A stretch of 49,303 nucleotides of DNA from Nitriliruptorales bacterium (lineage in GTDB: Bacteria > Actinomycetota > Nitriliruptoria > Nitriliruptorales > Nitriliruptoraceae). The position numbers were made by a program, and so were the translations under genes. The notes under the pieces are model-generated. The model saw only the letters and a program-made list of their open reading frames with translations. It was not told where the DNA came from and ran no database searches. Shown here piece by piece: positions 1 to 49,303 of this stretch; position 1 is the stretch's first letter; every line of letters starts with the position of its first letter. The stretch lies in NCBI GenBank assembly GCA_024637135.1, contig JAGXFT010000084.1, positions 1 to 49,303 on the forward strand, read 5' to 3'.

Positions 1-230
1 CCGTCGAGTGGGCTGTTCACCGGCGCGGAGGTGATCAAGACCCCCGAGCAGGCGTCGATCTGGGGTGGGACGGCAGGCGACCAGTTCGATCCCTGCCACC
101 ACCAGGCCTGTGACACCGGGGACAACGTCAGCCTGCATGCCTGGAGGTGAACGCGGACGCCATCGCGTCCACGGTGATGACCTACGCGCACTCCACCGAG
201 GCCGTCAACGGCGTGCCGGGCGCCCGTCAG
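1..230 (+). pseudogene. C-terminal fragment of M28 aminopeptidase, frameshifted
   Basis: Only the 3' end of this gene is in the window. Frame 1 from base 1 reads GLFTGAEVIKT, WGGTAGDQFDPC and a following C-containing segment, which match from memory the C-terminal part of Streptomyces griseus-type secreted zinc aminopeptidases (family M28). Frame 1 stops at 148-150 right after SLHAWR. The expected continuation, LEVNADAIASTVMTYAHST, is present in the next frame from 141, so one C appears to be missing in the GCC-TGG run at 139-144. After the shift the frame stays open to 806, running antiparallel through the neighbouring hydrolase gene, so a natural stop near 230 is also not evident. It is either a real disruption or a consensus error. 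The zinc-binding half lies outside the window. Confidence 0.65.
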
Positions 231-1297
231 GTCCGGGGCACGGCCGTGGGCGGGGGCAGGTGGTCGGACAGGTACAGCAGCACGTCCTTGCGGGCCGCAG
301 CGACCGTGCGGGTCATCATCACCGGGGTGGTGTCGTGGGTCAGCACCACCCGGCCGTCGTCGGTCACCGCGAGGTGGTCCTCGGTGACGTCCTGGCCGCG
401 GGGATGCAGGGCCACCAGCGGCAACGGGTCGCCGGGCGGGACGCGCCCGAGCACGTGGCCCGCGGGGACGTCGACGAAGTTGATCGTGTCGGCACGATCG
501 GCCACCACGAAGTCGTGGTCGTGGGTGTCGGCGGACCCGAACGTGAAGCGCAGGCCGGGTCGGACCTTGACCTTGATCAGGTTGCCGAGCACGTCGACGT
601 CGAAGCGGACCCGGTCGTCGCGGAACCGACGGGTCCCCAGGAACCGTCGCAGGCCGTCGATGGCGAACGCCCGGGACTCGGGCAGTCCGGGCAGGCCGCA
701 CTCGACGGCGATGCCGGACACGTCCCGCGGCATCGACTCCATCAACGTGTTCACCAGCAGGTCCCAGCGGAGCACCGTCGTGGTGAACAGGGTCGCGATG
801 TTGTAGTCGCGCGGGTCGTCGGTCGTCACGATCGCGTAGAAGGGGTTGTCGCCGGTGTTGTTGTGGATGTCGACCACGGCCTCCAGCCCGGCGTCCATGA
901 GGTGTCCGTGGATCGCCGCCGCGGCCTCGGTCTCGGCCGAGTCGACCTCCAACCCCCAGATCCGGTTGAAGTCCTGTTGGTCGTCGAGGAACCGATGGAC
1001 GAAGCCACCGTCGGCACGGGCGGCACGGACGTTGCCGATCAGCACGTAGAGGTCGAAGCGTCGTTGCACCGGGCGACGCAGCACCGCCAGCACCGCCGCC
1101 AGGCCGGTCGATTCGTCCCCGTGCAACAGGCAGGCGACGGCTCGCGGCGGTTGCCGGCCACTGCCCGGGATCCGGACCAGGGTCGGGACCTGCAGTTCGT
1201 CCAGCAACGCCAGCGGTTGCAGCCCCACCAGGTCGTCGTCGAACCCGTCGGGGAGGTAGCGGTACGCGGGCGTGTCGGCGGTGTGGGGTGGGCTCAT
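227..1297 (-). CDS. M14-family (AstE/aspartoacylase-like) zinc hydrolase
   Basis: The 356-residue protein belongs to the succinylglutamate desuccinylase/aspartoacylase branch of the M14 metallopeptidases, which cleave N-acyl groups from amino acids. The zinc site is visible as H59-G-D-E62 and a third ligand H145 in the segment DIHNNTGDNPFY. F110-N111-R112 matches the family's substrate-carboxylate binding segment. The C-terminal half forms the usual beta-rich domain. There is no signal peptide, so it should be cytoplasmic. The natural acyl-amino-acid substrate cannot be read from sequence. The ATG lies 9 nt after a TAGACT -10 element, so the mRNA is probably leaderless and the gene has its own promoter although it follows the ligase gene by 37 bp. 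Confidence 0.88.
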   Translation of the reverse strand: MSPPHTADTPAYRYLPDGFDDDLVGLQPLALLDELQVPTLVRIPGSGRQPPRAVACLLHGDESTGLAAVLAVLRRPVQRRFDLYVLIGNVRAARADGGFVHRFLDDQQDFNRIWGLEVDSAETEAAAAIHGHLMDAGLEAVVDIHNNTGDNPFYAIVTTDDPRDYNIATLFTTTVLRWDLLVNTLMESMPRDVSGIAVECGLPGLPESRAFAIDGLRRFLGTRRFRDDRVRFDVDVLGNLIKVKVRPGLRFTFGSADTHDHDFVVADRADTINFVDVPAGHVLGRVPPGDPLPLVALHPRGQDVTEDHLAVTDDGRVVLTHDTTPVMMTRTVAAARKDVLLYLSDHLPPPTAVPRT

Positions 1298-1306
1298 GGT
1301 CCGCGC

Positions 1307-1312
1307 AGTCTA
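1307..1312 (-). promoter_or_regulatory. -10 element TAGACT for the M14 hydrolase gene
   Basis: On the minus strand TAGACT is followed 9 nt later by the ATG at 1297. No ribosome binding site lies in between, so this reads as a near-leaderless promoter. No convincing -35 is visible. Confidence 0.45.
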
Positions 1313-1334
1313 GGCGCGCCGACGGGGGGCCAGG

Positions 1335-2813
1335 TCAGTCGGGGACGGGCCAGGTGTGGACGGGTTCGTTGCTGGACATGTGCTCGATGTAGCGGCTGGT
1401 CAGGCCGAGCAGTCGCCGCGACTGGTCGTCGATCGTGCGCGCGAGGTCGTTGTGGGTGCGGATCTGCCAGATGGCACCGTTCATGCGCTTCAGGCACCGG
1501 TGCTCGATGATGCCCAGGTAGTGGTCGCGGTCGCGGCGGTCGACGTTCCACGCGTCGAGTCCGGCGTGCGCGATCGGCAACATGGTGCGCAGGATCAGTT
1601 CGGGCGCCGGGACCTCGCCCACGCCCGGCCAGAACAACGATGCCTCCAGGCCGTGTCGGGCACCCGCGCGAAAGTTCGACTGTGCGGCCCGGAACGACAG
1701 GTCCTTGCTGATCGGGGTCTCCTGTTCCACCAGCCCCCGGATGAGCCCGTAGTAGAAGGCGGCATTGGCCATCGCGTCGACCATGGTCGGGCCGGCCGGC
1801 AGCACCCGGTTCTCCACGCGCAGGTGCGGCTTGCCACGCGCCACCGCGTAGATGGGCCGGTTCCAGCGCCAGATGGTGCCGTTGTGGAGGTTGAGTTCGC
1901 TCAGGTGCGGGACCGCGCCACGGGCCAGTTCCTCCTGCGGGTTCTCGTCCTCCATCAGGGGCAGCAGGGCGGGGAAGTACTTGACGTTCTCGTCGAACAG
2001 GTCGGTGACGTCGTCGATCCAGTCCTCGCCGAACCACACCCGCGGGCGCACGCCCTGGGCCTGCAGTTCCTCGGTGCGGGTGTCCACGACCTGTTCGAAG
2101 ACCGCGATACGGGTCTCGTGCCACAACTGGCGTCCGAGGAAGAACGGCGAGTTGGCGCCGACCGCGACCTGGGCACCGGCGATGGCCTGGGCCGCGTTCC
2201 ACACCGGCCCGAAGCCTTCCGGCGAGACCTGCAGGTGCAGTTGGGTCGAGGTGGCGGCCGCCTCGAAGATGATCGACGACGCCTCGACCCGGAGGTGCTC
2301 CCGTCCCTCGATGTCGATCAGGACGTGTTCGCCTCGCGCGGCCAGGACCTGTTCGTTGAGCGCCCGGTAGCGCGGTGCGTCCGACAGGGTCTGTTCGTCG
2401 ATGGAGAGGTCGTCGAGGGAGGGCAGGATCCCGATCATCACCACGTTGGCGTCGATCTCGGCGGCTCGGCGCTGCGCGAAGGTGAACGAGGTGAGGAGTT
2501 CCTCCTCCATCTCCCGGAACACCGTTCCGGACAGCTTGTGCGGGGCCAGGTTGAACTCGATGTTGAACTGGGCGAGTTCGGTCTGGAAGTCGGGGTCGGC
2601 GAGCAGTCCGAGCAGTTCGTGGTTGGCGTTGGCCGGCGCACCGTCGGCGTCGACGACGTAGAACTCCATCTCCAGGCCGACCAACTTGCGCTCGCGCTCG
2701 AACCTGTCCTCGGCCAGCATCGTCCGCAGTGCGGCGAGGTTGGCCTTCACCTTGTTGCGGTAGTTCTGGCGATCCTCGTTGGTGAACGACGTGCGCTCGA
2801 TCTCCTGGCCCAT
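1335..2813 (-). CDS. GCS2-type glutamate-cysteine ligase / carboxylate-amine ligase
   Basis: The 492-residue protein carries the glutamate-cysteine ligase family 2 signature GLEMEFYVVD (residues 46-55), the segment QFNIEFNLAP and several His/Glu-rich active-site strands such as QLHLQVSP and LRVENRVLPAGP. Family members couple ATP hydrolysis to gamma-glutamyl peptide bond formation. Relatives include YbdK and the EgtA/GshA-type enzymes, and the exact amine acceptor is not decided by the sequence. The ATG at 2813 is chosen because GGAG lies about 7 nt upstream; the frame stays open upstream but without family similarity. A minus-strand TACCAT at 2876-2881 is a candidate -10. No ergothioneine or mycothiol genes are adjacent. 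Confidence 0.85.
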   Translation of the reverse strand: MGQEIERTSFTNEDRQNYRNKVKANLAALRTMLAEDRFERERKLVGLEMEFYVVDADGAPANANHELLGLLADPDFQTELAQFNIEFNLAPHKLSGTVFREMEEELLTSFTFAQRRAAEIDANVVMIGILPSLDDLSIDEQTLSDAPRYRALNEQVLAARGEHVLIDIEGREHLRVEASSIIFEAAATSTQLHLQVSPEGFGPVWNAAQAIAGAQVAVGANSPFFLGRQLWHETRIAVFEQVVDTRTEELQAQGVRPRVWFGEDWIDDVTDLFDENVKYFPALLPLMEDENPQEELARGAVPHLSELNLHNGTIWRWNRPIYAVARGKPHLRVENRVLPAGPTMVDAMANAAFYYGLIRGLVEQETPISKDLSFRAAQSNFRAGARHGLEASLFWPGVGEVPAPELILRTMLPIAHAGLDAWNVDRRDRDHYLGIIEHRCLKRMNGAIWQIRTHNDLARTIDDQSRRLLGLTSRYIEHMSSNEPVHTWPVPD

Positions 2814-2997
2814 GGTTGCTCCGCTCGCGGACGCCGGGCTGGCCCGGCGTGGTCGTGGCTGACTGGCCGTCGGTGATGGTAGGCGGGCAGGCCGCTCGGT
2901 CGTGGGGAACCGCGACGGCCGGGCGGCCGGCAGGATCCGGCTGAACCGGCGTGGCCGTCCCTGCGTAGGACGGGGTACGACGATCCCGGAGGAATCC

Positions 2998-3609
2998 ATG
3001 ACGGCCACCACGACCACACGAGCCCGGGGGGCACGCACGTTGGCAGCCGTCGCCCTGCTGGTCGTGGCGGGATGCGGCGCCGACGACGCCGGCAGCGCCG
3101 AGTCCGGGTCCGACGTCGCGTCGGCGGGCGCGGCCACGTCCACCGACGGTCCGGCCCCCGTCGACACCGGGAGCGCGACCGCTGCGGCCATGGTCGCGGT
3201 CGCGGACACCGCCCTGGGGCCCGTGCTGGTGGACGGGGACGGCGCCACGCTCTACGTGTTCGACAACGACGGGGTCGACACCAGCGCGTGCAGCGACGAG
3301 TGCCTGGATGCGTGGCCGCCCGTGTTGGCCGAGGACGTGCAGGCAGGGGAGGGCGTCACCGCCGAACTCGGCACCTTCACACGCGAGGACGGCGGGGTGC
3401 AGGCGACCGTGAACGGGCTGCCGCTGTACCGCTTCGCCAGTGACACCGGCCCGGGAGACGCCCAGGGCCAGGGTGTCGGCGGCGTGTGGTGGGTGGTCGA
3501 CGCTGCCGGCGCCGCGGTGACCGAGGCGGCCGGAAGCTCGGCGACCGAGGACGCGGGCACCGAGGCCACGGAGGCCACGGAGGCCACCTATGGTGCGACG
3601 ACGTACTGA
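2998..3609 (+). CDS. COG4315-type secreted lipoprotein (Yx[FWY]xxD repeats)
   Basis: The 203-residue protein starts with an ATG behind a GGAGG Shine-Dalgarno and has a lipoprotein signal peptide ending at C26 (LLVVAGC). Two copies of the Yx[FWY]xxD repeat are visible, YVFDND at 86-91 and YRFASD at 144-149. C98 and C102 lie between them in the usual SACSDECLDAWPP context. The C-terminus is a short T/E/A-rich tail. Biochemical function of this family is unknown. The next gene, a sigma factor, begins 26 bp downstream, so the lipoprotein, sigma factor and anti-sigma factor are probably one transcript. The lipoprotein may therefore belong to the sigma factor's own response. Confidence 0.85.
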   Translation: MTATTTTRARGARTLAAVALLVVAGCGADDAGSAESGSDVASAGAATSTDGPAPVDTGSATAAAMVAVADTALGPVLVDGDGATLYVFDNDGVDTSACSDECLDAWPPVLAEDVQAGEGVTAELGTFTREDGGVQATVNGLPLYRFASDTGPGDAQGQGVGGVWWVVDAAGAAVTEAAGSSATEDAGTEATEATEATYGATTY

Positions 3610-3635
3610 CGCAGGACCCACGGCAGGGGCGGAGC

Positions 3636-4157
3636 ATGGCGGGCGGACTGCGATCACTGGAGGAGCTCCAGCAGGAGTTCACCGGTCCGCTCCACGCCTT
3701 CGCGCTGCGGCGGTTGGGTGACCGCCGCGCGGCCGAGGAGGTGGTCCAGGACACCCTGGTCCGGGCGTGGCGTCACGCCGATCGGTTCGACCCGGCGCGC
3801 GGCAGTGAGGCCGCATGGCTGTTCACCATCGCCGGGAACCTGGTGATCGACCGCCTGCGACGACGCCAGGCCCGGCCGGTGGCGACCGGGCGCCCACCCG
3901 ATCCCGACACGACGATGCCACTGGTGGCCGACGACGCCGAGGTCGACCGGATCCTGGAGACGTGGCAGTTGGCGGAGGCACTGGCGACGTTGTCGGAGGA
4001 GCATCGGGCGGCGATCGTGCTGTGCCACCACCGCGGCCACAGCGTCGCCGAGGCCGCGGGGGTCCTGGGCGTGCCGGAGGGCACGGTCAAGTCGCGGGTC
4101 TACTACGGCCTGCGGGCGCTGCGCCTGCGGTTGGAGGAACAGGGGGTGATGGGATGA
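3636..4157 (+). CDS. ECF-type RNA polymerase sigma factor (SigK/SigL-like)
   Basis: The 173-residue protein has the two-domain layout of extracytoplasmic-function sigma factors. Region 2 covers about residues 10-80, with DRRAAEEVVQDTLVRAWRHA and the region 2.4 segment WLFTIAGNLVIDRLRRR. Region 4 covers about 118-168, with a helix-turn-helix GHSVAEAAGVLGVPEGTVKSR. It should direct core RNA polymerase to a small stress regulon. The start codon follows GGAG by 1 nt and AGGGGC by a better distance, so ATG 3636 is reasonable. The stop overlaps the start of the anti-sigma gene as ATGA, a sign of translational coupling. Pairing with an RskA-like partner places it near the SigK/SigL group. Confidence 0.92.
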   Translation: MAGGLRSLEELQQEFTGPLHAFALRRLGDRRAAEEVVQDTLVRAWRHADRFDPARGSEAAWLFTIAGNLVIDRLRRRQARPVATGRPPDPDTTMPLVADDAEVDRILETWQLAEALATLSEEHRAAIVLCHHRGHSVAEAAGVLGVPEGTVKSRVYYGLRALRLRLEEQGVMG

Positions 4158-4900
4158 CGACACCGGACCAGCCTGACCGCCCCGACTTCGACGACCCTCC
4201 CGACCGTCCCGGCGGCGAGCATCGTGGACTGCGCGAGGCCCTGGGGGCGTGGGTGCTGGGTGCGCTCGACGGGCCGGCCCGTCGCGAGGTCGAGGCCCAC
4301 GTCGCGTCGTGTCCGGACTGTGCCGTCGAGGTGGGCGCGCTGTCGCCCCTGCCGGGGCTGCTGAACCGGCTGTCGGCCGAGGAGATCGTCGACGGCCGGC
4401 TGGCGGTCGACCCCGGCTTGGCCGACCGGATGGCGACCGAGCTGCGGGCGGTCGAGGCATCGGTCCACCAGCGCCTGTCGCGGTGGCGCGCGACCGCCAT
4501 GGTCGCGCTGGCCCTGGCGGCCGTGGCGGCGCTGGTCGCCGGGGCCGGCCTGCTCGTCGATCGGGGAGCGACCGCACCTCCTGAGGACCGACTGGTCGCG
4601 CCCGTCCGGGCCCAGGTGGCCGACGCGGTGTCGACCAGGGGCGAGGCGGCCGCGCTGGCGTGGGAGTGGGGAACGACGGTGGAGCTGGACCTGCAGGCCC
4701 TGCCGGACCGCGACAGCTACGTCCTGTGGGCGGTCGCGACCGACGGCACCCGCGAACAGGCCGGCACGTGGGGCGCGACCACCGGGCGCGGAGCGCGGGT
4801 GCGGGGCGCGAGTTCGATCGCGCGCCAGGACCTCGACCACGTCGAGGTCACCGACGCCGACGGGACGGTCCTGATGACCTTCACGTTCCCGCCGGACTAG
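4154..4900 (+). CDS. RskA-like membrane anti-sigma factor with zinc motif
   Basis: The 248-residue protein has an N-terminal cytoplasmic anti-sigma domain with the zinc-finger signature H49-x3-C53-x2-C56. A single membrane span follows at about 113-135 (ATAMVALALAAVAALVAGAG), then a C-terminal extracytoplasmic RskA domain (YVLWAVATDG, AGTW). Such proteins hold their ECF sigma factor at the membrane until regulated proteolysis or a redox/zinc change frees it. The start codon overlaps the sigma factor stop by 4 nt, so the two are made in step. The long acidic and proline-rich stretch at residues 1-22 precedes the conserved part. The inducing signal is not evident. Confidence 0.9.
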   Translation: MTTPDQPDRPDFDDPPDRPGGEHRGLREALGAWVLGALDGPARREVEAHVASCPDCAVEVGALSPLPGLLNRLSAEEIVDGRLAVDPGLADRMATELRAVEASVHQRLSRWRATAMVALALAAVAALVAGAGLLVDRGATAPPEDRLVAPVRAQVADAVSTRGEAAALAWEWGTTVELDLQALPDRDSYVLWAVATDGTREQAGTWGATTGRGARVRGASSIARQDLDHVEVTDADGTVLMTFTFPPD

Positions 4901-5020
4901 GAGGCCGCGCCGTCAGGACTGTCCGGGTGCGCCCCGTTTGCCGTCGGGCGACCCCGTTCGCGCGGCCTGCGGAGCGTGTGGCCGTTATCGTGACGGGTTC
5001 GCCCAGCGGAAGACCACGAC

Positions 5021-5875
5021 GTGCTCCTCGCCCGCCACCTGACCCGAGCCCTGGACAGCATCCACGTCCTGGCCTACTTCGACCGCGAGGTGCTGGCGTC
5101 GTGGAAGGACGTCGGGCTCAAGGGCTACTGGATGGGCTACTTCGCCAGTCGCGCGGCCGCCATGGGACCGGTCGAGGCGGCCGTGGTGGAGGCGACGTTC
5201 CCGTCCTTCGACGTGGCGCGCATCCGCCGGGCGATCCCGGACGCGTGGTCGTTGGCGACCCCGGGTGAGATCCTGGCCGCCCGCGACGAGGCCGTCGGGC
5301 GGGCGCTGGCCGAGGCGTGGGCCGACGTCGACGCCGCGGTGCTCGCCGACGTCGCCGCGCGTGCCCGCACGTTCGCGGCGGGCATCGACGTGGTCGGTGC
5401 ACGCGCCAGCCTGCCGCTGTTCGCGGCCAACGCCGCCCGGTCGTGGCCCGAGGATTCGGCCCTGGTCATCTTCCACGCCGCGACGCTCGCCCGCGAGTAC
5501 CGCGGCGACCGGCACCTGGCGCTCCTGGCGTCGACGCCGTTGAACGGCATCGCGGCCAACGTGCTCGCGGGGGCGACGCCGGCCTACGACCGGGACTGGG
5601 TGCGGGAGTCGCGCGGGTGGGACGACGAGGTGTGGCAGGACGCCGTCGACAGCCTCGTCGATCGGGGCTGGCTCACCCCTGACGAACAGTTCACGACCGC
5701 GGGTCGTGCCTGGCGCAGCGAACTGGAGACGCGCACCGACGAACTGACCTCGGCCCCGGTCGTGGCGTTCGGTGAGGACGAGGCCGACGCGCTGCTCGAC
5801 GACCTGCGGCCGCTCGCCGCCGCCGCGATCGAGCGCCTCCCCGACTCCGCCCCCCAGAAGCGCACCGCCGACTGA
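5021..5875 (+). CDS. SCO6745-family protein (SalK-like)
   Basis: The 284-residue, mostly helical protein matches the actinobacterial SCO6745/SalK family. The hallmark segment LDSIHVLAYFDREV followed by GLKGYWMGYFASRAAAMGPV is at residues 11-50, and the C-terminal half is winged-helix-like (WQDAVDSLVDRGWLTPDEQFTTAG). The family is widespread in actinobacteria but has no established biochemical role. GTG 5021 is used because GGAAG lies upstream and the family N-terminus starts there. A TATCGT -10 candidate lies at 4986-4991, giving a short leader. The gene appears monocistronic. Confidence 0.82.
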   Translation: MLLARHLTRALDSIHVLAYFDREVLASWKDVGLKGYWMGYFASRAAAMGPVEAAVVEATFPSFDVARIRRAIPDAWSLATPGEILAARDEAVGRALAEAWADVDAAVLADVAARARTFAAGIDVVGARASLPLFAANAARSWPEDSALVIFHAATLAREYRGDRHLALLASTPLNGIAANVLAGATPAYDRDWVRESRGWDDEVWQDAVDSLVDRGWLTPDEQFTTAGRAWRSELETRTDELTSAPVVAFGEDEADALLDDLRPLAAAAIERLPDSAPQKRTAD

Positions 5876-6011
5876 TCCTCGCGGCCGCGGCCGCGACGGC
5901 GACCCATGGGGTGTCGTCGTCGATCTCGCGGGCAGGCTTGACCCAGGCCGGTCCCGGGCCGATGATGGGCAGGCGCCGACATCGTGATGGGGTCGGGTCC
6001 GGGAGGCATCA

Positions 6012-6584
6012 ATGGTTGCGCACACATCTCGGTCGTCCGACTCGACCGCCGACGGCCACACGGTCGTGGTGCGCCGCACCGAACCCGACGACGCCGAGGC
6101 GTTCGCGGCCACCCTGGCCGGGTCGCGGGCTGTCTGGGGCACGATGCAGTTGCCCTTCCCGTCCACCGCCGAGTGGCGCAAGCAGCTCGAATCGAACGGT
6201 GACGAGATCCTGTCGCTCGTCGCCTGTGTCGGGGAGGCAGACGGCGAGGTCGTCGGGAATCTCGCCCTGCTGCCCGACCAGCCACCGCGCCGGCGTCACG
6301 TCGCCTCGTTGGGCATGGCCGTGCGCGATGACTGGCAGGGTCGAGGTGTCGGCACCACGTTGCTGGCGGCGGCCATGGACCTGGCCGACAACTGGGTGCA
6401 GGTGACGCGCGTCGAACTGGATGTCTACCCGGACAACGAGCCGGCCGTGCGTCTGTACACGGCGTTCGGTTTCGAGGTGGAGGGCACCGCCCGCGGCGCG
6501 GTCTTCCGTGACGGCGAGTACGTCGACATCCTGAGGATGGCGCGCATCCACCCGCGGCTGTCCGGCGAACGTCCGGACGCCTGA
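6012..6584 (+). CDS. GNAT-family N-acetyltransferase
   Basis: The 190-residue protein has a single GNAT fold. The acetyl-CoA pyrophosphate-binding motif Q109-G-R-G-V-G114 sits in WQGRGVGTTLL, the beta-4 strand before it reads HVASLGMAV, and motif B is VELDVYPDNEPAVRLYTAFGF. The last part resembles RimI/RimJ-like and small-molecule N-acetyltransferases. The substrate is not predictable. The ATG follows GGGAGG by 7 nt. It converges with the TetR gene downstream across about 100 bp in which I see no strong hairpin. Confidence 0.88.
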   Translation: MVAHTSRSSDSTADGHTVVVRRTEPDDAEAFAATLAGSRAVWGTMQLPFPSTAEWRKQLESNGDEILSLVACVGEADGEVVGNLALLPDQPPRRRHVASLGMAVRDDWQGRGVGTTLLAAAMDLADNWVQVTRVELDVYPDNEPAVRLYTAFGFEVEGTARGAVFRDGEYVDILRMARIHPRLSGERPDA

Positions 6585-6687
6585 GTCCCGCAGGTCGCAC
6601 CCCGTTCAACTGCCCGAAACCTCCTTCCCGATGATCCCCAGCGATGTCCTTTTGCGGCCGTGAGGTGCGTCTCGACCGTCCCGCCGC

Positions 6688-7275
6688 TCAGGGGCGACGG
6701 GAAGCGACGTTGCCGATGGCGATGGCTCGCAGGGCGTGGTCCCAGACGTCGTCGGGGTCGTCGCCCAGGCGTCCCTGGGCCTCCAACAGCACCAGTCCGT
6801 GGGTCAGTGCCCACAGTTGCCGGGCGAGCAGCAACGGGTCGCCGGCCAGCAGGCCGGCCTCGACGCAGCGAGCGGCCGTGGACTCCAGGATCCCGAACGT
6901 GCGGTCCGATTCCGTCGTCCCGGCCGACCCGCCGGTGGCTGGCGTCCACTGGAACATGGCGGAATAGAGGTTCGGGCGGGCCGCAGCGCTGCGCCGGTAG
7001 GCCTCGCCCAGGGCCTGCAGGTCTGCCAGGGGATCGTCGGTCGGCGCCCGGGCGGTCAGTTCCCGGTGCAGGCCCTCGAAGCCACGCCGGGCCAGGTCGG
7101 CGAGCAGGTCGTCGCGCGACCCGAACAGCGAGTAGACGGCACGCGTGGACACCCCGACCTCGATCGCCACGCGCCGCACCGACACCGCGCCGGGCCCGCC
7201 CTCGGCCAACAGGCGCGCAGCCGACTCCACGAGCGCATCGGCGGTGTCCTGGTCGTGGACCCGGGGGCGGACCAA
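6688..7275 (-). CDS. TetR-family transcriptional regulator
   Basis: The 195-residue protein has an N-terminal TetR helix-turn-helix (residues about 10-58; VRRVAIEVGVSTRAVYSLFGSRDDLL) and a ligand-binding C-terminal domain with the segment LYSAMFQWTP. The open frame continues upstream without family similarity. I chose the TTG at 7275 because AGGA lies 6 nt upstream and the protein then begins directly before the HTH domain. It is divergent from a small membrane protein gene, with a strong inverted repeat between them, and probably represses that gene and itself. The ligand is unknown. Confidence 0.86.
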   Translation of the reverse strand: MVRPRVHDQDTADALVESAARLLAEGGPGAVSVRRVAIEVGVSTRAVYSLFGSRDDLLADLARRGFEGLHRELTARAPTDDPLADLQALGEAYRRSAAARPNLYSAMFQWTPATGGSAGTTESDRTFGILESTAARCVEAGLLAGDPLLLARQLWALTHGLVLLEAQGRLGDDPDDVWDHALRAIAIGNVASRRP

Positions 7276-7340
7276 GGCTGTTCCTGTCGTGAGTCGTGCG
7301 ACGGACGGGGTGGTCGAGTGGACCAGGCGTGCATCTCCGC

Positions 7341-7368
7341 CGCAACAGTGTAACGTAACAGTGTTGCG
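7341..7368. promoter_or_regulatory. Probable TetR operator: 28-bp inverted repeat between divergent genes
   Basis: Perfect 7-bp outer arms CGCAACA and TGTTGCG flank a near-palindromic core TAACGTAAC. The same site also contains the direct repeat AACAGTGT twice, 13 bp apart. It lies 23 bp upstream of the membrane-protein ATG and about 65 bp from the TetR start, in unusually A/T-rich sequence for this genome, and would overlap promoter elements such as TAACGT. Confidence 0.7.
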
Positions 7369-7391
7369 AAACTCCCGATCGAGGAACATCC

Positions 7392-7736
7392 ATGGAACCC
7401 GTGCTGGTCCTGAGCCCGGCAGCCCTGCGACTGGCGGGCATCCTGATGCTGGCCTTCGTCACCATCGAGACCGGTGGCATGTACCTGGTCAAGGTCGTCC
7501 GCGGCCGTGCCCCGGCGACCGACTTCCAGGTGTCCTTCGCCCGGGCAGGGCACGCCCACGCGGGTGTGCTCGTCCTGCTTGGGCTGGTGGCCGCCATCCT
7601 CACCGACGCCACCACCCTGGCGGGGGCGTGGTCCACGATCGCCCGGAGCGGCATCCCGGTGGCCGCCATCCTGATGCCAGCCGGGTTCTTCCTCTCGTCG
7701 ATGGGCACCGACGTCCACGAACCCAACCGAGACTGA
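7392..7736 (+). CDS. Small conserved membrane protein, probably frame-shifted near its end
   Basis: This 114-residue frame encodes three membrane segments (about 10-32, 56-75 and 83-102) with the conserved-looking stretch FARAGHAHAGVLVLLGLV at about 49-66. I recognise it as a small actinobacterial membrane protein type often beside TetR regulators, but no function is known. Members I recall carry a fourth membrane helix. Here the frame stops at 7734-7736 after EPNRD, while the next frame directly continues with RLIVLVWLGAVSLAAS and stops at 7811-7813. A single-base length change near 7721-7733 would restore a protein of about 140 residues. The His residues (HAHAG) could bind metal or haem; this is speculation. 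Confidence 0.75.
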   Translation: MEPVLVLSPAALRLAGILMLAFVTIETGGMYLVKVVRGRAPATDFQVSFARAGHAHAGVLVLLGLVAAILTDATTLAGAWSTIARSGIPVAAILMPAGFFLSSMGTDVHEPNRD

Positions 7737-7813
7737 TCGTGCTCGTGTGGCTCGGCGCGGTCTCGCTGGCCGCCAGTGCCGCGACCCTGGGCGTGGGGCT
7801 GCTGTTCGCCTGA
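7730..7813 (+). pseudogene. Displaced C-terminal helix of the preceding membrane protein
   Basis: In the frame shifted relative to the upstream gene, 7730-7813 encodes RLIVLVWLGAVSLAASAATL and a further short hydrophobic tail, a single membrane helix ending at a TGA. It fits as the missing last helix of the small membrane protein. A separate 25-residue product from the GTG at 7739 is possible but less likely. Confidence 0.55.
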
Positions 7814-7869
7814 GACCGCCCGGCGTCCCGACGTCGTCTCGGCATGGCCTCCCGCGGGCGCGGCCGCGA

Positions 7870-7898
7870 TTGACCGACATCGTTGACGGCGTCACACT
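7870..7898 (+). promoter_or_regulatory. Promoter TTGACC-N17-CACACT, leaderless
   Basis: TTGACC at 7870-7875 is followed after exactly 17 nt by CACACT at 7893-7898. The ATG at 7906 lies 7 nt further on, where transcription would start. This is the clearest -35/-10 pair in the window and implies a leaderless mRNA for the lipoprotein gene. Confidence 0.6.
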
Positions 7899-7905
7899 CA
7901 CGGCC

Positions 7906-8883
7906 ATGATGCGCTTGCCGGGTTGTCCGCCTCGATCCCACCCTGGTCCGACGACGTGCCTCGTGGGCCTGCTCGTCGTCCTGGCCACGGCATGCGGGGC
8001 ATCCAGCGGTGTCCCGACGTCACTCGCCGCGGCCACCCCGACGCCGGCTGCGACCTCGACCCGGCCAGGTCCGAGTCCGTCGGTCGGACCCTCACCCTCC
8101 GTCCGGGCCCCGGCCGCCCCGGCCACGCCCGACCCCGCACCGGCGGTCGACGGCACGTCGGCCACGGCCACGGCGTCGACCCTGTTCGACACGCGGCGCG
8201 CCTTCCGGCTCGAACTTCGTCAGGAGGGATCGCCGGTGGACGTCGCCAGCCTGGTGCTCGACTCGCCGTGGTACGAAGCGGTCGAGGTGACGCCACGCTC
8301 GTTCACGCTGACCGCCGGACCGGTGCTGGTGCCGTTGCCGTACGGCCCGGCGGTCTGCGGGGACGGATCGCCCGAGCCCGGGGCCGCGGTCGGGGAGGTC
8401 GTGTTCCAGACACCGGTCGGGCCACGTCGAGTCGCGTTGCACCCGCACCCCGAGAACCTGGTGGCCCAGCGGCACCGTCGCGAGTGCGCGGTCGCGGCGA
8501 TCGACGAGGTGTCCGACCTCGCGTTCGGGGACGACTGGACACCGGTGGCACCCCGGGTCGTGACGGGGGAACTGGTCGTGTCCGTCGACGGCGACCACGC
8601 GATCGAGGTCCGCGGGGTCGAGGGCAACATCATCTTCGCCATGGAGGCCCAGCAGTCGCTGCCGTTCGCGGTGGGTGGCGGGACCGCCCGGCTGGACGTC
8701 CGGGTGTCGGCGGCGCGCTGTGACACCCATGCCCTGATCGAGGCCAAGCGCAAGCTCCACTTCCCGCTGTCGATCTCGCTGGACGGTGCCGAGCCGGTGG
8801 TCGTCGAGGTCGAGGCGACCGGACCGGCCGGCGCGGTCTTCCAGGCACTGCTGGAGTCGTGTCTCGACGCCCCGCCGGCATGA
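7906..8883 (+). CDS. Secreted lipoprotein of unknown function
   Basis: The 325-residue protein begins with a signal sequence (about residues 18-28, CLVGLLVVLATAC) ending in a lipobox-like Cys. A 50-residue Pro/Ser/Thr/Ala-rich linker follows, then a folded domain from about residue 85 to the end, rich in beta strands (FRLELRQEG, SFTLTAGPVLVPLPYG, ELVVSVDGDHAIEV). Three spaced Cys residues could form disulfides. I do not recognise the fold by name. The start codon is fixed by the promoter that ends 7 nt upstream; the frame continues further upstream but in non-coding-like sequence. A strong hairpin follows the stop codon. Confidence 0.75.
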   Translation: MMRLPGCPPRSHPGPTTCLVGLLVVLATACGASSGVPTSLAAATPTPAATSTRPGPSPSVGPSPSVRAPAAPATPDPAPAVDGTSATATASTLFDTRRAFRLELRQEGSPVDVASLVLDSPWYEAVEVTPRSFTLTAGPVLVPLPYGPAVCGDGSPEPGAAVGEVVFQTPVGPRRVALHPHPENLVAQRHRRECAVAAIDEVSDLAFGDDWTPVAPRVVTGELVVSVDGDHAIEVRGVEGNIIFAMEAQQSLPFAVGGGTARLDVRVSAARCDTHALIEAKRKLHFPLSISLDGAEPVVVEVEATGPAGAVFQALLESCLDAPPA

Positions 8884-8899
8884 CCGGGGATGCGACTAG

Positions 8900-8922
8900 G
8901 CCCCCGCCGGATCGGCGGGGGC
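8900..8922. terminator. Perfect 10-bp GC hairpin between convergent genes
   Basis: GCCCCCGCCG and CGGCGGGGGC form a perfect 10-bp stem with a 3-nt GAT loop, 17 bp after one stop codon and 23 bp before the other. There is no U-tract, as is common in actinobacteria. It can serve both strands. Confidence 0.75.
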
Positions 8923-8944
8923 ATCGGGGACGACCGGGTGTGTG

Positions 8945-9781
8945 TCAGTCCCAGTCGGGAGCAGAGGCCGGGTCGATCAGGCGACGGTCCTTGGGCAGCG
9001 CGTCGATGCGGCCCCGGTCGTCGTCGGACAGGGTGAGGTCGACCGCGAGGTTGGCGGCGACGTGGTCGAGGTTCGACGAACGCGGGATGGCCGCGACGTC
9101 GTCCTGGTCCAGCAGCCAGCGCAGCGCCACCTGGCCCGGGGTCGCGTCGTGGGCAGCAGCCACGGCCACCAGGACGTCGTCGTCGAAGACGTCGCCCTGG
9201 GCCAGTGGCGAGTAGGCGGTCACGGTCATGCCGAGGTCGCGTGCGGTCGCCAGCACGTCGTTCTGGCCAAGGAACGGGTGGTACTCGACCTGGTTGGTGA
9301 CGACCGGACCTGCCCCGGCAGCGCGCCGCATCAGCGCCACGGGGTGGTTGGAGATCCCGATCGACCCGGCCAGGCCGCGCTCGCGCACGGCGTCCAACGC
9401 GGCGACGGTCTCCTCGACCGCCACCTCGTCGCTGGGCCAGTGCAACAGCACGAGGTCGACGTGGTCGAGGCCGAGGCGGTCGAGACTGGTCTCCAGGGCC
9501 GGTGCCACGTCGGCCGCTGCGGCCTCGCGAGCCGGCACCTTCGTGGTCACGAAGACGTCGTCGCGGTCGACACCACTGGACCGCAGGCCACGGCCGACGC
9601 CGACCTCGTTGTCGTAGTCGATGGCCGTGTCGACGTGGCGGTACCCCATGTCCAGGGCCGCGGCCACGATCTCGGCGGCGGTGTCGTCGTCCAGTCCGGC
9701 CGTGCCCAGGCCGATCGCCGGCAGGGCGGTGCCGTGGCTGCGGACCGTCGGGACGGCGGTGGTGGTGTCGGTGGTGCCCAT
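8945..9781 (-). CDS. Aldo/keto reductase (2,5-diketo-D-gluconate reductase type)
   Basis: The 278-residue protein is a complete NADPH-dependent aldo/keto reductase. The catalytic tetrad is intact: D51, Y56 (DTAIDYDNE), K81 (TTKVP) and H114 (LLHWPS). The cofactor-binding C-terminal segment IPRSSNLDHVAANL is present. The ATG at 9781 is preferred over upstream ATGs at 9802 and 9811 because AGGAG lies 8 nt before it. It sits 61 bp downstream of a close paralogue and is probably co-transcribed with it. Small aldehydes or ketones are the likely substrates; nothing nearby identifies them. Confidence 0.92.
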   Translation of the reverse strand: MGTTDTTTAVPTVRSHGTALPAIGLGTAGLDDDTAAEIVAAALDMGYRHVDTAIDYDNEVGVGRGLRSSGVDRDDVFVTTKVPAREAAAADVAPALETSLDRLGLDHVDLVLLHWPSDEVAVEETVAALDAVRERGLAGSIGISNHPVALMRRAAGAGPVVTNQVEYHPFLGQNDVLATARDLGMTVTAYSPLAQGDVFDDDVLVAVAAAHDATPGQVALRWLLDQDDVAAIPRSSNLDHVAANLAVDLTLSDDDRGRIDALPKDRRLIDPASAPDWD

Positions 9782-9842
9782 CGTGGTGCTCCTGGTGGTC
9801 ATCGTGGTCATGGTCGTGTGCGGTGAGGACCCACGACAGCGG

Positions 9843-10667
9843 TCAGTCCCAGTCTGGCGCGAACGGCGGGTCGATCAGCCGACGGTCCTTGGGGAGGTCG
9901 TCGATCCGCTGGGTGTCGCCGCTCGTCAGGTCGAGGTCGACCGCGAGGTTGGACGCGATGTGGTCGACGTCCGACGATCGCGGGATCACGGCGACACCGT
10001 CCTGGTCGAGCAGCCACCGCAACGCCACCTGGCCCGGGTCGGCATCGTGGGCCGTGGCGATCTCGGCCAGCACCCGGTCGTCGAACACGTCGCCCCGGGC
10101 GATCGGCGAGTAGGCCGTGACCGTCATGTCGAGGTCACGCGCGGCCGCCAGCACCCGGTCCTGGCCGAGGAAGGGGTGGTACTCGACCTGGTTGGTGAAG
10201 ATCGGGCCCGCGGCGACGGCGCGCCGCATCAGGGCGACTGGGTGGTTGGAGATGCCGATCGCGCGGGTCAGGCCGCGCTCGCGGAGGGCGTCCATGGCCT
10301 CGACGGTCTCCTCGACCTCGACGTCGTCGTTGGGCCAGTGCAGCAGGACCAGGTCGAGGTGGTCGAGTTCGAGTCGCTCGAGGCTGGCCTCGACCTCGGG
10401 ACCGACGTCGCCGGCCGCGGCCTGGTCCGGGCGGATCTTGGTCGTCACCCAGACCTGGTCGCGGTCGATGCCGGATGCGCGGAGGCCGCGACCGACCCCA
10501 GCCTCGTTGTCGTAGCCGACGGCGGTGTCGACATGGCGGTAGCCGAGGTCCAGTGCCTCGGCGACGGTGCGCTCGGCGGTGGCCTCGGACAACTCGAAGG
10601 TGCCGAAGCCGACCGCGGGCATGGTCACGCCCCGGGCCGTGACGGTGGGGGCGGTGGTCGTGGTCAT
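9843..10667 (-). CDS. Aldo/keto reductase, tandem paralogue
   Basis: The 274-residue enzyme is a close paralogue of the downstream gene, sharing long blocks such as GISNHPVALMRRA, TNQVEYHPFLGQ and the C-terminal LPKDRRLIDP. The catalytic tetrad is intact: D47, Y52 (DTAVGYDNE), K77 (TTKIR) and H110 (LLHWPN). AGGA lies 8 nt upstream of the ATG. The pair probably arose by local duplication. The two differ most near the substrate loops, so they may have different substrates. The upstream NAD(P)-binding reductase gene is 56 bp away in the same direction, so a three-gene transcript is plausible. Confidence 0.92.
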   Translation of the reverse strand: MTTTTAPTVTARGVTMPAVGFGTFELSEATAERTVAEALDLGYRHVDTAVGYDNEAGVGRGLRASGIDRDQVWVTTKIRPDQAAAGDVGPEVEASLERLELDHLDLVLLHWPNDDVEVEETVEAMDALRERGLTRAIGISNHPVALMRRAVAAGPIFTNQVEYHPFLGQDRVLAAARDLDMTVTAYSPIARGDVFDDRVLAEIATAHDADPGQVALRWLLDQDGVAVIPRSSDVDHIASNLAVDLDLTSGDTQRIDDLPKDRRLIDPPFAPDWD

Positions 10668-10723
10668 GGGAGGGTCCTGTCACTCGATCGGACGGGCAAT
10701 GGTGGGAACAGCGGGCGGGACGT

Positions 10724-11380
10724 TCAGCCGGCCACGAGGTCGTCGATGGCCGCATGGATGTCGGTGTCGCCACCGACGACCTCGAACACGTGGCCGCTGG
10801 TGGCCGGGCGGGTCAGCACCTCGGCCAGGACGTGGGCGACGTCGGCGCGCGTGATCTCCCCGCGGTCCACGTGACGATCGAGCGTGACGTGGCCGGTCGG
10901 CTCGTCATCGGTCAGCGCGCCCGGGCGAACGATGGTCCAGGCGAGGTCGCTGGCCATGACGGCCTTGTCGGCTCGTGCCTTGGCGCGGAGGTAGACGCTG
11001 AACACGTCGTCGTCGGACGGCGGGTCGTCGGTACCCATCGACGACACCATCACGTAGCGTCCGACCCCGGCGGCGGTGGCGGCGTCACGCAGGTTCAGGG
11101 CGGCCGCGAAGTCGACCGTCTCCTTGCGTCCGGCCCCCGAGCCCGCACCGGCGCCGGCGGCGAACACGACCGCGTCGGCCCCGCGGACCGCGTCGGTCAG
11201 TTCGGCCACCGAGGCCAGCTCCAGGTCCAGTTCGATCGGTTCGGACCCGACCTCGTCGAGGTCGGCGGCCTGATCGGGCTTGCGGATCAGGCCGGCCACC
11301 TCGATGTCGGGCCCGCTGGTCAGCCGCTGGGCGAGCAGCAGGGCGATCTTGCCGTGGCCGCCGGCGATGACGACGCGCAT
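10724..11380 (-). CDS. NAD(P)H-binding atypical SDR (NmrA/YwnB-like)
   Basis: The 218-residue protein is a short Rossmann-fold protein of the atypical SDR (NAD(P)H-binding, SDR_a5-like) type. The dinucleotide-binding loop is AGGHGKIA at residues 6-13, beta-strand 4 is ADAVVFAAGAGAGSG, and the active-site-like strand is RYVMVSSMGTDD. The segment SDLAWTIVRPGALTDD is characteristic of the family. It lacks a large substrate domain, and related proteins act as flavin or quinone reductases or redox sensors. It is upstream of the two aldo/keto reductases in the same direction. The specific role is not determined. Confidence 0.88.
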   Translation of the reverse strand: MRVVIAGGHGKIALLLAQRLTSGPDIEVAGLIRKPDQAADLDEVGSEPIELDLELASVAELTDAVRGADAVVFAAGAGAGSGAGRKETVDFAAALNLRDAATAAGVGRYVMVSSMGTDDPPSDDDVFSVYLRAKARADKAVMASDLAWTIVRPGALTDDEPTGHVTLDRHVDRGEITRADVAHVLAEVLTRPATSGHVFEVVGGDTDIHAAIDDLVAG

Positions 11381-11536
11381 GGTTGGCTCCTGGGGTGGGC
11401 GTGTCCCCAGTGTCTCCGCTCACCGCCACCCGGCGTCGGCCACACGGGCGGCCGTTCGGGTGCGATTCGCGGGAATGTCGTCACGATCGGACGCCTGGCC
11501 ACCGATCGAGGCTCGAAACGGCCCCGGAACACGACG

Positions 11537-11558
11537 AAGCCCCGCCGAAGCGGGGCTT
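11537..11558 (-). terminator. Intrinsic terminator of the cold-shock gene (UUCG tetraloop)
   Basis: On the minus strand AAGCCCCGC and GCGGGGCTT form a perfect 9-bp stem closed by a TTCG loop, the very stable C(UUCG)G tetraloop. It begins 22 bp after the stop codon of the cold-shock gene. The A/U pairs at the stem base replace a longer U-tract. Confidence 0.88.
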
Positions 11559-11579
11559 GCCTTTACAACGTGGTTCGCG

Positions 11580-11783
11580 TCAGAGCGGACGAACGTCGTT
11601 GGCCTGGGGGCCCTTCTGGCCCTGACCCATCTCGAACGTGACCCGCTGTCCTTCGTCGAGGGACTTGTACCCATCGACCTGGATTGCGGAGAAGTGGACG
11701 AACAGGTCCTCGCCACCTTCGGCTGGGGTGATGAACCCATAGCCCTTGTCGGCGTTGAACCACTTGACGGTACCTTCTGGCAT
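11580..11783 (-). CDS. Cold-shock protein (CspA family)
   Basis: The 67-residue protein is a single cold-shock domain that binds single-stranded RNA and DNA. Both nucleic-acid motifs are present, RNP1 KGYGFI and RNP2 DLFVHF, within [10 protein letters not shown] to the end QANDVRPL. The second in-frame ATG (11783) is used because AAGGA lies about 7 nt upstream and it matches the family N-terminus; a longer form from 11804 is unlikely. The leader of about 70 nt from a TACCTT -10 at 11861-11866 is typical of cold-inducible Csp mRNAs, which are controlled through their 5' UTR. The gene is monocistronic with its own terminator. Confidence 0.96.
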
Positions 11784-11860
11784 TGCATGTTCCTTGCTGA
11801 GCACCTCGGGTTGTTGCCATCATGTCGGGCAACCAGACACCCCGGTTGCGGTGCATGACC

Positions 11861-11866
11861 AAGGTA
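11861..11866 (-). promoter_or_regulatory. -10 element TACCTT for the cold-shock gene
   Basis: TACCTT on the minus strand lies 77 nt upstream of the start codon, giving a 5' UTR of about 70 nt. No good -35 match is visible. Confidence 0.4.
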
Positions 11867-12016
11867 TCGGGTGGTGGTGGCGGGTCGTGACGACCAAAGG
11901 ACAGGGGCCGGGGCACAGGGGCCGGGGGGGACGGGACCAGCGCCGGACGCGCATCGGCGGCACCCGGAGTCGATCCGGCCATCGGTACGGTCGACGGCCC
12001 CGACCGGGAGTCGTCC

Positions 12017-14116
<2,100 letters not shown>

Positions 14117-14119
<3 letters not shown>

Positions 14120-14144
14120 CCGTCGCGGTCGGCCGAACGGGCCG
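14117..14144. terminator. Weak paired hairpins between convergent genes
   Basis: GACCG-TCG-CGGTC (14118-14130) and CGGCC-GAACG-GGCCG (14130-14144) are two short GC stems lying directly after the COG1331 stop and before the convergent stop at 14148. They could end transcripts from both sides. The stems are only 5 bp. Confidence 0.35.
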
Positions 14145-14147
14145 GTG

Positions 14148-14510
14148 TCAGGCGGCGTCGCCGAACAGGGCCGTCAGGAGCCACGACACCAGCGAGATCA
14201 CCAACGCGGCGACGAACGTCGCACTGAAGTCGGCCGAGAACAGCCCGAGGTGGAACACGTCGGACACGAACAGCACCACCGACAGCATCAGCGCGTTGAT
14301 CAGGAGGATGAACAGGCCCAGGCTCAGGATCACCAGTGGCATCGAGAACAGCGTGGCCAGGGGCTTGATGGCGGCATTGACGACCGCCATCGCGATGGTG
14401 ATGAACAGCAGCGAGGCCCAGTGGCCGGTGAAGGTCAGGCCGTCGACGAACTGGATGGCGGCCAACATGGCCATCGCGTTGATGGCGAGGCGAGTGACGA
14501 GTCCCAGCAT
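14148..14510 (-). CDS. Phage-holin-family-4 / 4-TM membrane protein
   Basis: The 120-residue protein is almost entirely four membrane helices, matching the Mycobacterial 4-TM / phage holin family 4 superfamily (PF04020) with the pattern NAAIKPLATLFSMPLVILSLGLF. These proteins are common single chromosomal genes in actinobacteria and are not evidence of a prophage. GAGGAG sits 5 nt upstream of the ATG and fixes the start. It lies 49 bp downstream of the DUF4916 gene in the same direction. Its function is unknown. Confidence 0.88.
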   Translation of the reverse strand: MLGLVTRLAINAMAMLAAIQFVDGLTFTGHWASLLFITIAMAVVNAAIKPLATLFSMPLVILSLGLFILLINALMLSVVLFVSDVFHLGLFSADFSATFVAALVISLVSWLLTALFGDAA

Positions 14511-14559
14511 GCGGGCTCCTCGGGTCGGTCGGCGCGCAGGTCGCCGGGGGGCGGGGTGG

Positions 14560-15123
14560 TCAAGTATGGACACCGGCATGGGCCAGCGCCATCGTGATGA
14601 GGCGGTGGTGGCCGCTGGACATCTCGGCGGTGACGTTGGCGTCGCCCAGTTCGGCGACGCGGATCCAGGAGAAGTCCAGCGCGTCGGCCGACGGTTCGCA
14701 GTCGCCGGTGACCGGCACGAGGTAGACGAGGGCGACGGCATGCTGTCGGGGGTCGTGGAAGCCGGTGCGAGCGGGCTCCGGGAAGTACTCGGCGATGGTG
14801 AAGGGCGCCGGCGCCACCGGCAACTGGGGGTCGGCTTCCGGCCCGAGGTCCTTGCACAGGTGACGCCACAGGGCCTCGCGGACCAGTTCGCGGTGGTGGA
14901 CCCGCCCGGACACGATCGCGCGCGAGATGGTGCCGTCCGGCATGGCCCGCAGCAGCAGGCCGACGTGGCTGGCACGGCCGAGGTGGTCCAGGCGGACGGG
15001 CACGGCCTGGACGTACACCTGCGGGACACGATCCCGGATGTCGTCGAGTTCGTCCTCGGTCAGCCAGGACGAGTCCGGGGCGACCACGTCGGAATCGTGC
15101 ATTGCGGCATCGGAGGTGCTCAT
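14560..15123 (-). CDS. DUF4916 / Nudix-like protein
   Basis: The 187-residue protein resembles the actinobacterial DUF4916 family, distant relatives of Nudix hydrolases. Recognisable stretches are WLTEDELDDIRDRVPQVYVQ, GLLLRAMPDGTISRAIVSGRV and HAVALVYLVPVTGDCEPS. The canonical Nudix box (GX5EX7REUXEEXGU) is degenerate: only VHHRELVREALWRHLCKDL occupies its place, so hydrolase activity is doubtful. ATG 15123 follows GAGGG. The gene is 31 bp downstream of the SCP2-hydrolase gene in the same orientation and may be co-transcribed with it. Confidence 0.78.
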   Translation of the reverse strand: MSTSDAAMHDSDVVAPDSSWLTEDELDDIRDRVPQVYVQAVPVRLDHLGRASHVGLLLRAMPDGTISRAIVSGRVHHRELVREALWRHLCKDLGPEADPQLPVAPAPFTIAEYFPEPARTGFHDPRQHAVALVYLVPVTGDCEPSADALDFSWIRVAELGDANVTAEMSSGHHRLITMALAHAGVHT

Positions 15124-15154
15124 GGGTCCCTCGGGGCGGGGGCAGTGGTCCGTG

Positions 15155-16462
15155 TCACGCCGGCAGCCGGTCTGCGGCGGCGGTCTGGAGGAAGCTACGG
15201 ATCCGGTCATGGGTCCGGTCGGGGAGTTCGAACTGGGGGACGTGACCACAGTCGTGCCACAGTTCCACGATCGCCTCGGGTGGGAGGGCCTCGCGGGCGC
15301 GGGCGGCGGCCCGGCGGTCCACCAACGGGTCCATGCCGCCGAAGATCCACATCGTCGGCACCTGCAGGTCACCCAGGCGGTGCCACAGTCCGCGCCGGCC
15401 GCGGCCACGGTCCATGGCGATCGCCCGGGCCCCCGCCGCGGCGGCGAGCCGGTAGTTGCGACGCTGGATCTGCAACCGGGCCTCGTCGACCGCGGCATCC
15501 AGGTTCGCGGGCGGGAGCCGGTCCGGGTCGAAGAACAGGCCACTGATGCCGTCACGCAGCATGTCCGGCGGCACCCAGACGGGACCGGCCGCGACCCACT
15601 GCAGGGGCAGGGTCCGCAGCACCGGCCGGAGGAACCGGAGCGGCTCGACCGGGACCGCGGGGCACAGCCCGATCAACGTCGCCACCAGGTCGGGGTGTCG
15701 CAGCGCTACCTCCGTGGCGACCCGACCACCCATCGAGTTGCCGACCAGGTGCACGCGGTCGAGGTCGTTGGCGGCGCAGTACTGCACCACGATGTCGGCG
15801 TACCACCGCAGGGAGTAGCGGTCGCCAGTGGGACGCGGGGCGTCGGAGTTGCCGTACCCGGGCAGGTCGATGGCGTGGACCAGGTGGTCGAGCGCGAGGT
15901 CGTCGATCGAGGGCACGAACGTGACCTTCGACGCGCCCAGACCGTGGATCAGCAGCACCGGCTCGCCGGCCCCGACCACCAACGACTCGACGACCACGTC
16001 CCGCAACTGGGTGCGGACCCGCCGGACCCGGCGGTGGGACTGGTGGCCGGGGACGAACATGGTCCCCAGCAGGACCGCGAGTTGCAGGTCACCGCGCACG
16101 GCCAGCCGGCCGGCCTGGAAGGCCGCGACCGCGTCGGTCCGTCCGCTGACGATGTCGAGCCACGTGAAGGCGTCGGTCTGGAAGCGGACGTCGGGAGACT
16201 GCGCCGAACCGGGGGAGATCGTGCACTCACGGGGCGACAGGCGCAGTTCCCACCGGGTCATGCCGCTGATCTGGACCTCCCACGACCGGGTCGGTTCGCG
16301 GTCGTCGGTCCCCAGGTAGCGCTCGGCCAGGGCCAGGATGCTCGCGCGGACCTGTTCGACCACCACCGGCGTGAGCGGGAGGTGCGCCGCGGTGGACGAC
16401 CGCGGCGACGCGTCGGGCGACGGCACGGCCCACAGGCGGCGATGTCGGGAGCCGGTGGGCAC
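15155..16462 (-). CDS. SCP2-like domain fused to alpha/beta hydrolase
   Basis: The 435-residue protein has two parts. Residues about 35-140 look like an SCP2 sterol-carrier-type lipid-binding domain (WELRLSPREC, DVRFQTDAFTWLDIVSGRTDAVAAFQAGRL, and V-R-G-D-L). Residues about 155-430 form an alpha/beta hydrolase with oxyanion segment HGLG (173-176), nucleophile S243 in GNSMGG, the acid in GGMDPLVD and the catalytic His in DCGHVPQF. The combination suggests hydrolysis of a lipid ester or acyl substrate captured by the first domain. The GTG at 16462 is chosen for a GAGG 6 nt upstream. A TACACT -10 is at 16517-16522. Confidence 0.8.
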   Translation of the reverse strand: MPTGSRHRRLWAVPSPDASPRSSTAAHLPLTPVVVEQVRASILALAERYLGTDDREPTRSWEVQISGMTRWELRLSPRECTISPGSAQSPDVRFQTDAFTWLDIVSGRTDAVAAFQAGRLAVRGDLQLAVLLGTMFVPGHQSHRRVRRVRTQLRDVVVESLVVGAGEPVLLIHGLGASKVTFVPSIDDLALDHLVHAIDLPGYGNSDAPRPTGDRYSLRWYADIVVQYCAANDLDRVHLVGNSMGGRVATEVALRHPDLVATLIGLCPAVPVEPLRFLRPVLRTLPLQWVAAGPVWVPPDMLRDGISGLFFDPDRLPPANLDAAVDEARLQIQRRNYRLAAAAGARAIAMDRGRGRRGLWHRLGDLQVPTMWIFGGMDPLVDRRAAARAREALPPEAIVELWHDCGHVPQFELPDRTHDRIRSFLQTAAADRLPA

Positions 16463-16516
16463 GGGCAACCTCGTGGAGTCGGGCGCGGGCGGTGGCGTGG
16501 GGGGCCGGGCCCCCGG

Positions 16517-16522
16517 AGTGTA
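16517..16522 (-). promoter_or_regulatory. -10 element TACACT for the SCP2-hydrolase gene
   Basis: TACACT on the minus strand lies 54 nt upstream of the GTG start. Next to it, GGGGG-CCGGG-CCCCC (16500-16514) could form a small hairpin in the leader or end the upstream Fic transcript. Confidence 0.4.
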
Positions 16523-16538
16523 GGCGGGGTGGCGGTCG

Positions 16539-17582
16539 TCAGGCCGCCGCGCCGGGGGGTGGGCCGCTCGGGCCGGACGGGCCGGGACGACGTCGGAAGC
16601 GCAGGCCGCGGCTGCCGTGGATGCGCTGCGCCCAACCGGCGTCCAGCAGTGCGTTGGCGGTCCGTCGGGCGGCTGGGAGATCCGGCCCGTCGGCACCGTC
16701 GCCGAGGTCGTTGGCGACGTCGATCAGGGTGAAGGACGTGGGGAGCCGGGCGACCAGGGCGGTGTCGACCGGTCCGGGCTGGACCCCCAGCGTCGTCGCG
16801 GCCAGCCGGAGCCCGGCGGTGACGTCCTCGCCCCAGCCCTCGAGGAACCGCGTGCGGTCGCCGCTGCGGAGCCCTGCGGCGACCTCGTCGTAGTTGCCGG
16901 CGCGGCGCTGGACCATCGAGATCTCGGGGATGGCGAGGCCGCCGGGGTCCAGGCCCGCCCCCCGCAGGACCAGTCGCGCGGCTGCCCGCGCGAGGCGTCC
17001 GTTCGCGGACTCGAACGGGTGGAGTCGCAGCAGGTCGAACTGCAGGATCCCCGCGACCTCCAGCGGATGGTGGTCGTCGGCATCGAGCAACCGGGGCAGG
17101 TGGGTCATCTCGCGGGCGAGCCGGTCGGGGGCGACCGGCCGGAACACCTGCCGGCCCTCGCCGCCGGTGTGCACGGCCACGTCACTGCGCCGCAACCGTC
17201 CGCGCAGTTCGGTCGCCACCAGTCCACCGGTCAGGAGCCGGTGCAGGCCCTGGATCGCCCCCAGGACGTCGCGACGAAGGAGCTCGGCCAAGTCGTCGGC
17301 GGCCAGCGCGCGTCGGACGCCGGCGTACTCGCGCCGCCAGATGTCCTCGGTGGACGAGTCGTCGTCGACCAGCGCGGTGGTGTCGCCGTCGGTCGGCGTG
17401 CGATCGTGGGGCGACCCGTCGAGTCGGCACGACGCGATCACGGCCCGGTCCCACAGGTCGGGCGCCGTCGAGCCGGCCGCGACCGCACGTCCGACGTCGT
17501 CGGCCAGCCGGCGGGTGGTGGCGACCAGGTCCACCAGGTGGTCCGTGCGTCGCCAGGTCGAGGATCCGAGGGTGGCGATCAT
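16539..17582 (-). CDS. Fic/DOC-domain protein with variant Fic motif
   Basis: The 347-residue protein has a central Fic fold whose motif reads HPFESANGRLAR (188-199), against the consensus HxFx[D/E]GNGRxxR. H188 and the NGR anion hole are kept, but the metal-binding acidic position is S192 and the first Gly is A193; E191 is displaced by one. A candidate inhibitory motif S51-CRL-D55-G56 stands N-terminally, as in class II Fic proteins ([S/T]xxxE[G/N]) with Asp for Glu. The C-terminus (about 285-335) looks like a winged helix, suggesting DNA binding. The start overlaps the HAD gene's stop by 4 nt. AMP-transfer activity is uncertain. Confidence 0.82.
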   Translation of the reverse strand: MIATLGSSTWRRTDHLVDLVATTRRLADDVGRAVAAGSTAPDLWDRAVIASCRLDGSPHDRTPTDGDTTALVDDDSSTEDIWRREYAGVRRALAADDLAELLRRDVLGAIQGLHRLLTGGLVATELRGRLRRSDVAVHTGGEGRQVFRPVAPDRLAREMTHLPRLLDADDHHPLEVAGILQFDLLRLHPFESANGRLARAAARLVLRGAGLDPGGLAIPEISMVQRRAGNYDEVAAGLRSGDRTRFLEGWGEDVTAGLRLAATTLGVQPGPVDTALVARLPTSFTLIDVANDLGDGADGPDLPAARRTANALLDAGWAQRIHGSRGLRFRRRPGPSGPSGPPPGAAA

Positions 17583-18400
17583 GACCAGGGTTTCCAGCCG
17601 GGTCGGGCGCGGGACAGCTCCGCGGCCTCCAGGGTGCGACCGTGCCGTCGTCCCACGGCGTAGGTCGTGGAGGCCAGCCCGATCGCACCGCTGATGGCGG
17701 TCGTGGTCTTGATGACGCGCTTGGTCCGTCGCGAGAAGATCACGATCGGCCAGCCCCGCTGCTGCGCGACCGATTCCAGTGCCGAGTCGGGGTTGACCGC
17801 GACGGGATGGCCCACGAGGTCGAGCATGGGAAGGTCGGACGCCGAGTCGGAGTAGCCGTAGCTGAGTCGGAGGTCGTAGCCACGGTCGCTCGCCAGGTCC
17901 GCGATCGCCTCGACCTTGCCCTCGCCGTACACGAAGGGCCCGTCGAGCAGGCCGGTGTAGTGGCCCGCGTCGTCCACCGCGGCGCGCGTGCCGATGCCCC
18001 CGGTCATGCCCAGTGCACTCGCGAGGGCACCGACCAGTTCCTGGGGTGAGGCGGACACGATGTAGGTGTCACGTCCGGCCTCGTGGTGCATCTCGATGAG
18101 CCCGTGGGACTCGGGCCGGATCTTGTCCAACAGGGTCGGGATGACGACCTCGTTGAGGGCCACGAGTTCGTCGCGGCGCGTGCCACGGACGATCTCGAGG
18201 ATCCGATCGCGGCTGGCGTTGGAGGTTTCGTCGGAGGCCCCGAAGAGCCGGAACATCACGGCGCCGAGGGCGTCACGGGCGAGCAGGCCGCCGTCCAGCA
18301 TCCCGCCCCGCCAGGCCGCGACGGCGAAGGTGGCGGGGGAGGCGCCGCTGATCAGGGTCCGGTCGAGGTCGAAGAACGCGGCCGCCCGAGTCGTGCTCAC
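17579..18400 (-). CDS. HAD-IB (SerB-like) phosphatase with C-terminal membrane segment
   Basis: The 273-residue protein carries the HAD motifs: motif I FFDLDRTL (nucleophile D11, acid D13), motif II near YIVSASP, and motif IV YSDSASDLPML. The cap resembles phosphoserine-phosphatase-like HAD subfamily IB enzymes, including those with lipid or phospho-amino-acid substrates. Near the C-terminus a hydrophobic stretch (AISGAIGLASTTYAVG) followed by basic residues suggests membrane association. It is the first gene of a coupled pair with the Fic gene (ATGA overlap). The upstream region is a long non-coding gap with DnaA-box-like sites. Confidence 0.87.
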   Translation of the reverse strand: MSTTRAAAFFDLDRTLISGASPATFAVAAWRGGMLDGGLLARDALGAVMFRLFGASDETSNASRDRILEIVRGTRRDELVALNEVVIPTLLDKIRPESHGLIEMHHEAGRDTYIVSASPQELVGALASALGMTGGIGTRAAVDDAGHYTGLLDGPFVYGEGKVEAIADLASDRGYDLRLSYGYSDSASDLPMLDLVGHPVAVNPDSALESVAQQRGWPIVIFSRRTKRVIKTTTAISGAIGLASTTYAVGRRHGRTLEAAELSRARPGWKPWS

Positions 18401-18948
18401 GCTGGTCCCTCCCCCGTGGGTCTCGACGGCTGCCGACGGGGCGGCATCGTACTGCCCTGGTCCAGGACCGAGCCGGGTGCGCCGTGGGACCCGCGACCGG
18501 ACGGCGGAGACGTCGGAGACGACACAACCCCCGCAGCCGACGGCTGGTGTTCCCTTCCCCGTGGAACACCCACCGTGGCGATGCGGGGGTTGCGCGTCGG
18601 CACCGTAGCCCGGGGCCCACCATGCCCGTCAACTCGGTCGTCCACAGTCGGCTGGGGACGACCCGCTCCAGCTTGTGGATGGCCTGTGGATGCATCGGGG
18701 ATGTCTGGGGATGTCGGGGTCGTGGCCTGTGGACAGGGTCGAATCCCCACGGGTGGCGACGACCACCCGCGTTCGACCTCCGGACGGCCGGCCCCGACGG
18801 CATGGCCATCCACAGGGTTCTCCCCAGCCTGTGGACGGCGAAACGACGTCGATCGGTCGGGCCGGTCGTCCCCAGCCGGGCGACCCGCGCACGACGGCGG
18901 CCGGTGGGCCGGGCATCCTGTCCAGCGCGCGCACCGACAGGAGTTCCC
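18401..18948. other. 548-bp non-coding divergent gap with DnaA-box-like cluster
   Basis: No reading frame here has a credible start or domain. The left half (18401-18630) shows nothing recognisable beyond the upstream region of the HAD gene. The right half holds six DnaA-box-like sites (separate entry), a tandem repeat of TGGGGATGTC near 18697-18719, and an inverted repeat CGGGTGG-6-CCACCCG at 18750-18769. It ends in the AGGAG ribosome binding site of the YgjP-like gene. Confidence 0.7.
18638..18838. promoter_or_regulatory. Cluster of six DnaA-box-like 9-mers
   Basis: Six sites share TCCACA or TGTGGA cores, and five match the high-G+C DnaA consensus YYRTCCACA: TCGTCCACA (18638, +), CCATCCACA (18674, -), GCATCCACA (18685, -; first base differs), CTGTCCACA (18728, -), CCATCCACA (18806, +) and CCGTCCACA (18830, -). 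About 0.06 such hexamers would be expected by base composition in 200 bp. No A/T-rich unwinding element and no dnaA, dnaN or parAB gene is nearby, so replication-origin function is not shown; DnaA titration or regulation is equally possible. Confidence 0.55.
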
Positions 18949-19569
18949 GTGGACCGCGACGTCGAGCACCGCCCGCCCCAACAGCCGGGCGAACCCCCTG
19001 TCCGTATCGTGCGATCGACCCGGCGCCGTGCCCGAGCGTCGGCCTTCGCCCGGGACGGGCACGTGGTGGTGCAGTTGCCCGCGCACCTGCCGACGGACGT
19101 GGCCGAGCAGACCATCGCCGACCTGGTCGCCCGGGTGACCCGTCGCGATCGGGCCCGTCGGCGTGGGGACGACGCGTGGCTCGGGGGCCGAGCCCGCGTC
19201 GCCGGGGATCGCTGGCTTGACGGCGTCCACCCGACCAGCGTCACGTGGTCGAACCGGATGACGCGGCGGTGGGCGTCCGCCACGCCGGCGACCGGAGCCA
19301 TCCGCATCAGCACGGTGGCCGCGGCCTTCCCCGATCGCGTCCTGGACTACCTGTTGGTCCACGAACTGGCCCACCTCGTCGAGCCCAACCACGGGTCGGC
19401 CTTCCACGACCTGGTCGCGGGCTATCCGGATGCCGACTGGGCGCGTGGCTTCCTGGCCGGGGTCGCGCACGCCGCGGCCACCGGGCCCGGCGGGACCACG
19501 CCCGTGGTGGATCCGGGTGAGCCGCCGGGTCAGTGCTCGTCGCCGTCGTCGGGCTCCTCGGCGTCCTGA
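18949..19569 (+). CDS. YgjP-like (M48-related) zinc metallopeptidase
   Basis: The 206-residue protein ends in a DUF45/YgjP-type peptidase domain with the zinc motif VHELAH (H138-E139-x2-H142) followed by the second histidine cluster NHGSAFHDLV (H148, H153). The preceding segment VTWSNRMTRRWASATPATGAIRIS is typical of the family. The N-terminal 30 residues are basic and unconserved. The GTG at 18949 follows AGGAG by 5 nt. The last 40 bp overlap the end of the convergent DUF2342-type protease gene. Its substrate is unknown. Confidence 0.88.
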   Translation: MDRDVEHRPPQQPGEPPVRIVRSTRRRARASAFARDGHVVVQLPAHLPTDVAEQTIADLVARVTRRDRARRRGDDAWLGGRARVAGDRWLDGVHPTSVTWSNRMTRRWASATPATGAIRISTVAAAFPDRVLDYLLVHELAHLVEPNHGSAFHDLVAGYPDADWARGFLAGVAHAAATGPGGTTPVVDPGEPPGQCSSPSSGSSAS

Positions 19570-21029
19570 TCCTCGGACCCGTCGACGACGTGGTCGGGCC
19601 CGTCCTGCCCGAGGCCCTGACCCAGTCGCTGGGCAGCGGACGGCTCGATCGGGGCATCGCCCAGTCCCTCGAACAACGATGACGCGTCTTCGGGGATGGC
19701 GTCGGCTGCGGCCATGCGCACCAACCATCGTGACGGCGTCGCGAGTTCCTCGGCGTCCGGCAGGTTCTCGGGGTGGGCCAGTGCCTCGTGGAGGGCAGCG
19801 CCGCCGCGGGCCGCCACGACCGCCGCCACGAACCCATCGCCGACGTCGGGGTCGTCCGCGGTCAACTGGAGTCCCAGCAGGTCAGCCAGCACCTGTTCGC
19901 CGTCGCCGGTCGCGGCGCGACGTCGGCGCAGGATCTCGTCGATGGCGTCCAGGGAGGGCAGGCGACCGGACGCCGCCGCCAGTGCCTCGTGCCGTGCCCA
20001 TGCTCGCGTCAGGGTGGTGACGCCCTGCAGGCGGGCAAGGACGCGTTGTTGGGACGCGGTCGGTTCCAACCGGAACCGACCGGCGCGACTGATGGCCTCG
20101 CCCATGGACTGGGGATCCTCGGGATCGACGCCGGTCATCGCGTCCCGCAGCATTCCCTCGAGCCGCTCCGGGTCGGGCTCGCTGCCGTTGGCGAACTGGG
20201 CCACCAGGGACTGGACGTGGGCGCCGAGCCACGGCACGGCGTGGAACAGACGCCGATGCGCAGCCTCGTGCAGGGCCAGGGCCAGGGCGACCTCCTGGTC
20301 GTCGAGGTCCCAGCCGTCGAAGGCCTCGCCGGTGTTGACCGCGACGAAGAGCGCGGTCCCGCGCGGCACGGTCGGGATCCCGAGGTCGTGGCTGCCCAGC
20401 AGTTGGCCGGCGAGGTTCCCCAGCGCCATCCCGGCGTGCAGGCCGGTGGTGGAGGACGCGAGGCGGCCGACCATGGCGCCCATGTCGATGCCGCCGAGCA
20501 TCTCGGTCATTCCCTCGGGAAGGGTGTCCAGCAGCCCCGATGCCTGCAGGTCGGGATCGTCCAGGCCCCCGTCGGGGACCAGGGCCGACATCGCCCGTCC
20601 GGTCGCGGCCGCGACCGGCTCGATGAGTGGTCGGAGGTGTTCGAGGGCCGCATCCACCCACTCGGTCCGCCGCACGACCCGGGTCCGGCCCAGGTCCGGC
20701 GGCGGTGGCAGCGAGCCGGCGTCCAGCCAGTGCTCGGCGAGTTCGATGGCCTGCTCGGCGCGCTGCTGTTCCTCCACAGACGGACCGCGATCGCCCTCGG
20801 CGGCCAGTTGGAAGGCCACCCGCCGTGCCACGTCCCAGTCCACCGGGCCCGCGACCGGTGCGGCCGACATCATGGCCTGCATCTGGGCCTGGACCTGTGG
20901 CAGCAGGTCGGCCATGGCGGACATGACCTCATCCGGATCGCCGCCGCCGAGGTTGGCCAGCAGTTCACGGACCTCCTCGGGCAGGTCGTCGAAGTTGCCG
21001 AAGTCGGGCAGGTGGTCGTCGTCGCTCAT
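19530..21029 (-). CDS. DUF2342-type zinc-dependent metalloprotease
   Basis: The 499-residue protein belongs to the actinobacterial zinc-dependent metalloprotease/hydrolase family (DUF2342, the Rv3195 type). The motif H254-EAA-H258 lies in ALHEAAHRRLFHAVPWLG, and PRGTALFVAVNTGEAFD precedes it. The N-terminus is acidic with a Met/Gln-rich segment. There is no signal peptide. The ATG at 21029 has GGGAG 5 nt upstream. It is transcribed away from the gene series that includes PDZ/S16 protease and UPF0182 genes, as in mycobacteria, so a shared quality-control task is likely. An inverted repeat CGTTGCCCA-10-TGGGCGACG lies at 21042-21069, just upstream. Confidence 0.9.
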   Translation of the reverse strand: MSDDDHLPDFGNFDDLPEEVRELLANLGGGDPDEVMSAMADLLPQVQAQMQAMMSAAPVAGPVDWDVARRVAFQLAAEGDRGPSVEEQQRAEQAIELAEHWLDAGSLPPPPDLGRTRVVRRTEWVDAALEHLRPLIEPVAAATGRAMSALVPDGGLDDPDLQASGLLDTLPEGMTEMLGGIDMGAMVGRLASSTTGLHAGMALGNLAGQLLGSHDLGIPTVPRGTALFVAVNTGEAFDGWDLDDQEVALALALHEAAHRRLFHAVPWLGAHVQSLVAQFANGSEPDPERLEGMLRDAMTGVDPEDPQSMGEAISRAGRFRLEPTASQQRVLARLQGVTTLTRAWARHEALAAASGRLPSLDAIDEILRRRRAATGDGEQVLADLLGLQLTADDPDVGDGFVAAVVAARGGAALHEALAHPENLPDAEELATPSRWLVRMAAADAIPEDASSLFEGLGDAPIEPSAAQRLGQGLGQDGPDHVVDGSEDQDAEEPDDGDEH

Positions 21030-21291
21030 GGTGTCTCCCGTCGTTGCCCAGTGTCGCACCTGGGCGACGGCCACGCGACCGCGACCGTCCGGGGTGGCGC
21101 GCCCCCGACGCAGCGGACCTGCGCGGCCCCGACACAGGTCATCGATCCGACCGCGCGGATCCCGACGATCCCCGACCGGTGGGTTAGCCTCGGTGGACGG
21201 CCGCGGCACCGGTCCCGGCGCGAACGCCACCGGGCACTCGGGACCGGCCCGGTCATGGCCGCCGGCGACGATCCGATCGACAGGACCGCAC

Positions 21292-22416
21292 GTGCCCACC
21301 ATCGCCGTCACCGGCATCAGCGGCTTCCTCGGCAGCCGGGTGCACGAACGGCTCGTGGCCGCCGGCCACCGGGTCGTGGGGGTCGACACCCAGCCGCCGG
21401 CCCAGACACACGGCCTGGTGTTCCGGGAAGCCGACGTCCGTTCGCGCGAAGACGTCCGGCGCGCGTTCCACGACGTCGACGCCGTCGTCCACCTCGCGGC
21501 CAGCAGCCCGGCCGAGGGCAGCGCCGACCGGTCGATCGACGTCGGGGGTTCGCTGGTCGTGATCGACGCCGCGATCGAGGCCGAGGTCGATGCGCTGGTC
21601 GTCGTGTCGTCGGCGATGGTCTACGGCGCCGCTCCCGACAACCCGGTGCCGCTGGACGAGTCCGCGCCGCTGCGGGCCGGCGACGACTTCGCACCGGCTG
21701 CCCACAAGCGCCTGGTGGAGGAGGCCGTGGCGGAACGTGGCGACCGCGTCCGCACCGTCGTCCTGCGTCCGGCGATGGTGGTCGGGACGGATGCCGAGAT
21801 CCTGTTGACCCGTGGCCTGCAGGGCAACCGCATGCTGGCCGTGCGCGGTCACCATCCCCCGCAGCAGTTCGTCCACGTCGACGACGTCGCGGCGGCCGTC
21901 GCGCTGGCGATCGACGAGCCCCTGCAGGGTCCTTACAACGTCGCTGCCGAAGGCTGGCTGTCCTTCGACGAGACCCGCCGGTTGCTCGGCCGTCGCGTGT
22001 GGGAGGTCCCCGAGGAGGTCGCCTTCGGGGCCACCCAGCGGGGGCATGCGCTCGGCCTGTCCAAGTTGCCGGCAAGTGGCCTGCCATGGGTCATGCACCC
22101 GTGGGTGGTCTCTCCCCAGCGGCTGGTCGACGCCGGCTGGCGACCGACCCTGTCCAATCGTGACCTCGCGGCCCTGCTGGCCGCGGAGGTCAACGATCGC
22201 ATCGAGATCGCGGGGGTCAGCACCGACCGGCGCACCGTGGCACGGGCCGGCGTCGCCGCCGCTGCCTCCGTCGGTGGCCTGCTCGCGCTCGGGTTGTTGG
22301 CTCGCCGACGTCGTGACACCGACCCCGCCACCGGCGAGGGCGGCCCAGGCACGCCCGATCCCGACACGCCTGACCCAGGCACGACCGACCCAGGCACGCC
22401 GGACGAGCACGCATGA
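21292..22416 (+). CDS. NAD-dependent epimerase/dehydratase-like SDR protein with membrane tail
   Basis: The 374-residue protein begins with an extended-SDR Rossmann domain (G8-x2-G11-x2-G14 in GISGFLGSR) and keeps the strand VVVSSAMVYGAAP. The catalytic YxxxK is not intact: K139 is present in AAHKRLVEE, but the position four before it is P135 instead of Tyr. Classical SDR chemistry is therefore doubtful. After about residue 300 comes a hydrophobic segment (VAAAASVGGLLALGLL), a basic RRRR and a Pro/Asp/Thr-rich repeat tail. GTG 21292 follows AGGA. Its stop overlaps the moaE start by 4 nt. Confidence 0.84.
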   Translation: MPTIAVTGISGFLGSRVHERLVAAGHRVVGVDTQPPAQTHGLVFREADVRSREDVRRAFHDVDAVVHLAASSPAEGSADRSIDVGGSLVVIDAAIEAEVDALVVVSSAMVYGAAPDNPVPLDESAPLRAGDDFAPAAHKRLVEEAVAERGDRVRTVVLRPAMVVGTDAEILLTRGLQGNRMLAVRGHHPPQQFVHVDDVAAAVALAIDEPLQGPYNVAAEGWLSFDETRRLLGRRVWEVPEEVAFGATQRGHALGLSKLPASGLPWVMHPWVVSPQRLVDAGWRPTLSNRDLAALLAAEVNDRIEIAGVSTDRRTVARAGVAAAASVGGLLALGLLARRRRDTDPATGEGGPGTPDPDTPDPGTTDPGTPDEHA

Positions 22417-22922
22417 GCGAGCGGGACGACCTGCCGCCGCCCACGCCCGTCCAGCCCGCCGGCGACCCGGCCCTGGACCCCCCGCGTGGGGAGGTCCGCG
22501 TGACCACCTTCCTGACCGAGGACCGGATCGACGTGGGTGCCGCCCACGACGACGTGCTGGACGTCGAGGCCGGCGGTGTCGGGATCTTCACGGGCGTGGT
22601 CCGCAACCACCATGACGGGAAGCGGGTGCGTGAACTGACCTACGAGGCCTGGGACGAGGTCGCCCCGGACCGGCTTCGCCAGGTGGCCCGGGAGGTCGCC
22701 GCCGACCATCCCGGCGTGCGTGCCGTCCATGTCGTCCATCGCCTCGGCCGCCTGGACGTCGGGGAGGTCAGCATCGTGTGCGCGGCGTCCGCACCCCACC
22801 GGGCCGAGGCCCTGCGGGCCGCCAGTGCGTTGATCGACGAGGTCAAGGCCCGGGTCCCGGTGTGGAAGCGTGAGGTGCTGGACGACGGCACGGTCGCGTG
22901 GCCCGGCAGCGAACCGGGCTGA
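22413..22922 (+). CDS. moaE: Molybdopterin synthase catalytic subunit MoaE
   Basis: The 169-residue protein is the large subunit of molybdopterin synthase, which transfers sulfur from MoaD thiocarboxylate to precursor Z. Characteristic segments are GGVGIFTGVVRNHHDGKRV, LTYEAWDEVA, VVHRLGRLDVGE and the C-terminal VPVWKREVLDDG, which includes the active-site lysines. The first 30 residues are a Pro-rich extension. It is translationally coupled to the SDR gene. No moaD, moaA or moaC lies in the window, so the rest of the pathway must be elsewhere; such isolated actinobacterial moaE copies are common. Confidence 0.94.
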   Translation: MSERDDLPPPTPVQPAGDPALDPPRGEVRVTTFLTEDRIDVGAAHDDVLDVEAGGVGIFTGVVRNHHDGKRVRELTYEAWDEVAPDRLRQVAREVAADHPGVRAVHVVHRLGRLDVGEVSIVCAASAPHRAEALRAASALIDEVKARVPVWKREVLDDGTVAWPGSEPG

Positions 22923-22984
22923 GGTCGGGGCGACCACTGTCCGGGTGACGCCGGTCGGGGCCGGGTGACGACCGGCGGTCCACC

Positions 22985-22990
22985 TACCGT
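22985..22990 (+). promoter_or_regulatory. -10 element TACCGT for the S8 protease gene
   Basis: TACCGT lies 67 nt upstream of the GTG at 23058 and inside the longer open frame that begins at 22965. Its position supports the shorter protein. Confidence 0.35.
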
Positions 22991-23057
22991 GGCACGAGCG
23001 CCCGTCGTGGTGCCCCCGCCATTCCCCCGCACCCCCGTGCAGCGAGGCCCTCCGTTC

Positions 23058-24413
23058 GTGAAGATCCCCCTGCGAACCGCCGGCGTGCTCGTGGCCGCCG
23101 TGGTGGCGCTGCTGGTCGCGACCGGCGCGGCCGATCCGGACCGCGACCCCGACCGTCGCGATGCGGAGGTGCGCGCCGTCGTCGACGGGGTGGTGTCGGC
23201 CGCTGCCTCGCCGCCGAGCCCCATGGCCACGCCGGGACGTCCGACCGCCGCAGAGGGGCCCCTGGTCGATCCCTATCGGGACCAGCAGTGGTACCTCGAC
23301 CGGATCGGACTTGGCGCCGACGAACCGGTCCCCGACGGCGCCGGTCAGGTCGTGGCCGTCATCGACTCCGGCGTCGACCTGGCCCACCCGGACCTCGTGG
23401 ATGCGCTCGTGCGGGACGACGCCGGCGAGGTGGTGGGCCGGGACTTCGTGGATGACGACGAGGTCCCCCAGGACGCCTTCGGGCACGGGACCATGGTGGC
23501 CGGGATCGTGGCCGCACGGGCCGGCAACGGCCTGGGCATCGCGGGCGTCGCGGGTCCCGGAGCCCGGATCCTGCCGGTGCGGGTGCTCGACGAGGACGGC
23601 CACGCGTCCGCCCGCCGGGTCGCCGAAGGCGTCGACTGGGCGGTGGCGGCAGGGGCCACGGTCGTGAACCTGTCGCTGGAGACCGCCGGGGTCACGGCCC
23701 TGCGCGACGACCCGGCCCTGGACACCGCGATCGGCGACGCGCTGGCCGCGGGGTTGGTCGTGGTGGTCGCCGCGGGCAACGGCGACGAGACCGTCGCCGG
23801 TGATCGTGACGACGGCGTCGTCGTCGTCGGGGCCACCGATCGCAGCGACCGTCGCGCCGGATTCAGCGACCGCGGCCGGACCGACCTCCTGATGGCACCG
23901 GGTACCGGGATCGTGTCGACCTGGTGCCGCGTCGACGACGATCCCGACGTGCACCCCTGCGACGGCACCATCCACACCTACGGCGTCGCCGACGGCACGT
24001 CGTTCGCCGCACCCCAGGTCAGCGGCCTGGTCGCGCTGCTGGCCTCCACCGGCATGACCCCGGTGGAGGCGGTCGGGCGGCTGGCGGGGACCGCGATCGA
24101 CCTCGACGAGCCCGGCCCCGACGTGGTCACCGGACGCGGACTGGTCCACGTGGGCGCGGCGCTGGGGGAGTGGCCGGACCGCCCGGTCCCACGCACCGAC
24201 CCGGCCGACCCGGACGACCCCGGTGCGGCGGCCGCCACCCCGGGCAACGTGGAGCCCGTGGCCGTCGTGGGCGCCCGGCCGCCGGACGAGCGCGGGATCG
24301 GCACGCGCGCCGTCGTGGTCGTCGCGATCCTCGGCGCGATCGCGGCCGTGGCCCGCGGCCTGGTGGCAGGGGCAACCCAGCGGGCCCGGGCGGCGCGGGA
24401 CCAGGTCCGCTGA
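23058..24413 (+). CDS. Subtilisin-like serine protease (mycosin-like), membrane-anchored
   Basis: Started at GTG 23058 the 451-residue protein has a signal peptide (MKIPLRTAGV then LVAAVVALLVATGAA). The S8 catalytic domain (about 95-370) has an intact triad D103 (VIDSGVD), H143 (FGHGTMVAG) and S315 (GTSFAAP), with oxyanion N241. A C-terminal membrane helix (about 418-435) and a basic tail complete the layout of type VII secretion mycosins, but no ESX genes are near. The longer frame from 22965 would bury the signal peptide. It should be an exported, membrane-bound protease. The neighbour is another surface protease. Confidence 0.88.
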   Translation: MKIPLRTAGVLVAAVVALLVATGAADPDRDPDRRDAEVRAVVDGVVSAAASPPSPMATPGRPTAAEGPLVDPYRDQQWYLDRIGLGADEPVPDGAGQVVAVIDSGVDLAHPDLVDALVRDDAGEVVGRDFVDDDEVPQDAFGHGTMVAGIVAARAGNGLGIAGVAGPGARILPVRVLDEDGHASARRVAEGVDWAVAAGATVVNLSLETAGVTALRDDPALDTAIGDALAAGLVVVVAAGNGDETVAGDRDDGVVVVGATDRSDRRAGFSDRGRTDLLMAPGTGIVSTWCRVDDDPDVHPCDGTIHTYGVADGTSFAAPQVSGLVALLASTGMTPVEAVGRLAGTAIDLDEPGPDVVTGRGLVHVGAALGEWPDRPVPRTDPADPDDPGAAAATPGNVEPVAVVGARPPDERGIGTRAVVVVAILGAIAAVARGLVAGATQRARAARDQVR

Positions 24414-24524
24414 CCCGGGCGCGTCCCCCGCTGGCACCCACCCCAGCCCCGACGCCCGGGATACCGTGTCGAGGCCGGCGGGCGTGGACCGGCGATGGGG
24501 CGATCCACCGTCCAGGAGGACGAG

Positions 24525-25649
24525 ATGACCACTGGCCAGGCCGCGCCCCCGTCCACGACGGCCCCGCAGGCCCGTCCTCGTCGTCGCGCCCCGATCGGCC
24601 CGATCGTCCTGCTCATGCTGCTGGTCGCCGGTGCGCTGTGGGTGACCGGCGTCGTGCCCTGCTCGGCAGTCGAGGCCCAGCCGGAGTGCTGGGTCGCGAT
24701 GCTCCCCGGGCCGACCGAGGACGTCGACGACCTGATCGAGGTCTCCGGCACCGAGGCCTATGGCTCGGACGGGGAACTGCTGCTGACGACCGTCCTGGTG
24801 GACAACCGCCTGACGGTGCGCGAGTACGTGGAGGGACTGGGCGACGGCGACGTCGAACTGCTGCGACGCGAGGACCTGTACCCGCCGGGTCGGACCGTCG
24901 ACGACGCCGCGCTCGAGAACGACATCATGATGTCGGACAGCCAGTTGGACGCGAAGGTGGCGGCGCTGACCGAGCTGGGCATCTCCTTCGACGACCTGCC
25001 GGCCGGGGCCGAGATCGTGACCGTGATCGACGACAGTCCCGCGACCGGCACCGACCTCGTCCCCGGTGACGTGATCGTGGCGGTCGACGACGCCGAGGTG
25101 GGCAACGTCGACGAGGCCGTCACCCTGCTCGGTGACCACGAGCCCGGCGACGAGGTGGCCCTGGCCGTGCAGCACGACGGCGAGGACATCACGATCGACC
25201 TCACCCTGGGTGACAATCCGGACGAGCCCGGTCGCCCGTACGTCGGGGTGCTGTTGCGCGACTACCAGGTCCTGCCGGTCGACATCGACATCGACGCGGG
25301 CTCCATCGGCGGGCCGTCGGCGGGACTGGTCTTCGCGCTCGGGATCATCGACCGCGCCACACCTCAGGACCTGACCGGCGGACGCAACGTCGCCGCGACC
25401 GGCACCATCCAGTCCGACGGGACCGTCGGACCGATCGGGGGGATCGTCCAGAAGATCGTCGGTGCGGTGGGTTCCGACCACTCGGCCGAGGTCTTCCTGG
25501 TGCCGGCGGGAAACTGGGAGGACGCCCAGACCGCGTCCCCGGGGCGTCCGGTGACGATCGTGCGGGTGGCCGACCTGGAGGAGGCGGTCGATGCCCTGGA
25601 GGTGCTTGCCGACGGCGGCGAACCGGACTCGGCCGTCCACCTCGGCTGA
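24525..25649 (+). CDS. PDZ-domain S16 (Lon-like) membrane protease
   Basis: The 374-residue protein has an N-terminal membrane anchor (about 24-44), a PDZ domain (about 155-230; LVPGDVIVAVDDAEV) and a C-terminal Lon protease domain with the Ser/Lys dyad S265 (GSIGGPSAG) and K310 (GIVQKIVG). There is no ATPase module, as in YlbL/Rv3194c-type proteins. It probably cleaves exported or membrane proteins. The ATG follows a perfect AGGAGG. A TACCGT -10 candidate is at about 24463. With the DUF2342-type protease and UPF0182 it forms a set also grouped in mycobacteria. Confidence 0.93.
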   Translation: MTTGQAAPPSTTAPQARPRRRAPIGPIVLLMLLVAGALWVTGVVPCSAVEAQPECWVAMLPGPTEDVDDLIEVSGTEAYGSDGELLLTTVLVDNRLTVREYVEGLGDGDVELLRREDLYPPGRTVDDAALENDIMMSDSQLDAKVAALTELGISFDDLPAGAEIVTVIDDSPATGTDLVPGDVIVAVDDAEVGNVDEAVTLLGDHEPGDEVALAVQHDGEDITIDLTLGDNPDEPGRPYVGVLLRDYQVLPVDIDIDAGSIGGPSAGLVFALGIIDRATPQDLTGGRNVAATGTIQSDGTVGPIGGIVQKIVGAVGSDHSAEVFLVPAGNWEDAQTASPGRPVTIVRVADLEEAVDALEVLADGGEPDSAVHLG

Positions 25650-25707
25650 ACCGCGACCTCGTCCGGTCGACGGGGCGGTCACCCACCGGGATCCCTGGTC
25701 GGTCCCC

Positions 25708-25713
25708 TAGGCT
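25708..25713 (+). promoter_or_regulatory. -10 element TAGGCT, leaderless start of the oxidoreductase
   Basis: TAGGCT ends 6 nt before the ATG at 25720 with no ribosome binding site between, so transcription should begin at or next to the start codon. Confidence 0.5.
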
Positions 25714-25719
25714 GACGGC

Positions 25720-26685
25720 ATGCTTGCTGCCTACGCCGACTCCTTCCATCCCGACCAGCCGCTCGATGGGCTGGTCGTGGGCCAACGACCCGATCCCGAC
25801 GTCCCCGACGGCTGGGAACTGGTCACCGTCCGCGCTGCTGGGCTCAACCACCACGACCTGTGGACGCTGCGCGGGGTGGGGTTGGCCGAGGACAAGCTTC
25901 CCATGATCCTGGGTGGCGCTGCGGCCGGTGTGACGGAGGACGGTCGCGAGGTCATCTGCCACGGGGTCGTGGCCGGACCGGACGGCAGGGGTGACCAGTC
26001 CGACCCCGACGTGTCGTTCAGCCTGTTCAGCGAACACCACCCCGGGACGCACGCCGAACGCCTGGCCGTGCCGACGGTGAACCTCGTGGACAAGCCCGAG
26101 GATCTGTCCTTCGACGAGGCGGCCTGCCTCCCCGTGGCGTGGTTGACGGCCTACCGGATGCTGTTCGTGCGCGGGGGCTTCACGCCGGGCGACACGGTCC
26201 TGGTCCAGGGTGCCGGCGGCGGCGTGTCGACCGCGGCCGTGCTGCTGGGCGTCGCAGCCGGGCTGGAGATGTGGGTCACCAGCCGTGATCCCGACAAGGC
26301 CGACCGCGCCCTGGAGTTGGGCGCGCACCGGGCCTTCGCGTCCGGCGAACGCCTGCCGCGGCGGGTCGATGGCGTGCTGGAGACGGTCGGCAAGGCCACC
26401 TGGGAGCACTCCCTGAAGTCCACCCGCGACCAGGGCACCGTGGTCGTGGCCGGCATGACCAGCGGGGATGCCCCCGGTGGCCTGCCGCACCTGTTCTTCC
26501 GCCAGCTCAACGTGGTCGGATCGACGATGGGCACTCGCCGCGAACTCCAGGCGTTGGTCCACTTCCTGGTCACGACCGGGGTCCGACCGCTGGTCGACGA
26601 GACCTACCCGCTGGCCGATGCCGAGCAGGCCTACCGCCGTATGGCCGACGGTGACCTGTTCGGCAAGATCGTGTTGACCACGTGA
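25720..26685 (+). CDS. Zinc-type alcohol dehydrogenase-like quinone oxidoreductase (MDR family)
   Basis: The 321-residue protein is a medium-chain dehydrogenase/reductase. The GroES-like part contains VRAAGLNHHDLWTLRGVGL, and the Rossmann part contains VLVQGAGGGVSTAAVLLG (about 164-181) with the NADP loop TSRDPDKADRALELGAHRAF. The structural-zinc cysteines and usual catalytic-zinc ligands are absent, as in quinone oxidoreductase-like members, so NADPH-dependent reduction without metal is likely. It appears leaderless. Its last 4 nt overlap the start of the DivIVA-type gene (GTGA), coupling the two although their functions seem unrelated. Confidence 0.87.
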   Translation: MLAAYADSFHPDQPLDGLVVGQRPDPDVPDGWELVTVRAAGLNHHDLWTLRGVGLAEDKLPMILGGAAAGVTEDGREVICHGVVAGPDGRGDQSDPDVSFSLFSEHHPGTHAERLAVPTVNLVDKPEDLSFDEAACLPVAWLTAYRMLFVRGGFTPGDTVLVQGAGGGVSTAAVLLGVAAGLEMWVTSRDPDKADRALELGAHRAFASGERLPRRVDGVLETVGKATWEHSLKSTRDQGTVVVAGMTSGDAPGGLPHLFFRQLNVVGSTMGTRRELQALVHFLVTTGVRPLVDETYPLADAEQAYRRMADGDLFGKIVLTT

Positions 26686-28166
26686 ACCCGGCCGCCATTC
26701 GCGACCAGCGCTTCCTGCTGGTCCGTCGCGGGTACGACCCCGAGGCGGTGCTGTCCTTCCTGGACGAGGTGGCAGACGCGTTGGAGGCCGCCCGGGCCGG
26801 CCAGGGCGACACGACCTCCGGCGCCGTGGAGGTCGCCGACGCCGACCGGTTGGTGGACGAGGCCCGCACTCGTGCCGCCACCCACCGGCTGCGGGCGCAG
26901 CGGGACATCGAGGCCCTGCATCGGACCGCGCGGGCCCGACGGGCACGGTTGGTCGCCGAGATCGAGGAGCTCGCGGTCGCCCGGGACCAACTGTCCGAGG
27001 ACCTCGACCGGGCCGTCGACGTCGTCGACCGGGTGGTCCAGTGGGTCCGCCGGACCGACCCGGCCGCGGACGCGACCGTGGGTGGCACCGTGCTGGCCGA
27101 ACCCGGGAGCGACCCCCCCGCCGAGCCCGCCGAGGTGGCCCCGACGCCGCCACCGGACCTCGACGACCTGCCCGACGTGCCCGATGTCGGTGTCGACCTC
27201 GATGACCCCAACGACCCCGACGTTCCTGATGCGGCTGATGGGGCGGCCGCCGAGGAGGACGCCACGCTGGCGGCCACCGAGGACGAGTCCCCGGCCGAGG
27301 TGCCGGTCGATCCGGTGGCCGAGTCCGCCGACGAGGCGTCGGTCGACGGTGCGGACCCGGACGACGAGGACGATTGGGGCCACGGGGGCGACGGGGGCGA
27401 CGGGGACGTGGCTGCGGTCGCTGCGGACCCGACACCCGACGCCGCGCCCGACCCCGACGACCAGGTGGCCGGCCCCGTGCCCGTGCCGGGTGGCGAGGCG
27501 GTGCGCGACGCCCTGCGATCGGTGCAGGACGAGGTGCTGGGCAACCTGCGTGACCGGCCCCGTGGGTCGGTGGACGACTGGGTGCCGTCGACGACCGTGC
27601 TGCTGGCGCTGGACGATGCCGCGACCGACGCCTGCGGGCGGGCCTTCCTGGCCGGGTGGGACGAGGCAGACCCCGAGTTCGACGACGACGTCGACGCCGG
27701 ATCGGGGCAGTCGGCCCCGGCTGCCCGCGACGCCCTGGAGGAGGTCCGCGGCGCCGGTTCGCTGCCGGGTCTGGGGATCGCCGACGACCTGCGGGTGGCG
27801 GTCCGGGCCAGCCTCCAACGCGGTGTCGACGGTGGCGACGCGCCCCCGCAACTGGTCGAGCGCGTGGCCGAGGTGCATCGCGACGTCCGCCAGACCGTCG
27901 TCGTCGAGGCGCTGGACCTGGCGACGTCCGCCGCCCGCCACCACGGGCTGGTGGCGCGGTGGCGCCATGACGACGTCACGGCGATCGCGTGGGTGCTGGG
28001 CGAGGAGCGGCGCTGCCCGGGGCGGCGGTGCCGGGCCAACGCCAATGACGGGGTGGTGGCACCGGGCGAGACCTTCGCGTTCGGAGAGGTGGTCCCGCCG
28101 GCACACCCGGGATGCACCTGCACCGTGCGTCGGGTCGAGCCCGACGAGGTGGCGTCCGGGGGCTGA
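26682..28166 (+). CDS. DivIVA-domain protein with phage-head-like (MuF-type) Cys/His C-terminus
   Basis: The 494-residue protein combines unusual parts. Residues about 5-38 match the DivIVA membrane-curvature segment (RFLLVRRGYDPEAVLSFLDEV). A charged coiled coil runs from about 50 to 120, then a very acidic Pro/Asp-rich linker from about 139 to 265. Residues about 270-485 end in C445-x4-C450, GETFAFGEVVPPAHPGCTC and C478-x-C480. That last pattern (PPxHPxCxC) is the hallmark of phage Mu gpF-like head-morphogenesis proteins, yet no phage genes are adjacent. A role at cell poles or the septum with a metal-binding or structural C-terminus is inference. GTG 26682 overlaps the previous stop. Confidence 0.8.
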   Translation: MNPAAIRDQRFLLVRRGYDPEAVLSFLDEVADALEAARAGQGDTTSGAVEVADADRLVDEARTRAATHRLRAQRDIEALHRTARARRARLVAEIEELAVARDQLSEDLDRAVDVVDRVVQWVRRTDPAADATVGGTVLAEPGSDPPAEPAEVAPTPPPDLDDLPDVPDVGVDLDDPNDPDVPDAADGAAAEEDATLAATEDESPAEVPVDPVAESADEASVDGADPDDEDDWGHGGDGGDGDVAAVAADPTPDAAPDPDDQVAGPVPVPGGEAVRDALRSVQDEVLGNLRDRPRGSVDDWVPSTTVLLALDDAATDACGRAFLAGWDEADPEFDDDVDAGSGQSAPAARDALEEVRGAGSLPGLGIADDLRVAVRASLQRGVDGGDAPPQLVERVAEVHRDVRQTVVVEALDLATSAARHHGLVARWRHDDVTAIAWVLGEERRCPGRRCRANANDGVVAPGETFAFGEVVPPAHPGCTCTVRRVEPDEVASGG

Positions 28167-28225
28167 CAACTCGCCGCCTCCCGACACCAGTCCACCACCG
28201 GGGCCGCCCCCACACGCCGTCCCAG

Positions 28226-28231
28226 TACGAT
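28226..28231 (+). promoter_or_regulatory. -10 element TACGAT for UPF0182
   Basis: TACGAT lies 27 nt upstream of the TTG start and 60 nt after the previous stop, suggesting an internal promoter for the last two genes of the series. Confidence 0.4.
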
Positions 28232-28258
28232 CCGTGGTCCGTCGACCCCGGAGCACCG

Positions 28259-31180
28259 TTGCCCACCTGGATTCGTCAACGCCTGCCGCTGGTCCTGATC
28301 GGCGCAGTCGTCCTGACCCTGTTGTTCGGCAATCGGCTGGCGCTGTTCCTCACCGACTTCTGGTGGTTCCGGGCCGTCGGGGCCCGCGAGGTGTTCACCG
28401 GGGTGCTGTTCACCCGCCTGGGGCTGACCGCGATCGGGACCGTGGTGGCCGCCAGCGTCATCGTCGCGAGCCTGCAGATCGCTCGACGGCTGCGGCCCAC
28501 GGTCGTGCCGTCGAGCCCCCAGCAGGCCGCGATCGAGCAGTACCGCAACCAGGCCGAGCCCTACCTGAAGTGGTTGGTCGCGGGCGTGGCCGCGTTGTTC
28601 GGGCTGTCGTCGGGTGCAGCCCTGGGCGGCGGCTGGGCGACCTACCTGCTGTGGCGCAACGGCGGCTCGTTCGGGCAGGTCGATCCCCAGTTCGGCCGCG
28701 ACGTCGGCTTCTTCGTCTTCGAACTGCCGTGGTTCCAACTGCTGCAGTCGTGGGCCTTCACCACGCTGATCCTGGTCACGATGCTGACCGCGGGCGCGCA
28801 CCTGCTGCTGGGCGGCATCCGCCCCGACGCGCCGCGGGACAAGGTCCTGCCCAACGTCAGGATCCACCTCTCGCTGTTGCTGATGGTCCTGCTGGCCATT
28901 CGCGGCTGGGGATACTGGCTCGATCGCTACGAACTCAACTTCTCCGAGCGCGGCACGGTCACCGGCGCCTCCTACACCGACGTCAATGCCGAACTTCCCG
29001 CCCTGTACCTGTTGCTGGCCGCGACGGTGGTCGCGATCCTGCTGGTGGCGTGGGGGCTGCGGCAGAACTCGTTCACGCTGCCCGGCGTCGCCATCGCGTT
29101 GCTGGTCGTGAGCTCGATCGTGCTGCAGGGTGCCTATCCGGCTGCGATCCAGCGCCTGCGCGTCGACCCCCAGGAACTCAACCGGGAACAGGAGTACATC
29201 GCGGCCAATCTCGACATGACCCGGGCCGCCTACGAACTGGAGCAGGACGCGATCGAAATCCAGTCCTTCGACGTGACCGACGACCTCGACCGGCCCCAGA
29301 TCGAGGCGAACCGACCCACCTTCGACAACGTCCGGTTGTGGGACCCGGAGCTGCTCAAGGACAACTACCAGGAGTTGCAGTCGCTGCGCCCGTTCTACCG
29401 GTTCGAGGACGTCGACATCGACCGCTACGAGATCGACGGCGAGTCCCGCCAGGTGATGTTGTCGACCCGCGAACTGGACCCCACGAACCTGTCGGGCTGG
29501 CAGAACCAGCGCCTGACCTACACGCACGGCTACGGCATCGTGGCGAGCCAGGTCAACACCGCGACCAGTCGCGGTCAGCCGGTCTTCGTCGCGTCCGACA
29601 TCCCGCCCCAGGCCAACGAGGCCGTCGACCCGGAGGGCGTGCTCGTGCCGGAGGAGCCCGGGCTGTACTACGCCGAGGCCGGCTTCCTGGACTACGGCAT
29701 CGCCAACACCGAGCAGGACGAACTGGACTACGAGGAACCCGGCGACAACCAGCAGGTGTTCACCCAGTACGACGGTGACGGCGGTGTGCCACTGGGCGGC
29801 ATGGGAAGCCGGTTGGCGTGGGCGCTGCGCTTCTCGGATCCCAACTTCATCCTCTCCAACCTGCTCAACGACGACTCCAAGGTGCTGGTCCACCGGCGCG
29901 TGTCGGAGCGGGTCCGGGAGGTCGCGCCGTACCTGTTGCTGGACTCCGACCCGTACTCGGTGGTCCTCGACGACCGGGTCGTGTGGATCCAGGATGCCTA
30001 CACCACGACGACGCGCTACCCCTACAGCGAGTACACGCAGTTCGACCACGACGTCGACCAGACGACCACGGTCAACTACGTGCGCAACTCGGTCAAGGCA
30101 GTCGTCGATGCCTACGACGGCACCGTGACGCTGTACGTGTCGGAGCCGGACGACCCGATCATCCAGGCGTGGCGCTCGGCGTTCCCCAGCCTGTTCGCGT
30201 CGATGGAGGACGCACCGGACGGCCTGGCCGCCCACTTCCGCTACCCGGAGGACCTGTTCACCCTGCAGGCCCGGCTGTACTCGACCTACCACATCCCGGG
30301 CGTCGAGGGCTTCTACAACAAGGCCGACTCGTGGGCGATCCCCAGTGATGCCGCCGCGCGAGAGAACAGCGGCGACAACGCCGCGAACACCCCGCTGGAG
30401 CCCTACTACCTGATCATGACCCTGCCGGGCGAGAGTGAGGCCGAGTTCGTCATGATCCAGCCCTACGTGCCACGGGACCGGCAGAACATGATCGCGTGGT
30501 TGGCCGCCCGCTCCGATCCCGAGCACTACGGCGAACTGTTCGCGGTGCAGTTCCCGACCAACGACAACGTGCTCGGACCCGTGCAGGCGCACAGCCGGAT
30601 CGAGCAGCAGGCCCAGATCTCCCAGCGGATCACGTTGGTGTCACAGGCCGGATCGGACCTGATCCGGGGCAACCAGCTGGTGCTGCCGGTCGAGGACTCG
30701 TTGTTGTTCGTCGAACCGTTGTTCCTCCAGAACCAGCAGTCCAGGATCCCCGAGTTGTGGCAGGTCGTGCTGGTCATGGGTGACCAGGTCATCATGCGGC
30801 CGACCCTGGAAGGGGCACTGACGGCACTGGTGACCAACGGGCCGCCCGTGGTGGGCGATCCGACCGAGGGCCTCCCGGACCCGAACGATCCCACTGCCGA
30901 TCCCGGCGTCCCGGCGACGCCCGCCCCGACCGAGTCGGCGGAGCCGCCGACCGAGGTCGATCCTGGTGTCGATCCGGAGGCCGACCCCGCCCAGTTGCTG
31001 GACGAGGCGCTGGTCCTGTTCAGCCAGGCGGACGAGGCGTTGGCCGACGGCGACCTGGGCACCTACCAGTCCCTGACCGAACAGGCCCGGGCCCGCCTTC
31101 AACGCCTGGCCGACCTCGGTGCCCTCGGGGGACTCGCCCCGAGCGCCACCACGACGCCCAGTGCGGCGCCCGGCGGATGA
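28259..31180 (+). CDS. UPF0182 (COG1615) large membrane protein
   Basis: The 973-residue protein matches UPF0182, with about seven N-terminal membrane helices (first LVLIGAVVLTLLFGNRLALFL, then FWWFRAVGAREVFTGVLFTR) and a very large extracytoplasmic domain rich in Tyr/Asp (LTYTHGYGIV, YNKADSWAIPS, EPYYLIMTLPG). The end is a Pro/Thr/Glu-rich tail plus a short helix. Its function is unknown; in mycobacteria it neighbours a PDZ/S16 protease. I use the TTG at 28259 because GGAG lies 5 nt upstream and the protein then starts PTWIRQRLP just before the first helix. Its stop overlaps the next start by 4 nt. Confidence 0.94.
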   Translation: MPTWIRQRLPLVLIGAVVLTLLFGNRLALFLTDFWWFRAVGAREVFTGVLFTRLGLTAIGTVVAASVIVASLQIARRLRPTVVPSSPQQAAIEQYRNQAEPYLKWLVAGVAALFGLSSGAALGGGWATYLLWRNGGSFGQVDPQFGRDVGFFVFELPWFQLLQSWAFTTLILVTMLTAGAHLLLGGIRPDAPRDKVLPNVRIHLSLLLMVLLAIRGWGYWLDRYELNFSERGTVTGASYTDVNAELPALYLLLAATVVAILLVAWGLRQNSFTLPGVAIALLVVSSIVLQGAYPAAIQRLRVDPQELNREQEYIAANLDMTRAAYELEQDAIEIQSFDVTDDLDRPQIEANRPTFDNVRLWDPELLKDNYQELQSLRPFYRFEDVDIDRYEIDGESRQVMLSTRELDPTNLSGWQNQRLTYTHGYGIVASQVNTATSRGQPVFVASDIPPQANEAVDPEGVLVPEEPGLYYAEAGFLDYGIANTEQDELDYEEPGDNQQVFTQYDGDGGVPLGGMGSRLAWALRFSDPNFILSNLLNDDSKVLVHRRVSERVREVAPYLLLDSDPYSVVLDDRVVWIQDAYTTTTRYPYSEYTQFDHDVDQTTTVNYVRNSVKAVVDAYDGTVTLYVSEPDDPIIQAWRSAFPSLFASMEDAPDGLAAHFRYPEDLFTLQARLYSTYHIPGVEGFYNKADSWAIPSDAAARENSGDNAANTPLEPYYLIMTLPGESEAEFVMIQPYVPRDRQNMIAWLAARSDPEHYGELFAVQFPTNDNVLGPVQAHSRIEQQAQISQRITLVSQAGSDLIRGNQLVLPVEDSLLFVEPLFLQNQQSRIPELWQVVLVMGDQVIMRPTLEGALTALVTNGPPVVGDPTEGLPDPNDPTADPGVPATPAPTESAEPPTEVDPGVDPEADPAQLLDEALVLFSQADEALADGDLGTYQSLTEQARARLQRLADLGALGGLAPSATTTPSAAPGG

Positions 31181-32394
31181 CGTCGCCGGCCGCCGCCGGC
31201 GAGGTCCCGGGGCTGGTCGGTGCCCCGCCGACCCATGGGGAGTTCACGAACGCGGACCTGCTGCCGGCCGTGGCTCGCATGGTCGGGGTCGACGTCGGCG
31301 AGGTGACCGCTGACCCGTTGCCGTCGCAGGTCCGTCGCGACGACCTGCGTGGCGTCGTGGTCCTGGTCGTCGACGGCCTGGGCTCGCACCAGTTGGGCAT
31401 GACCTCGGTGGCCCCGTTCCTGCGCGCCGCCGCCATCGACCAGGACAGGCCGTCACGCGCCGTGCTGCCATCCACCACCACCACGAACCTGGTGTCGATC
31501 GGCACCGGTCGCCACGGCGGCGATCACGGGATCCTGGGCTACACGATGGTGCTGGACGACACCGTGTTCAACACGCTGGTGTGGCGTGCGGGCCTGCGTG
31601 GTGGGGGTGCCGACGCCCGCGACCGGGTGGTCCCCGAAGCCCTGGTGCCGGGCGCCACGATGCTGGAGCGCCTGCTCACGGCGGGCGTCACGACCGCCGC
31701 CGTGCTGCATCCGGACTTCCTTGACTCGGGGCTGACCCGCGCCGGCCTGCGCGGCGGGCAACGGCTGGCGGCGGTCGGGTTGGCGCCGACCCTGCGCGCC
31801 GCCGTGGACCTGGTGGCGGAGGCCGCCACGCCGGCCGTCGTCTACACCCACCACCCCCACGTCGACAAGGCCGGGCATGCCCACGGCCCGCACACACCCG
31901 AATGGGACCGGGCGCTGGCCGACGTGGACCGGGTGGTGGCCGCGGCGGTCGCCGACCTGCCACGCGACGTCGCGCTGGTCGTGACGGCGGACCATGGCAT
32001 GGTCGCCATGGACGACGAGGACCTGACCGGCCTGGCCGACGGCGATCCGTTGTTGGACGGCGTGCGACTGGTGGCCGGCGAACCACGCATGCGGACCCTG
32101 GTCGTCGATCCCGGCGTCGATTCCGCCACGGTCGCCGCACGGTTCGCGCAGGCGCTGGGTGACCGCGCGATCGTCCAGACCACCGCCGACGCGGTCGCGG
32201 CCGGGTGGTTCGGCCCGACGGTGCCCGACGAGCACGTTCGCCGGTTGGGCGACGTCGTGGTCGCCAGTCACATCGGGTCGCTGCCGCACGAACGGGTGGA
32301 TCCGCACCATGGACGACTGCCCGGCATGCACGGGGCCCTGACCGCGGCCGAGCGCGACATCCCGCTGCTGGTGCTGACCGCCGACCACGCCTGA
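31177..32394 (+). CDS. Alkaline-phosphatase-superfamily phosphodiesterase/pyrophosphatase
   Basis: The 405-residue protein has the metal-site pattern of type I phosphodiesterase/nucleotide pyrophosphatases: VVDGLG (first Asp), the Thr nucleophile region STTTTN, HPHVDKAGHAHG (Asp and His), TADHGM (Asp-His) and GMHGAL (last His). No signal peptide is seen, so it is probably cytoplasmic or at the membrane inner face. It starts inside the UPF0182 stop (ATGA), so the two are tightly coupled and may act on the same envelope-related substrate. The substrate is not predictable. Confidence 0.9.
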   Translation: MTSPAAAGEVPGLVGAPPTHGEFTNADLLPAVARMVGVDVGEVTADPLPSQVRRDDLRGVVVLVVDGLGSHQLGMTSVAPFLRAAAIDQDRPSRAVLPSTTTTNLVSIGTGRHGGDHGILGYTMVLDDTVFNTLVWRAGLRGGGADARDRVVPEALVPGATMLERLLTAGVTTAAVLHPDFLDSGLTRAGLRGGQRLAAVGLAPTLRAAVDLVAEAATPAVVYTHHPHVDKAGHAHGPHTPEWDRALADVDRVVAAAVADLPRDVALVVTADHGMVAMDDEDLTGLADGDPLLDGVRLVAGEPRMRTLVVDPGVDSATVAARFAQALGDRAIVQTTADAVAAGWFGPTVPDEHVRRLGDVVVASHIGSLPHERVDPHHGRLPGMHGALTAAERDIPLLVLTADHA

Positions 32395-32397
32395 CAT

Positions 32398-32411
32398 CGG
32401 CCGCTGGGCCG
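32398..32411. terminator. Short GC hairpin between convergent genes
   Basis: CGGCC-GCTG-GGCCG forms a 5-bp stem 4 bp after the phosphodiesterase stop and 12 bp before the convergent stop at 32423. It is weak but in the right place. Confidence 0.35.
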
Positions 32412-32422
32412 GATCGGGGTCG

Positions 32423-33346
32423 TCAGGATCCCAAGGCGTTCGCGGTGCGGCCACGTGGGCTGGCATCGACCAGTTCCCAGCCGGCATCGGCCAGCGCGTC
32501 CCGTGCGTGTTCGAGTCGTTGCGGTCCCGGTCCGTCCGCCCACGGGTCGTCACGGTCGGCGACCGAGTCGAGCGTGAAGGCGGTGGGGTCGAGGTCGTCG
32601 GTCACCTCGTCCCAGTCCAGCGGCGTCGCCACCGTCGCGCGCGGATGGGCGCGTGGGCTCCACGGGGCTATCAGGGTCGCGCCCGGCGTCGACCGCGACC
32701 AGTCCAACAGGGTCCGGTCCCCGCGGTCGTCCTTGCGCATCTCCACCGTGAGGTCGTCGGGGTGGCGGTCGGCGGCCATGCGTGCCACCGCCAGCGTCAG
32801 CGGCCGGACCACCTCCGGTCCGTAGCGCCGCTCGATCGGCACCCGGACGTGGAGGCCGCGGCCGCCGCTGGTGTTGACCACGGCCGCCAGACCGAGGTCG
32901 TCCAACACCTCGCGAGTCCAGCGTGCGACCCGCGCCGGCGGCAGGTCCCGAGTGCCGGGATCGATGTCGATGACCAGGTGGTCGAGCCGGTCGGGCCGGT
33001 CCACGCGCATGACGGCCGGGTGGAACTCAACGGTGTTCTGCTGGGCGAACCAGGCCAGGTCGTCGGCGCTGTCGACCAGCGCGTAGGCGACCTCCCGGTC
33101 TGCTGACTCGGCGAACACCCGCCAGCGCTCGATGCTGTCCGGCGCATGGTCCTGCAGGTTCTTCTGGAAGAACCCCTTCTGGTGGACGCCCTTGGGGAAC
33201 CGCTTGACCGACAGCGGGCGGTCGGCCAGGTGGGGGAGCAGGCGGTCGGCCATGGCGACCAGGTGGTCGCGGAGGTCGCGCTTGGTGTGCCCGGTCTCGG
33301 GCCACAGCACCTTGTCCGGGCTGGTGAGTCTGACCTCGTCGGCCAT
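32423..33346 (-). CDS. Stand-alone LigD-type DNA/RNA polymerase (PrimPol) domain protein
   Basis: The 307-residue protein is the polymerase domain of the bacterial non-homologous end-joining system without ligase or nuclease domains. Diagnostic segments are VHQKGFFQKNL, VEFHPAVMRVDRPDRLDHLV, the metal-binding D-x-D in IDIDPG, and NTSGGRGLHVRVP. The ATG at 33346 follows a GGAAGGTGG region; the frame stays open upstream without similarity. No Ku or ligase gene is in the window. Mycobacterial relatives (PolD1/PolD2 type) act in gap filling or ribonucleotide incorporation, a plausible role here. Confidence 0.9.
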   Translation of the reverse strand: MADEVRLTSPDKVLWPETGHTKRDLRDHLVAMADRLLPHLADRPLSVKRFPKGVHQKGFFQKNLQDHAPDSIERWRVFAESADREVAYALVDSADDLAWFAQQNTVEFHPAVMRVDRPDRLDHLVIDIDPGTRDLPPARVARWTREVLDDLGLAAVVNTSGGRGLHVRVPIERRYGPEVVRPLTLAVARMAADRHPDDLTVEMRKDDRGDRTLLDWSRSTPGATLIAPWSPRAHPRATVATPLDWDEVTDDLDPTAFTLDSVADRDDPWADGPGPQRLEHARDALADAGWELVDASPRGRTANALGS

Positions 33347-33431
33347 GCCGTCCACCTTCCCTCGCCGTCGTCGGCCGAGGCGGTCGCTGGTGCCTCGGCC
33401 CGGCGAGGATGCCACACCGACCGTGACCGGG

Positions 33432-33800
33432 TCACTCGAGCGCGGGTGGCAGTTCGTCGCCGGTCGCGTTGTCGATGATGCGTCGAGCGCCCACCGGCGC
33501 GTCCAGCTCGACCACCCGCCAGAAGAGCGGTTCGCATTCGCCGTTGGGACCGCTGATGGACACCCGCACGACCTCGTCGGTCTCGACCACGGTGATCGTC
33601 GGCTCGGGCTCACAGCCGCTGAACGTGACCTCCAGTGCGTCGTCACGTCCGTCGACCGGCGCTGCCGCCAGCGCGGGTTCGTGGCCCGCCTCGGTGCAGC
33701 CGCCGAGGCCGAGCAGGCAGACGACCGCGACCCCCACGGTGGTTGCCCGCGGCACGAGGGGTCGCGGCGTCCGCGGGGCGACGGGTTCGCGGCTGGGCAT
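33432..33800 (-). CDS. Small lipoprotein of unknown function
   Basis: The 122-residue protein has a lipoprotein signal peptide ending at C35 (VCLLGLGGC), then a short beta-rich domain with C63 and C89 that may pair. The segment VETDEVVRVSISGPN looks like a small immunoglobulin-type or plug domain. I do not recognise the family. AGGGA lies upstream of the ATG at 33800. It is about 100 bp downstream of the pgl gene in the same direction, and could be transcribed with it or separately. Confidence 0.72.
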   Translation of the reverse strand: MPSREPVAPRTPRPLVPRATTVGVAVVCLLGLGGCTEAGHEPALAAAPVDGRDDALEVTFSGCEPEPTITVVETDEVVRVSISGPNGECEPLFWRVVELDAPVGARRIIDNATGDELPPALE

Positions 33801-33903
33801 CGAGATCCCTGCAGGACGGGCAGGGTCGACCGTAGGTCGCACCCGGCCAAGGTGGGCGGGGGTTGATCGGGCTGGCCGGGGCGCGCCACCGTCGGGGTCC
33901 GGA

Positions 33904-34755
33904 CTACGGGGTGGGGACCCGGTCGGTGACGACGACGCCGCGGCGGGCGAGGTGGACGACCCGGCCGGGGCAGTCCGCCAGCGATCCCTCGGTGGCCGCG
34001 GCCGCCATGGCGTCCGCCTTGCCGTCGCCGAACCCGACCAACGCGATCGCGTCGGCGCCGGCCAGCATCCCGACCGTGGCCGACATCCGCAGCGGCGGGG
34101 GCTTGGAGGCGTGTTCCACGACGACGAACGATCCGGCCGCGGCGAGCCCGGGATGACCGGGGAACAACGACGCGACGTGCCCGTCAGGTCCCAGCCCCAG
34201 CAGCGCCACGTCGATCCGATCGATCCGGTCACGCACCGTTGCCAGCGCGACCTCCACGTCGGCGACGTCCGCATCGGCGGGGACGTCGCCCAACGGGACC
34301 AGGTGGTCGGGCGACACCCGCCCGGCAGCGACCAGCGGCTCGACCAGCGTCTCGACGACCCGCCAGTTCCGCTCGTCGGACGACGTCGGCAGCGCACGCT
34401 CGTCGGCCACCGTGATGGTGACGGCGGACCAGTCGAGGCCGGCGCGGTCCGCGACGTCCGGGTCGGCCAGGGCCTGGTGGACGCCACCGACCGACGACCC
34501 GCCGACCAGGGCGAGGACGGCGTCGCCACGGCGGGCCACGACGTCGGCCAGCGACGCCGCGACCCATGCGGCCGTGAACCCGTCCCGCACGGCCGGGTCG
34601 GGGTCGACGAACAGGCTCGCGAGCGGTGGGATCGTGGCGTCGACGGCCACCGTCGACAACGGGTCGTCCGCGAGTCGGATCGGTTCGGCCGCGGGCTCGG
34701 ACTCGGACTCGGGTTCGGACACGCGCTCTGAGTCGGGGGGGAGGTCGGCGGTCAC
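33904..34755 (-). CDS. pgl: 6-phosphogluconolactonase
   Basis: The 283-residue protein hydrolyses 6-phosphogluconolactone in the oxidative pentose-phosphate pathway. Family segments are visible: LALVGGSSVGGVHQAL, VADERALPTSSDERNWR and LLGLGPDGHVASLFPGHP, the latter containing the conserved His. The N-terminus has an extra acidic repeat (ERVSEPESESEPAAEP) of about 28 residues. The GTG start overlaps the gnd stop as GTGA, so the two are translationally coupled. It is the last gene of the zwf-gnd-pgl unit. Confidence 0.93.
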   Translation of the reverse strand: MTADLPPDSERVSEPESESEPAAEPIRLADDPLSTVAVDATIPPLASLFVDPDPAVRDGFTAAWVAASLADVVARRGDAVLALVGGSSVGGVHQALADPDVADRAGLDWSAVTITVADERALPTSSDERNWRVVETLVEPLVAAGRVSPDHLVPLGDVPADADVADVEVALATVRDRIDRIDVALLGLGPDGHVASLFPGHPGLAAAGSFVVVEHASKPPPLRMSATVGMLAGADAIALVGFGDGKADAMAAAATEGSLADCPGRVVHLARRGVVVTDRVPTP

Positions 34756-35807
34756 TCGCCACCGTCCACGTCGCCGTCGCCGAGGTCGTCGTGGTGGCCG
34801 GACTTCTCCGCATGGCCCCCGAACTGCGATCGCATCGCGGACATGACCTGGCCCGCGAACTGGCCGTTCCCGCGCGAGGCGAAGCGTTGGAACAGGGCGG
34901 ACGAGATCACGTTCAGCGGCGTGCCGACGTCGACGGCCGCCTTGACGGTCCAGCGTCCCTCGCCGGAGTCGGACACCCGTCCGGCGAACTGCCCCAGGTC
35001 GGGGTCGTCGTGCATGGCTTCGGCCGTCAGGTCCAGCAGCCACGAACCCACCACCGCGCCGCGTCGCCACACCTCCGCGATCCGATCCACGTCGAGGTCG
35101 AACTGGTAGTGCTCGGGGTGGGCCAACGGGGCGGTCTCGGCGTCCGCAGCCCGGTCACGTGTGCCGGCATTGGCCGCGGCCAGCAACGCGAAGCCCTCGG
35201 CGTAGGCGGCCATCATCCCGTACTCGACCCCGTTGTGGACCATCTTGACGAAGTGGCCGGCCCCGACCGGTCCGCAGTGCAGCCAGCCGCGCTCCTCGGG
35301 AGCCGGGTCACCGGTCCGCCCCGGGGTGCGCGGGGCGGCGTCGACGCCGGGGGCGAGCGAGTCGAAGATCGGCGCCATGCCGTCCACCGCCTCCTCGGTC
35401 CCGCCGATCATGAGGCTGTACCCACGCTCCAGGCCCCAGACGCCGCCGGAGGTGCCGCAGTCCAGCAGCGTGATGCCGCGCTCGGCCAGCCGCGCCCCCT
35501 CCTCCAGGGCATCGACGTAGAAGCTGTTGCCGCCGTCGATCAGCACGTCCCCGTCGTCGAGCAGGTCCGCGATCTGTTCCAGCACCCGGTCGGTCACCGC
35601 CGCCGGCACCATCACCCACACGTGCCGGGGCCGTTCGAGGCCATCCACCAGGTCCTGGAGCGTCTCGGCCCCGGTCGCGCCCTCGTCGACCAGCGTGGCG
35701 ATGGCATCGGCGTCGAGGTCGTGCACCACCGCCTCATGGTCGTCGCGCATGATCCGGCGCACCATGTTGGCGCCCATCCGCCCCAGTCCGATCATCCCAA
35801 GTTGCAT
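34752..35807 (-). CDS. gnd: 6-phosphogluconate dehydrogenase, short (decarboxylating GndA-type) form
   Basis: The 351-residue enzyme decarboxylates 6-phosphogluconate to ribulose 5-phosphate. The Rossmann motif GMIGLGRMGANM is at the N-terminus, with GGNSFYVDA, DCGTSGGVWG and the catalytic GPVGAGHFVKMVHNGVEY. It is much shorter than the about 470-residue E. coli type and belongs to the short form often described as NAD-preferring; cofactor use is inferred. The C-terminal tail is His/Asp-rich (GHHDDLGDGDVDGG). AAGGG is 8 nt upstream of the ATG. It lies 57 bp after zwf and overlaps pgl. Confidence 0.94.
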   Translation of the reverse strand: MQLGMIGLGRMGANMVRRIMRDDHEAVVHDLDADAIATLVDEGATGAETLQDLVDGLERPRHVWVMVPAAVTDRVLEQIADLLDDGDVLIDGGNSFYVDALEEGARLAERGITLLDCGTSGGVWGLERGYSLMIGGTEEAVDGMAPIFDSLAPGVDAAPRTPGRTGDPAPEERGWLHCGPVGAGHFVKMVHNGVEYGMMAAYAEGFALLAAANAGTRDRAADAETAPLAHPEHYQFDLDVDRIAEVWRRGAVVGSWLLDLTAEAMHDDPDLGQFAGRVSDSGEGRWTVKAAVDVGTPLNVISSALFQRFASRGNGQFAGQVMSAMRSQFGGHAEKSGHHDDLGDGDVDGGE

Positions 35808-35864
35808 GTTCGTGCCCTTCGTTCGTCAGGGTGAATGCGCGCTGGAGTACCGGACGCGTTGGAG

Positions 35865-37271
35865 TTACTCGTGCAGCGGCGCCAGCCAGCCTCCGGGCGG
35901 GGCGACACGCTTGGCCTCGTCCGGTCCGGGTTGGCCCTGTTCGTAGTGGTACACCGGGCCCGGGTCGTCGAGCAGTGGCTGCACGGCCTTCCAGGCGGCC
36001 AGCACCGAGTCGGAACGGGCGAACAGGGTGCGATCACCCAGCAGCGCGTCACCGAGGAGGCGGGCGTAGGCCTCGGTGTGGCGCCCCTGGCGGTCGTCCC
36101 AGCGGTAGGTCATCAGGACCGATTCGGTCGCGATCTCCTCGCCCGGCTTCTTCAACTGGATCCCGAGGTCGATCCGCTCGGCCGGCTTGATCCGGAAGCG
36201 CAGGGTGTTCGGCGGTGGTGAGTCCATGCCCTCGCCGCGGTACAGGGCCAGAGGCGGGCGCTGGAAGACCACCGCGATCTCGGTGCGGGTCTCGTCCATG
36301 GCCTTGCCGGCACGGATGTGGATCGGCACGCCCGACCAACGCCAGGTGTCGACCTTGGCCACCAGGGACACGAAGGTCTCGGTGGTGGAGTCGGCCGGGA
36401 TCTGGTCCACCTCGAGGTAGCCCTCGTACTGGCCCCGCACCATGTCCTCGGGGCGGACGGGTCGCAGTGCGCGCAGCACCTTGGACTTCTCGTCGCGCAG
36501 GGCCTCGGGATCGTCGGACACCGGCGGTTCGGCCAGGATCAGCGCCATCACCTGCAGGAGGTGGTTCTGGACCACGTCGCGCATGGCGCCGACGCTGTCG
36601 TAGAAGCCGCCGCGGCCGTCGATGCCGAAGTCCTCGGCCATGGTGATCTGGATGTGGTCGACGTGGTGGCGGTGCAGCAACGTGTCCAGCACCGGGTTGG
36701 CGAGCCGGAACAGCATGACGTCGAGCACCGTCTCCTTGCCAAGGAAGTGGTCGATCCGGTAGATCAGGTCCTCGTCGAAGGTCGCCTGCAGCAATTTGTC
36801 GAGTTCTTCGGCGGACTTGAGGTCGCGCCCGAACGGCTTCTCCACGACCACACCGCCGCCGCGCTCGTTCGCACCGATCATGTCCAGGCCCTCGACCACC
36901 TCGTCGAACAGCGACGGCGGGATGGCGAGGTAGGCCATCGGACGCGAGCAGTCCTGGAGCAGTTCGTTGAGGCGTTCGAACGTCGCTGGGTCGTTGTAGT
37001 CGCCCTGGACGTACTCGAGGCGGTCGATGACCGTGCGCATCGCCTCCTCGTCGAGGTCCTCGACCTCCTCGCGCATGGACTTCTCGGCGCGTTCACGCAG
37101 GACCTCCACCGTCCAGTCCGACCTGGCGACGCCGATCACGGGGAAGTCGAGGTCCTGGTCGCGTTCGAGGTCGTGCAATGCGGGGAACAACTTCTTGTAG
37201 GCGAGGTCGCCGGTGATGCCGAACAGGACCAGCGCATCGCTGCGGTCCCGGTGGTCGAGGTTCGCGCGCAT
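35865..37271 (-). CDS. zwf: Glucose-6-phosphate 1-dehydrogenase
   Basis: The 468-residue enzyme starts the oxidative pentose-phosphate branch. The nucleotide-binding segment LFGITGDLAYKKLFPAL is close to the N-terminus. The active site RIDHFLGKE and VEKPFGRDL are intact, and the C-terminal part shows HIRAGKAMDETRTEIAVVFQ. The ATG at 37271 has GAAGG 8 nt upstream. A TACCGT -10 candidate is at 37331-37336. No opcA gene, the usual actinobacterial activator of Zwf, is beside it. Confidence 0.96.
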   Translation of the reverse strand: MRANLDHRDRSDALVLFGITGDLAYKKLFPALHDLERDQDLDFPVIGVARSDWTVEVLRERAEKSMREEVEDLDEEAMRTVIDRLEYVQGDYNDPATFERLNELLQDCSRPMAYLAIPPSLFDEVVEGLDMIGANERGGGVVVEKPFGRDLKSAEELDKLLQATFDEDLIYRIDHFLGKETVLDVMLFRLANPVLDTLLHRHHVDHIQITMAEDFGIDGRGGFYDSVGAMRDVVQNHLLQVMALILAEPPVSDDPEALRDEKSKVLRALRPVRPEDMVRGQYEGYLEVDQIPADSTTETFVSLVAKVDTWRWSGVPIHIRAGKAMDETRTEIAVVFQRPPLALYRGEGMDSPPPNTLRFRIKPAERIDLGIQLKKPGEEIATESVLMTYRWDDRQGRHTEAYARLLGDALLGDRTLFARSDSVLAAWKAVQPLLDDPGPVYHYEQGQPGPDEAKRVAPPGGWLAPLHE

Positions 37272-37330
37272 CGGGGGACCTTCGGGAAGGGGATCAGGGG
37301 AAGCAGTGGCCGTCGTCCGGGCCGCCGTCG

Positions 37331-37336
37331 ACGGTA
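37331..37336 (-). promoter_or_regulatory. -10 element TACCGT for the zwf-gnd-pgl operon
   Basis: TACCGT on the minus strand lies 59 nt upstream of the zwf ATG in the 219-bp gap between the acyltransferase and zwf genes. No clear -35 is seen. Confidence 0.35.
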
Positions 37337-37490
37337 GCGCTGCGCCTGCGCCGCCCGACCGCCACCCGGCCACCACCACGCCCCGGTCCACCCACCGCTC
37401 CCCGTTGGGGGTCGTCGCGGCCGGAGGCGGCCGCTCGGCCACACAGTCGGTGAGGGGTCGGTGCGGGCTTGGTGGGGCCGCACGACCTGC

Positions 37491-39554
37491 TCAGGGGGTG
37501 GACAGCAGGCAGTCCGCGGGCGGTTCGCCCGACGCCGGGAAGGCGACCGCCAACGCGGTCGCGAAGCCCTGGGCACGGACGACGTCGCCGTCGGGGTTGA
37601 AGTGGATCCCGTCGGCGTCGTACCACTGGTCCTCGGCCTCGCTGCGCCAGTCCCACACGCGCATGTTGGGCCACCGGTCGCAGGCCTCGATCACGGCCTC
37701 GTTCCACTTCAGGAGTTCCGGGTCACTCCACGGCCCCTCCTGCTCGATCGCGTAGCCGGTGGACCACAGGGCCGGCATGTCCCCGATCTGCTCCATCAGC
37801 AGGTCGATGCGGTCGGGGAGGTCGACAACCCCACCGACCGACTGGTTGGCCGCGTCCTGCAGGCCCAGCGCGAACACCCAGCAGCCGTCGTAGCCGTCGC
37901 CGACCAGGGTGGCGACCCGGTCGTCGGCGTTGGGTTCGTCCTGGTAGGTCTCGACCACGGACATGGCCGGGAACACCTCGTCGATGACCTCGTCCGCCCC
38001 CACGGCCTCGTAGCGGGCGTCCAGCCGGGTCTCGGGGTCGGGCAACTGGTTCTCGTTGAACAGCCCGCGGGACGTCGAGTCGCCGATGTGGACGACCTGC
38101 TCACACGACGTGGCCGGGTCGCCGGCCGGGGTCGGGGTGGGGGTCGGGGTGGCGCTGGCGGGTGCGGACGGGGTCTCGCTGGCCGGCGCGGGCGTGGCTG
38201 CCGGGGCGGTCGCCGTGGTGGCCGGGGCGCTGGGGGCGGCGGTCGGTTCGACGCCGGGCGGCCCGGCCACGGCGACCGAGTTCCGGGCCGTGCCGCCGAT
38301 GACCGGCAGCAGGGCCAGGACCAGCACGCCCAGCACGGTCACGATGCCGCTGCCACGCAGCAGGGTCGACAGCGATGCGCCCTCGAACCGTGGCGCCGTC
38401 CCCGGCCCCAGTGGCTGGGACCCGGGCCCCAGCGGCTGGCGGTCGGCGCGGTGGGCCCGGATCGCACCCAGCAGTCCGTGCTTGCGGATCGGGTCCTCGA
38501 CGACGGTCCACGACACCGCGGCGAGGCCGACGCCCAGCGCCAACTGGATCGCTCCGCGCAGCACGGGGGCGTCGGCGAGCAGGGTGTCGGGGGTGAACAC
38601 GATGACGGGCAGGTGCCACAGGTAGATCCCGTAGGAGCGCTCACCGATCCAGACCAGGGGCGTGGCGCTCATCACGCTGGCGACCCGCGAGGCCGGATGC
38701 ACCACGACCGCGACCAGCAGGGCGGTCGCGACCGACAGTGCGAACAGGCCGCCGCGATACAGCGACAGCGAGAACGGGTCGGTGGTGACGATCAGCCACC
38801 CGAGCACGGCCAGCGCCACCACACCCAGCCCGTCCACGATCAGTCGTGCCCGGGGTGCGATCGCGGCCGACAGTCGGTCGGGTCGCCACACCATCGCCAG
38901 GGCCGCGCCCAGCAGCAGGCCACCGGCCCGGGTGTCGGTGCCCTCGTAGGCACGGGTGTTGTCGAACCCGGGGTCCGCGATCACCATCATCAGCAGGAAC
39001 GACGCCAGCGCGATGCCCAGGGTCACCAGCGCGACCCGCCGGACCCGCCCCTTCAACCCGGTCAGCATCCCGAGCAGCAGCAGCGGCCACACGAGGTAGA
39101 ACTGTTCCTCGACCGCGAGCGACCACAGGTGGTCCAGCGCACCGGGGCCGTTGAAGGCATCGAAGTAGGAGGTGTCGGCCGCGATCGTGGTCCAGTTGCT
39201 GACGTAGAACATCGCCGCGATCGACTCGCGCACCCGCGCCGAGAAGTCGGTGGGTACCACCAGGGCCGTCGCCACCAGCACCACCACCAGCAGCAGGATC
39301 ACCGCTGGCAGCAGTCGTCGTGCGCGTCGGAGCCAGAAGGTCTTGAGGTGGAGGTCGCCGCGCTCGTCCCACGTCCGCAGCAGGATGAAGGTGATCAGGA
39401 ACCCGCTGAGCGTGAAGAACATCCCCACGCCCAACAGGCCGCCGGGGAGGAACGGCACGCCGAGGTGGTAACCCAGCACGGCCGCCACGGCCAGCGCTCG
39501 CAGGCCGTCGAGTCCGGGCATGTAGGTCGCCGAGGCGGAGACGGGGCGAGGCAT
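37491..39554 (-). CDS. OatA-like O-acyltransferase (AT3 membrane domain plus SGNH domain)
   Basis: The 687-residue protein has an acyltransferase-3 domain with about ten membrane helices (about 10-360), starting with PGLDGLRALAVAAVLGYHLG and including FFTLSGFLITFILL and LWSLAVEEQFYLVWPLLLL. A further helix follows, then a Pro/Thr/Ala linker (about 420-475) and an extracytoplasmic SGNH domain with nucleophile GDSTSRG and catalytic D-x-x-H in DADGIHFNPDG. Such proteins pass acetyl groups across the membrane onto peptidoglycan, polysaccharide or lipids; the acceptor here is unknown. AGGA lies upstream of the ATG. A TAGACT -10 is at 39602-39607. Confidence 0.9.
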   Translation of the reverse strand: MPRPVSASATYMPGLDGLRALAVAAVLGYHLGVPFLPGGLLGVGMFFTLSGFLITFILLRTWDERGDLHLKTFWLRRARRLLPAVILLLVVVLVATALVVPTDFSARVRESIAAMFYVSNWTTIAADTSYFDAFNGPGALDHLWSLAVEEQFYLVWPLLLLGMLTGLKGRVRRVALVTLGIALASFLLMMVIADPGFDNTRAYEGTDTRAGGLLLGAALAMVWRPDRLSAAIAPRARLIVDGLGVVALAVLGWLIVTTDPFSLSLYRGGLFALSVATALLVAVVVHPASRVASVMSATPLVWIGERSYGIYLWHLPVIVFTPDTLLADAPVLRGAIQLALGVGLAAVSWTVVEDPIRKHGLLGAIRAHRADRQPLGPGSQPLGPGTAPRFEGASLSTLLRGSGIVTVLGVLVLALLPVIGGTARNSVAVAGPPGVEPTAAPSAPATTATAPAATPAPASETPSAPASATPTPTPTPAGDPATSCEQVVHIGDSTSRGLFNENQLPDPETRLDARYEAVGADEVIDEVFPAMSVVETYQDEPNADDRVATLVGDGYDGCWVFALGLQDAANQSVGGVVDLPDRIDLLMEQIGDMPALWSTGYAIEQEGPWSDPELLKWNEAVIEACDRWPNMRVWDWRSEAEDQWYDADGIHFNPDGDVVRAQGFATALAVAFPASGEPPADCLLSTP

Positions 39555-39733
39555 CGACGTCCTGAGGGTGGTGGGGGTGGTGTGGTCAGCGTGGAGGGAC
39601 GAGTCTACGAGCCACAGGACGTGGAACGTGGATGGCGACTGCACTCGTGGCCCGTGGCCGCACCCGGACGCCGGCGAGCCGACCGGACTGCGCGCCCCGG
39701 CGGTGCCGAGGCTGACCGGGTAGCGCGTCCGGA

Positions 39734-39750
39734 GGCCGCCGTCGGCGGCC
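39734..39750. promoter_or_regulatory. Inverted repeat upstream of ABC transporter operon
   Basis: GGCCGCC-GTC-GGCGGCC is a perfect 7-bp inverted repeat about 20 bp upstream of the -10 element of the ABC operon. It may be an operator or just a GC palindrome. Confidence 0.3.
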
Positions 39751-39770
39751 ATCGTGTCCCGGGTGCTGGC

Positions 39771-39776
39771 TAGCCT
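39771..39776 (+). promoter_or_regulatory. -10 element TAGCCT, leaderless start of the ABC operon
   Basis: TAGCCT is followed after 7 nt by the ATG at 39784, with no ribosome binding site, indicating a leaderless transcript. Confidence 0.55.
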
Positions 39777-39783
39777 TCGACCC

Positions 39784-40767
39784 ATGTCCACGACCTCCGC
39801 GACCGATGCCGCGACCGCCGATCCCGCCGTCCCGATGGCGGCCGTGGTCGCTCGCGGGCTGACCAAGCACTTCGGTGACCTGGTCGCAGTCGACGGCATC
39901 GACATCGACGTGGCCGCGGGCGAGACCTTCGCGTTCCTGGGTGCCAACGGTGCGGGCAAGACCTCGGCCATGCGGATGATCGCCACGGTCAGCCCGGTCA
40001 CGGCCGGCGACCTGCGGGTGCTGGGCATGGATCCGACGGCCGATGGCCCCGCGATCCGATCGCGGCTGGGCGTGGTCCCGCAGGAGGACAACCTCGACCT
40101 CGAGTTGACGGTGAGGGAGAACCTGCTGGTCTACGGGCTTTACCACGGGCTGCCGCGACCGCTGATCCGCGCGCGCATCGACGAGCTCCTCGCCTTCGCC
40201 CAGTTGACCGACAAGGCCGACAACGAGGTCGAGTCGCTGTCGGGCGGGATGAAGCGACGGTTGACCATCGCCCGCGCGCTCGTCAACGAACCCGACCTGG
40301 TCCTGCTCGACGAGCCCACGACCGGGCTGGACCCGCAGGCCCGCCACGTCCTGTGGGATCGCCTGCACGAGCTGCGGTCGCGCGGGGTCACCCTGTTGTT
40401 GACCACCCACTACATGGACGAGGCCGAACAGTTGGCGGACCGGCTGGTCATCATGGACCACGGCCGCATCATCGCCGAGGGCAGTCCGCGGGAACTGATC
40501 GAGCGCCACGTCACCCGTGAGGTGCTGGAGGTCCGCTTCGGCAGCGGCCGGCAGCCCGCCGCCACGGACGCCCTGCTGGCCCTGGGCCTGCCGGAGGTCG
40601 ACGCCGTGGAGGGCCTGGCCGAACGCGCGATCGTCCACACCCGCGACGCACAGGCCACGCTGGACGCGTTGGACCGCCATGACCTCCGGCCACGCGGCCA
40701 CCTCACCCGGCGGGCCACGCTCGAAGACGTCTTCCTGCGCCTGACCGGGCGCCAACTGGTCGACTGA
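39784..40767 (+). CDS. ABC exporter ATP-binding protein (DrrA/NodI type)
   Basis: The 327-residue ATPase has Walker A GANGAGKTS, Q-loop region VVPQEDNLD, signature LSGGMKRR, Walker B LVLLDEPTTGLD and H-loop TTHYMDEAEQ, plus the long C-terminal extension of DrrA/NodI-like drug or polysaccharide exporters. It energises two ABC-2 permeases encoded directly downstream. ATG 39784 is supported by the leaderless promoter; the frame begins earlier at 39754 without similarity. Its stop and the next start share one base (TGATG). Confidence 0.94.
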   Translation: MSTTSATDAATADPAVPMAAVVARGLTKHFGDLVAVDGIDIDVAAGETFAFLGANGAGKTSAMRMIATVSPVTAGDLRVLGMDPTADGPAIRSRLGVVPQEDNLDLELTVRENLLVYGLYHGLPRPLIRARIDELLAFAQLTDKADNEVESLSGGMKRRLTIARALVNEPDLVLLDEPTTGLDPQARHVLWDRLHELRSRGVTLLLTTHYMDEAEQLADRLVIMDHGRIIAEGSPRELIERHVTREVLEVRFGSGRQPAATDALLALGLPEVDAVEGLAERAIVHTRDAQATLDALDRHDLRPRGHLTRRATLEDVFLRLTGRQLVD

Positions 40768-41600
40768 TGGGCGCCGCCCCCGACGTCCGGACGGTCCCGA
40801 TCGGCGCGGCCACGACCCGCCCGGCGCTGCGCGTCATGGCGGGCGAGGCGATCGCCTTCCGCCGCAACTGGCGGGGATTCCTGATGTCCAGCTTCGGCAA
40901 CCCGGTCGCCTTCCTGGCGGCCATGGGCGTGGGGCTGGGAACGCTGGTGGACCGCGGGGGCGGGACGGCGACGCTGGAGGTCGACTACGTCGCCTTCGTG
41001 GCTGCCGGCCTGCTGGCCGCGTCGGCGATGCAGAACGGCTTCGGCGACGGTGCCTGGCCGGTGATGGCGGGGCTGAAGTGGCGACGCAACTTCGAGGCCA
41101 TGATGGCCACCCCGGTCGGGCCGCGTGACCTGTTCGTCGGCCGCCTGCTGTGGGCGACCGTGACCTTCGCCGGCAACCTGTTGGCCTTCGGGCTGGTCGC
41201 GATCCTGTTCGGAGCGCTGGATGCGGGACCCGTGCTGCTGGGCATCCTGCCCGCGCTGCTGACCGGGCTGGCCTTCCAGGCACTGTCGACCGCCTACACC
41301 GCGGGGCTGAAGGCCGACACCGGCCTGACGAACGCCTACCGGTTCGGGATCATGCCACTGTTCCTGTTCTCGGGGACCTTCTTCCCGATCACCCAACTGC
41401 CCACCGCGCTGCAGTGGGTGGCGGTCGCCACGCCGCTGTACCACGGTGTCGAACTGACCCGCAAGGTCGCGCTGCCCGAACTGGGTCCACCGGTCGTGTC
41501 GACGATCCCGGTGTGGGTGCACGTCGCCTACCTGGTGGCCATGTTCGCCGGGGGCGCGTGGTGGGCCGTGCGTCGCCTCGATCGTCGGCTGTACACGTGA
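40767..41600 (+). CDS. ABC-2 type permease, first subunit
   Basis: The 277-residue protein has six predicted membrane helices and the ABC-2 pattern FRRNWRGFLMSSFGNPVAFLAAMGVGLG, with a conserved FLFSGTFFPITQLP before the last helices. It resembles NodJ/DrrB-type permeases. It shares one base with the ATPase gene stop and overlaps the second permease by 4 nt (GTGA). The two permeases probably form a heterodimeric channel. The substrate is unknown. Confidence 0.92.
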   Translation: MGAAPDVRTVPIGAATTRPALRVMAGEAIAFRRNWRGFLMSSFGNPVAFLAAMGVGLGTLVDRGGGTATLEVDYVAFVAAGLLAASAMQNGFGDGAWPVMAGLKWRRNFEAMMATPVGPRDLFVGRLLWATVTFAGNLLAFGLVAILFGALDAGPVLLGILPALLTGLAFQALSTAYTAGLKADTGLTNAYRFGIMPLFLFSGTFFPITQLPTALQWVAVATPLYHGVELTRKVALPELGPPVVSTIPVWVHVAYLVAMFAGGAWWAVRRLDRRLYT

Positions 41601-42424
41601 GCGCCCCGTCCGCCGTGTCCGTCGCAGCCCCGGCCCGCCTGACTCCGCTGGCGCTGCTGGGGGCCGGGCGCGCACACACCCTGATGTTCCGCAACTACCT
41701 GAGCGCGCGGAGCCACCCGGTGGTGTTCTTCGGCGGCTTCCTGGAACCGGTCTTCTACCTGTTCTCGCTCGGCGTGGGACTGGGCGCCCTGGTCGGCGAC
41801 GTCACCGGCCCCAACGGCGTCACCGTGACCTACGTCGAGTTCGTCGCACCGGCCATGCTCGCGGCGTCGGCCATGAATGGCGCCATCACCGAGTCGACCT
41901 TCAACATCTTCTTCAAGTTGCGCTTCGGCAAGCTCTACGACGCGATGCTGGCGACGCCGATGGTGCCGATGGACATCGCCGTCGGCGAGATCGGGTGGTC
42001 GCAGGTGCGCGGGGCGGCCTATTCGACCGCGTTCCTGGTGGTGATGGCGTTCATGGGGCTGGTGCGGGGATGGACCGCGCTGCTGGCCCTGCCGGCCGCG
42101 GGCCTGATCGGCCTGGCCTTCGGGGCGGTGGGGATGGCCGCCACGACCTTCATGACCAGTTGGCGCGACTTCGACCTGGTGCAGTTGTTCGTCCTGCCGA
42201 TGTTCCTGTTCTCGGCCACCTTCTACCCGCTGGAGGTCTATCCGGGGTGGTTGCAGGCGGTCGCCCGGGTGTCGCCGCTGTACCACGGGACGGCGCTGGT
42301 CCGCGGGTTGGTGCTGGCCGAACCCTCGTGGTCGATGGTCACCAACGTCGCGGTCCTGGTCGCGATGTCCGTGGCCGGCCTGCTGGTCGCCCGTCGCCGC
42401 CTCGCCACCCTGCTCCTGACCTGA
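41597..42424 (+). CDS. ABC-2 type permease, second subunit
   Basis: The 275-residue protein is a paralogue of the preceding permease with the same six-helix layout (YLSARSHPVVFFGGFLEPVFYLFSLGVGLG, FLFSATFYPLEVYPGW). The GTG at 41597 overlaps the first permease's stop. It is the last gene of a three-gene exporter operon. Immediately after its stop begins the remnant of a PIN-domain gene. Confidence 0.92.
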   Translation: MSAPSAVSVAAPARLTPLALLGAGRAHTLMFRNYLSARSHPVVFFGGFLEPVFYLFSLGVGLGALVGDVTGPNGVTVTYVEFVAPAMLAASAMNGAITESTFNIFFKLRFGKLYDAMLATPMVPMDIAVGEIGWSQVRGAAYSTAFLVVMAFMGLVRGWTALLALPAAGLIGLAFGAVGMAATTFMTSWRDFDLVQLFVLPMFLFSATFYPLEVYPGWLQAVARVSPLYHGTALVRGLVLAEPSWSMVTNVAVLVAMSVAGLLVARRRLATLLLT

Positions 42425-42433
42425 CGGCTGCAT

Positions 42434-42733
42434 ACCCAACGGTGGTGATGTCTGTCGCCAACCTGGCGGAAGTGCTCGCCCCAGGGTGTCGATCGCGGAC
42501 TCGACCTCGTTGGCCAGCGCGAGCTCACGATGAGCCTGGGCATCTCCTACGCGTCCGTGACGGCGGCCGACGCGGTGACGTCGGCCGCCCTGCGGTCGTC
42601 GACCGCGACGGCGCTGTCGCTCGGCGACCGTCTCTGCCTGGCGTTGGCCCTGCGCCTGGAGCTCCCCGTCCTGACGGCGGATCGTGCGTGGGCCGAGGTC
42701 GCTCATGGCGTGGATGTCCAACTCGTGCGGTGA
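42434..42733 (+). pseudogene. Decayed VapC-type PIN-domain toxin gene
   Basis: Frame 1 from about 42434 reads YPTVVMSVANLAEVLA. From about 42479 the next frame continues QGVDRGLDLVGQRELTMSLG and ends LSLGDRLCLALALRLELPVLTADRAWAEVAHGVDVQLVR at a TGA (42731-42733). Together these match the middle and C-terminal part of VapC-like PIN ribonucleases, including the acidic residues of SLGDRLCLA and LTADRAW. The N-terminal 35-40 residues with the first catalytic Asp are missing, and a CCCC run at about 42478-42481 has one C too many for the frame. No antitoxin gene is present. It is very probably non-functional. Confidence 0.75.
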
Positions 42734-42744
42734 GCGAGTTGCTG

Positions 42745-42772
42745 CCGGCACGCCCCGGGCCTCGCGTGCCGG
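42745..42772 (+). terminator. Hairpin after the PIN remnant
   Basis: CCGGCACGC and GCGTGCCGG form a perfect 9-bp stem with a 10-nt loop, 12 bp after the PIN stop. No U-tract follows. It may terminate the ABC operon transcript. Confidence 0.55.
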
Positions 42773-42792
42773 AGGCGGCCTCGGTCTCCCAG

Positions 42793-42798
42793 TACCGT
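42793..42798 (+). promoter_or_regulatory. -10 element TACCGT for the SGNH hydrolase gene
   Basis: TACCGT lies 60 nt upstream of the GTG start, just after the hairpin that follows the PIN remnant. Confidence 0.35.
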
Positions 42799-42858
42799 GG
42801 CCGACGTCCTCGGCGACGTCGATCGTCGCGGTCGTCGTCGACCTCGGAGTCCTGCATC

Positions 42859-43668
42859 GTGCCCGCCCCTGCCCCGGAATCGTTCCCGATCCTGGCGGGT
42901 CCCGTCCGGTATGCGGCGCTGGGGGACTCGTCCACCGAGGGCATGTGCGACCCCGACGGCAACGGCGGCTGGATCGGCTGGTCGCAACGGCTCGCCGAGC
43001 ACCTGGCGACGGCCCATGGCGAGGTCCAGTGGGCCAACCTGGCCGTCCGGGGCCTGACCTCGCGCGAGGTGCTGACCACCCAGTTGCCCGAGGCCGTCGC
43101 CCTGCGGCCGACAGTCGCGACGGTCTTCGCCGGGATGAACGACCTGCTGCGGTTCGTGCGGCCGGTCGACGAGGTCCTCGACGACCTGTCCGTGATGCAT
43201 CGCACCCTGCTGGCCACGGGCGCGACCGTCGCGACCCTGACGCTGCCCGACCTCAGTGAACTGATCTCGCTGGTCCGGCCGCTGCGGGCCCGGGTCCAGG
43301 CCCTCAACGACGGCATCCGTTCGTTCGCCGACGACGGCGTCGTGGTGGTCGACATCGCCGCGTACGACGTGTCGACCGACCCGCGGCTGTGGGCCGACGA
43401 CCGCCTCCACGCGAACGCGGCCGGCCACCGTCGCATCGCCGATGCGCTGGCGGACGGGCTGGGACTGCCGGCAGGGGACTGGGGTGCCCAGTTCGACGCG
43501 CCACCCGGCCCGGAGGACTTCGGGGACGATCGCGAGTGGAACCGCACCCACCTGTTGCCATGGCTGGGCCGGCGGCTCCGTGGGCACGCGTCCGGCGACG
43601 GACTGACCGCCCGACACCCGGACTGGACCACGATCCGGGCGGCCGACCTCGACGCCACCCCCGCATGA
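42859..43668 (+). CDS. SGNH/GDSL-family esterase or lipase
   Basis: The 269-residue protein is a cytoplasmic SGNH hydrolase. Block I GDSSTEGM has the nucleophile Ser, block III is AGMNDLLR with the Asn, and block V DDRLHANAAGH has the catalytic Asp and His. The end is a charged region (LPWLGRRLRGHASGDG). The GTG at 42859 has GGAG 9 nt upstream. It converges with the J-domain gene with only 7 bp between stop codons. Its substrate is not predictable. Confidence 0.9.
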   Translation: MPAPAPESFPILAGPVRYAALGDSSTEGMCDPDGNGGWIGWSQRLAEHLATAHGEVQWANLAVRGLTSREVLTTQLPEAVALRPTVATVFAGMNDLLRFVRPVDEVLDDLSVMHRTLLATGATVATLTLPDLSELISLVRPLRARVQALNDGIRSFADDGVVVVDIAAYDVSTDPRLWADDRLHANAAGHRRIADALADGLGLPAGDWGAQFDAPPGPEDFGDDREWNRTHLLPWLGRRLRGHASGDGLTARHPDWTTIRAADLDATPA

Positions 43669-43675
43669 CGCGCCT

Positions 43676-44758
43676 TCAGGCGTCCGTGGCGAGTTCGCGG
43701 AGCGGACGTTGGAGCATCGCACCATCGCGGCGGTCCACCAGGCACAACCCGATGCGGTCGCCGGTGCCCCAACTGTCCGGCGACGGGAAGGCGAAGCGCT
43801 GGCCGAGCAGGGGTCGTGGTGATGCGCCCCGGACGATCCGCTCGAACGCGGTCCCACAGGCCGAGGTGAGTTCCTCCATGATCGACTCGTTGCCCGGGTG
43901 GTTGTCCGTCGCGGCGCCGGCGAGCACGACCCGTCCGATGACCTCGGCCTCGTGGCGCTCGGTGCAGTCTCGCTGGTCCAACCCCAGGACCGCGTCGCCA
44001 ACGCCAACGACCACGTCGATGCAGTCGCCCACCGCGCGGCTCGACGACGACGATCGCGCGTCCACCTGGAGGTCGTCCACGACCCGGCGGGGTACATCGG
44101 CTACGGATCCGGGTCCACGCGCCGAGTCGTCGACCTGCGCCGATGTCGATGACGCCTCGCGGGTGTCCACGACACCGCGCAGGATCGCCCAGACGGTCTG
44201 GCCGGAGTCGCTGGCGACCAGCCATGTCCCCACCACCAGCGCGATCACGACCAGCCAGCCCAGCACGGTCCCCCCGCGCCGGCCAGCGGAACGGGTTCGA
44301 CGGGTGCGACGCCCACCTCGAGTTCGCGTCCGGGGCGTCGTGGTGGGCGCGGGACGAGGCGGTGGTGTCCGACCCCAGCGCCCACCCACGGGGTCGTCGT
44401 CGAACTCGGCCCGGGCCGCGCGGCGGTAGTCGAAGTGATCCGCACGGTCGGGGGGCGGTGACGACGCCGACGCGGAACGGCAGCGCTGGCCGGGCTTGTC
44501 GACACCGTGTCCGGACCCGGCCGGTGCGCGCCCGATCCGGGCCGTGCGAGCGTGGTGACGGGCGAGGGCGACGGGGTCGTTGAGGAGGGTGAAGGCGCCG
44601 GTGACCTCGGCCATGCGTGCGGCCTCGGCCGCTCGGACGTACGCCGGTTCCCCGATGTGGCGGTCGGGGTGGTGGCGGCGGACCAGTGTCCGGTAGGCGT
44701 CGCGGACCTCCGCGGCGGTGGCGTCGGGCGCCACCCCCAGCACCTCGTGCGGATCCAC
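43676..44758 (-). CDS. J-domain membrane protein with septum-formation-type C-terminal domain
   Basis: The 360-residue protein starts with a J domain (about 1-70) carrying H30-P-D32. A basic, Pro/Thr-rich linker follows, one membrane helix (about 163-183; GTVLGWLVVIALVVGTWLV) and an extracytoplasmic domain (about 242-352) whose pattern VGDCID, DCTERHEAEV, C301 and C339 resembles the actinobacterial septum-formation domain (PF13845). The J domain would recruit DnaK on the cytoplasmic side. The GTG at 44758 is preferred over the GTG at 44764 because GGGGAGG then lies at a proper distance. The combination is unusual. Confidence 0.82.
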   Translation of the reverse strand: MDPHEVLGVAPDATAAEVRDAYRTLVRRHHPDRHIGEPAYVRAAEAARMAEVTGAFTLLNDPVALARHHARTARIGRAPAGSGHGVDKPGQRCRSASASSPPPDRADHFDYRRAARAEFDDDPVGGRWGRTPPPRPAPTTTPRTRTRGGRRTRRTRSAGRRGGTVLGWLVVIALVVGTWLVASDSGQTVWAILRGVVDTREASSTSAQVDDSARGPGSVADVPRRVVDDLQVDARSSSSSRAVGDCIDVVVGVGDAVLGLDQRDCTERHEAEVIGRVVLAGAATDNHPGNESIMEELTSACGTAFERIVRGASPRPLLGQRFAFPSPDSWGTGDRIGLCLVDRRDGAMLQRPLRELATDA

Positions 44759-44932
44759 GGTCACCTCCCCATCGGGTCTCCGCGGCAGTTCCCCGACGGT
44801 ACCGGTGGCCGTGTTCCCGTCGCGAGAGGTGGCGACATCACGGGACCGTGGTCAGGCGGCGACCATGGCCCGGATCGGGGGACCAGCGGTAGGCGTCCAC
44901 CGGCGAGGTCGGCCGGGTCGGGGCGCGCCCCG

Positions 44933-45841
44933 TCAGTCGGTGCCCGGTGCGTTCCCGCGGACAGCCTGCCCGAAGCGCTCGTCGGCGTCCAGCGTCAGCA
45001 CGTCGAAGGGCATGTCGATGCCGGCATCGTTGTAGGCATCGAACAGCACCTGCACGACCCGGTCCTGCACACGACGGATCTCGGCCTGGCGCGACCCGGT
45101 CCAGTAGCGGACGTCGAGGACGATGGCCGAGGTCCCGTGCTCGGTGAAGTAGGCCTGTGGGGCAGGCTCGTCGAGCACGCCGTCGATCTCGGCCAGCCGA
45201 GCCAACGTGAGGTCACGGACCTGGTCCAGGTCGGAGTCGTAGCCGACGCCGGTGACGAAACTGGATCGGACCACGTCGTGGGCGGTCTGGACCGTGATGG
45301 CACTGGTGTAGACGTCCTGGTTCGGGACCACGACCAGGCGTCCGTCGTAGGTGGTCAGGCGGGTCTCGCGGATGGTGATGCCCTCGACCGTGCCCGTGAT
45401 CTCGTTGACCTCGATCTGGTCACCGGACACGAACGGCTGGCGGAAGATCAGCAGGATCCCGGCGAGCAGGTTGGACAGGATGTCCTGGAAGGCGAAACCG
45501 GCGGCGATCCCCAGCACCCCCATCCCGGCCAGCAGCGTGGCCACGTCCACCGACGGGAACACGACGGCCAGCGCCACGAAGACCGCCAGGACCCGGACCG
45601 CCACCGCGCCCAGGGTCGCGAACACCTGGCCGAAACTGGGTGTGCGCAGCGCGGCGAGGCGAGGCGTGAGCAGGCGTCGAACCAGCCCGGACACCAGCCA
45701 GCCGACCACGATCACGACCAGCCCGACGCCGAGTCGAGGCAGCAACGCCAGCGTGCTCTCGCCCATCGATCGCAACGACTCGACCACCGTGTCCAGACCC
45801 GGATCGGGGGTGTCGGACTGGGCGAACAGGGCGATCGGCAT
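44933..45841 (-). CDS. Small-conductance mechanosensitive channel (MscS family)
   Basis: The 302-residue protein has three to four N-terminal membrane helices and the MscS pore helix LAGMGVLGIAAGFAFQDILS with alternating Gly/Ala. The family beta domain (FVSGDQIEV, GTVEGITIRETRLTTYDGRLVVVPNQ) and C-terminal alpha/beta domain follow. It should release solutes on hypo-osmotic shock. GGAG lies 5 nt upstream of the ATG. A TATCGT -10 candidate is at 45877-45882, about 36 nt upstream. It appears monocistronic. Confidence 0.93.
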   Translation of the reverse strand: MPIALFAQSDTPDPGLDTVVESLRSMGESTLALLPRLGVGLVVIVVGWLVSGLVRRLLTPRLAALRTPSFGQVFATLGAVAVRVLAVFVALAVVFPSVDVATLLAGMGVLGIAAGFAFQDILSNLLAGILLIFRQPFVSGDQIEVNEITGTVEGITIRETRLTTYDGRLVVVPNQDVYTSAITVQTAHDVVRSSFVTGVGYDSDLDQVRDLTLARLAEIDGVLDEPAPQAYFTEHGTSAIVLDVRYWTGSRQAEIRRVQDRVVQVLFDAYNDAGIDMPFDVLTLDADERFGQAVRGNAPGTD

Positions 45842-46092
45842 CGGCACTCCGGGATCGTGCGGACAGGGATCCTCCGACGATAGCCAGCAGGCCGGTCCCG
45901 GCGGTCGGCAGGTCGGTCGGACCCGCCGCATGGCGCGGAACCCAGCCCTCGCACATGTGCCGATCCACCCGTCTCCTGTCCGGGCCGAAGGGCGTGGGGC
46001 GGGTCGTCCGGTGTGGTCGGGGCCGTTCGACACGGGCTCGGTCCGGGTCGAAGGTCGGGGCCGGGGTTCGGGGGTCCGGTGCTCGGGACGTC
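45842..46092. other. 251-bp gap upstream of the MscS gene
   Basis: This gap holds the MscS -10 candidate (TATCGT, minus strand, 45877-45882) and otherwise G-rich sequence with scattered GGTCGGG-type words up to the stop of the DUF3179 gene. No hairpin or small gene stands out. Confidence 0.5.
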
Positions 46093-47400
46093 TCAACCGG
46101 TCGGGTCGGGGACGACCGTCGTGGTCGGCTGGAAGGCGAACCACACGAACCAGAAGGTGTCGTCGCGGGCGATCGACTTGAGCCGCGTCCCGGCCAGTTC
46201 GCCGTCCACCGCGTCGCCGAGGAGCGTGAAGGTGGAGCCGGTGGCGGTGTCGGTGAAGGTGCCGTCACCGATGGGCTCGAACGACAGCATCGTCCCGTCG
46301 TCCAGGCGCGGGTCGAAGGCCGCAGTCGATCCCACGTCGACGCCGTCGTCGACCGTGGCCGCGTCCAGTGCGCTGGACTGGCCGGGGGCCCACCAGACGG
46401 TCACGGGTGCCCCGTCCACCTCCACCTCGACGACCTGCTCGTCCTGCAGGTGCGGCAGGGTCACCGCCACCGGGTCGCGGTCGGTGCCGAGGCCGACGAC
46501 GCGGGTGTTGGGTCCGACCCGGTCGTCGCGGGGTCCGCGGAACAGGAACCCGTCGCCGTTTCCCTCGTAGCCGGGATAGGGATTGCGGCCGTAGTCACGA
46601 CCCGGGACGCTGGAACGGCTGAGCACCCGTGCGTCGGGGACGTTGGCGACCACGTCCTCCCAGCCCAGCAGCGAGGTCGGCACGCGCTCCAGGGTGGTTC
46701 CGACGTACCCGGCGCCGACCACGGCATCGCCCGTGAACTGGCTCCACAGCGTCCGTGTCTGGCGGTCGTACATGACGAGGTTGGACTGGAAGAGGCGACC
46801 GGAGGTCCCGAAGTCCAGGACGATCCCGGCGACCGTGCGGTCGAACGCGAGCCCGGAGTTGCACAGCGGGCAGTAGGTGACCACCACCGGCACGCCCGCC
46901 ACGACGTCGTTGACGATCTCGTGCTGGGTCATGATCGCCAAGGGGTACGCGCGGGTGTCGCCGTCGACCTCCAGCACCATCACCGGACTGGTGGGCTCGA
47001 GCCACTTGCCGGCAGTCGAGACATCGTCGAAGCACGGCTGGTCGATCGGCATGATCCCGTCCGGGGGCGGTCCGCCGGAGACGATCTCGCCGGCGTCGAA
47101 GCCCTCCGCGACCACGGGGTCGGGCCGGTCCCACGGGAACGGGTCGTCGGTGGCCGGTCCCGACGCCACCTGGCCGCCGGGCAGGTCGGCCACGGGAACG
47201 CATGCGCCGGTCCCGGACGGTGCGGCGGACGGAACGACGGACGGCCCACCGGGTTCGGCCGTGGGGCCGCCGGGAGGGGTGTCGGCGTCGGTCGACCCCG
47301 CGGAGGTGGATCGCCGTTCGGACGATGGCTCGGGCGCCGAGCAGGCGGCGAGGGCCAGTGCCATCACGGCCACCGACCACACCAGACGTCGTGCCTCCAC
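46093..47400 (-). CDS. DUF3179 domain-containing lipoprotein
   Basis: The 435-residue protein has a lipoprotein signal peptide ending at C20 (AVMALALAACSAP), a Pro/Ser/Thr linker to about residue 65 and a DUF3179 domain to the end. Diagnostic segments are AYPLAIMTQHEIVNDVV, VTYCPLCNSGLAFDR with its CxxC, and FQSNLVMYDRQTRTLWSQFTGDAV. Function of DUF3179 is unknown; the Cys and His residues suggest a redox or metal site. GTG 47400 has GGAAGG 8 nt upstream. It is divergent from an FAD disulfide oxidoreductase gene, with a 209-bp intergenic region. Confidence 0.9.
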   Translation of the reverse strand: MEARRLVWSVAVMALALAACSAPEPSSERRSTSAGSTDADTPPGGPTAEPGGPSVVPSAAPSGTGACVPVADLPGGQVASGPATDDPFPWDRPDPVVAEGFDAGEIVSGGPPPDGIMPIDQPCFDDVSTAGKWLEPTSPVMVLEVDGDTRAYPLAIMTQHEIVNDVVAGVPVVVTYCPLCNSGLAFDRTVAGIVLDFGTSGRLFQSNLVMYDRQTRTLWSQFTGDAVVGAGYVGTTLERVPTSLLGWEDVVANVPDARVLSRSSVPGRDYGRNPYPGYEGNGDGFLFRGPRDDRVGPNTRVVGLGTDRDPVAVTLPHLQDEQVVEVEVDGAPVTVWWAPGQSSALDAATVDDGVDVGSTAAFDPRLDDGTMLSFEPIGDGTFTDTATGSTFTLLGDAVDGELAGTRLKSIARDDTFWFVWFAFQPTTTVVPDPTG

Positions 47401-47609
47401 GCCGGGCCTTCCCGTGGGTGGTGGGACCGGCTCGGTGCCGACCCCTCGGGGGACGGAACCCGCGCGACGCGTGTCTGCTTCCACCGCTGCCGGGTGGCCC
47501 AGACTGGAGCCCGCGATCGGAGGTGTGCTCGGCGACGCGGTCGGGAATGCTGGTGATCGATGCGTGGTTCGGTCCACGTGCCAGCCACCGGACCAGATCG
47601 AGGACGCCC

Positions 47610-49064
47610 ATGGACAGCGATGCCTACGACCTCGTCGTGATCGGGGGCGGGACGGCCGGCCTGGTCGCGGCGGTCGGCGCCGCTGGGACTGGCGCCCGGG
47701 TGCTGCTGGCCGAGGAAAACCGGACCGGGGGTGACTGCCTGTGGACCGGGTGCGTGCCCAGCAAGACACTGATCGCGGCCGCGCGACGTGCCCACGACCT
47801 GCGCACGGCCGACGAGGTCGGGCTGGCCCCGGTCGAGCCGGAGGTCGACCTCGCCCGCGTGATGGACCGTGTGCACGAGGCCATCGCGACCATCGAGCCC
47901 CACGACTCACCGGAGCGGCTCGAACGCGAAGGCGTCGAGGTGGCCCGGGCGCGGGCGCGGTTCGTCGCGCCCGGACGGATCGACGTCGGGGGCCGGACTG
48001 TGACCTTCCGAACGGCCCTGGTGGCGACCGGCTCCCAGCCTGCGGTCCCGCCAATCGACGGGCTCGACGCCGTGGACCTGCTGACCAGCGACGACGTGTG
48101 GGACCTACGCACGATGCCGGATCGACTGGTGGTGCTGGGCGCCGGTCCGATCGGGGTCGAACTCGGGCAGGCGTTCGCCCGGCTGGGCAGCCACGTGACC
48201 GTCGTCGAGATGGCCCCGCGCGTGCTGCCGACGGTGGACGTCGACGCGGCCGGGGTGGTGGCCGACCGGTTGGCCGCCGAGGGCGTCGACGTGCGCGTGT
48301 CGACCCGGGCCGTCCGGGCGGAACCGGGGCTGCTGGTGGTTCGCGGGGCTGACGAGCGCGGGCTGCCGACCACCGACGAGATCTCCTTCGACCTCCTGCT
48401 CGTGGCCACGGGCCGGCGGCCCCGGACCGAGGACCTGGGACTGGACGCGGTCGGGGTCGAGGTGGACCGAGGTGGCAACGTCGTCGTGGACGACACCATG
48501 GCCACCACCGGCGACCACGTGTGGGCGGCCGGTGACGTGACCGGGACGATGCCGTTCACCCACGTCGCCTCGAACCAGGCCAGCCTGGTGGTGACCAACG
48601 CACTGTTCAAGCTGCGCCGCGAGTTCCACCCCGAACGCATGCCGTGGACGATCTTCACCGACCCGGAAGTCGCCCACGTGGGGATGACCGAGGCCGAAGC
48701 ACGATCCGAATGGGGCGATCGTGCGGTGATCCGGCGTCACGACTACGCCGACGTCGACCGCGCTGTCACGGGCGCGGTCACGACCGGGTTCGCCAAGCTG
48801 GTGGCCACGCCCCGTGGGAAGCTGGTGGGGGCGACGATCGTGGGCGAGTCCGCCGGGGAAGCGATCGCCGAGCAGGTGGCGTGGCTGTCGTCCGGGGCCT
48901 CCCTGACGACGATGGCCAGTGCCACCCACGCCTACCCGACGATGGCCGAGGGGCCGTGGGGCGCGGCCGTCGCCCATGCCCGCGAGTCGTTTTCGGGGCC
49001 GCGGGCCCGACGGTTCCTGACCCCCGTCCTGGCCGCCCTCCGCCGGGTGGACCACGCCGGCTGA
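47610..49064 (+). CDS. FAD-dependent pyridine nucleotide-disulfide oxidoreductase (MerA/Lpd-like)
   Basis: The 484-residue enzyme has FAD-binding VVIGGGTAGLVAAVGAAGTG, the redox-active disulfide C43-LWTG-C48 (GGDCLWTGCVPSK), an NAD(P) site VVLGAGPIGVELGQAFARLG and the second FAD motif VWAAGDVTG. The dimerisation domain ends with THAYPTMAEG, which carries the active-site His. It lacks an N-terminal metal-binding domain and the C-terminal Cys pair of mercuric reductases, so mercury reduction is not indicated; other disulfide substrates are as likely. ATG 47610 follows GAGGA by 6 nt. Confidence 0.92.
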   Translation: MDSDAYDLVVIGGGTAGLVAAVGAAGTGARVLLAEENRTGGDCLWTGCVPSKTLIAAARRAHDLRTADEVGLAPVEPEVDLARVMDRVHEAIATIEPHDSPERLEREGVEVARARARFVAPGRIDVGGRTVTFRTALVATGSQPAVPPIDGLDAVDLLTSDDVWDLRTMPDRLVVLGAGPIGVELGQAFARLGSHVTVVEMAPRVLPTVDVDAAGVVADRLAAEGVDVRVSTRAVRAEPGLLVVRGADERGLPTTDEISFDLLLVATGRRPRTEDLGLDAVGVEVDRGGNVVVDDTMATTGDHVWAAGDVTGTMPFTHVASNQASLVVTNALFKLRREFHPERMPWTIFTDPEVAHVGMTEAEARSEWGDRAVIRRHDYADVDRAVTGAVTTGFAKLVATPRGKLVGATIVGESAGEAIAEQVAWLSSGASLTTMASATHAYPTMAEGPWGAAVAHARESFSGPRARRFLTPVLAALRRVDHAG

Positions 49065-49131
49065 CGAGGTCGCCCAGCGCGCGGCTTCGTGCTGTCCGTG
49101 GCGATGCGGCGCGTGCCGTCTGCGATCTGTC

Positions 49132-49137
49132 TAGAGT
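49132..49137 (+). promoter_or_regulatory. -10 element TAGAGT for the last gene
   Basis: TAGAGT lies 31 nt upstream of the ATG at 49169. No clear -35 is visible. Confidence 0.35.
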
Positions 49138-49168
49138 TCGGGAACCGATCGCGACGCAAGGGGCACAG

Positions 49169-49303
49169 ATGAACCGGAAACGACGACTGTTGGGAGCGGC
49201 CGCGGCGACGGCTGCGCTGGTGCTGGGCGGACAGGTGGCCAGCTCGGCCCATCCGACCGGTGGCCTGGACGGGGACGCACGTGAGGACGCCCTGAAGGGT
49301 CAC
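49169..49303 (+). CDS. Secreted protein, N-terminal part only
   Basis: Only 45 codons are in the window. They encode a signal peptide with a basic start (MNRKRRLLG), a hydrophobic Ala/Leu core and a likely cleavage after SSA, then HPTGGLDGDAREDALKGH. AAGGGG lies 6 nt upstream of the ATG. The mature part is too short to name a family. Confidence 0.75.
   Translation, partial: MNRKRRLLGAAAATAALVLGGQVASSAHPTGGLDGDAREDALKGH

Follow-up and report, generated by a model that had tools for sequence, protein, structure and literature searches.

The window analysed here, meaning the whole stretch of DNA under study, is a 49,303-base contig from a 3.6 Mb genome of the class Nitriliruptoria that is 88% complete. 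It carries a gene whose product joins an N-terminal DivIVA domain, by way of an acidic linker, to a C-terminal domain that very likely belongs to the MuF superfamily of phage minor head proteins (Table 1); this is the only match to the fusion family in the whole genome. The original prediction, made from the sequence alone, had described a single chromosomal open reading frame for 494 aa with a GTG start, placed between a quinone oxidoreductase gene, whose stop it overlaps by 4 bp (GTGA), and a UPF0182 gene, and each of these points held. It had also claimed that no phage gene lies near, which held for the neighbours that Pfam annotates: all are cellular (an S8 protease, a YlbL-type PDZ-Lon protease, the oxidoreductase, UPF0182, a phosphodiesterase and MoaE), no portal or terminase gene is among them, and in relatives the gene next door is UPF0182.

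The quinone oxidoreductase is found at the same place in the congener G001 (Salsipaludibacter), where the fusion gene itself is split across two contig ends (L018/L019). It was not found by tblastn in the remaining loci, and is therefore probably a local insertion.

Table 1. Features of the fusion gene and its neighbours, in window positions
Feature	Position	Strand	Basis and remarks
YlbL-type membrane protease (PDZ + Lon_C)	24495..25649	+	Pfam; conserved upstream partner, in the window two genes upstream of the fusion gene
Zinc-type quinone oxidoreductase	25720..26685	+	Pfam; between YlbL and the fusion gene
DivIVA-linker-MuF fusion gene	26682..28166	+	494 aa, GTG start; architecture conserved in relatives
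DivIVA N-terminal motif (residues 2-36, ...RFLLVRRGYDPEAVLSFLDEVADALEA)	26685..26789	+	TIGR03544 residues 2-34; PF05103 residues 3-36
Probably helical, possibly coiled-coil stretch (residues 51-125)	26832..27056	+	Sequence; weak heptad support
Acidic Pro/Asp-rich linker (residues 131-264)	27072..27473	+	Composition
MuF-superfamily domain (residues about 274-487)	27501..28142	+	PHROGs, hhalign, AlphaFold/Foldseek
Putative metal site (C445, C450, H475, C478, C480)	28014..28121	+	Sequence
UPF0182 (PF03699) protein	28112..31180	+	Pfam E 7.7e-269; conserved downstream partner; true start codon uncertain

The DivIVA head, helical stretch and linker

The N-terminus of the fusion protein is a DivIVA domain, as had been predicted from its membrane-curvature motif. 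TIGR03544 matches with an E value of 3.5e-7 and 29.8 bits, above its curated cut-off of 22, and PF05103 passes on residues 1-130 alone (30.6 against a cut-off of 28), whereas the whole protein scores 25.2 and fails. Support for the predicted coiled coil behind this motif is weak, since the heptad score stands out from shuffled sequences only within residues 89-125, where 2.8% of shuffles score as high; over the whole of 51-125 the figure is 12%. The acidic Pro/Asp linker, put at about 125 residues in the prediction, held and is 134 residues long here, with 31% D+E, 16% P, a pI of 4.05 and a net charge of about -42; its length varies among relatives. There is no transmembrane segment (maximum 19-residue hydropathy 1.02).

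The protein resembles the DivIVA/Wag31 family in its N-terminal motif followed by a probably helical region, and in lacking a transmembrane segment. It differs in being separate from the canonical gene, in its long linker and MuF domain, and in adjoining UPF0182. Relatives have a separate canonical DivIVA gene beside YggS- and SepF-like genes, whereas the fusion is the only TIGR03544 match in the window genome and in the 97% complete congener; a canonical DivIVA must therefore be missing from these two assemblies or be strongly diverged. Whether the fusion has replaced the main cell DivIVA is not settled by these data, and we regard replacement as no more than possible. Known DivIVA-like adaptors of the SepIVA/GpsB type also use a DivIVA-like head to place envelope proteins (PMC11571769), but no MuF domain has been described for them in the literature examined.

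The C-terminal domain and the phage MuF superfamily

A MuF-type Cys/His C-terminus had been predicted, and Pfam alone cannot show it: PF04233 (Phage_Mu_F) reaches an E value of only 0.07-0.13 on the window protein (13.4-14.4 bits, gathering score 29.6), and 7.6e-4 at best in homologues. The claim held by other routes. PHROGs matched the window domain at 4.8e-7 at best and one homologue at 1.8e-15, with phrog_2662 matched by all 12 homologues, many of which also match further head-morphogenesis families. When 18 cellular domains were aligned by hhalign to four viral MuF regions the probability was 98.9%, with an E value of 3.9e-17 over 122 columns. The AlphaFold (AF2) model of the window domain (pLDDT 87.1, pTM 0.83) gave 80 viral Foldseek matches at E<=0.001 with a query TM of up to 0.75, and those of the top matches that carry names are mostly minor-capsid or head-morphogenesis proteins. 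In the reverse direction, a cellular profile retrieved MuF proteins on viral contigs down to 1.4e-26, and no DivIVA or UPF0182 match lies beside them in the stretches searched. The original prediction would have been refuted by the absence of a DivIVA match, or by a C-terminal part with no MuF match or with another fold; the profile searches and the AlphaFold model it had called for gave neither result.

Some searches returned nothing. Sequence and fold searches of the PDB gave nothing usable, with no fold match at E<=0.001, and tblastn of the window domain against phages gave no match, a central homologue being needed as query. The Acidimicrobiia versions scanned were missed by the Pfam MuF model and by PHROGs at 0.001, and are assigned to the family through a profile built in this analysis together with the shared motif.

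That motif reads C445-x4-C450 ... PPAH475-P-G-C478-T-C480 in the window protein. All 49 cellular homologues keep the C-x-C, 44 keep the His and 44 have at least two upstream Cys. Binding of a metal by these residues is probable, though it is inferred from the motif and we have no metal data. In one homologue (L007/L024) the C..C pair lacks its second member (CPEDMRIQN). Of the 18 domains aligned, 17 are acidic, among them that of the window protein (pI 4.6).

The likeness to the phage superfamily (PF04233; SPP1 gp7, Mu gpF) thus extends over the helical core, the C..C / H-x2-C-x-C tail, the predicted fold and profile similarity. In contrast to phage proteins, the domain here is the C-terminal part of a scaffold without transmembrane segments and has no phage context. 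MuF domains also occur within multidomain proteins among the MuF polymorphic toxins (PMC5576092, PMC3482391), but those are phage-borne, with an N-terminal MuF domain and a toxin behind it, whereas the MuF domain here is C-terminal and no toxin domain was found.

Distribution, neighbourhood and descent

Homologues were found in 16/66 genomes of the window's class and in 58/396 sampled genomes of the Actinomycetota, a few of these being phage-like. The class of G366, which we infer to be Acidimicrobiia, has them in 99/148 genomes (88/110 of those of good quality), and the family occurs in another actinobacterial lineage besides these two classes. It is chromosomal, and nearly all genomes that have it carry one copy. 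A contig scan with a pattern ending in C[TSV]C returned 13 loci, a count that understates the range because the pattern misses CRC forms.

The original prediction had asked for a survey of co-occurrence with UPF0182. In 53 of the 55 MuF-bearing stretches examined, UPF0182 lies directly downstream on the same strand, and this recurrence makes the pairing the strongest clue that the prediction contained. The two exceptions are a phage-like open frame (L152) and a weak, doubtful match (L159). Upstream, YlbL is the immediate neighbour in most Acidimicrobiia loci examined and lies 3-6 kb away, or was not found, in other lineages; in 28 loci, all in the class of G366, it ends within about 110 bp of the fusion open frame or overlaps it. 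The same two partners therefore flank the fusion gene as form the known actinobacterial YlbL-UPF0182 pair, except that here the fusion gene stands between them, whereas other relatives of family f1 have the pair directly adjacent without it. In genomes of family f3, a DivIVA-only protein precedes UPF0182. As UPF0182 can follow either a DivIVA-only protein or YlbL directly, the MuF part is dispensable in some lineages. Conversely, two f40-family proteins (L125/L126) keep MuF and UPF0182 with no detectable DivIVA motif.

Several variants were observed in passing. In five cases (L165, L170, L172, L173 and L033) the gene directly upstream of UPF0182 encodes a DivIVA protein that has no MuF domain, of about 150-230 aa, the open frame being longer in L165. 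A 169-aa version (L030, 9071-9577), from a genome only 59% complete, runs almost straight from the DivIVA motif into the MuF tail, with the linker and helices missing, and at L028 (8489-9842) an apparent frameshift in the gene puts the DivIVA and MuF parts out of frame with each other.

In trees, the cellular MuF domains cluster by host group and fall on one side of a branch separating them from viral ones, with SH-aLRT support of 96 when 15 viral rows are used, and support of 86/89 in a smaller set with 6 viral rows. All 15 viral rows have the Glu of the T-E helix motif, and none of the 46 cellular rows does. A separate clade, an absent Glu and a kept Cys/His motif are what would be expected if the domain was captured long ago and its role then changed, which we consider likely. 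The tree has no fixed root, and within the window's class the family is patchily distributed; a single origin is not proven. The original prediction had spoken of a captured capsid-associated domain; homology to phage MuF held, and the cellular domains very likely represent an old, chromosomally fixed and phylogenetically distinct lineage rather than a recent capture.

Proposed role and competing explanations

Across several lineages of Actinomycetota the fusion adjoins the same membrane-protein gene, and it thus seems that a piece of a phage has been put to work in the cell envelope. Our main reading, to which we give a probability of roughly 0.5, is that the protein is a DivIVA-type scaffold which docks through a domesticated capsid domain and so positions a YlbL-UPF0182 complex at poles or septa. 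We read the protein as a targeting device because it is soluble, lacks transmembrane segments, has a DivIVA head and a probable docking domain, and is encoded beside a 7-TM protein and a membrane protease. It would be a second, specialised scaffold: the DivIVA head would bind curved cytoplasmic membrane at poles or septa and oligomerise, the acidic linker would act as a flexible tether, and the metal-stabilised MuF domain would dock on cytoplasmic loops or the tail of UPF0182, or on a UPF0182-YlbL complex, much as a phage MuF protein joins the portal ring. The expected outcome would be an envelope-facing protease complex concentrated at sites of growth or division. Localisation, binding and metal content are all inferred here, so that reuse at the cell pole or division site, which the original prediction had proposed, remains inference, as does metal binding.

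A protein-docking role for MuF has precedent, in that SPP1 gp7 binds the portal (PMC5576092). The topology estimate for UPF0182 is seven hydrophobic segments followed by a large, probably extracytoplasmic part; as both UPF0182 and YlbL probably lie largely outside the cytoplasm, only short loops would be within reach of the MuF domain. This counts against the docking reading, as do the lineages in which the MuF part is dispensable, the f40-family proteins without a detectable DivIVA motif, and the failure of Pfam and PHROGs to match the Acidimicrobiia versions scanned. The AlphaFold model of UPF0182 (pLDDT 59.6) was too poor for a structure search or contact test.

Other explanations should be considered. 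The MuF domain might bind DNA, in which case the protein would tether the chromosome, or the machinery that segregates it, to the pole. SPP1 gp7 has been described as a DNA-binding protein targeted by the portal (study cited in PMC5576092), Mu gp30 is annotated as 'minor head protein and DNA pilot', and DivIVA proteins are known to anchor chromosome partners. We set DNA binding aside as unlikely because the domain is acidic, as it is in nearly all those aligned, and the gene linkage is to membrane proteins. Alternatively, the domain could be a decoy or inhibitor against phages, a capsid-like piece that poisons virus assembly, and its origin in a capsid-protein family would fit. This is very unlikely for a protein that is near-core and mostly single-copy in one class, has fixed envelope neighbours and lacks the viral-invariant Glu. 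PADLOC gave no match, and on this and the distribution of the protein a defence role was set aside.

It could also be argued that the gene is a prophage remnant, or an assembly or recombination accident joining unrelated genes, particularly as 96% of chromosomal muf genes were tied to prophages or their remnants in the 2017 survey (PMC5576092). The constancy of architecture and neighbours across the phylum and the cellular nature of the annotated window neighbours all but exclude this; our own survey contradicts it, and an architecture that recurs across the phylum is not chance. Finally, the C-terminal part might be unrelated to MuF and be a zinc-ribbon-like domain whose motif merely looks similar; the sub-threshold Pfam score and the lack of a PDB fold match speak for this. 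We consider it very unlikely too, since PHROGs, hhalign, the viral Foldseek matches and the search in the reverse direction all agree, not only at the motif but along the helices too.

A bolder version of the docking reading, which we would at present lean slightly against, holds that Actinomycetota domesticated a phage capsid-interior domain long ago, possibly only once, and that a polar or septal scaffold now docks through it to recruit a YlbL-UPF0182 protease complex. If true, it would give the MuF domain a cellular, non-viral role, with a virion part recruited into a cell-polarity protein, and would provide the first functional handle on UPF0182, which Pfam still labels an 'uncharacterised protein family'. 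About one in three sequenced tailed phages carries a MuF gene, and what the domain does is unknown (PMC5576092); a conserved lineage in cells would offer a virus-free setting in which to find its binding partner. The 2017 survey applied Pfam cut-offs (PMC5576092); the window protein and the scanned homologues would fall short of these or have not been shown to reach them. No paper naming DivIVA with MuF or 'minor head protein' was found in the full-text literature searched; subscription journals lie largely outside it, so a prior description is not excluded.

The fixed link of UPF0182 to a DivIVA scaffold and YlbL points to envelope growth or division and is testable. The YlbL of B. subtilis breaks down YneA, an inhibitor of division (PMC6051672). 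In M. tuberculosis, loss of the divisome gene rv0954 leads to depletion of mutants in 14 genes for membrane proteins, one of them rv3193c, which encodes a UPF0182 protein (PMC8093794). These reports are independent hints of a division-linked role.

Two other open frames in the window may be recorded. One on the reverse strand (32423-33889) resembles a LigD-type polymerase domain of NHEJ, judged by eye from the sequence only. The other (19696-22416) encodes a protein of 906 aa that has an NAD epimerase at its C-terminus and whose N-terminal part has no Pfam match; related proteins are found again upstream of the cluster at many loci in the window's class.
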